NCBI GenBank assembly: GCA_030154085.1
Contig: JASKKR010000021.1
Coordinates: 1-51,662, forward strand
Direction of reading: 5' to 3'
DNA length: 51,662 nt
DNA from: Candidatus Cloacimonadota bacterium
GTDB lineage: Bacteria > Cloacimonadota > Cloacimonadia > Cloacimonadales > Cloacimonadaceae
Shown here piece by piece: positions 1-51,662 of this stretch (position 1 is its first letter; the number at the start of each line of letters is the position of its first letter). A model generated the notes under the pieces. The model ran no database searches. It was not told the origin of the DNA and saw only the letters and a program-made list of their open reading frames with translations. A program made the translations under genes and the position numbers.

Positions 1-77
1 GAACACAGAAGTTAAGCTCGTCTGCGCCGATGGTACTGCACGGGCAACTGTGTGGAAGAGTAGGTCGCCGCCATCGC
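1..77 (+). rRNA. rrf: 5S ribosomal RNA, 3' part
   Basis: The first bases carry the conserved 5S core (GAACACAGAAGTTAAGC) followed by the GGAAGAGTAGGTCGCCGCC segment that closes bacterial 5S rRNA. The 5' end, about 35-40 bases, lies left of the window, so an rRNA operon ends here. The 3' end is placed by eye near base 77. A weak inverted repeat (TAACGC at 78-83, GCGTTA at 90-95) follows but lacks a T-run, so I do not call it a terminator. The next gene converges on it from the opposite strand. Confidence 0.93.
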
Positions 78-132
78 TAACGCCTTGTTGCGTTATAATC
101 AAGGTCAGGGGTTAATTGATGTAAAGTCATAT

Positions 133-3099
133 TTATTTATAGATCACGGCAAGCCCTGTTTTCCCATCCATCATTACAATGAGAGGATGGTCAAAACTGA
201 GGTGAACAAAGTATTGACCTCGTTCCGTCTCTTGCTGTTGCTTTAGCCACTTGAAATCCACAAAATCTGTTTCTGATCCATATGGGATCGAGAAGTATCC
301 AACATTCATTGCGACGAGGTTATGGAAGAAGTGAGTCCCTTGAGAAGATTCCACCATAAAATCTTTTAGACCTGTTTCTAGGATTACCTTGGCATGATTG
401 ATTTGAGACCAGCGGACAGGGATGCCTAAGAATCTATCGCGACTACCCCAGCGCCCTGGACCAATAAGGATGTAGTATTTCCCTTCAGCAGCCATTTTGC
501 TGTTAAATTGCTCGATTTCAGCCTGCATATTCAGAGTCTGAGTTTTGTCAAATCGTTCAGGATCTAGATAGATGAGATCCTGAATGCCTGAAATTTCTCC
601 GTTCCCCATGCCATGTTCTGTGTACATCAAGAGCATATTTTTATCCAACGTGACTGCATTGATGCGATAAGCTTCAGTATTTACAGAAAGTGGGCGGATC
701 TGCAAGATATAGAAAGTGGGTTTATTGGTGTAGCAGTTTTGCTGATCAAGATTTACTGCAAATTCAATTTCGACCGGAATACCTAATGCTATTTCTCCGA
801 TTTCTAGTAAATCTTCAAGAATTTTTGCCAGTGGGAAGTAGTTGTATTTCAATATTCTTGAGAAAGTGAGCACCTTGAGTCCTGAGTCTTGTAAATTATC
901 TGATAGCCGACCGTTTTCATAATCCCATACCGAGGCCAGATGCTGCAGAGTCCCATGCTTCTCCGCTTCTTTTATCCCAAGTTTAGCCAGTGTAATGGTT
1001 TCTCCGGCAACTAGATCAAAATCGGTCTTGCCAAGATCGATGGCATAAAAGTCTTTTTGGGAATTGCGTACTTGTTCCTCTTCGGAGAGGATATCGCTTT
1101 GCGGGTAACGTGGGCAAAAGCGCAGACTAGTCTTACCTTCAACAACATGGATTCCGAGCCCCAAAGCGATATTTGCGATGCCATCACTCTGGTGCAGGTT
1201 TGATACTGGGTAGAAGTTGTAAGACTGAGCCACACCTGAGATATGTGGGTAATAGTAACTTTCACCATTGAGGCAACCGACCGTTTCTTGAATAATGACT
1301 GCCATCTTTTCTTCTTCAGCGGTGTAGTTTAAAGATTCCATAAAGTTTCGCGCATCTTTGAGATAGACTGATGCGAATACAAGTTTGATAGCATCAGTAA
1401 GTTGCTTGAGTCTAACCTTAATATCTGGATGATTGTTGGGTAGCATAAATGTTCGATATACTCCTGCCAGTGGTTGAGCTTGAGAATCCTCCAAAAGGCT
1501 GGATGATCGTACAGCAATGGGATATGTGATGGTTTCCAGATATATCATCAGACGGCTAATCAGCATTTCGGATAGATTACCGGATAGAAACAATTGGTCA
1601 ATTTCATTATCGCTCATGCTCGGAATTTTTTCCAAGATACTATTATTTTCGATGAATTGATCAAATTCCTCAGTACCAATGATTGCTGTCGAGGGTAAGG
1701 AGATAGACGTATTCTCATATTTTTTTTCATAGTCCATTGCGCAGAGCAAGGCATTTAAAAATGCCAGTCCTCGCCCTTTCCCGCCCAATGAACCCTCTGT
1801 GAGTCTGATTATTTGATTTAACTCGGACAGTGATACAGCGTCAAAATTTATGATCTTTCCCTTGTTTTTTTCAACCCTGACACTGCGAAAGATCTGATAT
1901 AAGAATTGTCGTAAATCATCCCGAGTCTCAAAATCCTCGATTTTCATGGGACGGATCTTTTTGGCAATTTGGATCTCTCCGTGCACTATAAGCCAGTTTG
2001 AGAAGTGATTAAACTTGCTGTGAAATTCAAGAGATTCTTCTGGTATCTTAAGGATTTTGTTTTCAAATTCAGCTATATTTGCAGCTTCATCGATGACCTC
2101 CCCATCAGGATTGCGAAAGATAAAATTACCAAAACCTAGACTATAGACCATATACTCACGGAGATTCTTGAAGAGATGCTTTGAATTCTTATTTAGAAAG
2201 TGCACTCCAATTTCTTTTGCGATGACCTCATTTTCGTCTTCAGATGATTGCAGGATAATGGGTAGATCAGGGCTTTTGCTAAGAATATGCTCGATAAGTT
2301 TGATTCCTGCTTTAGCGTCCAGAGCATCGTTGACTTTAAAGCGTACATCTGAGATCACACACAGAATATATTCCTTGTATTTGTCATATAATTCTACTGC
2401 AGAGTCAAAGTCATGAGCCAAAAGTACTTTGGGGCGTACTCTCATTCTCAGGTGCTTATTGATATCGCTGACTTCTTCATCAATCAATTTTTGTGTCTGA
2501 CTCATGATTATGGAATAAAGAGATGGCAGAAACATTGAGTAATAGTGCACGGAATCTTCTACTAAAAGGATCACTCTCACCAGTCCATGAGTGGTATCAT
2601 ATTCAGCATTCATGCTATCTTCGACACTTTTCACCATTGCCAGAAACAGCTTTGTGTCTCCATTCCAGAGAAAGACATCATCTATAAAATGCCGATCTGC
2701 TGCGTGTTGTTCCCAAATTACATAGTCACTTGCCACGTTCAGAAGGAGCAGCACTTTTAGATCTGGTTTTTGCTCCTTAATGCGCGCAGCCAACTCAAAT
2801 GGACCGATTTCTCCAATTCGCATCATGGTGATGACAAGATCATAGGAGTGAGTTTTGATTTTTTTCAGTGCTTCGGAACCTGTAGGGACAGAAGTGATGC
2901 GGGGGGCTGTGGAGAGATTCAGCTGTCGATATTCACCAAAGATTTGCTCCGAAAGTCTGCCATCCTGCTCAAAGATGAAAGCATCGTAAAAAGTGGAAAC
3001 TAATAGGATATCTCGCACTCTCCAGTGCATCAGTTTGTGAAAAATATCTTCTCCGTATTTGAACTTATTGTAATAGTAATTTAGCTCTTCCATTTTCAT
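133..3099 (-). CDS. Two receiver-like domains fused to a PEP synthase/PPDK N-terminal domain
   Basis: The 988-aa protein has two CheY-like regions followed by a pyruvate,phosphate dikinase/PEP synthase N-terminal (ATP- and pyruvate-binding) domain. The first receiver (about 28-160) lacks the phospho-acceptor Asp after its third strand. The second (about 173-320) keeps the acidic pair E181/D182, D251 and K304, so it could be phosphorylated. The PPDK_N part starts near GSLGGKGRG (436-444) and contains the VRSSSLLED segment (530-538); an IQIRPL motif comes late. The swivelling phosphohistidine domain and the PEP-binding barrel of true PEP synthase are absent, so a complete PEP synthase reaction is unlikely. 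It may act as a regulated phosphotransfer or nucleotide-binding protein. The start follows GAGG with 8-nt spacing. The gene stands alone, divergent from umuC. Confidence 0.8.
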   Translation of the reverse strand: MKMEELNYYYNKFKYGEDIFHKLMHWRVRDILLVSTFYDAFIFEQDGRLSEQIFGEYRQLNLSTAPRITSVPTGSEALKKIKTHSYDLVITMMRIGEIGPFELAARIKEQKPDLKVLLLLNVASDYVIWEQHAADRHFIDDVFLWNGDTKLFLAMVKSVEDSMNAEYDTTHGLVRVILLVEDSVHYYSMFLPSLYSIIMSQTQKLIDEEVSDINKHLRMRVRPKVLLAHDFDSAVELYDKYKEYILCVISDVRFKVNDALDAKAGIKLIEHILSKSPDLPIILQSSEDENEVIAKEIGVHFLNKNSKHLFKNLREYMVYSLGFGNFIFRNPDGEVIDEAANIAEFENKILKIPEESLEFHSKFNHFSNWLIVHGEIQIAKKIRPMKIEDFETRDDLRQFLYQIFRSVRVEKNKGKIINFDAVSLSELNQIIRLTEGSLGGKGRGLAFLNALLCAMDYEKKYENTSISLPSTAIIGTEEFDQFIENNSILEKIPSMSDNEIDQLFLSGNLSEMLISRLMIYLETITYPIAVRSSSLLEDSQAQPLAGVYRTFMLPNNHPDIKVRLKQLTDAIKLVFASVYLKDARNFMESLNYTAEEEKMAVIIQETVGCLNGESYYYPHISGVAQSYNFYPVSNLHQSDGIANIALGLGIHVVEGKTSLRFCPRYPQSDILSEEEQVRNSQKDFYAIDLGKTDFDLVAGETITLAKLGIKEAEKHGTLQHLASVWDYENGRLSDNLQDSGLKVLTFSRILKYNYFPLAKILEDLLEIGEIALGIPVEIEFAVNLDQQNCYTNKPTFYILQIRPLSVNTEAYRINAVTLDKNMLLMYTEHGMGNGEISGIQDLIYLDPERFDKTQTLNMQAEIEQFNSKMAAEGKYYILIGPGRWGSRDRFLGIPVRWSQINHAKVILETGLKDFMVESSQGTHFFHNLVAMNVGYFSIPYGSETDFVDFKWLKQQQETERGQYFVHLSFDHPLIVMMDGKTGLAVIYK

Positions 3100-3215
3100 G
3101 TTTCATACCTCATCTTTTCGCAGATTAACTTATGATATATAGCTACCTGCTTGGCGTCATGCTGTCAACAAAAATGTTTCCCTGCTTTCACGTTGCCAAT
3201 CTGGAGGCTTCCTGC

Positions 3216-3243
3216 TTGACAAAGACTATGGCAATGATATTTT
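3216..3243 (+). promoter_or_regulatory. Possible promoter for the umuC cluster
   Basis: A perfect -35 hexamer TTGACA (3216-3221) is followed after 16 bases by TATTTT (3238-3243). Transcription would start just before the AAGGAG ribosome site at 3251-3256, which leaves a very short leader. I see no clear LexA-type palindrome. Assigned by eye from sigma-70 consensus only. Confidence 0.35.
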
Positions 3244-3261
3244 GGATTTAAAGGAGTATTC

Positions 3262-4551
3262 ATGGATATGAGCGGATTGTCAAACAATCAAATAGTTGCC
3301 CTTGTGGACTGCAACAATTTCTACGTTTCTTGCGAGCGTGTCTTCAATCCGCATTTGCGTAATATTCCGGTTGCAATACTGTCCAACAACGATGGATGCA
3401 TTGTCTCACGCAGTAACGAGGTCAAAGCTTTGAAGATCCCCATGGGTGCTCCCGGATTTAAGTATGAAGCTCTGATTAAACAGTATAAGGGAGTCTTACT
3501 TTCATCCAATTACGCACTCTATGGTGACATGAGTTCGCGTGTTATGGATGTGCTCTCGAGCTTCACTGCGGATATCGATGTATATTCTATAGATGAAGCC
3601 TTTTTATGGCTGACAGGGATTCGCGAAGATGATTGGGAAGATTGGGGACGGCGACTAAAGCGCACTGTGTATCGCATTACTGGCATTCCAGTTTCAGTGG
3701 GAATATCCAGATCAAGGACTCTTGCCAAAATAGCAAATTACCAAGCTAAACGCATTCCAGGATTTAAGGGAACACTAGCACTTTTGGATGAGACTCGGAT
3801 AAATGAAGCGCTAAAACGCACGCCTGTCGGAGATATCTGGGGTGTGGGTCGTCAATATGAGAAGTTTCTGCTCCAAAATAAGATAGAGAATGCGCTACAG
3901 TTAAAAGATGCAGATGAAAGATTCATCGACCACTATATGACGGTGGTTGGACACAAGACTGTGCTCGAGCTAAGGGGCTATAGCTGTATTGGGATGGATG
4001 AAGCACCGATAGGGAAGAAGAGTATAGTTTGTTCGAGGTCTTTTGGCAAGCAAGTAGAGAGTCTAGATGAGCTGGAAGAGGCGATATCGACCTATGTCAC
4101 TAGTGCAGCGGAAAAGCTTCGCGAGCAAGGTTCTGTTGCTGGATATATGATGGTATTTCTTTCCACAAATAGATTTAAGGAATCTCCTCAATACAACAAT
4201 TCTATTTCTACTACCCTTTTTCCTCCGACGGCATATACGCCTCAGATGATAAGAGAAGCGCTTAAACTACTAAAAGAGCTTTGGTTGCCAGGATTTCAAT
4301 ACAAAAAAGCTGGAGTCATGTTGGCTAACCTTATTTCAGAGGAAGACGTTCCCTTAAGCTTTTTGGAGGACAACTATCTTGATGATAAGCGGGTGGAACT
4401 GATGCGAGCTGTTGATCGCCTAAATCGCCGTTATGGCAGGAATACTGTCAAGATTGCCAGTAGCGGTATATCCGGAGATTGGCAGATGAAACGCGCTAAG
4501 CTCAGTCCTCGATATACCACCTGTTGGGAAGACATCCCAAAGGTGAAATGA
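3262..4551 (+). CDS. umuC: Y-family DNA polymerase, UmuC type
   Basis: The 429-aa protein has the Y-family layout. The first metal-binding Asp lies in VDCNNFYVSCERVF (D16), the catalytic SIDEAFL motif is at 109-115 (D111, E112), and a helix-hairpin-helix thumb (GDIWGVGRQ) is followed by little-finger and UmuC-type C-terminal regions. UmuC is the polymerase subunit of Pol V and copies past DNA lesions. The start at 3262 sits 5 nt after AAGGAG. No umuD lies next to it, so the partner is encoded elsewhere or this enzyme acts without one. It heads a tightly packed cluster; its stop overlaps the next start. Confidence 0.93.
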   Translation: MDMSGLSNNQIVALVDCNNFYVSCERVFNPHLRNIPVAILSNNDGCIVSRSNEVKALKIPMGAPGFKYEALIKQYKGVLLSSNYALYGDMSSRVMDVLSSFTADIDVYSIDEAFLWLTGIREDDWEDWGRRLKRTVYRITGIPVSVGISRSRTLAKIANYQAKRIPGFKGTLALLDETRINEALKRTPVGDIWGVGRQYEKFLLQNKIENALQLKDADERFIDHYMTVVGHKTVLELRGYSCIGMDEAPIGKKSIVCSRSFGKQVESLDELEEAISTYVTSAAEKLREQGSVAGYMMVFLSTNRFKESPQYNNSISTTLFPPTAYTPQMIREALKLLKELWLPGFQYKKAGVMLANLISEEDVPLSFLEDNYLDDKRVELMRAVDRLNRRYGRNTVKIASSGISGDWQMKRAKLSPRYTTCWEDIPKVK

Positions 4552-5153
4552 TGAAATACACCATCAAAGATTCCACTACAAATTCCATCAAGATCCAACG
4601 CAGTGAGTTTATCGCTTTTTTACATCCTGTGACTGATGCTCAGATCTGCCAAGAACTACTGCGAGAGCACCAGATCCAGTATAGTGATGCCACTCATAAT
4701 TGTTATGCTTATGTCCTAGGATTTGAAGCTGAAACTCAATACTATTCTGATGCTGGAGAACCATGTGGAACAGCCGGGAAACCAATTCTAAATAGTCTTT
4801 TGCGCAATGAACTCAGCGGGGTATTAGCGATCGTTACGCGCTATTATGGCGGCGTCAAACTGGGAGTCAAGGGGCTCATTGAAGCTTATTCTCAGGCATG
4901 TACTAAAGCCATAGAGTTAGCACAGATCGTCCCATACGAGGAGTTCAGTCACTACCAGATCACTTGTGATTATCCATATTTGGAAAGATTGCGCCACCAG
5001 ATAGTCCAGCTTAAGGGAGTGGAAACAGCGTCTAATTTTCACGAAAATGTAGACCTCAAGATTAAGATTCCCAAAAGCCGTGAACTTGATCTTGAAGAAT
5101 TTTTAGTTTCAGCTAAGGCACTACATAGATTAGAATATATACGAGAGGATTAA
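4551..5153 (+). CDS. yigZ: YigZ/IMPACT family protein
   Basis: The 200-aa protein matches the YigZ/IMPACT family: an N-terminal UPF0029 domain with FIAFLHPVTD and HNCYAYVLG, then the signature DAGEPCGTAGKPIL and VTRYYGGVKLGVKGLIEAYSQA, and a small C-terminal DUF1949-like domain. Eukaryotic IMPACT is a translational regulator that binds GCN1; the bacterial role is poorly defined. I chose the ATG at 4551, which shares a base with the umuC stop and lies 5 nt after AGGTG, over upstream starts at 4524 and 4548 that are badly spaced. Translational coupling to umuC is likely. Confidence 0.9.
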   Translation: MKYTIKDSTTNSIKIQRSEFIAFLHPVTDAQICQELLREHQIQYSDATHNCYAYVLGFEAETQYYSDAGEPCGTAGKPILNSLLRNELSGVLAIVTRYYGGVKLGVKGLIEAYSQACTKAIELAQIVPYEEFSHYQITCDYPYLERLRHQIVQLKGVETASNFHENVDLKIKIPKSRELDLEEFLVSAKALHRLEYIRED

Positions 5154-5155
5154 TC

Positions 5156-6034
5156 ATGAAAAAGATTCTTTTGATTACACTAATATTAACGCTTGGAATT
5201 GCCTTATATTCCGAGGCTATTATCATGCGCAGCAGCGACATGAGCCAGATTAATCTACAAAAGCTGAATGAAGAGCTTTTGCAATATGATGTGATCTTTT
5301 TTGGAGAGTATCATGACAATCCGATATTACATGCCATGGAGCACGATATATTGCCTGGACTTATGCAAGATGAACGGTCATTAATACTATCTTTTGAGAT
5401 GTGGGAACGGGATACTCAGAGTGTTTTGGATAGCTTTCTGAAAGATGAGATTTCAGAAGAGGTCTTCATCAAAGAGAGTCGCGCTTGGCCAAATTATCAG
5501 GATTATCGACCTTTGATACTCTTCGCAAAGGAACATGGTCTGAATGTAATAGCGGCAAACGTTCCAAGGCATTATGCTGCCAGGACAGCTCGTGAAGGCT
5601 GGGATTTTGTGATGGACCTCCCTGAAAAGGAAAGGAGTTACATAGCAAAGACTCTCACTGCTCCTGACGATGAATACAAGCAGGAATTTTTAAGCACTAT
5701 GAATAATATGGATGCCCACATGGTAGATCGTCAAAGCATGGATCGATTTTATATGGCGCAGACCATTAAGGATGACACGATGGCAGAAAGTATTGTAAAT
5801 GCTCTGAAGGATTCCCCAACTTCCAGACTAATTCATTTTAATGGAGATTTCCATTCTCGCTCTTTCTTGGGAACGGTATCTAGGCTGCAGGCTGCTATGC
5901 CAAAAATCAAGATAGCGGTGCTTACTCCTCTAGTGATGAATAAAGAAATTGCCGAGCTCAAACCAGAAGAAGCTCAACAGCTTGGCACTTACATAATTGT
6001 ACTTCCTGTAGATGATACGGAGGACTCCCAATGA
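5156..6034 (+). CDS. ChaN/DUF399-type putative haem-binding protein
   Basis: The 292-aa protein begins with a hydrophobic signal-like segment (1-20, no lipobox cysteine) and continues as a ChaN-like domain (Cofac_haem_bdg/DUF399): FFGEYHDN near 48-55, HAMEHDILPGL, SFEMWERD, and a C-terminal HFNGDFHSR motif. ChaN of Campylobacter is an iron-regulated outer-membrane lipoprotein that binds haem; related domains are of unknown function. It starts 2 nt after yigZ, and its stop overlaps the Memo-family start by 4 nt. Family is confident; haem binding in this organism is inference. Confidence 0.82.
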   Translation: MKKILLITLILTLGIALYSEAIIMRSSDMSQINLQKLNEELLQYDVIFFGEYHDNPILHAMEHDILPGLMQDERSLILSFEMWERDTQSVLDSFLKDEISEEVFIKESRAWPNYQDYRPLILFAKEHGLNVIAANVPRHYAARTAREGWDFVMDLPEKERSYIAKTLTAPDDEYKQEFLSTMNNMDAHMVDRQSMDRFYMAQTIKDDTMAESIVNALKDSPTSRLIHFNGDFHSRSFLGTVSRLQAAMPKIKIAVLTPLVMNKEIAELKPEEAQQLGTYIIVLPVDDTEDSQ

Positions 6035-6849
6035 TCCGCAAGATGCAGCATGCTGGAACCTTCTATCCACGATTTGGCGATCAAATTCGCACCCAGATTG
6101 CATCTTGGCAACGAGAAGCTAGTCCCGCCCCGGAAAACGAGCGGTGCTTGGGATTGATATTGCCCCACGCAGGCTATATTTATTCAGGTCGTTGCGCCAC
6201 TCTGGGCATGACATCCATTTCTAAAGAATCGATTGATGCGATTATCATTTTACATCCATCTCACCAAAGCAATCATTTCGATTTCAGTGTTTCTCCTTTT
6301 ACAGAATATGAATGCCCGTTGGGGAATCTCAGTTTAGATCAAGAGTTGTACCGAATCATCAGCCCCTATGGAGAACAAAATCTGGAACTGGACTATCACT
6401 CTCTGGAACATTCAATGGAAATCCAATTGCCTTTGATTCGATATTTCTTTCCTCAAGCGACTATATGTCCTGTGATGATTGGGAATCAGATTCCAATTGT
6501 GGCAGAACGTTTATCCGAGATTCTATATAATGTTGTCTATCGAAGCAGTAGACGTATCTTGGTAATTGTCTCGAGCGATCTTTCACACTATCATCCCGCG
6601 CCGCGTGCTGAAGCTATGGATCAGCTCTTGATCAAATACTTTGTTGAGATGGATCCTGTGGGTATGTGGAAGGCAAACCAGATGGGCAAGATAGAGGCTT
6701 GTGGAATCGGCGGAATTCTTACTCTCTTAATGCTAGCAAACCACTATAGCTCTATCGAACCACGGGTAATCCACTACACTCACAGTGGAAAGATTTCTGG
6801 AATGAATCATCAGGTAGTGGGTTATTTGGCAGCAAAATTGATATCCTAA
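6031..6849 (+). CDS. Memo family protein (AmmeMemoRadiSam protein B)
   Basis: The 272-aa protein is a Memo (COG1355) homologue, with LILPHAGYIYSGRCA (H46), HPSHQ (H78), the HSLEHSMEIQLPLI segment, SSDLSHYHP and CGIGG near the C-terminal third. In human MEMO1 the equivalent His, His and Cys residues bind metal, and the fold resembles extradiol dioxygenases. Bacterial Memo is usually encoded beside AMMECR1, as here (9 nt upstream of it), but no reaction is established. The start overlaps the previous stop by 4 nt, so coupling to the ChaN-like gene is likely. Confidence 0.92.
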   Translation: MIRKMQHAGTFYPRFGDQIRTQIASWQREASPAPENERCLGLILPHAGYIYSGRCATLGMTSISKESIDAIIILHPSHQSNHFDFSVSPFTEYECPLGNLSLDQELYRIISPYGEQNLELDYHSLEHSMEIQLPLIRYFFPQATICPVMIGNQIPIVAERLSEILYNVVYRSSRRILVIVSSDLSHYHPAPRAEAMDQLLIKYFVEMDPVGMWKANQMGKIEACGIGGILTLLMLANHYSSIEPRVIHYTHSGKISGMNHQVVGYLAAKLIS

Positions 6850-6858
6850 GGAGTTGTT

Positions 6859-7404
6859 ATGTTGTCACCCAAGCAAAGAAAGACCCTTTTAAAATATGCT
6901 TATGATGTGATTTATGCCCATTTACATGGAACTCGGGCGGAGATACCATATGATCCCTCATTTGAATCCCAAAAAGGAATCTTCGTGAGCCTGCATAAGG
7001 ATGGCGAGTTACGTGGCTGCATCGGATATATTTTGCCCTACAAATCGATCTTGGAATCAGTGCATGATATGGCTCTAGCTGCAGCTTTTCGGGATCCTAG
7101 ATTTCCACCCTTGCATAAAGATGAATTAGATAAGATTGAGATCGAAATATCAATTTTAGGAGAGCTGATTCCAGTTAATAATTCAGCCGAGATTGTCATT
7201 GGACGCGATGGTTTGTATATCGATCATCCGCAGGGGAGTGGATTACTCTTACCCCAAGTAGCTACAGAATATGGCTGGAATATTACAGAATTTCTCACCC
7301 ATCTTTGTTACAAAGCAGGACTAAGTGAAACAGCTCTTAAGAGTTCGGAAACAAAACTATATCGCTTTGAAGCAGAGATCTTTAGCACATCTGATCAGAG
7401 CTGA
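6859..7404 (+). CDS. AMMECR1 domain protein (AmmeMemoRadiSam protein A)
   Basis: The 181-aa protein is a stand-alone AMMECR1 domain. It has the invariant LRGCIG motif (51-56), then DMALAAAFRDPRFPPL, EIEISIL and GLLLPQVATEYGWN, all typical of the family. Function is unknown in bacteria; the invariant LRGCIG suggests an active or binding site. Start at 6859 has AAGGAG 7 nt upstream. It is the last gene of the cluster and lies next to Memo, the usual pair. The radical SAM partner found beside this pair in many genomes is not adjacent here. Confidence 0.93.
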   Translation: MLSPKQRKTLLKYAYDVIYAHLHGTRAEIPYDPSFESQKGIFVSLHKDGELRGCIGYILPYKSILESVHDMALAAAFRDPRFPPLHKDELDKIEIEISILGELIPVNNSAEIVIGRDGLYIDHPQGSGLLLPQVATEYGWNITEFLTHLCYKAGLSETALKSSETKLYRFEAEIFSTSDQS

Positions 7405-7460
7405 ATTATATGTTTTCTCATGCCTTGTAGCTTATAGAGCAAGGAATAATTGAATCATAG

Positions 7461-7493
7461 CAAATAAAGGCAAGTCCTTGGCAGACTTGCCTT
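7461..7493 (-). terminator. Rho-independent terminator of the hcp operon
   Basis: A 10-bp stem (AAGGCAAGTC at 7467-7476 with GACTTGCCTT at 7484-7493) and a 7-base loop is followed, in minus-strand reading, by TTTATTTG. It sits just past the hcp stop codon. The plus-strand side has no T-run, so it mainly serves the minus strand. Confidence 0.7.
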
Positions 7494-7519
7494 CATGATA
7501 GAGCGATATAAGACGATTA

Positions 7520-9172
7520 TCAGCCTGCCAACATGGCAGCGATGTCGTCATCAGGATTGGTAGTTTGTTTGAGGTCAAAAGTGTCGATGATGACTTTGGC
7601 GACGTTTGGAGAGAAAAAGCCGGGTAAGGTCGGTCCGATCTGGACGTTTTTGAAACCTAAATAAAGGAGTGCAAGAAGCACAGCTACAGCTTTCTGCTCG
7701 TACCATCCGAGATCAAAGGAGATTGGCAGGTCATTGATGTCTTCCAATTCAAAAGCTTCTTTGAGCTTAAGTGCGATGACAGCAAGAGAATATGAGTCAT
7801 TGCATTGTCCAGCGTCGAGGATACGTGGGATACCACCGATATCACCCAGATTCATCTTTATATAGCGGTATTTGGCACAGCCAGCAGTAAGAATCACGGT
7901 GTCTTTGGGAAGTTTTTCTGCTACTTCTGTGAAATATTTGCGAGATGGCATTCTACCATCGCATCCTGCCATCACGACAAAGCGTTTGATAGCGCCGGAT
8001 TTGACAGCATCTACTATCTTATCTGCCAAGGAAAGCACAGTAGCATGCGCAAATCCGCCAACGATCTCTCCTGTTTCAATTTCTTTAGGAGGTTTGCATT
8101 TCAGGGCACGCTCGATTACGGGACTGAAGTCTTTGGCTTTGCCAGCTTCACGGTCTGCAATGTGTATAGCCCCAGGATATCCAGCCATGCCAGTGGTAAA
8201 CATTCGATCCAGATAAGTGTTTTCTTGGCGCAATGGAACGATGCAGTTTGTCGTCATCAAGACGGCACCATTGAAATTCTCAAAATCTTCAAGCTGATGC
8301 CACCAAGATGAGCCATAATTGCCATGGAAATGTTTATATTTCTTAAATGCAGGGTAGTAGTTGGCTGGCAGCATTTCACTATGAGTGTAGATGTCGATTC
8401 CCTTCCCCTCAGTCTGAATTAGTAGCTCTTCAAAGTCTTTTAGATCGTGACCGGAGACAAGAATGCCAGGTTTGTTTCCTACTCCAAGGTTTACGTGAGT
8501 AGGTTCTGGATTCCCATAGGTGCTGGTATTCGCTTCATCAAGTTTTGCCATTACTTTCACGGCGTGTTCTCCGGTTTTGAGCACCAAGGCAACTAGTTCA
8601 TCCGTGCTGAGGCTGTCATCGATGGTAGCGGCTAATCCTTCCATGATGAACTTATTTACTTCATCGTCTTGGAACCCGAGCATGGCAGCATGATCCCCAT
8701 AAGCGCTAATTCCTTTGATTCCATAGGTGATTGTTTCACGAAGGCTGCGAATATCTTCGTTTTCGGTTCTTTTGACACCTATTTTGGTCGCAAATTCGGC
8801 ATATTGATCTTTTGTGATTTGGAAAGTGACTGCTTCTGGACAGCTATCACATTTGTCTTTTAAAAGTGAGCAGAGCTCTTCTTTGCGTTTGTCACGCAGA
8901 CTGATGGCTTTGTCAATCAGGTTTGTGATGACCTTTTCATCAAAGTTTGCATTGGTAATCGTTGTAAATAGTCCCTGCATTACAAAGATTGCATCCTCAG
9001 GATAGTATTTTCCGTTTTGGATCAGTTTGTGAGATGCATAAGCCAGACCGCGCAGGCTGTAGATGAGAAGGTCCATCATATTTGCAAGCGTGTCTGGTTT
9101 CCCACATACTCCGCGCATAGTGCAACCCTGATTGCGTGCTGTTTCTTGGCATTGGTAACAAAACATACTCAT
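7520..9172 (-). CDS. hcp: Hybrid cluster protein (NO/hydroxylamine reductase)
   Basis: The 550-aa protein is a full-length hybrid cluster protein. The N-terminal cysteine cluster is C-x2-C-x8-C-x5-C (C5, C8, C17, C23), the close spacing of obligate anaerobes rather than the wider spacing of enteric Hcp. Hybrid-cluster ligands appear in [32 protein letters not shown] and GQCNDSYS. Hcp reduces nitric oxide to N2O and can reduce hydroxylamine, protecting anaerobes from nitrosative stress. The start is 9 nt after AAGGAG. It is the last gene of a four-gene minus-strand operon. Confidence 0.97.
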
Positions 9173-9196
9173 GTTCTTATTCTCCTTTCTGATTTA

Positions 9197-9514
9197 TTAT
9201 GGTTTGGGCATTTTGATTACGAGGATGCGCAGGACGCTATCACCCTCATTTGTTACAGCATGTGGGATATCTTTGGGACTATCGACGATAGTCCCAGCGG
9301 GGAAGGATTTGCTCTCTTCACCGATGGTTAGTGTGGCTGTACCTTCGATCACAAAGAAGGCTACGTTTACTGGGGTTTTGTGAGCCTTCAAATGTGCCTT
9401 TGGCTCAAATTCGATATGTACGATCTCACCTTCAGGTTGGCTATAAAGCTTGGTTCCGACCATTCCCATAGTGTTTAGTACCGGTGGAATATCTTTGTAG
9501 AATCTGCTTGTCAT
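9197..9514 (-). CDS. Small cupin-domain protein
   Basis: The 105-aa protein is a single cupin barrel: the first motif region reads HIEFEPKAHLKAHKTPVNVAFFVIEG and the second PAGTIVDSPKDIPHAVTN. The spaced histidines and acidic residues could bind one metal ion. No substrate can be assigned. It lies between the Fe-S protein gene (10 nt gap) and hcp (24 nt gap), so a role in redox or NO defence is plausible but inferred from position alone. GGAGT precedes the start. Confidence 0.82.
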   Translation of the reverse strand: MTSRFYKDIPPVLNTMGMVGTKLYSQPEGEIVHIEFEPKAHLKAHKTPVNVAFFVIEGTATLTIGEESKSFPAGTIVDSPKDIPHAVTNEGDSVLRILVIKMPKP

Positions 9515-9524
9515 ATTTTACTCC

Positions 9525-10340
9525 TTAGATAATCTTGCCATCAATGCTGATGATATTTGTTTGCGCAGAGTGTTGCTTCCCGGCTTTTTTCAAAGCTCTT
9601 TTGATCAGTACTTCGATTCCACCGCAGCAAGGAACTTCCATGCGCACTATGCTCAAACTTTTGATGTTATGTAAAGAAAAGATCTGAGCCAATTTATCTA
9701 TATAGCGTTCCAAGTCAGAATCCAATTTGGGACAGAATGTTATAACTATCTTACCTTTAAGGAAACGACGATGGAAATCTCCAAAAGCATAGGGAACGCA
9801 ATCTGCTGAAATTAAAAGATCAGCATTTTCAAAATATTGTGCTGCTGGATTGATCAGAGATAGTTGAACCGGCCATTGACCCAATTCTGATTTAATACAA
9901 CCGGACATCTCTTTTTCAGTGAGTTGGGGCTCAATCTTTTTTGCATGAGTGCCTCTGCATCCGCACGCCATGGTTGCTTCCTGAGTAAGTGAATCTACAT
10001 CATAACCCTCGGCTTTCAGAATATCCAAAGCCTGAGCATAGTAGTGCATTTCGCCATGTGCCTTGAGGTGATTTAGGTGAGCTTTGATGGTATTGATCCC
10101 AGCTTTCATGATGTTCTCCATCACCTGTGCCTCGCTGTATGGCTTGGCTTCTCGCTCTTCCACCTGGATGGCATCTTGAGGACATTTCCCCAGACAAGCA
10201 CCCAAGCCATCACAGAACAAATCGCTCACTAGGTGAGCCTTGCCGTCTATCAATTGCAAAGCGCCTTCCGGACAACCCGGAATACATTCTCCGCATCCGT
10301 TGCACTTGTTCTCGTCGATTTTAATAATCTGACGCTTCAT
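9525..10340 (-). CDS. Multi-cluster Fe-S (ferredoxin-type) protein beside hcp
   Basis: The 271-aa protein starts with two [4Fe-4S] motifs (CNGCGECIPGCPEGAL near 13-28; CDGLGACLGKCPQDAI near 43-58). Further cysteines (ACGCRG, SGCIKSE, SADCVP, TFCPKLD, VPCCGG) lie in a C-terminal domain found in proteins encoded next to hcp in anaerobes. It probably hands electrons to Hcp; that role is inferred from neighbourhood. The start overlaps the end of tetR by 20 nt, and GAGG lies 8-9 nt upstream. Confidence 0.88.
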   Translation of the reverse strand: MKRQIIKIDENKCNGCGECIPGCPEGALQLIDGKAHLVSDLFCDGLGACLGKCPQDAIQVEEREAKPYSEAQVMENIMKAGINTIKAHLNHLKAHGEMHYYAQALDILKAEGYDVDSLTQEATMACGCRGTHAKKIEPQLTEKEMSGCIKSELGQWPVQLSLINPAAQYFENADLLISADCVPYAFGDFHRRFLKGKIVITFCPKLDSDLERYIDKLAQIFSLHNIKSLSIVRMEVPCCGGIEVLIKRALKKAGKQHSAQTNIISIDGKII

Positions 10341-10926
10341 TGTATCTTACCTCTATTAGTTTTTTTATCGTATTTAAAAGTCTTGTACCCTCCGAAAGAA
10401 GATCAAAAGAATGTCTGCTTAGATTCCATTGGGTGACAGTGAATCGCATGGAACCAACGATAATGCAAAAAAGATGCATAGGATTGAGATCTTTTCTGAT
10501 TTGCCCGACCTCCTGACCATGCTTGATGTAGCCAAGCACTTCATCCCTATGAGTGTGCATGATGCCACGAAAATAATCATTAAAGCTAGGGTCGTTTTTA
10601 AAAAGTTCTTCGGAAAACATTACCATTGCCAAATCAGGCTCTTTAGCAAAAAGCTCGTACCTATTGAGGACAAAGCGACTGATGCGTTCTATCGGACTGA
10701 GATCCTGGTTATTTATCTCTTGGATAACCTGACAAGATACATACTCAAAGTAACGAAGGATAGTGAGGATAAGTTCTTTCTTACTGGGGAAGTGTCTGTA
10801 TAGAGCGGCATCTGTAACACCAAGGCTCTTGGCAAGGTTTTTAATTGTGAGCTTTGCATAACCTTGACGAGCAAAGACTTTGATGGCAGCCTGTACAATC
10901 TGCTTTTGTTTATCAGTAATATCCAT
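10321..10926 (-). CDS. TetR/AcrR family transcriptional regulator
   Basis: The 201-aa protein has an N-terminal TetR helix-turn-helix (QIVQAAIKVFARQGYAKLTIKNLA...TDAALYRHFPSKKELI) and an all-helical ligand-binding C-terminal domain with no assignable ligand. I chose the ATG at 10926, 8 nt after AGGA, over the ATG at 10935, which overlaps that AGGA. It is the first gene of the operon tetR/Fe-S/cupin/hcp, and a palindromic site lies directly upstream, so it very likely represses its own operon. TetR control of hcp is not the usual arrangement; Crp/Fnr-type HcpR or NsrR are better known. Confidence 0.92.
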   Translation of the reverse strand: MDITDKQKQIVQAAIKVFARQGYAKLTIKNLAKSLGVTDAALYRHFPSKKELILTILRYFEYVSCQVIQEINNQDLSPIERISRFVLNRYELFAKEPDLAMVMFSEELFKNDPSFNDYFRGIMHTHRDEVLGYIKHGQEVGQIRKDLNPMHLFCIIVGSMRFTVTQWNLSRHSFDLLSEGTRLLNTIKKLIEVRYNEASDY

Positions 10927-10943
10927 AGTTAACATCCTAAGTT

Positions 10944-10971
10944 TTAATAGTAAGTAAGTATTTACTTACAA
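10944..10971 (-). promoter_or_regulatory. Palindromic operator inside the putative tetR-hcp promoter
   Basis: Bases 10950-10969 form a 20-bp palindrome, GTAAGTAAGT followed by ATTTACTTAC, in which 18 of 20 positions obey dyad symmetry. On the minus strand it fills the 16-base spacer (plus edges) between TTGTAA (10971-10966) and TATTAA (10949-10944), a fair -35/-10 pair. A repressor bound here would block RNA polymerase. Size and position fit a TetR-family operator. The promoter hexamers are weaker evidence than the palindrome, because the implied transcription start lies very close to the ribosome site. Confidence 0.72.
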
Positions 10972-11855
10972 GCTAAATTAACCATGTGTTTTTAGCAAGT
11001 ATTTTTTTGCTGCTTTTCCAGTATTAGGACTCACTGATATGACATATAATTATATTATTGTTATGAATAACAATGGTTAAAGCATAGTTTATGATATACT
11101 ATATTTTTATAGAAATTGGTTATTTTATTTGTATCTAGCTAGCATTTTGAAATTGGCGTGATAGTATATCAAGTTGCTTTTATAATGTCAGGTATGATTA
11201 CCAGCTATAAGATTACTGCATATTTGATGGAAGCGGTTGAGAGTAATATGTGTTTATGGCATAGGGTTCAGGGCTATCTTTGAATGTCCCTGTATCTCTA
11301 CCAGCTGATAAGAATAGATGGTCATTTTATCTCCAGATTATTTGACGCTATATTTGATAAACAGCAAGAAAAGAGCGCGATCCCAAAGCTGTAACTCCTT
11401 ATTTTCCCGTTTCTTGCTCACTTCTCAAATGGGCGAGAAACGGGGGAGGCGTCTAGAGCGCATCTTTTGATCTTTTGTAGGCATTTATGACGCTGAAATT
11501 TTCCAATGTTAGGTGGAAAATTGTATAAATATAGTTTCAGAGAAAATTGATATTTGCTTTATCCGAGGAATGTGGGATCAATCTCAATCTGCAATGTGAC
11601 CCCTTTTTGGAGACAAGATCCTGCTAAAATATAGGCGATGGCTTTCTTTTTGTATTACTTGATTAAATGTATTTAAAACATCCGGGAGCAGGTGTGAAGC
11701 TTCAGAGTAATTGCTATCTTTAAAAGTGTTTTTTGATAAATCATATAGTTTTTTACTATTGATAATCATAGCTTTGTAAACGATATCCGGCGTTTGCAGA
11801 GCTTTTCACTTGCCCAAAATATGGGGATGGGTATTTTGTCATCAAGAGGTATAGA
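10972..11855. other. Long intergenic region between the tetR operon and hydE
   Basis: This AT-rich stretch separates divergent operons. It holds repeat copy 1 (11384-11500) and an inverted repeat (ATTGTTAT at 11057-11064, ATAACAAT at 11067-11074). A 61-codon minus-strand reading frame at 11584-11769 has no recognisable feature and no good ribosome site. I find no tRNA and no clear rho-independent terminator. The last 80 bases must hold the hydE promoter, but I cannot pick one with confidence. Confidence 0.6.
11384..11500 (+). repeat. Dispersed hairpin repeat, copy 1
   Basis: The copy begins CAAAGCTGTAACTCCTTATT and contains a 12-bp stem (CCCGTTTCTTGC at 11406-11417 with GCGAGAAACGGG at 11433-11444, one G-T pair) closing a 15-base loop. 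A possible second short stem joins GCGTC (about 11450) to GACGC (about 11489). Copies 2 and 3 share the whole unit; copy 4 shares the first 75 bases or so. No T-run follows the stem, so it is not a standard terminator. Confidence 0.85.
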
Positions 11856-12902
11856 ATGCGACCAGATAAAAATGAATTAATTCAAATGCTCAGCCTTGAG
11901 ACAGACGAAGAGCTAAATGAACTATATAAAAGAGCTTACGAGATTAAGAAATCAAAAGTAGGCACTAAAGTCTATTTTCGTGGAATAATCGAGCTTAGTA
12001 ATATCTGTTATAAGAATTGCTACTACTGTGGCATACGAAGAGGTAATCCAAATTTTACACGCTATACGATCTCAATGGAAGAAGCTCTTACTGAGGCTAA
12101 ATGGTGCTATGAACAGCATTATGGCAGCCTTGTTATCCAGGCAGGAGAGCGTACTGATAAAGCTTGGATAGATTTTGTTACCGAGCTGATCAGCGGGATA
12201 AAACAGCTTTCCGATGGTAAATTGGGCATTACGCTATCTTTGGGTGAGCAAAGCGAAGAAACTTATCAAAGATGGTTTGATGCTGGAGCGCACCGCTATC
12301 TTTTACGTATTGAGACTACGAATCAGAAGCTATACAAAGAGCTCCATCCGCAAGATCATGATTTTGAATATAGGATGAGCTGTTTACGCCTTTTGCGCAA
12401 GGTTGGATATCAAGTAGGAACCGGCGTTATGGAGGGCTTGCCTGGACAAAGTATAGAAGATCTTGCTGATGACATTTTATTCTTCTATGATGAAGATGTA
12501 GATATGCTTGGGATGGGGCCATACATACCTCATCGCGACACACCGCTTGGGTCTCTAGTTGAAGGTTTTGACAAGGAGAAAGCCCTCAAAATGGGCTTGA
12601 AGATGATAGCAACTTGTCGCATTGCTTTGCAAGATGTGAATATAGCTACGACGACTGCCTTGCAAGCTCTGCACCCGGAAGGAAGAGAACTAGGTCTTAT
12701 GGCTGGAGCGAATGTCTTAATGCCAAACATCACAGATACAAAATACCGGGAGGAATATCAGCTATATGAGGGTAAGCCTTGTTTAGATGAAAATGCGGAT
12801 CAATGCATTGGTTGTTTAGCCCGTAGGATTACTTCGATCGGCGAGACAATAGGCTTTGATGAATGGGGAGATTCCCTGCATTATAGTAAACGAAAGAGCT
12901 GA
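11856..12902 (+). CDS. hydE: [FeFe]-hydrogenase maturase HydE (radical SAM)
   Basis: The 348-aa protein carries the radical SAM motif C-x3-C-x2-C (C51, C55, C58) in ICYKNCYYCGIRRGN, then LVIQAGE, a substrate-barrel region with GTGVMEGLPGQS, and a C-terminal C-x7-C-x2-C (PCLDENADQCIGC) that holds a second cluster in some HydE proteins. HydE helps build the dithiolate-bridged diiron subcluster of [FeFe] hydrogenase together with HydF and HydG. Neither partner, nor the hydrogenase, is in the window, so the maturation genes are scattered. Start at 11856 follows AGAGG by 6 nt. Confidence 0.93.
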   Translation: MRPDKNELIQMLSLETDEELNELYKRAYEIKKSKVGTKVYFRGIIELSNICYKNCYYCGIRRGNPNFTRYTISMEEALTEAKWCYEQHYGSLVIQAGERTDKAWIDFVTELISGIKQLSDGKLGITLSLGEQSEETYQRWFDAGAHRYLLRIETTNQKLYKELHPQDHDFEYRMSCLRLLRKVGYQVGTGVMEGLPGQSIEDLADDILFFYDEDVDMLGMGPYIPHRDTPLGSLVEGFDKEKALKMGLKMIATCRIALQDVNIATTTALQALHPEGRELGLMAGANVLMPNITDTKYREEYQLYEGKPCLDENADQCIGCLARRITSIGETIGFDEWGDSLHYSKRKS

Positions 12903-13020
12903 TGCTTTCCACCCTGTTAATCTAATTTACTGAAAAACCGAAATCATTATTACGTTTCGGAATGCTTCTTGCATATATATGCTTAAAGAATATAATACTG
13001 ACCACTCCATGGAGGTTTGA

Positions 13021-14040
13021 ATGACACGGAAGTTTTTATTTTACATAGCAATAATAGCGGCTTTGCTTCTTACTGCTTGTGCTGAAAAGAATACAGCATA
13101 TGAGGATTCAAACGCCTTAGACCTCATCAGTATAGTTCCTGTCGTGGGCAATCCTTCTGATTTGGACTATGATGCAACACACATGTATGTAGCCTTGGAT
13201 CAGGGCGGTCTGGCTGCTATTGATATGCAAAGCTATCAGACCAAATGGTACACTACCGCACCTTCAGAGGATGGGAGCATCACAGAATTTAAGCAAACTC
13301 GCATCTTAAGTGTGGTTCCGGAATATAATCGCTTATTTTTGAACGAGATTACCGGCACTGATAATATCCACATCATGGATTCCTCCAACCCTGATTCTTT
13401 AAAAATCATAGATTCAGTGACAGGTGGCACCTTTGATATTCAGGATATACAAACTCGCGTACTTGACACACCGATAGATGATAACCCGATTGAGGTCATA
13501 TATTGTGATAGTGATAATATCAATTATCGTCTTTACAATGCCGAACTTTGGGTAGGCTTTGGTTTTACGATTCCTAACCTTCCGTTGCGTCTTTCCGGAG
13601 TGGATTTTGACGATTCATATATTTATGTAGCAGCTCACCAGAGAGGACTTATCATTTACAGCAAAGAAGATGGTAGCATGATCAGCGAATATCCAATTTA
13701 TGGCGATGCTCTCAAGGTAAAAGTGGCGAACGGATATGCTTTTGTAGCTTCTCGACAGGGTGGAATCCAAATCGTCGATGTACGCAATCCTAATTCTCCA
13801 GAACTAGCAGATGGTTTTGTAACTGTCGGTTATGCTCAAAGTGTAGACTATCACAATGGTAGATTGGCAGTAGCCTCAGGAAGTGGTGGAACCTATGTGT
13901 TTGATGTGACCAATCCCTATGATCTGCGCTTGATCCAACGGATCACAGAGTGTGGATATGCCAACGCAGTTAAATTTAAAGATGACATTCTTTCAATAGG
14001 TAGCAGAGACGATGGAATCTTCTTCTACCAGATGAGATAG
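13021..14040 (+). CDS. LVIVD-repeat lipoprotein
   Basis: The 339-aa protein has a lipoprotein signal (LLLTAC lipobox, Cys about residue 20), so it is probably anchored on a membrane facing out of the cytoplasm. The rest is a beta-propeller-like series of LVIVD-type repeats: GLAAIDMQ, IHIMDSSNPDSLKIID, GGIQIVDVRNPNSPELAD and GTYVFDVTNPYDLRLIQ. Such proteins are surface or periplasmic and their ligands are unknown. GGAGG (13012-13016) precedes the start, and a strong terminator follows, so it is a single-gene unit. Confidence 0.85.
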   Translation: MTRKFLFYIAIIAALLLTACAEKNTAYEDSNALDLISIVPVVGNPSDLDYDATHMYVALDQGGLAAIDMQSYQTKWYTTAPSEDGSITEFKQTRILSVVPEYNRLFLNEITGTDNIHIMDSSNPDSLKIIDSVTGGTFDIQDIQTRVLDTPIDDNPIEVIYCDSDNINYRLYNAELWVGFGFTIPNLPLRLSGVDFDDSYIYVAAHQRGLIIYSKEDGSMISEYPIYGDALKVKVANGYAFVASRQGGIQIVDVRNPNSPELADGFVTVGYAQSVDYHNGRLAVASGSGGTYVFDVTNPYDLRLIQRITECGYANAVKFKDDILSIGSRDDGIFFYQMR

Positions 14041-14073
14041 CGATAAGTAACCTCTAAATATAGACGCTTTATA

Positions 14074-14112
14074 GGGAATCCAGAGCTAAAAGTTTGGGAT
14101 TCCCTTTTTATT
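14074..14112 (+). terminator. Rho-independent terminator after the LVIVD lipoprotein gene
   Basis: GGGAATCC (14074-14081) pairs with GGATTCCC (14097-14104) around a 15-base loop, followed by TTTTTATTAT. It lies 34 nt past the stop codon on the same strand. Confidence 0.85.
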
Positions 14113-14384
14113 ATACCTGTAAGAGCTTATTCTGTTAAACGTTTATGCTAAGTCAGCCGATTTATTTTGAAATTGAAGCTTTAGATCCTGCGGGATTTTC
14201 TATTGGGTTTGTCTCACTTTTGCTTACTATGATCACGATCCTGAGATCAGATCATCGTAGATTGTGCTACCGAGGAGAGATCTTTTTGGATATTACGTGC
14301 TAATAGTGGGTCTATAATAGAGCAAACTTGACAAAAATTGGCTTTAAAAAAAGTGTCAGAATAAATGAAGAAATTGGAGTAATG
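14113..14384. other. Leader region of the decarboxylase beta gene
   Basis: A perfect TATAAT lies at 14313-14318, but the best upstream -35 match (TTGGAT at 14286-14291) is 21 bases away, which is long. A TTGACA at 14328-14333 has no -10 at suitable spacing. Transcription probably starts in this gap, since a terminator lies just upstream. No riboswitch-like structure was recognised. Confidence 0.35.
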
Positions 14385-15485
14385 ATGGAAACTATGTTTT
14401 CCGCTATCATGAATTTTCAGCTTACTCAAGTGATCATGATTGTTGTGGGCTTGGTGCTGATCTGGTTAGCGATAGCAAAGAAATATGAACCAGCACTGTT
14501 GTTGCCTATTGGTTTTGGTACGATTCTGACTAATATTCCGTTATCTGCAGCCATAGGTGAGCATGGACCTCTGACTATTCTTTTCCGTTTTGGCATCGAC
14601 ACCGAGCTATTTCCATTATTGATATTCATTGCTATTGGCGCAATGATTGATTTTACGCCATTATTAAAGAATCCCTTTATGCTGTTGTTTGGCGCAGCCG
14701 CTCAATTTGGTATTTTTGTGACCATAGTCTTGGCGGCAGCTTTTGGTTTTGACATCAAAGAAGCAGCCTCAATCGGGATAATCGGTGCAGCTGATGGACC
14801 AACCTCTATCTATGTGGCAAATCGATTTGCTCCTAATTTGTTGGGACCGATATCGGTGGCAGCCTATTCATACATGGCATTGGTTCCCATCATTCAACCT
14901 CCTGTAATTCGTGCGCTTACTACCAAGAATGAGCGCTTGATCCACATGGATTATCATGCCGGAGATGTCTCACGCACTCTTAAGATTCTTTTCCCCATTG
15001 CGATTACTATTGTAGCTGGGATCTTTGTGCCAGCGTCTCTTGCTCTGATTGGTTTCTTGATGTTTGGGAATCTATTACGTGAATGTGGCGTATTGGAAAA
15101 TCTCTCAAAATCAGCACAAAATGAACTGGGAAATTTAGTTACGATCCTTTTGGGACTCACAATTGCCAGCAAGATGCAGGGGGAGCTGTTCCTCACTAAG
15201 AGTACTATCTTTATCCTTATTTTAGGGCTCGTAGCTTTTATCTTTGATACCGCCGGAGGAGTACTTTTTGCAAAGTTTTTGAACCTGATACGCAAAGAAA
15301 AAGTGAATCCGATGATCGGAGCGTGTGGAATCTCTGCTTTCCCAATGAGTGCGCGAGTGATTCACCAAATGGGTCAAAAGGAAGATCCCTTCAATTTCCT
15401 TTTAATGCCAGCGGTCAGTGTGAATGTCGGTGGACAGATTAGTTCTGTGATTGCAGGTGGATTAATCCTTTCGCTATTAGCTTAG
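14385..15485 (+). CDS. Na+-translocating decarboxylase beta subunit
   Basis: The 366-aa, strongly hydrophobic protein matches the OadB/MmdB/GcdB family. It has LLPIGFGTILTNIP, the hallmark AADGPTSIYVANRFAP segment, PPVIRALTTKNER, and a C-terminal GACGISAFPMSARV. The beta subunit couples decarboxylation of a carboxybiotin to Na+ export across the inner membrane. Substrate (oxaloacetate, methylmalonyl-CoA or glutaconyl-CoA) cannot be told from this subunit. The alpha, gamma and biotin-carrier subunits are not neighbours. I chose the ATG at 14385, 5 nt after GGAG; the in-frame ATG at 14328 adds a non-family N-terminus. Confidence 0.9.
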   Translation: METMFSAIMNFQLTQVIMIVVGLVLIWLAIAKKYEPALLLPIGFGTILTNIPLSAAIGEHGPLTILFRFGIDTELFPLLIFIAIGAMIDFTPLLKNPFMLLFGAAAQFGIFVTIVLAAAFGFDIKEAASIGIIGAADGPTSIYVANRFAPNLLGPISVAAYSYMALVPIIQPPVIRALTTKNERLIHMDYHAGDVSRTLKILFPIAITIVAGIFVPASLALIGFLMFGNLLRECGVLENLSKSAQNELGNLVTILLGLTIASKMQGELFLTKSTIFILILGLVAFIFDTAGGVLFAKFLNLIRKEKVNPMIGACGISAFPMSARVIHQMGQKEDPFNFLLMPAVSVNVGGQISSVIAGGLILSLLA

Positions 15486-15490
15486 AAGGC

Positions 15491-15877
15491 ATGATGAAGA
15501 AAGAATTTATGGAACTTTTAACTCTGGCAAAAGAAGCAAGCGTGCATGCTTATTCTCCGTATTCGGGCTATAAAGTTGGCAGTGCTGTGCTCTGTAAAGA
15601 CGGCAAGACCTACTCCGGATGCAATGTCGAAAATGCGTCTTATTCTCTTACTCTCTGTGCTGAGCGTACGGCGATTTTCAAGGCTATCAGCGAGGGGGAA
15701 AGGGAGTTTGCTGCAATAGCAATCTTTGTTGACAGTGATCGAGCTTTTCCCCCGTGTGGAGCTTGCCGACAAGTGATAAGTGAATTTGCTCCTAAGATCC
15801 CAGTTATCTATGCAAATCAAACTGAGACAATCGAGACCACGATGGAGAATCTGCTTCCGGGAGCGTTTCATCTGTGA
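15491..15877 (+). CDS. cdd: Cytidine deaminase
   Basis: The 128-aa protein is a compact, homotetramer-type cytidine deaminase with YSPYSGYKVGSAV near the start and the zinc/catalytic motifs NVENASYSLTLCAERTA and PPCGACRQV. It converts cytidine and deoxycytidine to uridine forms in pyrimidine salvage. AAGG lies just before two tandem ATGs (15491, 15494); either could be used. It begins 5 nt after the decarboxylase gene, and its stop overlaps the GTG start of the next gene. Confidence 0.95.
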   Translation: MMKKEFMELLTLAKEASVHAYSPYSGYKVGSAVLCKDGKTYSGCNVENASYSLTLCAERTAIFKAISEGEREFAAIAIFVDSDRAFPPCGACRQVISEFAPKIPVIYANQTETIETTMENLLPGAFHL

Positions 15878-16782
15878 TAAATCCTTTCTTGGAATCTTGC
15901 GTCATGTGTCCACGAGAATGTGGGGCAAATCGCTATCAGCGAAGAGGATATTGTCAGGCGGGAGCAGAGCTTGAGATTAATCTTGCGCAATTGCATTTTG
16001 GAGAAGAACCGCCCATTTCCGGCAGCAGAGGGAGTGGAACTATCTTTTTCTGCCATTGCAATCTACGCTGCATTTATTGCCAAAATTATCAGATCAGTAT
16101 AAAGGGTTATGGAAGGGAAATATCACAGGCTCAAGCTATCGAGATCATGCTCTTTCTCCAAGAACAGGGAGCTCACAATATCAACCTTGTAACTCCCTCA
16201 CATTATGCGTTGCAGTTGGTGGAAATCCTCACCAAAGCCAAAGAACAAGGGCTGAAAATTCCTGTGCTGTACAATAGCAGTGCCTATGATAAAGTAGAAA
16301 TGCTTAAAGTTTTGGAAGATGTGGTGGATATCTATCTTCCGGACTATAAATATCATCATGCTGTCTATGCTAAAAAGTATTCCCATGCTCCCGATTATCC
16401 CCAGGTAGCACAAAAAGCTATCTCCGAAATGATCAGACAAAAAGGATTTCTACAACTAGATTCTGAGGGAATTGCAACAAAAGGGGTGCTCGTGCGGCAT
16501 CTGGTGTTGCCAAATATGCTGAGCGGCAGTCGGGCAGCTTTGCAGATGCTTGCTTCTGACTATGGGACTAAGATCCCCATCAGTTTGATGGGACAGTATT
16601 ATCCAACATATGATGCACACCATTATCCGGAGTTAGATCGGGGCATCACTGAAAAAGAATATCAAAAAGCACTTGACGTAATCTATGATCTTGGTTTAGA
16701 TTGCGTTTATATACAAGAATTGTCTAGTGACGATAGCTGGACGCCAGATTTTCTTTGCAACAATGCAGCTAATAATGACTAA
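15874..16782 (+). CDS. Radical SAM protein, COG1313 (PflX-like)
   Basis: The 302-aa protein has an N-terminal cysteine set (C9, C12, C16, C27) and the radical SAM motif C61-x3-C65-x2-C68 in CNLRCIYCQNYQIS, as in COG1313, the family of pyruvate-formate-lyase-activase-like proteins of unknown substrate. VLPDYKYH-type and LVRHLVLPN segments also match. The start is GTG at 15874, overlapping the cdd stop, with GGGAG about 10 nt upstream. Its family is related to, but distinct from, the radical SAM protein usually paired with Memo and AMMECR1, so a link to the pair at 6031-7404 is only a guess. Confidence 0.88.
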   Translation: MINPFLESCVMCPRECGANRYQRRGYCQAGAELEINLAQLHFGEEPPISGSRGSGTIFFCHCNLRCIYCQNYQISIKGYGREISQAQAIEIMLFLQEQGAHNINLVTPSHYALQLVEILTKAKEQGLKIPVLYNSSAYDKVEMLKVLEDVVDIYLPDYKYHHAVYAKKYSHAPDYPQVAQKAISEMIRQKGFLQLDSEGIATKGVLVRHLVLPNMLSGSRAALQMLASDYGTKIPISLMGQYYPTYDAHHYPELDRGITEKEYQKALDVIYDLGLDCVYIQELSSDDSWTPDFLCNNAANND

Positions 16783-16795
16783 GGAAACTAATTAT

Positions 16796-17911
16796 ATGAA
16801 ACAAATTATACTTGCAATGCTTTTGATGCTGCAGGTCATAGCTGTGTCTGCATTGAACATTGAAATTAGGGAGGAAGAGCTTCGTTTTGGCATCCCAGAA
16901 GTAGAGATGGATGGCATTCCTTATGTCGGGGTTGATGATCTTAGCCCTATCCTGAAATGCATCAATAAACAAGATCGGCAAGATCAAAGACTATATCTAC
17001 ATATCTATGGCGAGACCTTCATATTTTTAGAGGATAGTTCCTATTATAGCTACAAAATTGATTCATATAACATGCACTATGCACTCAAGCGCATTGGAAG
17101 CCAATATTTTTTGCCGAGGGTATTTTTAGTTGAACATCTGCCTATGCACTTTGCTGAAGAAGTGAGATATGAAAACGATACTCTGTCTGTCAAAAAACCG
17201 GTTGATCATAGCGTGCGGAGAATAGTGATAGATCCCGGTCACGGCGGTAGGGATCCTGGAGCGATCGGGAAAGTACTCGGAGTGCATGAGAAGGACGTAA
17301 ATTTGGCAGTATCGCTAAAGCTCAAAGCTCTCTTAGAACGTGAGCTGGGGGTTACAGTTTTGATGACACGTGAGGATGATAGTTTTGTCTCGCTAAATGA
17401 TCGAACCCGTTTCGCAAATGAAAATAAGGCAGATCTCTTTATAAGTATCCATACAAATGCGTCCAAATCCAGGAGCTCTCAGGGTACTGAAACCTATTAT
17501 CTTTCCACAGCGATGACTTCAGATGCCAGAGCGGTCGAGGCCTTGGAAAACCAAGTGGTAGACCTATATGAAGGCGGGGCGTCCGCTCGCAGTGTCTATG
17601 ATGGTTTGGATTTTATCCTCAGTGACCTGAGCCAGACAGAGCATCTTCAGAGTAGCAATGAATTGGCAAGCAGCGTTCAGCAAAATATTATTGCTGGAGC
17701 CAGAACATATGACCGGGGGGTTAAGCAGGCAAACTTCTATGTTCTTCGTGGTGCTTTTATGCCGTCTATTCTCGTGGAACTTGGTTTCATTTCCCATCCT
17801 GAAGAAGAACGACTTTTGATCAATGAAGAATATCAACTGCGCTTGGCAAGAACCATTTTTGAGGGTATCAAACGCTTTAAATATCGCTATGACAGAATCA
17901 GGAATACATGA
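16796..17911 (+). CDS. N-acetylmuramoyl-L-alanine amidase (Amidase_3)
   Basis: The 371-aa exported protein has a signal peptide (1-19), an N-terminal region of about 115 residues that may bind the wall, and a C-terminal Amidase_3 domain: VIDPGHGGRDPGAIG (H149), E165, SIHTNAS (H219) and ILVELGFISHPEE with the catalytic Glu. It cleaves the amide bond between MurNAc and the peptide stem in peptidoglycan. I chose the ATG at 16796 (AAGGAA about 9 nt upstream) over 16727, which would overlap the previous gene and hide the signal peptide. Its stop overlaps the kinase start by 4 nt. Confidence 0.92.
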   Translation: MKQIILAMLLMLQVIAVSALNIEIREEELRFGIPEVEMDGIPYVGVDDLSPILKCINKQDRQDQRLYLHIYGETFIFLEDSSYYSYKIDSYNMHYALKRIGSQYFLPRVFLVEHLPMHFAEEVRYENDTLSVKKPVDHSVRRIVIDPGHGGRDPGAIGKVLGVHEKDVNLAVSLKLKALLERELGVTVLMTREDDSFVSLNDRTRFANENKADLFISIHTNASKSRSSQGTETYYLSTAMTSDARAVEALENQVVDLYEGGASARSVYDGLDFILSDLSQTEHLQSSNELASSVQQNIIAGARTYDRGVKQANFYVLRGAFMPSILVELGFISHPEEERLLINEEYQLRLARTIFEGIKRFKYRYDRIRNT

Positions 17912-18690
17912 AGAAATATAAATGCAGAAAGCATCATAACAAATCTGGGAATATATCACAACCAATGAATGTCAATGCGATAGATGAAAGTTGCGAGGAA
18001 GCAAAGAATGTTTTTATTCGCAATATAAGCCATGAGATTCGCACTCCGATGAATGCTATCATGGGCTTTGCGCAGATGCTCAAACATTCTGGACTTAATC
18101 CCCAACAAGTAGACTATGTAGATGTAATTTTGGATAGCGGGAATAAGTTGCTCTCTATCTTGGAAAATCTTTTGGATCTTTCTAATCTGCAGTTGGGAAA
18201 TGTGCATGTGAATGCTGCGCGATGCACGCTGGATAGTTTTTTCAGACGTATTTGGCAAGCTTATGAGCCGGCAATCATAGCCAAAAATCTGGAACCAAGG
18301 CTTATTCTGCCATCGAATCTACCCACTGTATTAGTAGATTGTAACAAACTGCAGCGAGTTTTGGATTTTGTTTTATCTAATGCGGTTAAATTTACTGATC
18401 AAGGCTATGTGTCCCTGAAAGTGGAATATAGTGTGCGTGAAGAAGGTGGATATTGGGTGGATATCTATGTGGAGGATAGTGGTTGTGGCATTGCAGAGGA
18501 ACGAATGCAGCATATCTTTGAGGCATTTGAACAGGGGGATAAGAGTCTGACACGTTCTTATGAAGGTTTGGGATTGGGGTTAGGGCTTTCCAGTCGGATC
18601 GTGGAACTCTTAGGAGGTGAGATCTCGGTCAGCTCAGTGCCGAATAAAGGAAGTTTATTCCATATCCGTGTGCCGGTGGAGAGAGCTTGA
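17908..18690 (+). CDS. Soluble histidine kinase without sensor domain
   Basis: The 260-aa protein is only a kinase core: a HisKA helix with FIRNISHEIRTPMNAIMGF (phospho-acceptor H42), then a HATPase domain with the N box (LSNAVKFTD), G1 (VEDSGCGI) and G2 (GLGLGLGLSSRIVELLGG). There is no transmembrane segment, PAS or receiver domain, and no cognate regulator is adjacent. Input must come from a partner protein or from the short basic N-terminus. It sits between an amidase and a DUF512 protein with overlapping codons at both ends. Confidence 0.9.
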   Translation: MKKYKCRKHHNKSGNISQPMNVNAIDESCEEAKNVFIRNISHEIRTPMNAIMGFAQMLKHSGLNPQQVDYVDVILDSGNKLLSILENLLDLSNLQLGNVHVNAARCTLDSFFRRIWQAYEPAIIAKNLEPRLILPSNLPTVLVDCNKLQRVLDFVLSNAVKFTDQGYVSLKVEYSVREEGGYWVDIYVEDSGCGIAEERMQHIFEAFEQGDKSLTRSYEGLGLGLGLSSRIVELLGGEISVSSVPNKGSLFHIRVPVERA

Positions 18691-19964
18691 TGTCTCTGAA
18701 AGTAAAATCTATCAATCAAGGATCTTTAGCGGAAGAATATGGCATAGAGGTTAATGATACTATTGTCTCTATAAATGGAATCGAGATTCGGGACTTTCTA
18801 GACCTGGAGCTATATGCTTCTGATTATAGGTTGAAATTTGTTTTGGAAGATGAAGCGCTAAATAGGCGAGAGCTTACTATCTATCGCGAATCGGCAAAGT
18901 CTTTGGGCATTATTCCAGAAGAATATAAGCACAAGCATTGTCAAAACAATTGTATCTTTTGTTTTATCGACCAGATGCCCCCTCAAATGCGCCAGACTCT
19001 CTATGTGAAAGACGACGATTACCTCTTCTCTTATGTGTTTGGGAATTATATTACTTTGACCAATTTATCACAAGATGAGATTGAGCGCATCGTAGACCAA
19101 CGGATCAGTCCTTTGTACATCTCTTTACATAGCAGTAATCCTGAACTAAGACAAAAGATGATGCGCTCACGTCATGCCGTCGATGCCATGGCCATCATCC
19201 GTTATCTTGCAGATCGTGAGATAAATTTTCATATCCAGATTGTTTTGGTGCCAGGATACAACGATCGAGGCGAGCTTGATCGCACGATTACCGATTTAAT
19301 GGATCAAAGCTTGAATATCTTATCCATCGGGATAGTACCTGTTGGATTGACTGCCAATAGGAATGGATTGTCCCCTCTGCAGCCGTTTGATAAAGCCATG
19401 GCATCTAAGGTCTTGGATCAGATCATGGAGTTGAGAGAGCGTTTTGATTCTGATATCATCTATCCGGCAGATGAATTCTTTGTCCTGGCAGAGCGGGAGA
19501 TACCTAAAGATGAATTTTACCAAGACTATCCACAGTTGGAAAACGGCATCGGTATGTTGAGCCTGTCTTCTAAGAATTTTAAGACTCATAAACGTGCTTT
19601 GCTCAAAGAACTTAGAGGGATTGGTGGAGACTTTCTAATCTTGGGCTCTAAAAGTGCTTTTGGGCAGCTTGATGGTTTTGCCCGAGATCTTAATCGACGC
19701 TTGAAAGAACAAAAGATATCTGTACAAACTGTTTATAACCGCTTTTTTGGCGAACATATCAATGTCGCTGGGCTTATTACTTTCTCTGATATAACGTCCC
19801 AAGTAAAATATCCTGTCCAAGAAACTCTCATCATCCCTGATGTGATCTTCAATAATGATGGACTCACCTTGGATGGACATGATTTAGATGAGCTCAGGCA
19901 GTGTTTTAATCGTCAGATTTTGCTTGTAGATCAGTTTTGGGAAGATTGGGTTTTGGTGGAATGA
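18690..19964 (+). CDS. DUF512 radical SAM protein (PDZ-like N-terminus)
   Basis: The 424-aa protein has a PDZ-like N-terminus (INQGSLAEEYGIEVNDTIVSINGIEI, about 8-33), then the radical SAM cysteines C84, C88, C91 (HCQNNCIFCFIDQMP), and a C-terminal DUF512 domain with PADEFFVLAEREIP and the Gly-rich NGIGM segment. This architecture (COG1625) occurs widely in anaerobes and has no known substrate. I chose the ATG at 18690, which overlaps the kinase stop as TGATG, with GGAGAG upstream. Confidence 0.92.
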   Translation: MSLKVKSINQGSLAEEYGIEVNDTIVSINGIEIRDFLDLELYASDYRLKFVLEDEALNRRELTIYRESAKSLGIIPEEYKHKHCQNNCIFCFIDQMPPQMRQTLYVKDDDYLFSYVFGNYITLTNLSQDEIERIVDQRISPLYISLHSSNPELRQKMMRSRHAVDAMAIIRYLADREINFHIQIVLVPGYNDRGELDRTITDLMDQSLNILSIGIVPVGLTANRNGLSPLQPFDKAMASKVLDQIMELRERFDSDIIYPADEFFVLAEREIPKDEFYQDYPQLENGIGMLSLSSKNFKTHKRALLKELRGIGGDFLILGSKSAFGQLDGFARDLNRRLKEQKISVQTVYNRFFGEHINVAGLITFSDITSQVKYPVQETLIIPDVIFNNDGLTLDGHDLDELRQCFNRQILLVDQFWEDWVLVE

Positions 19965-20038
19965 AGATTTTACTTGAACGTTTCCCCCTATTGTTTTATA
20001 TTGACACAACATGAATAGTTTTGTTTAAGGAGCTTAAA

Positions 20039-20527
20039 ATGCGTACTATACAAGGAAATCTGGTATCCAAAGGTTACCGTTTTGGTATCGTGGTTAGCAG
20101 GTTCAATGAAGTAATTAGCAGCAAATTGCTGGATGGAGCGCTTGATTGTCTCCTCCGCAGCGAAGTGCGAGAAGAAGATATCACGGTCATATGGGTTCCG
20201 GGTGCATTTGAAATCCCCCTTGCAGCCCAGACCTGTGCTCAAGATCCGTCCATAGATGCCGTTATCTGTTTGGGAGCGGTAATCAGAGGTGCTACTCCCC
20301 ATTTTGAATATGTTTCCGCTGAAGTCAGCAAAGGGATTGCACATACTTCTCTGAAGTCCCAAAAACCTGTAATCTTTGGGGTTTTAACGACAGATAGTGT
20401 GGATCAAGCCATTGAACGAGCAGGCGGTAAGGCTGGGAACAAAGGTTTTAGTGCTGCTAGCAGTGCTCTTGAGATGGTCAATCTCCTAAAGGAGCTTAAA
20501 AATGGGACTCAGACGCAAAGCACGTGA
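20039..20527 (+). CDS. ribH: 6,7-dimethyl-8-ribityllumazine synthase
   Basis: The 162-aa protein has the lumazine synthase motifs [40 protein letters not shown] (catalytic His) and [23 protein letters not shown]. It condenses 5-amino-6-ribitylamino-uracil with dihydroxybutanone phosphate in riboflavin synthesis. I chose the ATG at 20039, 6 nt after AAGGAG, over the in-frame ATG at 20021. The 74-nt gap upstream is too short for an FMN riboswitch. nusB overlaps its end, a common pairing. Confidence 0.96.
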
Positions 20528-20972
20528 ATTTGCAGTCCAGTGCATTTACGCATTGGATTTTGCCGAAATTAAAGAGGATTATAGAGAGTATAGTCTTTTG
20601 AATGAGTATCCAGAGATTTTGCGACAATTGACCTCTGCAGAGCACATTAAGCCGAGTTCAAGTCTTTATGCTTTTGCTGATGAACTTATTAAGAACACTA
20701 TCATTAACATTGAAGATATCGAAGCCGAGATTGATAAATACACTGAACATTGGTCTTTGGAGTCTATTGCTCATCTAGATAAAAGCATCTTGATTGTGGC
20801 TGTTTACGAATTGATGTTCACTGATACTCCTGCTCCGGTGATTATCAATGAAAGCATCGAGATTGCCAAGAAGTTTTGCAGTGAACATACAGGCAAATTC
20901 ATTAATGGTATCTTGGATGCGATTAATAAAGGGATTCCGCATAGCATGCCAGGACGGCAGATTCCTACATAA
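20502..20972 (+). CDS. nusB: Transcription antitermination factor NusB
   Basis: The 156-aa all-helical protein matches NusB: N-terminal [17 protein letters not shown], then [24 protein letters not shown] and the C-terminal [29 protein letters not shown]. It binds boxA RNA with NusE and promotes antitermination in rRNA operons. Its ribosome site (AAAGGAGCTTAAAA) is encoded inside the 3' end of ribH, and the genes overlap by 26 nt. Confidence 0.95.
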
Positions 20973-20977
20973 AAAAC

Positions 20978-21865
20978 ATGAAGATCTCGTGCAGCATTGG
21001 CATAATTGTCCACAATGAAGAAGCAAACATCCTGCATCTTCTGGAAGCTATCTCTGCCCAAAGACTTAGTCAGGTGGAGATTCGAGAAGTAATTGTTGTC
21101 TCCAGTGCAAGCACTGATGATACGGATGATATTGTTCGGAGATATGCCGCAGATCACCCTCAGGTCAAGCTATTAACTCAAGCAAAACGAGAAGGGAAAG
21201 CTAGTGCCATCAATCTATTTTTGCAAGAAGCTTCTGAAGAGATTCTGGTAGTGGTCTCTGGAGATGTGATCCCTTCCAAGGATACCATCGAAATCTTAGT
21301 TTCTGCCTTTGAAGACCCCACGATCGGTGCAACAGGAGGAAGACCAGTCCCAGTGAATCCACACGATAGCTTCATCGGCTACGCTGTGAACCTACTCTGG
21401 CGCCTTCATCATCATATGGCTTTGATTTCTCCCAAGCTTGGGGAGGTGATTGCGTTTCGTAAAGTTATGGAGAGTATTCCATGTGAGTCAGCCGTCGATG
21501 AAGCCAGCATTGAGGCTATTATCAAATCACGAGGGCTTAAGCTAAAATACCTTCCCAAAGCAATTATCCAAAACAAAGGACCTGAAAATATCAAGGACTT
21601 CATCAAGCAGCGACGCCGTATTCAAAATGGACATCTTTGGCTGCAGAAAAAGCAAAACTACAAAGTGGCATCTCAGGATAAGAGCATCCTTTTCAACCTG
21701 TTGAAACGGGAATTGCGGGATAATCCCAGAGATATTATTAGGATAATGGGCGTGATAGCCTTAGAAGTATACTGCCGTATATTAGGGAGTTGGGACTTCT
21801 TTATCCGTGGCAAAAACCCATTTATTTGGGAAATATCACATTCAACCAAAGCTCTTAAAAAATAA
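20978..21865 (+). CDS. Family 2 glycosyltransferase
   Basis: The 295-aa protein has a GT-A fold start (SIGIIVHNEEANILHLLEAI), REVIVVSSASTDDTDDIV, the metal-binding region VVVSGDVIPSKD, an acceptor-site acidic segment AVDEASIEA and a QRRRIQNGHL variant of the QxxRW motif seen in processive synthases. There is no long membrane region; one weak hydrophobic helix lies near the C-terminus. It probably transfers a sugar from a nucleotide donor in envelope glycan synthesis; donor and acceptor are unknown. The SPASM radical SAM gene follows after 9 nt. Confidence 0.85.
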   Translation: MKISCSIGIIVHNEEANILHLLEAISAQRLSQVEIREVIVVSSASTDDTDDIVRRYAADHPQVKLLTQAKREGKASAINLFLQEASEEILVVVSGDVIPSKDTIEILVSAFEDPTIGATGGRPVPVNPHDSFIGYAVNLLWRLHHHMALISPKLGEVIAFRKVMESIPCESAVDEASIEAIIKSRGLKLKYLPKAIIQNKGPENIKDFIKQRRRIQNGHLWLQKKQNYKVASQDKSILFNLLKRELRDNPRDIIRIMGVIALEVYCRILGSWDFFIRGKNPFIWEISHSTKALKK

Positions 21866-21874
21866 AGGATATAC

Positions 21875-22957
21875 ATGCTAAAGATCTTGTTTCGCATCAT
21901 CGGATATTGGTTTATGAAACATCTTGGCTTTCCGCGCTTATTACCGATGAATTATACGGTTAGCCTCCTATATACCTGCAATTCACGTTGCAATACTTGC
22001 CGCATCTGGAAGAAAAAAGCTGATAATCTTAGTGTTGAAGAATATAAAAAAATCTTTCGAAGTGTTGGGAAGAGTCCATATTGGATCACTTTTAGTGGGG
22101 GAGAGCCTTTTCTTAGGCGTGAAATAGTGGAGATTGTCTCAGAAATATACAAGATCTCACGTCCTCGAATTATAAATATTCCGACCAATGGACTTCTGGT
22201 AAACACCATCGTAGAAAAGACAGAGCAGATTGCCAAAGCATGTCCTAAAGCCCAGATTATCATAAATGTCTCGATTGACGGCATTGAAGCGCAGCATGAC
22301 GAGATTCGTAATGTTCCTGGAAACTACAAGAAAGCCGTCTCTACCTTCAACAAACTCAAAGCTTTACAATTGCCTAATCTTAGTGTCGGGATCCATACTG
22401 TTATCTCAAAATACAATGTCGATCACTTTTTCTCGATCGCCAATGAGCTCATGCGTCTTCAACCCGATAGCTATATCACCGAAATTGCTGAAGAGAGGGT
22501 GGAACTTGATACAATAGGTTTGGATATCACTCCAGGTCGTGTGGCGTATAAATCAGCCATAGATTATCTCATTCATAGGATCAAAAACGAAAAGTACAAA
22601 GGCATGAACAAGATCACCATGGCGTTTCGCATCGAATATTACGATCTTGTCAAGAAGATCTTGCGCGATGAAAAGCAAGTAATCCCTTGTTATTCTGGAC
22701 TTGCTTCATGCCAAATTTCTCCTGATGGCAAATTGTGGTCTTGTTGCGTCAAAGCAAATTCCTTAGGCAGCTTGAGAGAGAATAAATACAAGTTCTCAAA
22801 AGTTTGGTTTTCAAACAAGGCCAAGGTCGAACGCAAAAGCATCCATCATGCTGAATGCTGGTGCCCTCTTGCTAATGCTTCATACACAAACATGCTGATG
22901 AACATCCCTACCCTCTTGCGAGTGACTTATCGTAGTTTCATTAAATGGTGGAATTGA
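21875..22957 (+). CDS. Radical SAM/SPASM protein
   Basis: The 360-aa protein has the radical SAM motif C35-x3-C39-x2-C42 (CNSRCNTC), FSGGEPFLR, and a SPASM-like C-terminus with cysteines in PCYSG, ASCQISPDGKLWSCC and ECWCP, which should bind extra Fe-S clusters. Such proteins modify peptides, sugars or lipids. The N-terminal hydrophobic, basic segment (about 1-25) suggests membrane contact. Its place after a glycosyltransferase suggests envelope work. No precursor peptide is visible nearby. Confidence 0.87.
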   Translation: MLKILFRIIGYWFMKHLGFPRLLPMNYTVSLLYTCNSRCNTCRIWKKKADNLSVEEYKKIFRSVGKSPYWITFSGGEPFLRREIVEIVSEIYKISRPRIINIPTNGLLVNTIVEKTEQIAKACPKAQIIINVSIDGIEAQHDEIRNVPGNYKKAVSTFNKLKALQLPNLSVGIHTVISKYNVDHFFSIANELMRLQPDSYITEIAEERVELDTIGLDITPGRVAYKSAIDYLIHRIKNEKYKGMNKITMAFRIEYYDLVKKILRDEKQVIPCYSGLASCQISPDGKLWSCCVKANSLGSLRENKYKFSKVWFSNKAKVERKSIHHAECWCPLANASYTNMLMNIPTLLRVTYRSFIKWWN

Positions 22958-22958
22958 T

Positions 22959-24368
22959 ATGATAGCACTCGAGAGTACCCATGCACAATCCCCATATAGC
23001 TTTATAGATACTAAATTTTCTCATGATGGGCGCTTTGGATGGATTTTAGCCATGTGGCATCCACAGGAGCACTCTGCCTTAGAAGAATTGGGAGCGGAGC
23101 TGCGCTTGGCGGTTCGCAATTCCGAAGCTGCAACCGTGAGTAAGGTGGAAGTTGAAAAATGGCTCAAGGATTTTATGGGAGATCTCCATTGGAAGATGCA
23201 TGCCCTATTGCGCAAGACTGATCTATCGGAAAAGGGGCTCTCTGTATTTTTTGGGATTATCTATGACCACGAGCTGTTTTTTGTCCATTTTGGTCGCATC
23301 TTTTGTGCCCTTTCAGACGGCAAAAAACTTAGATTCTTAGGACCCAATCATCGGGATCTGAGGATGCAGTCTCTGGAAAAGCTTAATCTCTTGGGCTTAG
23401 TAGATCAAGACATCAAGGTTACTGTGCGTCGGGTTCTAATATCAGAAAAGCATCTATTTGTGGTTTTGAGTGGCAATCTAGGGGATAAGGTTTTTGAGAC
23501 TCTGAATGATCTGGGGACTCTTAGTCAATATATTGAAAGCTTTTCTGATTCTGAAAATCCTCTTTGGCTCATTCTCAGAGGCAAGGCTCGTCTAATTAAG
23601 GCTCGCCGTAAAAAGCTTAACAGATTGCAAATCAGCTCGATTGTCATGCTCATTATCACCATTCTAGCCACCCTCTATGTAGCTTTCGGCAACCGATTTT
23701 TAGATCAAGCTCTCCATCGCACTAGGATCAGTGTCAAAAGAAATCGTACTCTCAGACTCGACCAGATCCCGAATAATCTATCTGTCGAAACGCAAAACTT
23801 CCTTAAATACCTGGAGCGGATTGTCAATCTCCCTGCCCGCAATATTGAACTGGACATCATATGGAGCGCCACTATGCCCTACCAAGTTACTAGCGCCCCT
23901 GTGTTTAGCATAGATACTATATTTCTTGCTGCAGATAACAATCTCATTGCTTTTGATAAAAAAACTCGTGAGCTAAAGTGGGAAAAGTCCTTTGATGCCA
24001 GGATAAATAGTATTTACTTCGCTGATAACGTTTTGGTTAGTTGTCTGGAGAACGAAACTGGATATGGATTCCGTGAGGATGGAAGAGAAGTCTGGCAGAT
24101 GAATCTGAGCATTCCTTATATGCGACCTGGCAGTCTAGCGCCAAGTCGGGTTGGTCCTGAGGATGACCCTCGCCTGGATAGGGCGATAACCGTTTTCCCC
24201 TCAGCAAAGTTTCTCTGGGTAATTGATGTCGTTCGCGGCGAGAATCTATCCACGATCACGTTTAAGGATGATATTAGAAGCATCTCTTCCTATGATAGCT
24301 ATGCAAATTGCTTCTATGCTATTGTAGATGATGGGCTCCTATGCATTCATCTGAACATTGCAAACTGA
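22959..24368 (+). CDS. Degenerate PP2C-like domain, one membrane helix, PQQ-like propeller
   Basis: The 469-aa protein splits in two. Residues 1-200 have the rhythm of a PPM/PP2C phosphatase: LSVFFGIIYDHELFFVHFGRIFCALSDGKKLRFLG mirrors the segment that usually ends in GDSR, and LFVVLSGNLGDKVFETL mirrors the LCSDGL motif. The metal-binding Asp residues are replaced, so it is likely inactive. After a basic stretch comes one membrane helix (about 225-243), then an extracytoplasmic domain with PQQ/propeller repeats (IFLAADNNLIAFDKKTRELKW and so on). It could pass a signal across the inner membrane. The phosphatase likeness is my pattern match, not a search result. Confidence 0.62.
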   Translation: MIALESTHAQSPYSFIDTKFSHDGRFGWILAMWHPQEHSALEELGAELRLAVRNSEAATVSKVEVEKWLKDFMGDLHWKMHALLRKTDLSEKGLSVFFGIIYDHELFFVHFGRIFCALSDGKKLRFLGPNHRDLRMQSLEKLNLLGLVDQDIKVTVRRVLISEKHLFVVLSGNLGDKVFETLNDLGTLSQYIESFSDSENPLWLILRGKARLIKARRKKLNRLQISSIVMLIITILATLYVAFGNRFLDQALHRTRISVKRNRTLRLDQIPNNLSVETQNFLKYLERIVNLPARNIELDIIWSATMPYQVTSAPVFSIDTIFLAADNNLIAFDKKTRELKWEKSFDARINSIYFADNVLVSCLENETGYGFREDGREVWQMNLSIPYMRPGSLAPSRVGPEDDPRLDRAITVFPSAKFLWVIDVVRGENLSTITFKDDIRSISSYDSYANCFYAIVDDGLLCIHLNIAN

Positions 24369-24375
24369 GGACAAT

Positions 24376-25077
24376 ATGCGGGGTATGACCATCGAGCATC
24401 AACGGGGATATCTCAAAACTATCTTTTGTATTATTTTCTTTCTTTGTACTATAGCTATGATTTATGGACAACAAAGCCTGGTGAAGACTGGCTTTGCACG
24501 TCTGCAATATGATGGTGGAGGAGATTGGTACAATGACCCTGAAGTCCTGCCAAATCTCGCTAAATTTGTAAACCAACACCTTGGTTCCTCGATTCCTATT
24601 GATCAAAGCGTAGTTCGTGCCTCAGATCCGCGTCTGTTTGATTACCCGTTTGTATATCTGACAGGTCACGGCAATATCCATTTTTCTGAGCAGGAATTGC
24701 GCAACCTGCGTAACTGGATGTTGCGCGGCGGTTTCCTCTATGCGGATGATGATTATGGTATGGATGAGAGCTTTAGGCGGGAGATTAAGCGGATCTTTCC
24801 TGAACGAGAAATGATCGAAATAGATTCTCGTCATACTCTTTTTTCTTCATACTTTGATTTTTCTGATGGTTTACCGAAGATTCATGAGCATGATTCTGGT
24901 GATCCGCAGGCGTTTGCCCTATTTGATGATCATGGTCGCATGATGATGCTCTACACTTTTGAAACTAACATTAGTGACGGATGGGCAGATCCTGATACGC
25001 ACGACGATCCTCCCGAAATTCGCGAACTCGCCCTTCGTTTTGGGTTAAACATAATTCACTACATAATGGCGGAATAA
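24376..25077 (+). CDS. DUF4159 domain protein, exported
   Basis: The 233-aa protein has a signal-anchor or signal peptide (hydrophobic stretch about 15-30) and a DUF4159 domain: FARLQYDGGGDWYNDP, FVYLTGHGNIHFSEQELRNLRNWMLRGGFLYADDDYGMD, and a C-terminal ALRFGLNIIHYIMAE. The fold resembles class I glutamine-amidotransferase-like domains that occur beside MoxR/Bat-type envelope operons, though none is present here. I chose the ATG at 24376, 5 nt after GAGG, over 24358 inside the previous gene. The next start codon follows its stop directly. Confidence 0.85.
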   Translation: MRGMTIEHQRGYLKTIFCIIFFLCTIAMIYGQQSLVKTGFARLQYDGGGDWYNDPEVLPNLAKFVNQHLGSSIPIDQSVVRASDPRLFDYPFVYLTGHGNIHFSEQELRNLRNWMLRGGFLYADDDYGMDESFRREIKRIFPEREMIEIDSRHTLFSSYFDFSDGLPKIHEHDSGDPQAFALFDDHGRMMMLYTFETNISDGWADPDTHDDPPEIRELALRFGLNIIHYIMAE

Positions 25078-25830
25078 ATGCGGATCTGCGTGATTTCTGA
25101 TTTACATTATAATTACACTTCTGGCAATCCAAAGGATCGTCAAAACAAAGCCCTGATCCTAGATTTCTTAGGTCAGATAAGAGGGAAATACGATTGCTTA
25201 ATTTTGGCAGGAGATATCTTCGACCTCTGGTATGATTGGCACTATTGTATTGTAAAGCAATATTTTCCGATCCTAGTGAAACTATTTGAGGTCCGCCAAA
25301 GTGGTTGCCGCATCATTCATATTTCTGGCAATCATGACTTCTGGTTTGAAGACTTTTTATCAGAATATCTTGACATCGAGCTGATGCCGGAGTTTTTTGA
25401 ACTGCAAGCCGATGGGAAGAAAATCTACGTTTGTCATGGAGATACACATACAGTGAATGACATGAGATATCAGTTCTTTCGCCGACTCATTAGAATTCCT
25501 TTGGTTAAAAAGTTCTTTGCAGTCCTACACCCAGATCTAGCACTGAGTATTGGAAATCTGATGTCGCGCAGCAGTAGAGCTCGTATAGCGCCTGACCCGC
25601 TACTCAAAAAGAAAACTGCCGGTCTAATCGATTTTGCTACAAAACTGATTTTGCAGAACCGAGCGGATATCGTAGTTATGGGGCATACTCACAACCCTCA
25701 ATTGCTGCCTATCCATGATGGGTTTTTTGCAAATTCGGGAGATTGGATAAATCATTATAGCTACGTCGAGATCATTGATGGAGATATCCGGTTGGAATAT
25801 TTTAATAATAATAAAGGAGAAACAGTATGA
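25078..25830 (+). CDS. LpxH-type UDP-2,3-diacylglucosamine hydrolase
   Basis: The 250-aa calcineurin-like phosphoesterase has ISDLHYN (D8, H10), LAGDIFDLW (D46), SGNHDFW (N85, H86), CHGDTH and MGHTHNPQ, which together bind two metal ions. Layout and length fit LpxH, which releases UMP from UDP-2,3-diacylglucosamine in lipid A synthesis at the inner membrane. If so, the organism makes lipid A. Another metallophosphoesterase role cannot be excluded. It overlaps the cyclophilin gene by 4 nt. Confidence 0.82.
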   Translation: MRICVISDLHYNYTSGNPKDRQNKALILDFLGQIRGKYDCLILAGDIFDLWYDWHYCIVKQYFPILVKLFEVRQSGCRIIHISGNHDFWFEDFLSEYLDIELMPEFFELQADGKKIYVCHGDTHTVNDMRYQFFRRLIRIPLVKKFFAVLHPDLALSIGNLMSRSSRARIAPDPLLKKKTAGLIDFATKLILQNRADIVVMGHTHNPQLLPIHDGFFANSGDWINHYSYVEIIDGDIRLEYFNNNKGETV

Positions 25831-26684
25831 AAATTAAATCTAACTATCTCGCACTAATCATAATTCCGATCCTTTTGATTCTGGGATTAGCTTTGCTATA
25901 TGCCCAAACCAAAAGTATTCCTACTACCCCAAAGGAGGAACCTGTGAAAGAAACGGTTCAAAATACCATTGAAGCAGTCATTAATACAACATATGGAGAG
26001 ATCAAGCTGGAATTGTGGCCGGATCTGGCACCGAAGACAGTGGATAACTTCATTAAGCTAGCCCGTGAAGGTTTTTATACGGATACCTATTTTCACCGTG
26101 TTATACCAGACTTTATGATTCAAGGCGGGTGCCCCAATACTAAAGATGATAACCGGATGAACGACGGTCAGGGTGGCCCCGGCTATACCTTCGAAGATGA
26201 ATGCTTTGAAGAAGGTAAAGCTATCAGCGGTCGCATCGAAAGACCGGAAGATTTGGAATTAGTCTGGAACAAATTGATAGTGCCGCATATGCAGCAAAAT
26301 CGCACTCCAAATCCAGAGATCTCCAAGGTCGTCAAAGAGTGTCAAGCAACACAGAGCCTTGATCCTATCAAAGCTTACACTGTAGAACAGTACAAAGAAT
26401 TTACTGGATATGAACAGGAACTATATTCTCGCAAGCTCAAAGCAGAAGTGCTCTATGGAAATATTGCCATGGCAAATAGCGGCCCCAATACCAATGGTAG
26501 TCAATTCTTTATCGTTACTAAAAAAGAAGGAACTCCTTGGCTAAACGGCAAGCATACCGTGTTTGGTAAAGTAACGTCTGGTATGGATGTCGTCCACAAG
26601 ATCGAACATCTCCCTCGTGATGCTAGAGACAATCCTAATCCTGATAATCAAGCTTTTATAACTGGGATCTCATTCCCCAAATAA
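25827..26684 (+). CDS. Cyclophilin-type peptidyl-prolyl isomerase with large insertion
   Basis: The 285-aa protein has an N-terminal signal or anchor (8-26) and a cyclophilin domain: FHRVIPDFMIQGG (89-101), MANSGPNTNGSQFFIV (215-230) and TPWLNGKHTVFGKV (237-249) are the active-site segments. Between them lies an insertion of about 75 residues (131-208), rich in charged residues, that ordinary bacterial cyclophilins lack. It probably helps fold periplasmic proteins. Start at 25827 has AAAGGAG upstream and overlaps the lpxH-like stop. Confidence 0.92.
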   Translation: MKIKSNYLALIIIPILLILGLALLYAQTKSIPTTPKEEPVKETVQNTIEAVINTTYGEIKLELWPDLAPKTVDNFIKLAREGFYTDTYFHRVIPDFMIQGGCPNTKDDNRMNDGQGGPGYTFEDECFEEGKAISGRIERPEDLELVWNKLIVPHMQQNRTPNPEISKVVKECQATQSLDPIKAYTVEQYKEFTGYEQELYSRKLKAEVLYGNIAMANSGPNTNGSQFFIVTKKEGTPWLNGKHTVFGKVTSGMDVVHKIEHLPRDARDNPNPDNQAFITGISFPK

Positions 26685-26695
26685 AGAAATAAATC

Positions 26696-27139
26696 ATGGC
26701 AAAAATCAACGCATCACAACTACAGCAAGAAATCATGGCATGGCTGACACAAAGCCAAAATGTCTATCTGGCGACTTGTGATAAACAACATCCCAGAGTC
26801 CGCCCGATGGTGCTCTTCATCTCAGAAGAACGCTATTTCTTTGCTACCTTCAGTGGAGATGCGAAGGTTGCCCAGATCCAAAACAATAAATTTGTCGAGG
26901 TTTGCATCCCGCTGACGGAAGATGGGCATACTGGTTATATCAGACTCAGCGGTATTGCCAAAATTGTAAAAGATGCAGCGCTCAAAGCAGAAGCAAGCGA
27001 GCGCTGCTTCTTTTTTGATCAGTTTTTCAGCGGCTATGACGATCCGGATTATACTCTGATAGAGTTTGAGCCGGACTATGCAGAGTATTTGCGCCCCGGA
27101 GAAAATCACAGCCAAAGCATTAACCTAAAGCTTAGTTAA
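26696..27139 (+). CDS. Pyridoxamine 5'-phosphate oxidase-like flavoprotein
   Basis: The 147-aa protein fits the small PNPOx-like split-barrel family: VYLATCDKQHPRVRPMVLF, YFFATFSGDAKVAQIQNNKFVEVCI, GYIRLSGIAKIV and LIEFEPDYAEYL. Such proteins bind FMN, F420 or haem; the cofactor and reaction here are unknown. It begins 11 nt after the cyclophilin gene, but I see no good Shine-Dalgarno sequence, only an A-rich leader. Confidence 0.8.
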   Translation: MAKINASQLQQEIMAWLTQSQNVYLATCDKQHPRVRPMVLFISEERYFFATFSGDAKVAQIQNNKFVEVCIPLTEDGHTGYIRLSGIAKIVKDAALKAEASERCFFFDQFFSGYDDPDYTLIEFEPDYAEYLRPGENHSQSINLKLS

Positions 27140-27252
27140 ACGTAGCTGTCGGTGATTTGGCAAACCTAGGCAGAATGTGCACACAAGTATTTCCCCAATT
27201 ATACACATATAATCTCAACCTATAGACCTAATCTGAACCAAAGGAAGTATAT

Positions 27253-27444
27253 ATGTCAAGCATCTTTAAATATAATGACCAAGATCTCGGAACTAAGTAT
27301 ATAGTGGTCTCGAAAATCAGAGAAATCAGCAAAACATTCGGAGAACTTGTCGTCACATTTGATAATGGTGACAAGAGCTTTATATCCGTCGAGAATCCTG
27401 AAGAGACTCTTAAGGATTTGATCGAAGCCATCAAGAAGATCTAG
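27253..27444 (+). CDS. Small uncharacterised protein
   Basis: The 63-aa reading frame has AAGGAAG 6 nt before its ATG and TATAAT at 27208-27213, so it looks expressed. The product is soluble and mixed-charge: one predicted beta-rich part (KYIVVSKIREI, ELVVTFDNGDKSFISVE) and a C-terminal helix (PEETLKDLIEAIKKI). It resembles small single-domain proteins that pack strands against a helix, but I do not recognise the family. The opposite strand is also open, so coding on plus is favoured mainly by the ribosome site. Confidence 0.58.
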   Translation: MSSIFKYNDQDLGTKYIVVSKIREISKTFGELVVTFDNGDKSFISVENPEETLKDLIEAIKKI

Positions 27445-27485
27445 CATAGTTCCATTTTTCAGCCATTAAGTAGTTGGAATATAAT

Positions 27486-27556
27486 CCCTTCTGAAGCCTT
27501 CCTCTTTTCTCGCTCATTTGAGCAGCGGGCAAGAAATGAGAAAATAAGGAGTTAAC
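27486..27556 (-). repeat. Dispersed hairpin repeat, copy 4 (diverged)
   Basis: In minus-strand reading this copy has GTTAACTCCTTATTTTC and then a stem (CTCATTTCTTGC with GCGAGAAAAGAG, 11 of 12 positions paired counting one G-T). Relative to copy 1, the second stem pair changes from C-G to T-A on both sides, a compensatory change. The downstream half of the unit is not recognisable here. Confidence 0.72.
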
Positions 27557-27709
27557 CATACCCGACCAAAATGTGTAAACTAAGCGGTAATTTTGCGCAT
27601 ACTATTATCATAACACACACAATATACCAATCTCCCACCCTTTTAACGTAAAATACCAATTCAAGATCGTTGCCACTGAGAAAGGACAACGAATTAATGT
27701 AAGTTCTTT

Positions 27710-27749
27710 AGATATAAAATCAAAGTATGGAGGCTAACCCCCATACTTT
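27710..27749 (-). terminator. Probable terminator of the rpmH-jag operon
   Basis: AAAGTATGG (27722-27730) pairs with CCATACTTT (27741-27749). In minus-strand reading the stem is followed by GATTTTATATC, a moderate T-rich tail. It lies about 135 nt past the MBL hydrolase stop. It may also work weakly on the plus strand for the small gene ending at 27444. Confidence 0.5.
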
Positions 27750-27883
27750 AAATATAGCTAGGAATGCAAAGGTAAATTCGAGAATGCCCGGCAAACCAAT
27801 ACTTTTTAATTAATTACTTTGTGTTCTCACAGGATCGGCAATGATCTCCTCGGGACTCATTATCCAGCAAGACCATACACGAT

Positions 27884-28684
27884 TTATGTAACTTTAAGAT
27901 CTGACACGGGAATCTGCCAAACATTTGGATCATGGTTTAGCAGGAGATATCCATCTCTTTCTTGGAGACGACGATAGAGCATTCTCTTTGATTCGACGGT
28001 TTCTGCCCGGTAGATGTCGTAGGCAGAAGTTATTGCCAAAGAGCTGTGAAACTTTGTGGCAACTATATCTCCGGCATAAATATAATATCCGTCATCAGCT
28101 TCTATAGAAACTGCTTGATGACCGATTGTGTGTCCTCCGGTCTTAATGCATATGACTCCGGGGGCGATCTCTTGCTCTCCATCGATCAAAGTGAAGTCGC
28201 CGGAAGTTTCTAACAGTGCAAGCTGATGCTCAAAGTCGTAAGCAGCCTTATTTGTACTATCTGGGTTTTTTGCCATTTCCCATTCCTCTTTTTGGATCCA
28301 ATATTTGGCATTGGGAAAAGTGAGTCGATCCGTATCCAAAAAGGCAGTTATAATTCCTCCTGCATGATCAAAATGAAGATGTGTCATGACTACATCGGTT
28401 ATGTCTTTATCTCGATATCCTAATTCGCCTAAAGTGGCTGGCAAGACAAAATCGCTGGGTCGATAGATTTCTTTTTGCTTTTCTGATAGTCTATTTCCCA
28501 GACCTGTATCGACTAATATGCGGCGATCAGGAGTGACAATCAAGAGCAGATTTAGATCCATCTTCTTGCGGCGTTTCTCATCGGTCTGGAACTCACTGTT
28601 CCAGATGGCATAGGGCAGCACACCCATAAGTGCCCCGGAGTCTGACCAATAATGCCCGGCATGAATCTTGAAAATTTTAGTCAA
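27884..28684 (-). CDS. MBL-fold metallohydrolase
   Basis: The 266-aa protein is a metallo-beta-lactamase-fold hydrolase: LVDTGLGNR, the zinc motif THLHFDHAGG, then TGGHTIGHQAV, YAGDIVATK and a late LNHDP. It resembles lactonase-like and glyoxalase-like members; the substrate is unknown. I chose the TTG at 28684, 6 nt after GGAG, which gives the usual N-terminus; the ATG-started frame from 28795 would run 119 nt into jag. It overlaps the jag stop by 8 nt, so it is probably coupled to the operon. Confidence 0.85.
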   Translation of the reverse strand: MTKIFKIHAGHYWSDSGALMGVLPYAIWNSEFQTDEKRRKKMDLNLLLIVTPDRRILVDTGLGNRLSEKQKEIYRPSDFVLPATLGELGYRDKDITDVVMTHLHFDHAGGIITAFLDTDRLTFPNAKYWIQKEEWEMAKNPDSTNKAAYDFEHQLALLETSGDFTLIDGEQEIAPGVICIKTGGHTIGHQAVSIEADDGYYIYAGDIVATKFHSSLAITSAYDIYRAETVESKRMLYRRLQERDGYLLLNHDPNVWQIPVSDLKVT

Positions 28685-29531
28685 TCTTGTCTCCGGAAAC
28701 GGTTTTTGGCTTTGATCTTGGACGTGAATTACGAGGTGCTTTAGGTTTACTATAAGTCTTTTCTTCACTCGGATCATTATGCTTCTGATTATCATTTGCC
28801 AAAGGGTTTGCAGAGTTTCTGGGTCGTCGTGGGCTGCGGAGTTTTGGGCTTTTCTTTTCTCCCTGTTTTACTTTTGCGCAAGAATTTTCTAAACGTACTT
28901 CGGATTCCTTTTGTTTTGAAGAGAAGATCACTATTCGTTTATTTTCTCCTTCGCCGATAGTGAGAGTTCTGAGTCCCTTGTCTTGTTCAACATGGCGATG
29001 AATGATCCTTCTTTCACCGGGGCTCATAGGTCCCAGTGTGAGAGATTTTCCACGAATCTTGATTTTGTTTATCTGGGGAAGATATTTTTGCAAAAACTGC
29101 GATTCGCGGCGTTCTCGATAGCCATCAGCATCGAGGTAGATCCGGTCGATATTCTTATCATCTTCAAATACTCGATTCACAAGATACTGGAGTGTCTCGA
29201 GCATTGATCCGTTTTTCCCGATAATAAAGCCAGCTTCGACTACTCCCTCGATTGTCAGGTAGAGTGTCTTGCCATCAGTCTTGGTTTTGATCTGACCAAA
29301 GCTGACTCCCATTTTTTTCAATAAAGTCTCAAGATAGAGTCTAACCCTGTCTGCACTTTCTGGTACATGAAAGCGTACCAGTGCTACCTTATTTGCAAAA
29401 AGTCCAAAGAATCCCTTACTGGGGCGTTTTAAAATCTCATACTGAAGTTCGTGATCTCGAATATTGTTTTCACGACGGAACTTGCGGATGATTTCCTCTA
29501 CAGAAAATCCGCTTTTATCGATAGTGGTCAT
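28677..29531 (-). CDS. jag: Jag/KhpB RNA-binding protein
   Basis: The 284-aa protein has a Jag N-terminal domain (SGFSVEEIIRKF...RPSKGFFGLFANKVALV), a KH domain with GFIIGKNGSMLETLQYLVNRV and an R3H domain (MSPGERRIIHRHVEQDKGLRTLTIGEGENKRIVI). A basic, low-complexity tail of about 80 residues (Lys, Arg, Pro, Ser) follows and is longer than usual; it may bind RNA or ribosomes. Jag/KhpB acts as an RNA chaperone and influences cell elongation in other bacteria. It follows yidC by 6 nt, the classical order. Confidence 0.92.
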   Translation of the reverse strand: MTTIDKSGFSVEEIIRKFRRENNIRDHELQYEILKRPSKGFFGLFANKVALVRFHVPESADRVRLYLETLLKKMGVSFGQIKTKTDGKTLYLTIEGVVEAGFIIGKNGSMLETLQYLVNRVFEDDKNIDRIYLDADGYRERRESQFLQKYLPQINKIKIRGKSLTLGPMSPGERRIIHRHVEQDKGLRTLTIGEGENKRIVIFSSKQKESEVRLENSCAKVKQGEKKSPKLRSPRRPRNSANPLANDNQKHNDPSEEKTYSKPKAPRNSRPRSKPKTVSGDKID

Positions 29532-29537
29532 TAATTA

Positions 29538-31169
29538 TTATTCCTTATTTCTGTGATGTTTGAGCAGATAATATTGCTGAATTACAGTGAAGACATTGAA
29601 TACCGTCCAGTATAGAACTAGACCGGCAGGCATATTTCTGAAGATGAAAAACATCATTATAGGCATAATCCATGTCATCATCTTTTGGGAAGACTGAGCC
29701 GCCTTCTGTCTGTCGTCCATATCATCAATATTAGCTGGTTTGGGTTGCATCATCTTGGATTGAATAATCATAAACAAACCCATGAGGATGGGAAGTATCA
29801 TATAAGGATCTGGCTCAGAGAGATCCTTTAACCATAAGACAAATCCTGCATTGCGCATATCTAATGAATAACGCAATACATTGTAAAGTGCGAAGAAGAT
29901 CGGCATCTGAAGTAAGAGTGGCAGGCATCCAGAGAGAGGATTAGCTCCTACTTCCTTATAGAGCTTACTCATCTCTACCTGCAGAGTCTTGGGGTCGTCC
30001 TTATATTTCTTTTGCAAAGCCTGCATCTGAGGCTGAATTTCCTGCATTTTCAAGGATGTGCTCATGCTCTTATGCGAGAGGGGATGCAATACGATCTTGA
30101 GTAAAAAGGCAAAAATGATGATTACTACACCATAGTTTCGGACATAGCTATGTAGCCAACTGAGGAACCAAGCGAAGAAATTTGTCAGCCACCGCAGCCA
30201 ATTGTATCCACGCTCAGCGATGTTTTCCATCTGTCTGCCGTATCCTTTGAGGATATCGGAATCAGCAGGACCTGCGACTAAGACAAAACTTTGCTCCCAA
30301 CTTGATTTGGGATCTTTGTGAAAACTGTCTATACTAAAACCAGGATTTTTGGTATTAGGATTCACACTGACACTGAAGCTCTTGGATAATGGAGGCTCAA
30401 TCTCCTGCAGAGCTAAGGTGAAATACTTACTGCGTACTGCCGCCCAGCCAAAGCTGCTAAAATTTCCCTGAGGTGGATTCTTTTGTATCTTGGATAGCGA
30501 CTGTTTCATGAATTCACCTTCAGCATAGAGCATAAAGCGATAATCCTGATTTTTGTAACGAGTGTTGATCTCACTATCGGCGATACCGGCATCTAGATTT
30601 AGGCGTAAACCATTCACATTTCCGATACCTTGCACTCTGGTATCCAAGCGAATGCCATATAAATCATCCAGAGTGTAGATCTTTTGCACCTGAGGATTCT
30701 CTTTTTCTCCAATGTAAAAAATGAGGTTGCGATCATTACTTTGAGGAGAGATGGAAAAGCTTCTTGTGCCTAGATTTAGGTAGTCTGATCCTTGATATAC
30801 TCCGGTTGCCAATATACTCTCATTTTCTGGGATAAGATCAACTGGTCTAGTCTCGTCTATAAAATACTTCTTAAGCTGAATGGAACTTATCACAGCACCC
30901 TGATTGCTAAAGGTAACTTTCAGGTAGTCGTTTTCCATTGTATACTCTTCGATCTCAACTTCCGATTCGGCTAAGGTATTGTCCGAGATAGGGATTGTAG
31001 CATCAACAGTCGGAGGCTCTGCTTCGGCTTCAACAGCCGGAGATTCGTCTACTTGTTCTTGCACTTGAGCGAGGCGGGCACTTTCCCGCTGTGGTTTCCA
31101 CACAAACTGATCAAACGCCAAGTACAACACCAGCATCAAGATCAACGCAGTAAGGGTTCGTTTATCCAA
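29538..31169 (-). CDS. yidC: Membrane protein insertase YidC
   Basis: The 543-aa protein has an N-terminal membrane helix (MDKRTLTALILMLVLYLAF), a large periplasmic beta-sandwich domain (about 60-330) typical of Gram-negative YidC, and a C-terminal Oxa1 core with five membrane segments (LKIVLHPLSHKSMSTSLKMQ, CLPLLLQMPIFFALYNVL, NMPAGLVLYWTVFNVFTVIQQYYL). It inserts proteins into the inner membrane alone or with Sec. The large periplasmic domain supports a diderm cell plan. It lies 9 nt after yidD. Confidence 0.97.
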   Translation of the reverse strand: MDKRTLTALILMLVLYLAFDQFVWKPQRESARLAQVQEQVDESPAVEAEAEPPTVDATIPISDNTLAESEVEIEEYTMENDYLKVTFSNQGAVISSIQLKKYFIDETRPVDLIPENESILATGVYQGSDYLNLGTRSFSISPQSNDRNLIFYIGEKENPQVQKIYTLDDLYGIRLDTRVQGIGNVNGLRLNLDAGIADSEINTRYKNQDYRFMLYAEGEFMKQSLSKIQKNPPQGNFSSFGWAAVRSKYFTLALQEIEPPLSKSFSVSVNPNTKNPGFSIDSFHKDPKSSWEQSFVLVAGPADSDILKGYGRQMENIAERGYNWLRWLTNFFAWFLSWLHSYVRNYGVVIIIFAFLLKIVLHPLSHKSMSTSLKMQEIQPQMQALQKKYKDDPKTLQVEMSKLYKEVGANPLSGCLPLLLQMPIFFALYNVLRYSLDMRNAGFVLWLKDLSEPDPYMILPILMGLFMIIQSKMMQPKPANIDDMDDRQKAAQSSQKMMTWIMPIMMFFIFRNMPAGLVLYWTVFNVFTVIQQYYLLKHHRNKE

Positions 31170-31178
31170 AATATCTCC

Positions 31179-31421
31179 TTAGGGTAAAGGGTCGTATCCA
31201 CCACGGCTAAAAGGGTTGCAGCGTAAAATGCGCCAAGCGCTTAGTCCTAAAGCTTTGAAAAAATAGTAGCGCTGAAAAGCCTGAAGTGAATAGCTGGAAC
31301 AACTGGGGTAAAATCTGCAGCTCTTAGGCAAGACCGGAGAGATGACCTGCTGATATATGCGAATCATGATTACAAAAAACCTGTTTGGCAGGGTTATTAC
31401 AGTTCGGAAAGCAATTCGCAT
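31179..31421 (-). CDS. yidD: Membrane protein insertion efficiency factor YidD
   Basis: The 80-aa protein has the YidD signature ISPVLPKSCRFYPSCSSYSLQAFQRYYFFKALGLSAWRILRCNPFSRGGYDPLP with its conserved cysteines and an amphipathic N-terminus. It helps YidC-dependent insertion. The start at 31421, 5 nt after GGA, overlaps rnpA by 25 nt; an internal ATG at 31367 would give a shortened protein. Confidence 0.95.
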   Translation of the reverse strand: MRIAFRTVITLPNRFFVIMIRIYQQVISPVLPKSCRFYPSCSSYSLQAFQRYYFFKALGLSAWRILRCNPFSRGGYDPLP

Positions 31422-31729
31422 TGTTCCAAAATTGATAGTTGGTCAGACAACTCGCTGTATGAAAGCTCCGCAGCGCCTTGTCTGGCTATAATGTTCATTT
31501 TGCAGTTTGTAGGCAGGGTATAACTGTGTTCTCGAGCCCATGCCCGAATCCTGCGTTTTAGCCTATTACGCGCTACGGCATTTGCTACCTTTTTGCTGAT
31601 AGTAATCCCCAAAGCGGGACCATCAGTGTCAGATAGCACAGGAATGTAAAAATTCCTGCTTTTTAAAGCGTGTGTGGCGCGTGTAAATTCCATGTACTCC
31701 CGATGTGCTTTGATCCAACGGATCATCAT
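31397..31729 (-). CDS. rnpA: Ribonuclease P protein component
   Basis: The 110-aa basic protein carries the RNase P protein signature, ALGITISKKVANAVARNRLKRRIRAWARE, after an N-terminal strand region (FYIPVLSD). It supports the RNase P RNA in tRNA 5' maturation. I chose the ATG at 31729, one base after the rpmH stop; it lacks a close ribosome site and probably relies on coupling. The same frame stays open to an ATG at 31789 inside rpmH, recalling the overlapping rpmH/rnpA genes of Thermus, so a 130-aa form is possible. Confidence 0.92.
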   Translation of the reverse strand: MMIRWIKAHREYMEFTRATHALKSRNFYIPVLSDTDGPALGITISKKVANAVARNRLKRRIRAWAREHSYTLPTNCKMNIIARQGAAELSYSELSDQLSILEQCELLSEL

Positions 31730-31730
31730 G

Positions 31731-31865
31731 TTATACGCTAAGGCGGATTCTTCCTTTGGCTCTCCGGCGGGCAAGCACTTTCCGACCATTGCGGGTGGCC
31801 ATGCGGCTGCGAAAACCGTGCGTGTTTTTACGAGATCTGTTCGAGGGCTGGTATGTCCTTTTCAT
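31731..31865 (-). CDS. rpmH: Ribosomal protein bL34
   Basis: A 44-codon minus-strand frame encodes a protein that starts [18 protein letters not shown] and ends [10 protein letters not shown], an unmistakable bL34. AAGGAG lies 7 nt before its ATG. It heads the rpmH-rnpA-yidD-yidC-jag operon. In many bacteria dnaA and oriC lie just upstream; here the next gene is trxA and no DnaA-box cluster is evident. Confidence 0.97.
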
Positions 31866-31965
31866 GATCCATCTCCTTTGAATTTCCTATTTCTTTCATT
31901 AAGTAGTCAGGTTTTTGATGAGGGCAATTCAGTCAAGTGTTTTTGATACTTTAGAGATGCTTGGC

Positions 31966-31999
31966 AATAAAAATAAAGGACAGCCCCTAGGGACTGTCC
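31966..31999 (-). terminator. Strong terminator of groES-trxA
   Basis: In minus-strand reading, GGACAGTCCC and GGGGCTGTCC (31978-31999) form a 10-bp stem with a 2-base TA at its tip (effectively a tetraloop), followed by TTTATTTTTATT. It lies 26 nt after the trxA stop. Confidence 0.9.
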
Positions 32000-32025
32000 C
32001 CCGTAATTATGAATTGCGCTTTGCT

Positions 32026-32346
32026 TCAGATGTGAGCTTTGAGCTTCTCTATGATCTTGTCTTTCTGTACGAGACCAACTATCTGATCGCTAACGCTGCC
32101 ACCAGTGAAAATCAAAAGAGTTGGAATAGACATGATCGAGTATTTGCTGGCAATATCTGGATTCTCATCAATATTAACCTGGCAAATCTTGACCTTGCCA
32201 TCCACTTCGGTGGCTACTTTTTCAATGATAGGATGAAGGGCCTTACAGGGTCCACACCACGGAGCCCAAAAGTCCACCAATACTGGAATATCACTCTTTA
32301 GAACTTCGGCTTCGAAAGTGTCGGACTTGATTTCTATGATTGCCAT
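32026..32346 (-). CDS. trxA: Thioredoxin
   Basis: The 106-aa protein is a standard thioredoxin with the active site WCGPCK inside VLVDFWAPWCGPCKAL and the cis-Pro loop SIPTLLIF. It reduces protein disulfides in the cytoplasm. It follows groES by 7 nt and ends in a strong terminator, so both are probably one heat-inducible unit under CIRCE control. Confidence 0.97.
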   Translation of the reverse strand: MAIIEIKSDTFEAEVLKSDIPVLVDFWAPWCGPCKALHPIIEKVATEVDGKVKICQVNIDENPDIASKYSIMSIPTLLIFTGGSVSDQIVGLVQKDKIIEKLKAHI

Positions 32347-32353
32347 TTTGCTT

Positions 32354-32626
32354 CTACTCTACCACTGCCAAGATATCGCTCTTGGAAAGAATCAAGTATT
32401 TAACACCTTCTAGTTCAATTTCAGTGCCAGCATATTTGCCATAAAGCACTTTGTCACCTTTCTTCACTACTTTCTTTAGATCTTCATCGTCTCCGACAGC
32501 GATTATTTCCGCAATCTGAGGTTTCTCTTTTGCTGTATCAGGGATGATGATCCCGCCAACTTTCTTCTCTTCGGCATCACTTGCCACTTTGACCACAACG
32601 TGATCTTCAATAGGTCTCAGTTTCAT
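32354..32626 (-). CDS. groES: Co-chaperonin GroES
   Basis: The 90-aa protein matches Gro[15 protein letters not shown], the mobile-loop region [27 protein letters not shown], and [13 protein letters not shown]. It caps the GroEL folding chamber. I chose the ATG at 32626, with GGAGG about 6 nt upstream, over the in-frame ATG at 32638 that lies before that site. groEL is not next to it; trxA takes its place. Confidence 0.96.
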
Positions 32627-32657
32627 AATAACCTCCATAGTGTTATGTAAGATTCCT

Positions 32658-32712
32658 AAGGTTTATAATAGTCTATTTAGAATTCTTAGCAAACACTTTT
32701 TTGGAGTGCTAA
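32658..32712 (-). promoter_or_regulatory. CIRCE operator and promoter of groES-trxA
   Basis: Minus-strand reading gives TTAGCACTC, nine bases, GTTTGCTAA (32712-32686). The first half matches the CIRCE consensus perfectly and the second at 7 of 9 positions. A -10 hexamer TATTAT lies at 32670-32665, 17 bases after TTTGCT, so CIRCE overlaps the -35. HrcA would repress this promoter until heat shock. The predicted leader to the groES start is about 32 nt. Confidence 0.85.
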
Positions 32713-32761
32713 TTTTTTGTCAAGACTAAAAGAAGCTTGGCCTTCCCCCATTTTTTTGAGA

Positions 32762-33489
32762 CCGTTTATAAAGAGTCACCGAAAATTGCAAATCGGCTTT
32801 AGCGAGCGACGATCATGGGACCCATATCTGCCTATTATGCGATTATCCTTTTGATGCAGTCACCCTCCCACATCGCTTTGGCAACAATCTTCACACCGGA
32901 GATTATGTCCAATATGAGCTTAGTAACCATCATACTGGCGATAGTGAACCTGAGCTTAACAGTTTGGAAGTAACTGCAGAATAATGTCGTAACGATCGAG
33001 GAAGAGTTTGAAGGTAACATCCTCTTCTATAAGATCAATTTGAGCAGCAATACCCTGTTGGAGTATTGGGGCTATGATGAAGACGGCAGAGCACATCGGC
33101 CTGACTTTCTCTCTGAGGGAGAAGTGGAAAGCAGAATGAACTCCATGCTTATGTCTGATTCTAAAACAAAGACTCAGAGCATGCCGGATGACTTTGCAAA
33201 ACCACGATTCATCAGCCTGTCGCAAAGTGAAAGCATCAGCGTCGGGCGTTCAAACCTCAATTGCGAGGTTAAAGCTCTGGAAGTACCCAACGTAGAAGGC
33301 GTCACATCGGAACTCAGAGCTGCCATCCAAGAACTCAGCAAGGTGCTGGTTTCAGACTCTGTGCCGAAGCTGCTGCCAGCTAAGTTAATGGCAGTGTATA
33401 TGGATAATCCTGAACTTTTTGAAGCCAACAACGGTTTGGTGAAAGAAAGCAACTACAAGCTTTTAAACTATAACAAATCGAACAAGTAG
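32762..33489 (+). pseudogene. Frameshifted gene, possible cold-shock-type N-terminal domain
   Basis: Protein-like sequence runs through several frames. Frame from 32772 reads ...ASDDHGTHI...YPFDAVTLPHRFG and then GDYVQYELSNHHTGD...LEVTAE to a stop at 32982-32984. The adjacent frame continues ENNVVTIEEEFEGNILFY-like coding from 32974, through LLEYWGYDEDGRAHRPDF, to the stop at 33487. A one-base shift near 32980 would join them, and another near 32800 would add an upstream IGFS. The SDDHG...GDYVQYEL pattern recalls a cold-shock domain, but weakly. The C-terminal part is not recognised. No start codon with a ribosome site fits the intact part; TTG at 33040 is the first candidate. Confidence 0.42.
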
Positions 33490-33498
33490 GATGAGATC

Positions 33499-33777
33499 AT
33501 GAAAAGAATTATATACTATCTAATTCCCTTGAGCTTTCTACTGATCTTAGGATCTTGTTTCTACACATCAGAGCCAGATTATCCACGCCCCGAGCCTTGG
33601 CTTTGCAGCATCAATGCCGATGGGACGGGATTCCGGAAGATAAAGAAAGTGGACTTGAGCTTTGGAACAACAGGGTTTTGGGACATCTACATGACCAAAG
33701 ACAATAGGATCATCTTCTATGGGGAAAAGCTGTGGATATCGGAAACGGATACAATCCGCCCTATACAGATCAGCTAA
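33499..33777 (+). CDS. Short lipoprotein, possibly a truncated propeller protein
   Basis: The 92-aa product has a lipoprotein signal with lipobox LILGSC (Cys about residue 20) and then one PD40-like blade (WLCSINADGTGFRKIKKVD) and part of a second (WDIYMTKDNRIIFYGEKLWISETD). Proteins with such blades are normally several hundred residues long, so this is probably a truncated relic that still has a working start (AGGATGAG upstream). It directly follows a frameshifted gene and precedes a gene-poor, decayed region. Confidence 0.55.
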   Translation: MKRIIYYLIPLSFLLILGSCFYTSEPDYPRPEPWLCSINADGTGFRKIKKVDLSFGTTGFWDIYMTKDNRIIFYGEKLWISETDTIRPIQIS

Positions 33778-34040
33778 ATTCTCGTAAAATGGTCAGAGAT
33801 CCTCACTCGTGAATTCCACAGATGGAATGGTCAACAGTCTTATAATATAATTTGCCGGAGAGCGATATCCAGTTATCATGTCGTTAGACGATGTCATATG
33901 ACTAAGTCATATGTACTCCGCTATCGATGCCGAGGAACGCGACAATTAAATTGAGATTATCTAAACCTGAGAACTGAGACTGTATGTTAAGGTTTGCACG
34001 GTTTAACTTCCGGCTATAACCACTTAAAAAGGAACATATT
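33778..34040. other. Intergenic region with a 19-bp perfect palindrome
   Basis: CATATGACT (33895-33903) and AGTCATATG (33905-33913) are exact inverted copies around one base. A smaller inverted repeat (TCGT, three bases, ACGA) lies just left. Two overlapping TATAAT-like hexamers occur at 33841-33850 without a good -35. No coding frame is evident. The palindrome lies about 130 nt upstream of the lmo0937-type gene and may be a regulator site for it. Confidence 0.5.
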
Positions 34041-34184
34041 ATGTTACTTACAATTGGCATTATCCTCATCATACTATGGCTACTTGGATTGGTTACCTCT
34101 TATACTCTAGGCGGTTTCATCCACATCCTTTTGGTCATCGCTGTAATAGCGATCTTGATCAGAATTATTCGCGGGAAAAAATAA
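34041..34184 (+). CDS. lmo0937-type small membrane protein
   Basis: A 47-aa frame starts MLLTIGIILIILWLLGLV and ends IRIIRGKK: two membrane helices joined by a short TSYTLGG turn, with a basic tail. This matches the lmo0937 family of tiny membrane proteins, widespread and often stress-linked, of unknown function. AAAGGAA lies 6-7 nt before the ATG. It looks intact although the surroundings are decayed. Confidence 0.85.
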   Translation: MLLTIGIILIILWLLGLVTSYTLGGFIHILLVIAVIAILIRIIRGKK

Positions 34185-34467
34185 GTATATTAATCCTCGC
34201 GCTTATGTTTATGGGTAGGGAACAGCCAGATTCCCAGTTTTGATGATAAGTACCAGGAAATTAATATACAAAGAATGGTCATCTGTAGAAATTTATTTTA
34301 TTGAAGCGGATATTTTTGCCCAAAGTCACAGTGCTTAAAATCGATCATAAATCAATGTCGGATTTGTTTTCGATGGTTGGTGAAAACCTATTATTTAGTT
34401 CAGGCAATCCCACAACCGCTGAGAAGTGATGTAAATAAATCATTGATTTTGACCCTGTCCCTTTTTT
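34185..34467. other. Intergenic region, no gene seen
   Basis: A small hairpin (GGGAA at 34218-34222, TTCCC at 34231-34235, then AGTTTTG) may be a weak terminator for the lmo0937-type gene. The right end has TTTTGACCCTGTCCC followed by a T-run, which resembles an insertion-sequence end next to the transposase relic. Nothing else is supported. Confidence 0.4.
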
Positions 34468-34826
34468 TTACACCACTCGTAAAGAGACACGTTTGTTATC
34501 GACATCGTTTTCATGGTTTTCACAGTATTTAGCCGGAGGCATGAAGATAAGTTAGCCGTGGGGGCGATTATTATTATTGTAATCGACCTGCCATATCTTC
34601 TTTATCTCTTCTTGGCTTGTCCGAAATGATTTCCTCTTATCTCGCCAACAACTGGCTCTTCCACTTACGTATCTGATTCGGATGTAACGAAAACTCAGAC
34701 GCCAACCTCGCTATAGTCTTTCTTCCCTCGATTGCCGCTATGGCAACCTTGCTCTTAGACTTACCGCTGTAAGTGCTACGCTTTTTATTTGAACCTCCCA
34801 CGGTCGTACTTTTTTCATCGTTTGGT
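34468..34826 (-). mobile_element. IS3-family relic: orfA fragment joined to orfB tail
   Basis: In minus-strand reading, 34826-34637 encodes an OrfA-like helix-turn-helix (KSKVAIAAIEGRKTIARLASEFSL, then HPNQIRKWKSQLL) ending in a stop. Directly after it, 34636-34468 encodes the tail of an OrfB integrase: EEIKKIWQVDYNNNNRPHG, an in-frame TAA, then MPPAKYCENHEN. The DDE catalytic core, some 700-800 bp in intact elements, is missing. OrfA also lacks a proper start. The element is dead; I could not find a matching pair of terminal inverted repeats. Confidence 0.8.
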
Positions 34827-34848
34827 TAATGTTTACAAAAAACTAAAT

Positions 34849-34965
34849 CACAAAGCTGTAACTCCTTATTTTCCCGTTTCTTGCTCACTTCTCAAATGGG
34901 GGAGAAACGGGGAAGGCGTCAAGAGCCCATCTTTTTCAACCATTTACGCTCCTAAAATTTAGCAA
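34849..34965 (+). repeat. Dispersed hairpin repeat, copy 2
   Basis: Starts CACAAAGCTGTAACTCCTTA and has the stem CCCGTTTCT (34873-34881) with AGAAACGGG (34903-34911). The downstream part (GGCGTC, AGAGCCCATCTTTTT, CTAAAATT) aligns with copies 1 and 3. It begins about 25 bp from the IS3 relic. Confidence 0.85.
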
Positions 34966-34979
34966 TAAACTTGTCCTAA

Positions 34980-35070
34980 GAATAAGATGATAGGCGCTCG
35001 ATTTGAGTTACTGTATACCTTAGAGGTCTGATTCTGAGAATAAGATGATAGGCGGTGGTTTTAACCACCG
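34980..35070 (+). repeat. 17-bp direct repeat and an 18-bp palindrome
   Basis: GAATAAGATGATAGGCG occurs at 34980-34996 and again at 35038-35054, 58 bp apart. The second copy runs into CGGTGGTT, TT, AACCACCG (35053-35070), a perfect inverted repeat. The pair brackets a short non-coding stretch. It could mark a small insertion or deletion scar, or be part of another intergenic repeat family. Confidence 0.65.
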
Positions 35071-35092
35071 TGCCCCGATTCATGGTTGCTGA

Positions 35093-35287
35093 TCAAGAGA
35101 TTGCCAATTGCCTGGCGAGCTGCTCACACTTGCTCATTGGTATCACATTCCCGTCATCGCAAGACATCCTCTTAAGAAAGAGATCATCGATACCGAGTCT
35201 GCGATGGGAGAGCTGTGCTCAGGGGTTAGGGAAGCGCATATAAAGCCTTTCAAAAAAACATTTAAAAGCGGGGAAAAGCTTAAATGA
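35093..35287 (+). pseudogene. Unidentified coding remnant
   Basis: The frame from 35093 to the TGA at 35285-35287 is open and protein-like: DCQLPGELLTLAHWYHIPVI, then ARHPLKKEIIDTESAMGEL and REAHIKPFKKTFKSGEKLK. No start codon follows a ribosome site, and a stop precedes it at 35090-35092. It may be the C-terminal end of a transposase or of an unrelated lost gene. A longer frame at 35055-35243 in another phase lacks protein character. Confidence 0.4.
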
Positions 35288-35568
35288 CCATTATCCTTGA
35301 CAATATAACAGCTAATTCCTCTAATTTATCACAGCAAAACTGAATGTAGATTGTTTAATAGCCTTTCCCAGTTCAATAATGTACCCACATATAAAAAGAT
35401 TATACGTTGTTTTATGAAATATGTATCGATAGTTCCCATAAAACAGAATCTTAGGTAAATGGAAAAGGGGATTTTAGAAAATGGATGAATTCCAAAACCA
35501 GAATATAGTTGACAAGCTGGATAAGCTAAAATTAATAGTAAATACATGGTAAAACCAGCGGAGTATAG
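35288..35568. other. Region upstream of tilS
   Basis: This AT-rich stretch holds a 23-codon frame at 35481-35552 (MDEFQNQNIVDKLDKLKLIV...) with AAAAGGGG upstream; it may be a leader peptide, a relic or chance. TTGACA at 35509-35514 is a possible -35 for tilS, with only poor -10 matches (around 35532-35538). No RNA gene was seen. Confidence 0.35.
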
Positions 35569-37026
35569 ATGAGCCTAACAAATGAATATCAAAAGCGCCT
35601 GATTCGTTTCTTGGATCAGGAGCAGATCCTCCACAAGGGAGAGAAACTACTTTTGGCAGTATCTGCCGGAGCAGATTCAACGGCAATGCTCTATCTATTT
35701 TCGCGTTTGCGGTATAGTTATAGTTTATCACTTTTGGCAGTGCATATCAACCATCAGCTACGCGGAGAAGAAAGTATTAAGGATGAGCAGCAAGTAAAAA
35801 AGCTTTGCACTCAACTCAGCATTCCGTTAGTCGTGAGGAGGATTACGTTAGAAGGAAATCAGGATTTGGAAAATCGTGCCCGAAAAGCGCGGTTTGAAGT
35901 CTTTGAACAGATCCTAATTAACTACCGCTTTAACAAAGTATTGTTGGCTCATCATAAGTGGGATCTTGCTGAGACAGTATTATTGAATTTATTTCGTGGA
36001 TCCGGGCTTACCGGAATGGGCGGGATCAGGGCACTGCAGGGGAACGTGATGCACCCAATGCTGGAATTCGATCCGCTGGAGCTTAAAGCGCTTTTGAAAG
36101 AAGTAGGTCTTAGTTGGCGTGAAGATAAGTCAAATATAGATTTACGTTTTACTCGGAATCGATTGCGGGTGGATTTAATTCCCCATCTTGCCGAGTATTA
36201 CAACCCACAGATCCGCCAAAAACTGGCGGAAGAGGCTCAGGTCTTGCAACAAGCGGATGAATATATTTTGGAAAAATCACTAAGGAGATTCAAAAAGATC
36301 TGTCTGGAAAACAGCAATGGTCGAATCATTTTAAGCATTCCGGATTTGCTGAAAGCTCCATCAATAGAGCACTATTATATTTTCCGCGAGGCGTTTCGCC
36401 AAGTCAGTGGCATGATGCAGGATTTTTTTCGCATCCATTATGACGAGCTTTCTGCTCTGTTGGAAACGCAAGGGAGCAAGTATATTAGTCTACCGCATGG
36501 AGTTTTGGCCATCAAGCGTTATCAAGAGCTGCTTTTCACCAAAAATGAGGGAGAGGTTCAAGCTCAAAGTCACGACGAATTACTGATTGAAGCTGATCGT
36601 TCTAGAGCGGTTCACATGGACTACCGTTTTCATTTTAAGTATTTGAAAGTCTTGCCACAAAATCATAGAGAATATAGTGGTTATAGAGTAATTTTAGATG
36701 CAGATCGGATAGCTGGTAGTTTCGTGATTCGATCCCGCCGCGATGGTGATCATTTTATGCCTCTCGGGATGACAGGTTTTAAGAAGCTAAAAGACTTTTT
36801 TATTGACGAAAAAGTAGCAAAATATGATAGGGATTCGGTGCCCATATTTGATGATGGGGAGAAAATATTCTGGGTATGTGGCCATAGGCTTGATGAAAGA
36901 GTGCGCTACACAGCCGGTACGACTCGCTTTCTCATGATTGAGGCAGTATCCCTATCTCGAAAGCCAAATCGTGCTGCAAACCGCAAAAAAAGAGAGAGAG
37001 GAAATAATGAATTTAATGAATTGTGA
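35569..37026 (+). CDS. tilS: tRNA(Ile)-lysidine synthase
   Basis: The 485-aa protein has the PP-loop of N-type ATP pyrophosphatases, here LLLAVSAGADSTAML (29-41; the usual SGGxDS reads SAGADS), then HINHQLRGEES, AHHKWDLAETVLLNLFRGSG and an N-terminal-domain DKSN motif, a TilS middle domain and the C-terminal TilS_C region with RRDGDHFMPLGMTGFKKLKDFFID. It attaches lysine to C34 of the AUA-reading tRNA(Ile). GGAG lies about 7 nt upstream of the start. It leads the tilS-hpt-ftsH cluster. Confidence 0.95.
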   Translation: MSLTNEYQKRLIRFLDQEQILHKGEKLLLAVSAGADSTAMLYLFSRLRYSYSLSLLAVHINHQLRGEESIKDEQQVKKLCTQLSIPLVVRRITLEGNQDLENRARKARFEVFEQILINYRFNKVLLAHHKWDLAETVLLNLFRGSGLTGMGGIRALQGNVMHPMLEFDPLELKALLKEVGLSWREDKSNIDLRFTRNRLRVDLIPHLAEYYNPQIRQKLAEEAQVLQQADEYILEKSLRRFKKICLENSNGRIILSIPDLLKAPSIEHYYIFREAFRQVSGMMQDFFRIHYDELSALLETQGSKYISLPHGVLAIKRYQELLFTKNEGEVQAQSHDELLIEADRSRAVHMDYRFHFKYLKVLPQNHREYSGYRVILDADRIAGSFVIRSRRDGDHFMPLGMTGFKKLKDFFIDEKVAKYDRDSVPIFDDGEKIFWVCGHRLDERVRYTAGTTRFLMIEAVSLSRKPNRAANRKKRERGNNEFNEL

Positions 37027-37552
37027 TATATCAGCCGTCTTGTTTGATGAAAGGCGCATCCAAAACCGCATTCGCGAGATTGGACAGCAAATAAATTCAG
37101 ACTACGAAGGCAAAGTACCAGTTATTATCGGAGTGCTCAAAGGTGGCTTCATCTTTATGAGTGATCTGGTTCGTGCGATTACTATCCCAATGGAGATTGA
37201 CTTTTTAGCGATATCCACCTATGGTTCCAGTACAAGAAGCAGTGGAGTAGTTAAGATTCGCAAAGATATAGACATCGATATATGCGATCGGGACGTGATC
37301 ATTGTTGAGGATATCGTTGATAGCGGTCTTTCTCTGCAATATATAAAGGATTATGTCTGGAAACACAAGCCAGCAAGTCTACGCACTTGTGTGCTTTTAG
37401 ACAAACCAGAAGCGCATAAGATCGAAACTAGTTTTGAATATGTAGGTTTTGAAGTGGGCAACGAATTTGTTGTAGGTTATGGCTTGGATTATGCCGAGCG
37501 TTACCGCAATCTACCCTTTATAGGGATTCTAAAAGAAGAGTGTTATAAATGA
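37007..37552 (+). CDS. hpt: Hypoxanthine phosphoribosyltransferase
   Basis: The 181-aa protein has the purine PRTase elements VIIGVLKGGFIFMSDLVRAI, the flexible-loop STYGSSTRSSG, and the PRPP motif VIIVEDIVDSGLSL. It salvages hypoxanthine (and usually guanine). I chose the ATG at 37007, 5 nt after GAGG, over 36938 inside tilS; the genes then overlap by 20 nt. The order tilS-hpt-ftsH is conserved in many bacteria. Confidence 0.95.
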   Translation: MNLMNCDISAVLFDERRIQNRIREIGQQINSDYEGKVPVIIGVLKGGFIFMSDLVRAITIPMEIDFLAISTYGSSTRSSGVVKIRKDIDIDICDRDVIIVEDIVDSGLSLQYIKDYVWKHKPASLRTCVLLDKPEAHKIETSFEYVGFEVGNEFVVGYGLDYAERYRNLPFIGILKEECYK

Positions 37553-39780
37553 AGTATATTTTTATCCTAGCTCTGTTAATTTTGTCTGGTAGCTTATTAG
37601 CAGAGGCAGCGACAGATAGCTTGGCAGTGGTGCCAGAAGGAGTTCCTGAAGCAGTTGCCAGCTTTGCCATTATGCTTAGATGGTTTATCTATGCTTTGAT
37701 ATTGATATCTGTGATCGGAATGATCCGCATATATTTGATCAAGCGTAAGATTCAAAAGAATAATAACCCCCAAAAGCCAAAAGTAGACGAACAAGGCAAA
37801 CCAATCCCACCCAAGATGAAATCCCCTATTTCAATGCCATTTATTATCATTCTTGTGATACTTGCCATCATCTTTTGGCATACTTTAAGTAGCGCCGGCA
37901 ATAGCGTTACCAAGGAAAGCTTTAGCAACTTTATAACCAGGGTGGAAGAAGGTAGTATTGCTGAAGCGCAGTTTACCGACAGAGATATAGTCTATATAGA
38001 TCATTCTGGAAAAACTTACAGTACGACTATGCCATTTGAAGATCCTCGTTTGGTGGATAATATCTTGGCTGCTGGGGTTAAGGTGACCACTAATAAACCA
38101 TCACAATGGGCAGGATTGCTAACTTATGCTTTGCCATTTATCCTACTGATGATCTTCTGGATATTTATTATGCGGGGGATGAGAAATCAGAATACTAAAG
38201 CCTTTAGCTTTGGGAAAAGCAAAGCACGGATGCATGAGGCGAGCCGATCCCAGGTTACTTTTAAGGATGTGGCAGGCGTGGATGAGGCAAAGGAAGAATT
38301 GCAAGAGATTGTTGATTTCCTCAAGGATCCTAAGCGCTTTCAACGCCTTGGAGGCAGGATTCCCCGTGGAGTTCTTTTAATTGGGCGTCCTGGTACTGGA
38401 AAGACTCTCTTGGCAAAAGCTGTCTCAGGAGAAGCTGGGGTACCGTTTTTTGCTATTTCCGGTTCAGACTTTGTCGAGATGTTTGTCGGCGTTGGAGCAG
38501 CAAGAGTGCGTGACCTATTTGAACAAGCTAAAAAGAATGCTCCTTGTATAACCTTTATCGACGAGATAGACGCGGTGGGGAGACACCGGGGTACTGGTCT
38601 CGGGGGTGGTCATGATGAGCGTGAACAGACCTTGAATCAGCTCTTGGTAGAGATGGATGGCTTTGAGCGCAACGATGCCGTGATCATCATCGCTGCAACA
38701 AACCGACCTGATATCTTAGATCCAGCACTGCTCAGACCCGGAAGATTTGATCGCCAAGTCACGGTCGATCTACCTGATATCAAGGGACGAACCGAGATCT
38801 TGAAAGTGCATGCAGCCAAAGTTCCGCTTTCGGATGATGTACATTTGGAAATCATAGCACGTGGAACTCCCGGCTTTAGCGGAGCTGATCTTGCTAATCT
38901 GGTGAATGAAGCAGCTCTCATCGCTGCCAGCAAAAATAAAAGCAATATAGAGATGATAGATTTTGAAGAAGCAAAAGACAAGCTAACTCTCGGCAAAGAA
39001 AAGAAAAGTCGCGTCATCCCGGATGAAGATAAGAAGCTTACGGCTTTCCATGAGATTGGTCACGTTCTCACTAGTATTTTCCAGGAACTAGTCGAGCCAG
39101 TGCATAAGGTAAGCATCATTCCTCGCGGTTTCACCGGAGGAGCTACACATTATTTGCAAAGTGATAAGACTGGATATTCCAAAAGCTATCTTAGGCAGTT
39201 TATGGTGACTCTATTAGGAGGGAGAGCTGCTGAAGAAGTAGTATTTTCAGAGTTCACAACAGGTGCTGGAAATGACTTGGAACGCTGTACTGATATTGCC
39301 AAGAAAATGGTTTGTTCGTGGGGTATGAGCGAAGTAGTCGGACCTATGACAATCGGTAAAGAACAAGACGAAGTATTTTTAGGTAAAGAGCTCGGCTCAC
39401 GTGAGATTTACAGTGAAGAAACAGCGAAGCTTGTGGATGGAGAGATACGCGCACTCATTATAGATGCTTATAATACAGCTAAGAAGATCCTTGTTAAGCA
39501 TCGTGCCCTGCTGGATATTATGGCGCAGGAGCTGCAAGAGAAAGAAACCTTGAATACGGATGATATTTTTAACTTGATCATGGATAATCTAGACGGCGAT
39601 GAAAAAGATATTGTTCGGGCAAAATATGAGCGAGCTAAAGAGATGCGCTTTGAATATTCTTCAGACGGACTAAGCAAGCCGGTGGCAAGACCTGAGTCTC
39701 AGTCAGCAACAGAACCCGATAGTAGCCATATCTTGCCAGATACTGAGCCAGAAACTCCCAAGGAGGATAAGAATGAGTGA
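37549..39780 (+). CDS. ftsH: ATP-dependent zinc metalloprotease FtsH with extended N-terminus
   Basis: The 743-aa protein has four hydrophobic segments (about 2-18, 38-64, 94-112, 190-208) where most FtsH proteins have two; the first looks like a signal sequence. Then come the AAA domain, with Walker A GRPGTGKT (279-286, Arg where Pro is usual), [11 protein letters not shown] and the second region of homology ([19 protein letters not shown]), and the protease domain with zinc motif HEIGH (501-505; HEAGH is usual). A hydrophilic tail rich in Glu, Ser and Pro follows. It degrades membrane and short-lived proteins. It overlaps hpt by 4 nt and hslV by 8 nt. Confidence 0.96.
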
Positions 39781-40312
39781 AACAACAATGCACGGAACTA
39801 CTATAATCGGAATACATCGTGGGAATCGGACTGCCCTGTGTGGAGATGGACAGGTTACAATGGGTGACACAGTCATCAAAGCTAAAGCGCTCAAGATTCG
39901 CAAGATATTTGATGACAAGGTGATCATTGGTTTTGCTGGAGCTACGGCTGATGCTTTCACGCTTTTTGAGAAGTTTGAAGAAAAACTAAAGACCAATAAA
40001 GGCAATCTTCGCAAAGCGGCAGTAGACTTAGCCAAAGAATGGCGTCAGGACAAGTATCTCAGGCGCCTAGAAGCAATGCTAATAGCAGGTGACAAGTCTG
40101 GCCTCCTGATGATCAGCGGAGTCGGAGATGTATTGGAACCTGATGACGGAATAATCGCTATCGGGAGTGGGGGAAATTATGCCCTATCTGCAGCTAGAGC
40201 ATTGGTCCGCAACACAAAATTAAGTGAAGATAAAATCGTTTTGGAAGCCATGAAGATCGCTTCCGAGATTTGTATATATACAAACGAACAATTCACACTG
40301 GAGGTCATCTAA
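39773..40312 (+). CDS. hslV: HslV, peptidase of the HslUV protease
   Basis: The 179-aa protein has the HslV core: [60 protein letters not shown] and [14 protein letters not shown]. The catalytic N-terminal Thr must be T9, exposed after removal of the first eight residues. AAGGAGG lies 6 nt before the ATG at 39773. hslU follows immediately, forming the two-part ATP-dependent protease of the cytoplasm. Confidence 0.96.
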
Positions 40313-41668
40313 GTGTCCGATATAGGAAATCTTACACCAGCAAAAATAGTGTCTGAGCTGGATAAATATATTATCAGCCAATCCGCAGCAAAAAGAAGTG
40401 TAGCAGTAGCCCTCAGAAATCGGTGGCGTCGACAGAGAGTTGAAAGCGAACTGCGCAGTGAGATTATGCCTAACAACATTATCATGATTGGTCCCACTGG
40501 AGTTGGCAAGACCGAGATAGCTCGACGAATAGCTAAGCTCGCAAATGCACCTTTTATTAAGGTAGAAGCGTCAAAATTTACCGAAGTTGGCTATGTTGGT
40601 CGTGATGTCGAGGCAATGATTCGCGAGTTGATGAGCCATGCTGTAGCTCAGACGAGAGCTCAGATGGTTGAAGAAGTAAGGGAAGAAGCACGGGCAATAG
40701 CTGTCGAAAAGGTCTTGGATGTACTATTGCCATTAAAGCATGATAAAGATGATAGCCAGACCTCTGAAGAACAAGCACGTTATCGTCGCAGCCGTGAAAA
40801 GATGCGCAAGAAGCTTGAAAGTGGGGAGCTAGATGATAAAGAGATTGAGATCGAAATTCTGGAAGATTCTGTTCCCAGCTTCGAGATGATGTCAAACTAC
40901 AATATCGAGGTGCTTGACTTTGATATATCGGATTTAATCTCCAATATCTTTCCCGGCAAAACAGGAATCAAAAAACAACACACTACGGTCGCAAAAGCGC
41001 TAAAGAATTATACAGAACACGAAATCAATCAGTTGGTGCCCAGGGACAAAGTTGCTGAAAAGGCAAAAAAGGCTGTAGAAGAGAATGGTATTATCTTCAT
41101 CGACGAAATTGATAAGATTGCCACAATCGATAAGCAAGGTGGGTTAGATGTATCACGAAGCGGAGTACAACGTGATCTCTTGCCGATAGTCGAAGGCAGC
41201 AATGTCCCGACCAAATACGGACCTATCGATACTTCTCACATACTTTTTATTGCAGCTGGTGCTTTCAATGTTGCAAAGCCAAGTGATCTGATTCCGGAAT
41301 TGCAGGGGCGTTTTCCCATCCGCGTTGAGCTTAGTAGTCTGACAGAGCATGACTTTGTGCGCATCATCAGTGAGCCAGAAAATGCTCTGACCAAACAGTA
41401 TAAAGAGCTTTTCCGCACCGAAGGAGTGGAGCTGAGTTTCAGTGCTGGGGCGATTTCAGAAATAGCGCGCTTTGCTGCGATGGCAAATGAAAAGATGGAA
41501 GATATAGGTGCACGCAGATTGCACACTATCCTAAATACTTTATTAGACGACTTTCTCTTTGAAATGCCCAATCCCAAACTCACAAAGGTAAGAATCACCA
41601 AGAAGATGGTCACGGAAAGACTCAATCCGGTGATTGAGAGTGAGGATCTCTCACGTTTTATCCTCTAA
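40313..41668 (+). CDS. hslU: HslU, ATPase of the HslUV protease
   Basis: The 451-aa AAA+ protein starts with LTPAKIVSELDKYIISQ and has Walker A GPTGVGKTEIARR, the pore-type KFTEVGYVGRDVE segment, a variable I domain (about 110-240), Walker B IIFIDEIDKIA and the C-terminal tail ending in SRFIL that docks into HslV. The start is GTG, directly after the hslV stop, with GGAGG about 7 nt upstream. The stop overlaps the next ATG as TAATG. Confidence 0.96.
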   Translation: MSDIGNLTPAKIVSELDKYIISQSAAKRSVAVALRNRWRRQRVESELRSEIMPNNIIMIGPTGVGKTEIARRIAKLANAPFIKVEASKFTEVGYVGRDVEAMIRELMSHAVAQTRAQMVEEVREEARAIAVEKVLDVLLPLKHDKDDSQTSEEQARYRRSREKMRKKLESGELDDKEIEIEILEDSVPSFEMMSNYNIEVLDFDISDLISNIFPGKTGIKKQHTTVAKALKNYTEHEINQLVPRDKVAEKAKKAVEENGIIFIDEIDKIATIDKQGGLDVSRSGVQRDLLPIVEGSNVPTKYGPIDTSHILFIAAGAFNVAKPSDLIPELQGRFPIRVELSSLTEHDFVRIISEPENALTKQYKELFRTEGVELSFSAGAISEIARFAAMANEKMEDIGARRLHTILNTLLDDFLFEMPNPKLTKVRITKKMVTERLNPVIESEDLSRFIL

Positions 41669-42966
41669 TGATCAACTTTATTCGACGCACCTTTACCTCT
41701 CTGAGTATCAAAAACTATCGCCTGTTCTTTATGGGGCAAGCTGTTTCGCTGATAGGCACATGGATACAGCGCACAACCATGGGCTGGTTTGTGTATAGGC
41801 TCACAGGCTCAGCTTTCCTTTTGGGGGTTGTGACTTTTTTGTCGATGATCCCCTCAGTATTTATTTCTCCCTTTGTGGGAGCTTGGGCTGATCGTTGGAA
41901 CAGGCATCGCACACTCATTGGCACACAGATAGCATTCTTTGTGCAAAATGCAGTGTTAGCGACATTAGTGCTAACCCATGTGATCAATGAAAACGTAATC
42001 TATCCCATCTTAATCCTCGCCTTTGTCCAAGGAGCAATTGAGGCAGTAGATTCTCCCATCCGGCAGACTTTTTTAATAGATTTGATTGGTGATAAGAGGC
42101 TATTGCCCAATGCGATAGCTACCAACAGCGCAATGTTTAATGGCGCTCGCTTGATTGGTCCTGCATTAGGGGGAGTTATGATTATCCTTTTTAGCGAAGG
42201 AGTTTGTTTCGCTATCAATGCAGTCTCATATTTGCCGATCATCATTTCTCTACAATTTGTTAAAGTGAGCTATCCTAAATTGCCTCCGCGCACGATATCA
42301 ACTTTCAGGAAGATTGCCGATGGCTGGAAATACGTCTACCATAGCTTCCCAATCAAGTTCTTAATTATAAATCTGGCTGTATATACTCTCTTTGGCAACA
42401 GCTATTCAACTCTCATACCTGTCTTTGCCAAGGATATACTCCATGGTGATAGCGGAACTCAGGGACTCTTGATGTCAACTGCTGGAATTGGAGCCTTGAT
42501 CGGATCATTCATTCTTGCTTCAAAAAGCAGCATCAAGGGAATGCAGATTCGTTTGATCATCGTTGGTTTGGTGGCCAGCAGTGGCTTGATGCTCTTCTCA
42601 CAAAGCAGATCAACAGTCCTTAGCATGATTATGATGCTATTTATTGGGTTTGGAATGATGATGAATACTGCCACTACCAATACGTTGATCCAATCTATTG
42701 TCGCAGACGATATGAGAGGGAGGGTGCTGAGTGTCTATACGATGAGCTTTATGAGCATGTCACCTTTTGGAGGACTTTTAGTAGGTATCCTAACTAGTCG
42801 CATTGGAGCTCAAAGCACAATGTTCATTTGTGCCTTGATATGTTTTTTGTGGAGCCTCAATGGATTTCGCCTAATGCCAAAATTTACAAATAATATGCTC
42901 AAGATGCTAGTGAAGAACTCAAATTCTGATGTCTATCGTGATTCTCGCGTGAGGATGGAAACGTGA
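41668..42966 (+). CDS. MFS transporter, EntS-like
   Basis: The 432-aa membrane protein has about ten to twelve hydrophobic helices and the MFS_3 features of EntS-like exporters: N-terminal FFMGQAVSLIGTWIQRTTMGWFVYRLTGSAFLLGVV, GAWADRWNRHR (loop 2-3 motif), DSPIRQTFLIDLI, and TLIQSIVADDMRGRVLSVY. Such proteins export small molecules using the proton gradient; the cargo is unknown. Overlapping codons join it to hslU and to the laccase-domain gene, but functional links are not evident. Confidence 0.9.
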   Translation: MINFIRRTFTSLSIKNYRLFFMGQAVSLIGTWIQRTTMGWFVYRLTGSAFLLGVVTFLSMIPSVFISPFVGAWADRWNRHRTLIGTQIAFFVQNAVLATLVLTHVINENVIYPILILAFVQGAIEAVDSPIRQTFLIDLIGDKRLLPNAIATNSAMFNGARLIGPALGGVMIILFSEGVCFAINAVSYLPIIISLQFVKVSYPKLPPRTISTFRKIADGWKYVYHSFPIKFLIINLAVYTLFGNSYSTLIPVFAKDILHGDSGTQGLLMSTAGIGALIGSFILASKSSIKGMQIRLIIVGLVASSGLMLFSQSRSTVLSMIMMLFIGFGMMMNTATTNTLIQSIVADDMRGRVLSVYTMSFMSMSPFGGLLVGILTSRIGAQSTMFICALICFLWSLNGFRLMPKFTNNMLKMLVKNSNSDVYRDSRVRMET

Positions 42967-43655
42967 GTAGAATCTTTTTCTATTTGGGTGATAAAAGCCT
43001 AGATTATCAAACTTTGGTTGACAGGCATGACGATATCTTGATAGATAACAAACGCATTCCAATTTCAAGGATAATCATTGCAGAGCAAACTCACTCGGAT
43101 TTAGTTCATAGATGTCGTTCGGATGATTGCGGTGCGGGTATTGGTGATCATCCTTCAATCCCGGCATGTGATGCGCTGATCAGCAATATTCCCAACCAAT
43201 ATCTTCTAATTCGTACTGCCGATTGCTATCCGATCCTGCTTTTTGATCCGATAAAAGAAGTGGTAGGCGCAGTACACAGTGGACGTGCTGGAACGCAGAA
43301 AAATATCACAGGTAAGACTATCCAAATGATGATAGAAGAGTTTGGCTGTGATCCTGGTAATATCGTAGCATACGTGGGAGCTGGAATCTGCGAAGAACAC
43401 TATGAAGTAGGGAGTGATTTATTTGAAGCATTCAATGAAGAGCTAAGCAAGAATGGCTTCAACCCGTTTACCAATCTTCCGGGGCACTTAAATCTGAGGA
43501 GAACTATTTTTCAGCAATTGATCCGCGCCGGGCTCAGATTTATCAATATAGAAAACATCCACATTTGCACATTTGAGGATCCTGCATATTTTTCGTATCG
43601 CCGGGATCATGGTAATAATAGACAAGTAAATATAATCGGGATCAGCTATGAATAA
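42963..43655 (+). CDS. pgeF: Laccase-domain protein (YfiH/PgeF family)
   Basis: The 230-aa protein fits COG1496: IIAEQTHSDLVHRC, LLIRTADCYPILLFDP, GAVHSGRAGTQKNITGKTI, VGAGICEEHYEV and a C-terminal SYRRDHGNNRQVNIIGI. The His-Cys-His set binds zinc or copper. E. coli YfiH edits peptidoglycan precursors; other homologues act on purine nucleosides. Start is GTG at 42963, overlapping the MFS stop as GTGA. Confidence 0.9.
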   Translation: MSRIFFYLGDKSLDYQTLVDRHDDILIDNKRIPISRIIIAEQTHSDLVHRCRSDDCGAGIGDHPSIPACDALISNIPNQYLLIRTADCYPILLFDPIKEVVGAVHSGRAGTQKNITGKTIQMMIEEFGCDPGNIVAYVGAGICEEHYEVGSDLFEAFNEELSKNGFNPFTNLPGHLNLRRTIFQQLIRAGLRFINIENIHICTFEDPAYFSYRRDHGNNRQVNIIGISYE

Positions 43656-44934
43656 GACTTTAACTAGTAAAAGTGGGAATGTGATCCTTGAGCTAAGGCA
43701 GGAAAGCGCTTCCGCCTGGCTCACTATCAAGAAAACGGGCAAATTAATAGACGAAAAAGAAATTTTGGATCTTATCGAAGAGGCGGGCATAAAATATGGA
43801 TTTGACGAAGCTCTAAAGATGATCCGTGAAGAAGGGATAGAAAAAGATTTTGACATACCTTTTCCTATAGCTGTTTGCCATAGGGAAACGACTGAAACAG
43901 AAGCTCAACTCAACTATTACTTTGATCCCGATGCCATTAGTGATGGTGGAAAGAATATTGCGCTTTCGGAATTGGCAGAAATCTCATATGTTCATGATAG
44001 AGATGTTATAGCGGGGTATTCCGATAACATTTTTGAGCGAGACGGAAGCATCTATGATATCTTTGGTGAGCTAATAACAAAACCTGTCGTAGATGAAGAT
44101 CGTGCTCGAGCTATGGCTGGCGAATATGTTCGGTATGAGGCTCATGATTATATCGCTGAGACCATGGGATATCCATATTTGGATAGCGATGGCAAGATTT
44201 CGATATTGACCAAACTTAATGTGGATGCTAAATCTGTTCCCAAGGATAAGTTTATTCGTAGCCCGCTGGCTTTGGAGATTACGGGTGATCTTCAATCTGC
44301 CAATTTAGCTTGCGCACGAGAGCTTGTAATTCATGGCAATATCAAGGATAGCAGCATATTTTGCGAGAGCGATGTGATCGTTACGGGCAGGATAGAAAAT
44401 TGTGTCAATCCTGGCATCCAAGTATTAGGGAATTTGCGTGTGGGAAGCATATACCATTCTCGTGTGTATGCTAAAAAGAGGTTGGATTTTGATACAGAGA
44501 TCCTGCATAGCACTATTGCCACAGACGGAGATATAAACGGTTTGGAAGTAGGTTCTCGTATCGTTGGAGGTTTGACACAAGCTGCCGGCAACATTCGGAT
44601 CGCCATAGCTGGAGATGCTAGTTTGGAAGAAACCGAAATCGAGATTGCGATCTCTCCATTCTATCGTGCGATCTTGATGCAAATGACCAAAGAAGCTGTT
44701 CGCCTTCGTGAAGAAGGAGATAGCAAAGCTTTGGAAGATCTTCAGAATCGCATCCATCGTTGTGAAGAAGAGCTGGACAAGCAGCTAAACGACTTTTTAA
44801 AACGTGCTCCGGATGATAAAAAAACTGTGTCCGTGAGTGAACAAGTATATCCCAAAACTTTATTTCGAGTGTTGAAACATTCATACCAGATCAAAAACCG
44901 TCAAAAGGGTATTTATCTGGAAGAGAAGGAGTAA
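43648..44934 (+). CDS. FapA/DUF342 family protein
   Basis: The 428-aa protein has an N-terminal region with DFDIPFPIAVCHRETTETEAQLNYYF, a FapA-type middle domain (AEISYVHDRDVIAGYS, GSIYDIFGELITKPV) and a right-handed beta-helix of short repeats (LEITGDLQSANLACARELVIHGNIKDSSIFCESDVIVTGRIENC), followed by a charged helical coiled-coil part (about 350-395). DUF342 proteins occur in flagellated and gliding bacteria and are thought to bind polymers, but function is not known. It overlaps the laccase-domain gene by 8 nt. Confidence 0.85.
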   Translation: MNKTLTSKSGNVILELRQESASAWLTIKKTGKLIDEKEILDLIEEAGIKYGFDEALKMIREEGIEKDFDIPFPIAVCHRETTETEAQLNYYFDPDAISDGGKNIALSELAEISYVHDRDVIAGYSDNIFERDGSIYDIFGELITKPVVDEDRARAMAGEYVRYEAHDYIAETMGYPYLDSDGKISILTKLNVDAKSVPKDKFIRSPLALEITGDLQSANLACARELVIHGNIKDSSIFCESDVIVTGRIENCVNPGIQVLGNLRVGSIYHSRVYAKKRLDFDTEILHSTIATDGDINGLEVGSRIVGGLTQAAGNIRIAIAGDASLEETEIEIAISPFYRAILMQMTKEAVRLREEGDSKALEDLQNRIHRCEEELDKQLNDFLKRAPDDKKTVSVSEQVYPKTLFRVLKHSYQIKNRQKGIYLEEKE

Positions 44935-44942
44935 GAGTGAAT

Positions 44943-47900
44943 ATGAATTTCAGAGCAAAACTCTTGCTTATGGCATTTTTGTCGATTTTCATTCCTATTT
45001 TGGGGAATGTTCCGGGATTTTTAAAAGATCCTGCCATCTCTCCTGATGGGAAGCAAGTGTGCTTTGTTTTTGCGGATGACTTATGGGTAGTAGATTTTGA
45101 CGGTGGGGATGCTCGCCGTCTGACAGATACTAAAGCTAATGAATGGGGCCCAGTTTGGTCTCCGGACGGTCAATGGATCGCCTTCAATTCAAATCGTGAG
45201 GGTCAGACATATCCCTATTTGATCCCCGCCAAAGGTGGTGAATCTCGCGTCATCATACGCGAAGCATATACTATTGCCGATTGGTTCAATGATAGCCTCC
45301 ACCTCCTCGTTTTGCGAGGTAATCCAGAATTTGGTTCCTCCTTCTACAAACTTCCCATATCATCAGAGCGGCCGCTACTTCTGGGCGAGATCGGAGATAG
45401 ATGGGCAAGTCTCTCTCCGGATAACAGCAAGATAGTCTTCAGTCGGAATGGATATGCCTATCGTGCAGCCTATACTGGCAGCATGAATGGAGATCTATGG
45501 ATGTTGGATATTCCTTCTGGAGAATACACAAGGCTTACCCAGACTGAACTCACCGAGCGTTACCCGCGCTTTTCCCACTTTTCAAATTCCCTATTCTATG
45601 CCTATTCTGATGGAACGCGTTTCCAGCTCAACCGTGTGGATGGCTTGGATTTTGATAATCCATTTCAGGTCAGTAATCTCACTGATTTTAGCGCTCGAGA
45701 CATTAGCATAGCCCGTGCCAATGATCGCATAGTTTTTGAATATTTCAACGAGATCTATAAATATGACCCTACTAAGTTTAGCGGAGAAAGGATAGAAAAA
45801 CTTGAGATAAGAATTGCTCAGGATTTGTGGCAAAACCCTATCAGAGAACTTACCATGAAGAATGATCTTGTAGATTATACTGTATCAGATGATGAACTGC
45901 TGGTAGCTTTCACTTATAAATTCGACAATTTTATCGTCCCTCGCAAGGGTGGCAAACCGCGACAGATCACTCATGATCACAGTGGATGGGCCAATATGGT
46001 ATTCATTGACGATCGGAAACTAATCCTATCTAAACTTGACCAAGGTAGGGAAAAACTATTTACTTTGACTATAGACGATGATCTAAATTTAGAACCTTTT
46101 GCCTGGTTTGGGGCAGATTCTCTTTCAGTAAAAGAAGTTTCCAAGGATTCAAAAGGTCGTCTGCAGATAAAATATCAGGATTCCCAGAATGCTGGCAGGG
46201 TAGCCATAGCAGACGAGGGAAGCACCGTTTTACGCCCGGTTGACGCTCCAGGGATGGTCATCTCAAATTTTGCTATAAATGAAAGCGGCAGTCATGCAGT
46301 GTATTGCACTTGGGACAACTACTACTTCATCAGTGGATTGTATATCTACGATTTTGAAACAGACAGTCATCATAAAATTCTCTCAGATGATCGTCGAATA
46401 TCAAATATTCGTTGGATGGGTGACAATAGATCTCTTATATTTACCAGGGATAATAATATCTATAGGTTGGATCTCGTCCCACGCGATGAATATGAATTTG
46501 ATGTTGATCATTGGGAGGAAATCTTTGTCCCTACAGCAGAGTCCACTGGGGATACTGAACCTGATTATCCAAACTCAGCCGATACTGAAGAAGATCAAGC
46601 AAACGAAGACAATATTCGCCAGGGTAAATCTAAAGAAAGCAAAGAAGTTGCTCCGGTCAAAATTGTTTGGGATGGTTTGGATAAAAGGATGTTCCAGTTA
46701 TACCAAGGTTCCTCATCGACCATGTTTGTAGTGCAGGTGCTCAGTGACAGCACTTTCCTCTTTGTAGATCGTCCTTGGTATTCAGAAGATAAAGCAGTTC
46801 TGTACAAAGGGGATATCTATGGCAAAAATAAAAAGGAAGAAGCCTCTTTTAGCAAAGAAACCCAATCTTATGAGATGGTAAACAAAAACTTATACTATTT
46901 GGATGGAAATGCTCTTAAATCTTACAACACAACCAACCACAAACACAGTGATATAGACATCTCGATGGATTATCAATATAATATCCGCGAGCTCAATACG
47001 CGAGTATTTGAACAAGCTTGGGGAATCTTTGCAGACAATTTCTATGATCCTAATTTCCATGGACAAGACTGGCAAGCGCTCTTCCAAAAATATCGTCCAT
47101 TTGTTGAGCAAACTCGGAACATAAACGAAGTCGGCTCTATCATTGATGAGATGGTCGGAGAGCTAAATGCTTCGCACACTGGCTTCTATCCTCGAGAGGA
47201 CGAACCCCATGTCTACAAGCAAAGTGCTTATCTTGGGCTGGAGTTTGACTATAGAGAGCGCCTCAGCCGTGGGATTAGGATCAAAAGAATCTATCCCACC
47301 ACTCGTATGGCGAGTTTCTATAATGTCCAAGAAGGAGACATCCTGACTCATATCGATGATGAGATGATCCTCCCCAATACAGCTCTGGACGAGCTACTTA
47401 GAGACAAAGTGGATAAGCTCATAAGTTTTCGGATTATGCGGGATGATGAAGAAATCAAGGGACAGGTCATGGGAATGTCATATCGCGATCAATACGATCT
47501 TCATTACGAGTATATGGTTGAACGTCGCCGTAAAATCGTGCACGAAGCGACTAATAATCGGGTTGGATACATCCATGTTCCAGCCATGGATTCTGCACAT
47601 TACGAAAAATTCTATAAAGAATTTTTCAGAGATAACCATGATAAAGAAGCTCTCATTATAGATTTTCGTGGAAATCGAGGTGGAAGTGTCCATGATGACA
47701 TCATCTCTTTGCTCACCAAACAAACTTATGCCTATAGTTACAGCAGATTATACGGTCCTGAATTAAGACCGGAACCAAGATTTGCCATCACTATCCCCAC
47801 AGTCGTCTTGGTGGATGAGAAATCTTTCTCAGATGGCGAAATATTCCCAATTGTATATCAAGAACTGAATCTTGGTAAAGTCATCGGCTATCCTTCCAGT

Positions 47901-48113
47901 GGGGCAGTTATTGGGACCGTTGACCGCACTCTTCTGGATGGCTCCCGAATGAGAACGGCAAGAACTGGATGGTTTAAGAAAGACGGCACAAATATGGAAG
48001 GAGCTGGAGTTATGCCGGATATTGTTGTCGAGCATAACCTTAATGACATCGTACAAAACAACGACAAACAGCTCTTACGAGCTATTGAAGAAATTTTAAG
48101 CGAGATCGAATAA
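44943..48113 (+). CDS. Tricorn-type protease homologue, exported
   Basis: The protein of 1056 residues has a signal sequence (NFRAKLLLMAFLSIFIPILGN), a TolB/PD40-type beta-propeller region (ISPDGKQVCFVFADDLWVVD, VWSPDGQWIAFNSNR and later blades), a middle propeller, an acidic linker (EPDYPNSADTEEDQANED), a tricorn core, a PDZ domain (GLEFDYRERLSRGIRIKRIYP) and an S41 serine-protease domain with DFRGNRGGSV and the nucleophile motif EKSFSDGEIFP. It probably degrades peptides in the periplasm. ATG at 44943 is taken as start; GTG at 44937, closer to AAGGAG, is equally possible. Confidence 0.92.
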   Translation: MNFRAKLLLMAFLSIFIPILGNVPGFLKDPAISPDGKQVCFVFADDLWVVDFDGGDARRLTDTKANEWGPVWSPDGQWIAFNSNREGQTYPYLIPAKGGESRVIIREAYTIADWFNDSLHLLVLRGNPEFGSSFYKLPISSERPLLLGEIGDRWASLSPDNSKIVFSRNGYAYRAAYTGSMNGDLWMLDIPSGEYTRLTQTELTERYPRFSHFSNSLFYAYSDGTRFQLNRVDGLDFDNPFQVSNLTDFSARDISIARANDRIVFEYFNEIYKYDPTKFSGERIEKLEIRIAQDLWQNPIRELTMKNDLVDYTVSDDELLVAFTYKFDNFIVPRKGGKPRQITHDHSGWANMVFIDDRKLILSKLDQGREKLFTLTIDDDLNLEPFAWFGADSLSVKEVSKDSKGRLQIKYQDSQNAGRVAIADEGSTVLRPVDAPGMVISNFAINESGSHAVYCTWDNYYFISGLYIYDFETDSHHKILSDDRRISNIRWMGDNRSLIFTRDNNIYRLDLVPRDEYEFDVDHWEEIFVPTAESTGDTEPDYPNSADTEEDQANEDNIRQGKSKESKEVAPVKIVWDGLDKRMFQLYQGSSSTMFVVQVLSDSTFLFVDRPWYSEDKAVLYKGDIYGKNKKEEASFSKETQSYEMVNKNLYYLDGNALKSYNTTNHKHSDIDISMDYQYNIRELNTRVFEQAWGIFADNFYDPNFHGQDWQALFQKYRPFVEQTRNINEVGSIIDEMVGELNASHTGFYPREDEPHVYKQSAYLGLEFDYRERLSRGIRIKRIYPTTRMASFYNVQEGDILTHIDDEMILPNTALDELLRDKVDKLISFRIMRDDEEIKGQVMGMSYRDQYDLHYEYMVERRRKIVHEATNNRVGYIHVPAMDSAHYEKFYKEFFRDNHDKEALIIDFRGNRGGSVHDDIISLLTKQTYAYSYSRLYGPELRPEPRFAITIPTVVLVDEKSFSDGEIFPIVYQELNLGKVIGYPSSGAVIGTVDRTLLDGSRMRTARTGWFKKDGTNMEGAGVMPDIVVEHNLNDIVQNNDKQLLRAIEEILSEIE

Positions 48114-48970
48114 TGGATTTAGACAAAACTCTTATTCAAGCCCAAGAACTCAGTCAAAAGAACTGGATTTATGCGGTACATCTTCTCACACAAGCAGAGG
48201 ATGAACATCCAAACGACCCGCGAGTACAAACCAGTTTGGGTGATTTGTATTTCAATCGTATGCAGTTCTCTCATGCCCTAAAATATTATTTGAAGGTGCT
48301 TTCTCAAAATCCTGGGGATAGCATGATTATCCAAGCCATTGGAACTTGTTATCTCTATAAACATGATTTTCGCCTTGCACTTGCTTATTTTACGAGAATT
48401 CCAAATCCTAGTGAGGATGTGCTCTACAATATTGGCTATATCCAAGCAATTTTGGGAAAACACGATGATTGCATCAAAACTATGCTTGAGTTGCTTCGGA
48501 AGATACCTAATCATCCCTATATCTATTTCATCCTAATTGAACAGTATTTTGTCTTGGGCAAGCTTGACGAAGCATTGTACTATGTGAAACAAGCAGAGAA
48601 ATTTGCAGGACCGCACAGCCAAAGCTACCTCTTGGCAGGGCTCATCTACAGCACCAGAGAACAGTGGCTACCAGCATATTACTACTATCATAAAGCTGAG
48701 GAGTTCGGTCCCATCAACAACCCAGAACATGTCTTGAGATATGCAAACTCCGCCCGTATGATCGGGGAAATAAAACAATCTATCCGCATTTTACTATATG
48801 GCGAAAGTAAATATTCATATCTAAGTGATATTTACGTGATGCTGATCCGAATATTGATCGAAGAAGATCGGATTGATCAAGCCAAAGAAGTGGCAAAGCG
48901 AGCCCGCAAGAATCTTGAAAACATTCCTCCTGTATTGCGACTGCTCATCCAAAGATTGAAGGATCTATAA
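48113..48970 (+). CDS. Tetratricopeptide-repeat protein
   Basis: The 285-aa protein is all-helical with about six or seven TPR units, for example PRVQTSLGDLYFNRMQFSHALKYYLKVLSQNPGD, DVLYNIGYIQAILGKHDDCIKTMLELLRKIPNHP and YIYFILIEQYFVLGKLDEALYYVKQAEKF. There is no signal peptide or catalytic domain, so it is a cytoplasmic scaffold whose partner is unknown. Its ATG shares a base with the Tricorn stop, so the two are translated together. Confidence 0.88.
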   Translation: MDLDKTLIQAQELSQKNWIYAVHLLTQAEDEHPNDPRVQTSLGDLYFNRMQFSHALKYYLKVLSQNPGDSMIIQAIGTCYLYKHDFRLALAYFTRIPNPSEDVLYNIGYIQAILGKHDDCIKTMLELLRKIPNHPYIYFILIEQYFVLGKLDEALYYVKQAEKFAGPHSQSYLLAGLIYSTREQWLPAYYYYHKAEEFGPINNPEHVLRYANSARMIGEIKQSIRILLYGESKYSYLSDIYVMLIRILIEEDRIDQAKEVAKRARKNLENIPPVLRLLIQRLKDL

Positions 48971-49305
48971 GCAGGTCTGAACGCACTTCACAAAGCTGTA
49001 ACTCCTTATTATCCCGTTTCTTGCTCACTTCGCAAAAGGGAGAGAAACGGGGGAGGCGGCAAGTACCCTACTTTTGCAAGCACTTAGCCAGGCTAAAATT
49101 CAGCTGATAATGGCTTCTGCTGATCATGATCTTGGTTTGACATGAATCGAGCTTTGATCAATAGCTTTACATCCACAATCGCTCTGCGGGCAGGGTTGAT
49201 CAAGATTGCCTACTTTTTTATCTGTTGCAGTTCAGCTTTATTCATCATCCGTTGCTGTATAACGGCTTGAATCTAAGTTACACAAAGCAGTATATTTTCT
49301 TCGAG
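48971..49305. other. Intergenic region between convergent genes
   Basis: It holds repeat copy 3 (48989-49104). The remainder (49105-49305) is without a convincing frame. A weak 5-bp inverted repeat near 49255-49271 lacks a T-run, so I cannot name a terminator for either neighbour. Confidence 0.5.
48989..49104 (+). repeat. Dispersed hairpin repeat, copy 3
   Basis: It starts CACAAAGCTGTAACTCCTTA and has the stem CCCGTTTCT (49013-49021) with AGAAACGGG (49043-49051), then GGAGGCGGCAAG and a CTAAAATT-containing tail. It begins 18 nt after the TPR stop codon. Confidence 0.85.
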
Positions 49306-51662
49306 TTATGCCTTACTGGCATTGATGTATTTAGATATGAGCTGATAAAGTTCATCTATTTCAACTGGTTTTGCCAGATAATCGTCCATACCAGAAGCTA
49401 GGAAACGTTCCCGATCTCCTGCCAAAGCATCGGCTGTATAGGCGATGATTGGTGTATTGCGTCCAGTCTGGATCTGAATATCACGGATCTTTTGCGTGGA
49501 AGTGATGCCATCCATTACGGGCATTTGTATATCCATTAAGATCAGGTCATAGTTTCTTTGTTTGTAAAAATTATATGCTTGCAACCCATTATTTGCAATT
49601 TCGACAGTGAGCCCCCAATTTTCTAACTGTCTCTTAGTGAATAGTTGATTGATATAATCATCCTCGACAAGTAAGATTCTACCTTTAATTTTATCCCCGA
49701 TGAGAATTTCTGGTTGTGGGCTTTTGGACTGAATCTCAGGCATGCTGTCGTAGATCGAAAAGGGGATGATAAAGAAAAAGACACTACCTTTGCCCGGTTC
49801 ACTTTCTACCCAAATGAAGCCATGCATCAATTCTACAAGTTTTTTCACGATGGCAAGTCCTAAACCAGTACCGCCATATTTTGAAGCGATTTGGCTATCC
49901 GCTTGGGTATAGTTGTCAAAAATATCCTTTTGTTTAGTGGGTTCTATACCTACGCCGGTATCTTGAACTTTAAACAAGATACGGATATTATGTTCAGTGC
50001 TTGTATAGGGCTCAGCAATGATTTCGATCTTGCCTTTTTCTGTAAATTTTACGGCGTTATGCATGAGATTAACCAGGATCTGCCTTATGCGTAACTGATC
50101 ACCAAAAAGAACATCTGGGATCTCAGGATGGACATAAGAAGAAATAACAAGACCTGATTTGTTTTTAGTTTGATGTGAAAATTCACTGACAATATCATGA
50201 ATCATATACTTAAGATTAAAATCAGTTTCAATCAGCTCTAATTTACCTGATTCTATTTTTGAAAAATCCAAAATATCATTGATGATCTTTAATAGATTTT
50301 TACATGAATTGTACATAATATCATATATCTCTATTTGCTGAGGGGTAGCATCCATTTGCATCAGGACTTGCAGGAATCCGTTGATGCCATTGAGTGGAGT
50401 GCGAATCTCATGACTCATGTTTGCCAGAAAGTGGCTCTTTGCATTATTAGCAGCTTCAGCATCTTCCTTCGCTTCTACGAGCTGGGCTTCATATTTTTTT
50501 TGATCGGTGACATCAATGAGGTAGCCCCAAAAACACAACTGTTCAGTTTGGGGATCGTTATCTATTGTACTATAGTCAATGACCCAGCGCAATTCGCCGT
50601 TTTTAGTAGTTACGCGATAGAAAAATTGCGCTTGTTGACCAGGAGTGAGATCTTTGGTTTGCTCGATGACAGTAGCCTTGTCCTCTGGAAAGATGAATTC
50701 GGTGAAGTCAATTTCATTATCTATTAGCTCTTTAGGAGTATATCCCCAAAGCGTGAAGACATTTTCTGACACATAGTGGATTTGAAGCGGATCAAGGCTC
50801 ATTTTATACACTATTACTGGTCCTTGTTCAATATTCTTTACATAGAGATCCAGATCGCTTTTTTCAAGCTGCAATTGCTTCTCTTCTCGCTGTAGTTGTA
50901 GTTTTAAACTTTTAATCTTTTTACGAAGATGCACTGAGATCACCCAAGCGACAATCAGTATTATAATGATTATTAAAGCTAGCCAAAATGCACTGCTATG
51001 ACCTATGCGTGCTTTACTATGCCCAAAGGTGTCATAGTCTTCAAACCATTTTACGTGTAATTGGGTAAGCTCTCCTCGCGCATCAAGACTGGCTAGGGCT
51101 TGATTGATCTCGGTGATGAGATCCTGATCGAGGGATGCGTAGCAATAGTCTCGCTGTTGGATTCTTATTGGGAGAGCACGGATGTTGTCTATGCCTTGAT
51201 TTTGGATGATATACATAGCCGTCATATAGTTTGCCACGACGGCATCAAAATCCCCCGCGCTTAGTAGTTTTATAGCTATTTCTGGAGATGGCATCGGGTT
51301 AATTTGCCCTCGGTGACCGATACTTTTAAGATATTCTTCGGCGACATCATCCTGTTGGATAGCAATTGAAAGATCCAAAATATCACTCTCTTTGCTAATC
51401 TGTGAGTCTTTTCTGGTGAAAATAGCACGCCAGGTAAGCATGTGTGGCGAAGAGAAATAATATTCGCGAGCCCGTTCGGTAGAAAAAGCCATGCCTTGAA
51501 TCACGTTAATACTTCCATTCTCTAGCCAATTGCGAACGAGTGCCCACTTCCCCAAGTGAATCTCAAGATCGACATCCATTTCTTTTGCAATCAACTGGCT
51601 AAGTTCAACATTGTATCCATCCGGAGCTCCAGCACTGTTTATGAATTCAAAAGGAGGATAAT
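49306..51662 (-). CDS. BvgS-like hybrid histidine kinase, N-terminus cut by window edge
   Basis: The frame stays open to the right edge, so the N-terminus is outside. Visible domains in order: a periplasmic solute-binding SBP_bac_3 domain (YPPFEFINSAGAPDGYNVEL at the edge, then WLENGSINVIQGMAFS, PSPEIAIKLLSAGDFDAVV), a membrane helix (FWLALIIIIILIVAWVISV), a coiled coil, a PAS domain with a PAC end (FFYRVTTKNGELRWVIDYS), HisKA with FLANMSHEIRTPLNGINGF, HATPase (VQDTGVGIE, GGTGLGLAIVKKL) and a C-terminal receiver (LLVEDDYINQLF, LILMDIQMPVMDG with the phospho-Asp). It probably senses a small solute in the periplasm. No downstream regulator or HPt domain is visible. Confidence 0.93.
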   Translation of the reverse strand, partial: YPPFEFINSAGAPDGYNVELSQLIAKEMDVDLEIHLGKWALVRNWLENGSINVIQGMAFSTERAREYYFSSPHMLTWRAIFTRKDSQISKESDILDLSIAIQQDDVAEEYLKSIGHRGQINPMPSPEIAIKLLSAGDFDAVVANYMTAMYIIQNQGIDNIRALPIRIQQRDYCYASLDQDLITEINQALASLDARGELTQLHVKWFEDYDTFGHSKARIGHSSAFWLALIIIIILIVAWVISVHLRKKIKSLKLQLQREEKQLQLEKSDLDLYVKNIEQGPVIVYKMSLDPLQIHYVSENVFTLWGYTPKELIDNEIDFTEFIFPEDKATVIEQTKDLTPGQQAQFFYRVTTKNGELRWVIDYSTIDNDPQTEQLCFWGYLIDVTDQKKYEAQLVEAKEDAEAANNAKSHFLANMSHEIRTPLNGINGFLQVLMQMDATPQQIEIYDIMYNSCKNLLKIINDILDFSKIESGKLELIETDFNLKYMIHDIVSEFSHQTKNKSGLVISSYVHPEIPDVLFGDQLRIRQILVNLMHNAVKFTEKGKIEIIAEPYTSTEHNIRILFKVQDTGVGIEPTKQKDIFDNYTQADSQIASKYGGTGLGLAIVKKLVELMHGFIWVESEPGKGSVFFFIIPFSIYDSMPEIQSKSPQPEILIGDKIKGRILLVEDDYINQLFTKRQLENWGLTVEIANNGLQAYNFYKQRNYDLILMDIQMPVMDGITSTQKIRDIQIQTGRNTPIIAYTADALAGDRERFLASGMDDYLAKPVEIDELYQLISKYINASKA

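Follow-up and report, generated by a model that had tools for sequence, protein, structure and literature searches.

What is the role of a membrane protein whose inner half has a phosphatase fold with most of its metal ligands replaced, and whose outer half is a propeller? The question is raised by the ORF at positions 22959-24368 (+ strand, 469 aa) of the window, i.e., the whole 51,662-nt stretch of Cloacimonadota DNA that was analysed. A first-pass annotation had read the protein as an inactive PP2C domain joined through one membrane helix to an outside PQQ-like domain. It had likened the protein to a transmembrane pseudophosphatase receptor, with the adjacent DUF4159 gene as a possible partner. 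The ORF starts 1 nt past the stop codon of a radical-SAM gene. Matches to its protein were found in 107/124 genomes searched within Cloacimonadota, and therefore the gene is regarded as real. In a scan of genome contigs, two relatives at 66% identity were found, both in Cloacimonadota MAGs. The gene is spread over most genomes of this little-known phylum. The features of the locus are given in Table 1.

Table 1. Features of the pseudophosphatase-like ORF and its neighbours (window positions).
Feature	Position	Strand	Basis or occurrence
GT2 glycosyltransferase gene, precedes the radical-SAM gene within the window's order	20978..21865	+	Pfam Glycos_transf_2
Radical-SAM gene, constant upstream neighbour	21875..22957	+	Pfam Radical_SAM; 70/72 loci
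PPM/PP2C-fold domain (residues 1-212), predicted cytoplasmic, most metal ligands lost	22959..23594	+	AlphaFold2, VIA-align, ligand columns
H34, motif 2 Asp position (DGxGG)	23058..23060	+	hhalign register, counts; 0/65 acidic
R113, motif 5 Asp position (GDSR)	23295..23297	+	hmmsearch and hhalign alignments, counts; Arg/Lys 64/65
G172, motif 8 Asp position (SDG)	23472..23474	+	Directly after model strand 166-171, counts; 0/65 acidic
E199, motif 11 Asp position (DN)	23553..23555	+	Before model strand 202-208, counts; acid 28/63 ungapped
Single membrane-spanning helix predicted at residues 222-243, with the N side inside	23622..23687	+	Model helix, hydropathy and charge
Helical, low-confidence linker, residues 244-294	23688..23840	+	pLDDT <50 at 262-293
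Predicted outside BamB/PQQ-like partial propeller, residues 295-469, ~four blades	23841..24365	+	PQQ_2, BamB profile, model strands, propeller rows Z ~15
DUF4159 gene, start codon uncertain	24358..25077	+	Pfam 7e-66; neighbour only in the window's family

The fold of the N-terminal half was searched by sequence and by structure. No match of the domain was found in Pfam or NCBIfam, and the PP2C family was not among the 12 Pfam families matched by 51 members at E 0.1. In hmmsearch of PDB sequences, Stp1-type PPMs came at the top with E ~0.05, with unrelated matches alongside. By hhalign, the domain was aligned to nine real PPMs with E 0.028 and a probability of 1.8%, over residues 25-132 only. 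Judged from sequence, the PPM link lies near noise, and because of the weak hhalign result it is structure prediction that carries the fold claim. The AlphaFold2 model of residues 1-212 showed pLDDT 95.4 and pTM 0.92. It was made with no templates from a 51-row alignment, i.e., 51/65 sequences, with 13 close relatives and L046 omitted. In VIA-align, 353 chains were matched by this model with Z of at least 2, and the best 50 of them were PPM-fold proteins, most by title and a few, i.e., effector and stressosome entries, presumably so. The best match was 2pk0 (S. agalactiae STP), with Z 19.1, rmsd 3.2, 203 aligned residues and 15% identity. In the full-length model (pLDDT 84), residues 1 to ~210 were matched to PPM proteins and residues ~295-466 to propellers. 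A PPM topology over the whole N domain is predicted by the model and the structure comparison. Structure prediction and fold search of both halves had been proposed as the check on the first reading; the N-terminal half returned the PPM fold and the C-terminal half returned propellers.

The metal site was compared with that of active PPMs, in which motif 5 holds the third-metal Asp while the binuclear-metal ligands are at motifs 2, 8, and 11, according to PMC12088040. Real PPMs from Cloacimonadota showed Asp at all four motif positions (9/9). All 65 N-domain sequences of the protein family were counted, with motifs 2 and 5 registered by hhalign and motifs 8 and 11 solely by their place beside model strands. 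In this register, motifs 2 and 8 were never acidic, and motif 5 was Arg in 62 sequences, Lys in 2 and Asp in 1, the sole Asp being that of the most degenerate member (L046). The G-R of HFGR was aligned to the G-D of GDSR in both the hmmsearch and the hhalign alignments. The motif 11 column held 28 acids, 12 of them Asp, among 63 ungapped sequences, with Glu in the window protein, and this ligand appears only partly lost. The replacements named in the first reading, i.e., HFGR for GDSR and SGN for SDG, were borne out at motifs 5 and 8, and they extend to the orthologues of the window protein. To these the loss at motif 2 is added, and motif 11 is not cleanly lost. Many N-domain sequences also carry acids at positions 17 or 19; because of these and the motif 11 acids, some metal binding may persist.

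The flap, measured from R113 to G146, has 33 residues in 54/65 sequences and 31 in another 8. The real PPMs of the phylum have 49 residues there (9/9), i.e., the flap is shortened by ~16 residues. Near-invariant residues of the 65 sequences are S95 (65), G112 (64), G146 (64), W78 (63), and R113 (62). The ligand loss also occurs in the ten loci sampled outside the window's order, in other families of the class, and so it probably predates the split of the sampled families of the phylum. Close pairs gave N-domain dN/dS of 0.03-0.17 in the 8/10 with measurable dS, the two pairs with saturated N-domain dS being left out of this range; the C domain was similar. Selection on the N domain is purifying, with no decay. 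An active PPM phosphatase needs Asp as metal ligand at motifs 2, 8, and 11. This set was looked for in the protein family and not found, for which reason the protein was not filed as a phosphatase. By its modelled fold, by the loss of catalytic residues in the orthologues too and by purifying selection, the domain is a predicted pseudophosphatase.

Between the two halves, a single helix was modelled in the membrane. Hydropathy of 48 full-length sequences, the window protein included, gave one segment above the cut-off in 46/48 and a second one near residue 450 in 2. More net positive charge was found on the N side of the helix in 48/48 (mean +5.2 vs +0.7), by which the PPM half is predicted to face the cytoplasm. 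The propeller half scored 27.6 bits with PQQ_2, i.e., at the Pfam cut-off. Its profile, built from an alignment of 40/70 C-domain sequences, was matched to BamB with E 1e-13 as the best-scoring solved relative, and was also matched to the PQQ propellers of the membrane kinases 7eq5 and 7dxn. PQQ-type blade repeats were found by Pfam, by profile and in the structural rows. The propeller region has ~175 residues and ~four blades and falls short of the usual full propeller; eight blades are possible through a dimer. The single helix and the outside PQQ-like domain of the first-pass annotation are thus both upheld. Judged by architecture and topology alone, the protein is of receptor type, i.e., an outside binding-type domain, one helix and a signalling fold inside.

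Gene order around the ORF was compared in 72 loci, one per genome, from 72/107 matching genomes, with the window excluded. These were 34/48 matching genomes of the window's family and 38/59 others; L031 and L032 were dropped as copies of L005 and L004. A radical-SAM open frame lay upstream in 70/72 loci, and both misses were at most 282 nt from a contig end. In four loci of another family (L063, L064, L065, and L067), the gap between this frame and the study-gene frame was 181-323 nt. The radical-SAM protein was found in 111/124 genomes of the phylum. It was present in 101/107 genomes with the study protein, and ten genomes carry the radical-SAM gene with no match to the study protein. It has distant likeness to SkfB and to cytosylglucuronate decarboxylase.

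The GT2 gene was placed before the radical-SAM gene in 60/62 loci of the window's order and in 2/10 loci of the other families of the class. The two misses in the window's order had less than 850 nt upstream of the study gene, and in L062, L064, L065, and L066, from another family of the class, no GT2 gene was found before the radical-SAM gene despite room for it. Its protein is distantly like the solved GT2 6yv7 (E 3.7e-16). Since only 2/10 loci outside the order have it, the GT2 gene is an order-level neighbour, and the constant neighbour is the radical-SAM gene. The whole gene block is located in a ribH-nusB run. Elsewhere in the window, at 17908-18690, a 260-aa ORF resembling a histidine kinase was seen by eye beside an amidase-like gene; it has no evident sensor region.

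The occurrence of the two halves was examined genome by genome. Both halves were in one place in 83/107 genomes, including G059 and G076 with interrupted frames. In three genomes they were separate adjacent genes (L056-L058). Only the TM-propeller half was matched in 18/107 genomes, and the N domain was not found at E 0.01 in the 10 of these 18 that were searched. G044 also matched there only, but it was not counted among the 18, since its frame (L046) includes a weak N domain. G077, G082, and G102 gave short-stretch matches only and may be truncated. The N half stood alone in three genomes, i.e., G035, G058, and G091, and no convincing C half was found elsewhere in them. Short C-domain matches occurred in G035, G058, G075, G100, and G105, reaching E 1e-6 in G100 and G105, and these two were not counted. 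Among ten gene-lacking loci examined, the gene was absent from an otherwise intact block in 8, and the other two end at a contig edge.

A natural empty site was observed in L104-L109, L111, and L112, in which a Nudix-like gene comes immediately after the radical-SAM gene; the Nudix and ValS names of the genes after the block were given by eye and are presumed.

Both halves were in one frame in 10/10 loci of the other families of the class, so the fusion is probably ancestral and the loss derived. Halves kept always together, which we took as the mark of an obligate relay, were not observed. Because the gene is split, reduced to one half or absent in some genomes, the module is accessory and either half can occur without the other, which weakens the case for an obligate receptor relay. 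The receptor comparison of the first-pass annotation therefore holds for the architecture and fails as an obligate relay between the halves.

From these results, we tentatively favour, at somewhat short of an even chance, a membrane-anchored pseudophosphatase that serves as adaptor or sensor for a radical-SAM/GT2 pathway. The cytoplasmic PPM domain would not hydrolyse phosphoesters by the PPM mechanism and would instead use the old substrate face to bind a partner; Arg113, near-invariant and located where the metal site was, would suit an anionic group there. An envelope component would be bound by the outside propeller. Both halves would then act as an accessory adaptor or sensor, by which the radical-SAM/GT2 pathway is placed or tuned at the inner membrane. 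The pathway is probably an envelope glycolipid pathway, the word glycolipid being taken from the distant GT2 match. Since the radical-SAM gene was kept in several lineages from which one half or both were lost, the module would adjust the pathway and would not be an essential subunit of it. Here we infer the partner, the ligand and the direction of regulation, whereas computed results stand behind the fold, the loss of the site, the topology, the linkage and the modularity.

Several observations weigh against this adaptor or sensor role. Genes that are neighbours throughout one phylum owe this in part to common descent, and because of this and of the location in the ribH-nusB run, joint function may not follow from the adjacency. 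The GT2 gene is absent despite room in four loci, the radical-SAM gene is separated from the study gene by the wider gaps given above in four loci of that family, L064 and L065 being in both sets, and the ten genomes with the radical-SAM gene and no study-protein match have the pathway gene without the module. A more specific and rather improbable form of the idea is a two-sided gauge. In it, the PPM metal site would be rebuilt around Arg as an anion pocket for a phosphorylated intermediate that the radical-SAM/GT2 pathway makes, and the outside half-propeller would read the finished envelope product. The two halves of such a gauge could be separated, and each could serve alone or be lost.

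For the fused form, the chief alternative is a transmembrane pseudophosphatase receptor with no special link to the radical-SAM or GT2 genes. A ligand signal from the propeller would cross the helix and alter what the pseudo-PPM domain binds, e.g., a kinase or phosphoprotein. Because the GT2 gene is not constant outside the window's order, confidence in the adaptor or sensor reading was lowered and that in the receptor was raised, and we regard the receptor as possible but doubtful. The fused arrangement in 83/107 genomes, the fixed topology, the profile matches to the propeller kinases 7eq5 and 7dxn and the four protein-kinase-like matches in the window's genome speak for it. Against these stand the halves found without each other in several genomes and the constant companion, i.e., the radical-SAM gene. 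In the same genome, PF13672 had no match and the SpoIIE-type PF07228 had one.

It is unlikely that the N domain has remained an enzyme, be it one of different chemistry, one with fewer metal ligands, or one that needs a partner for activity. Purifying selection, the invariant S95, G112, and R113, the acid at motif 11 in 28/63 and the acids at 17 or 19 would agree with such an activity. However, motifs 2 and 8, which are core ligand positions according to PMC12088040, were acidic in 0/65, and the flap is shortened.

Still less probable, and only slightly credible, is the proposal of the first reading that the adjacent DUF4159 protein is the partner. The DUF4159 gene follows the study gene in 34/34 loci of the window's family but in 0/38 loci of other families, of which four had less than 900 nt of downstream sequence. 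It is carried by 111/124 genomes of the phylum, and in 48/48 out-of-family genomes holding both, the two genes are on different contigs. By this linkage the partnership was rejected and is largely refuted as a phylum-wide function, and the gene is probably not part of the module. The term DUF4159 was not found in the open-access literature searched.

That the N domain is a decaying relic without function is hardly believable, since the lost catalytic residues and the genomes in which no N domain was found would fit decay, but the reading was rejected on the dN/dS of 0.03-0.17, and the invariant residues and well-formed model also oppose it.

The locus has meaning in two respects. A phosphatase fold that appears dead is kept phylum-wide under purifying selection, and its fission and loss variants at one locus make a comparative system at the membrane. 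In addition, a radical-SAM/GT2 pathway that has yet to be characterised in Cloacimonadota is indicated by the locus.

The study protein was finally compared with known systems. The bacterial PPM/PP2C proteins, i.e., STP of S. agalactiae, Stp1 of S. aureus, PstP and SpoIIE, share the same whole-domain fold with Z 16 to 19. In contrast to them, the study protein has no acids at motifs 2 and 8, has Arg at motif 5 and has the shorter flap. A hydrophobic stretch after the PPM domain was also seen by eye in real Cloacimonadota PPMs (L078-L086, e.g., L083:1378-2616 (+)). In the open-access literature searched, the PPM pseudophosphatases with described roles are eukaryotic, and a bacterial transmembrane pseudo-PPM was not found there, which is weak evidence of its absence from print. 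PHLPP2 and TAB1 are eukaryotic proteins with a PPM fold, an altered metal site and no activity, and for PHLPP2 a scaffolding role on membranes was proposed (PMC12002173). Zinc bound at an M2-type site is also reported for PHLPP2. The study protein resembles PHLPP2 and TAB1 in its predicted PPM fold with an altered metal site. It differs in that Arg replaces Asp and the chain spans the membrane, whereas PHLPP2 and TAB1 carry other accessory domains.

For the propeller half, BamB is an eight-bladed lipoprotein, whereas the study propeller is tethered and partial. In RqkA-type kinases, a membrane helix lies between the kinase and propeller domains. RqkA (DR_2518) is a PQQ-stimulated Ser/Thr kinase, as described in PMC11007091. 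RqkA and the other propeller kinases, like the study protein, combine a signalling-enzyme fold with a PQQ-type propeller in one chain. The RqkA type is an active kinase, whereas the study protein has a predicted pseudo-PPM domain, ~four blades and a different gene neighbourhood.
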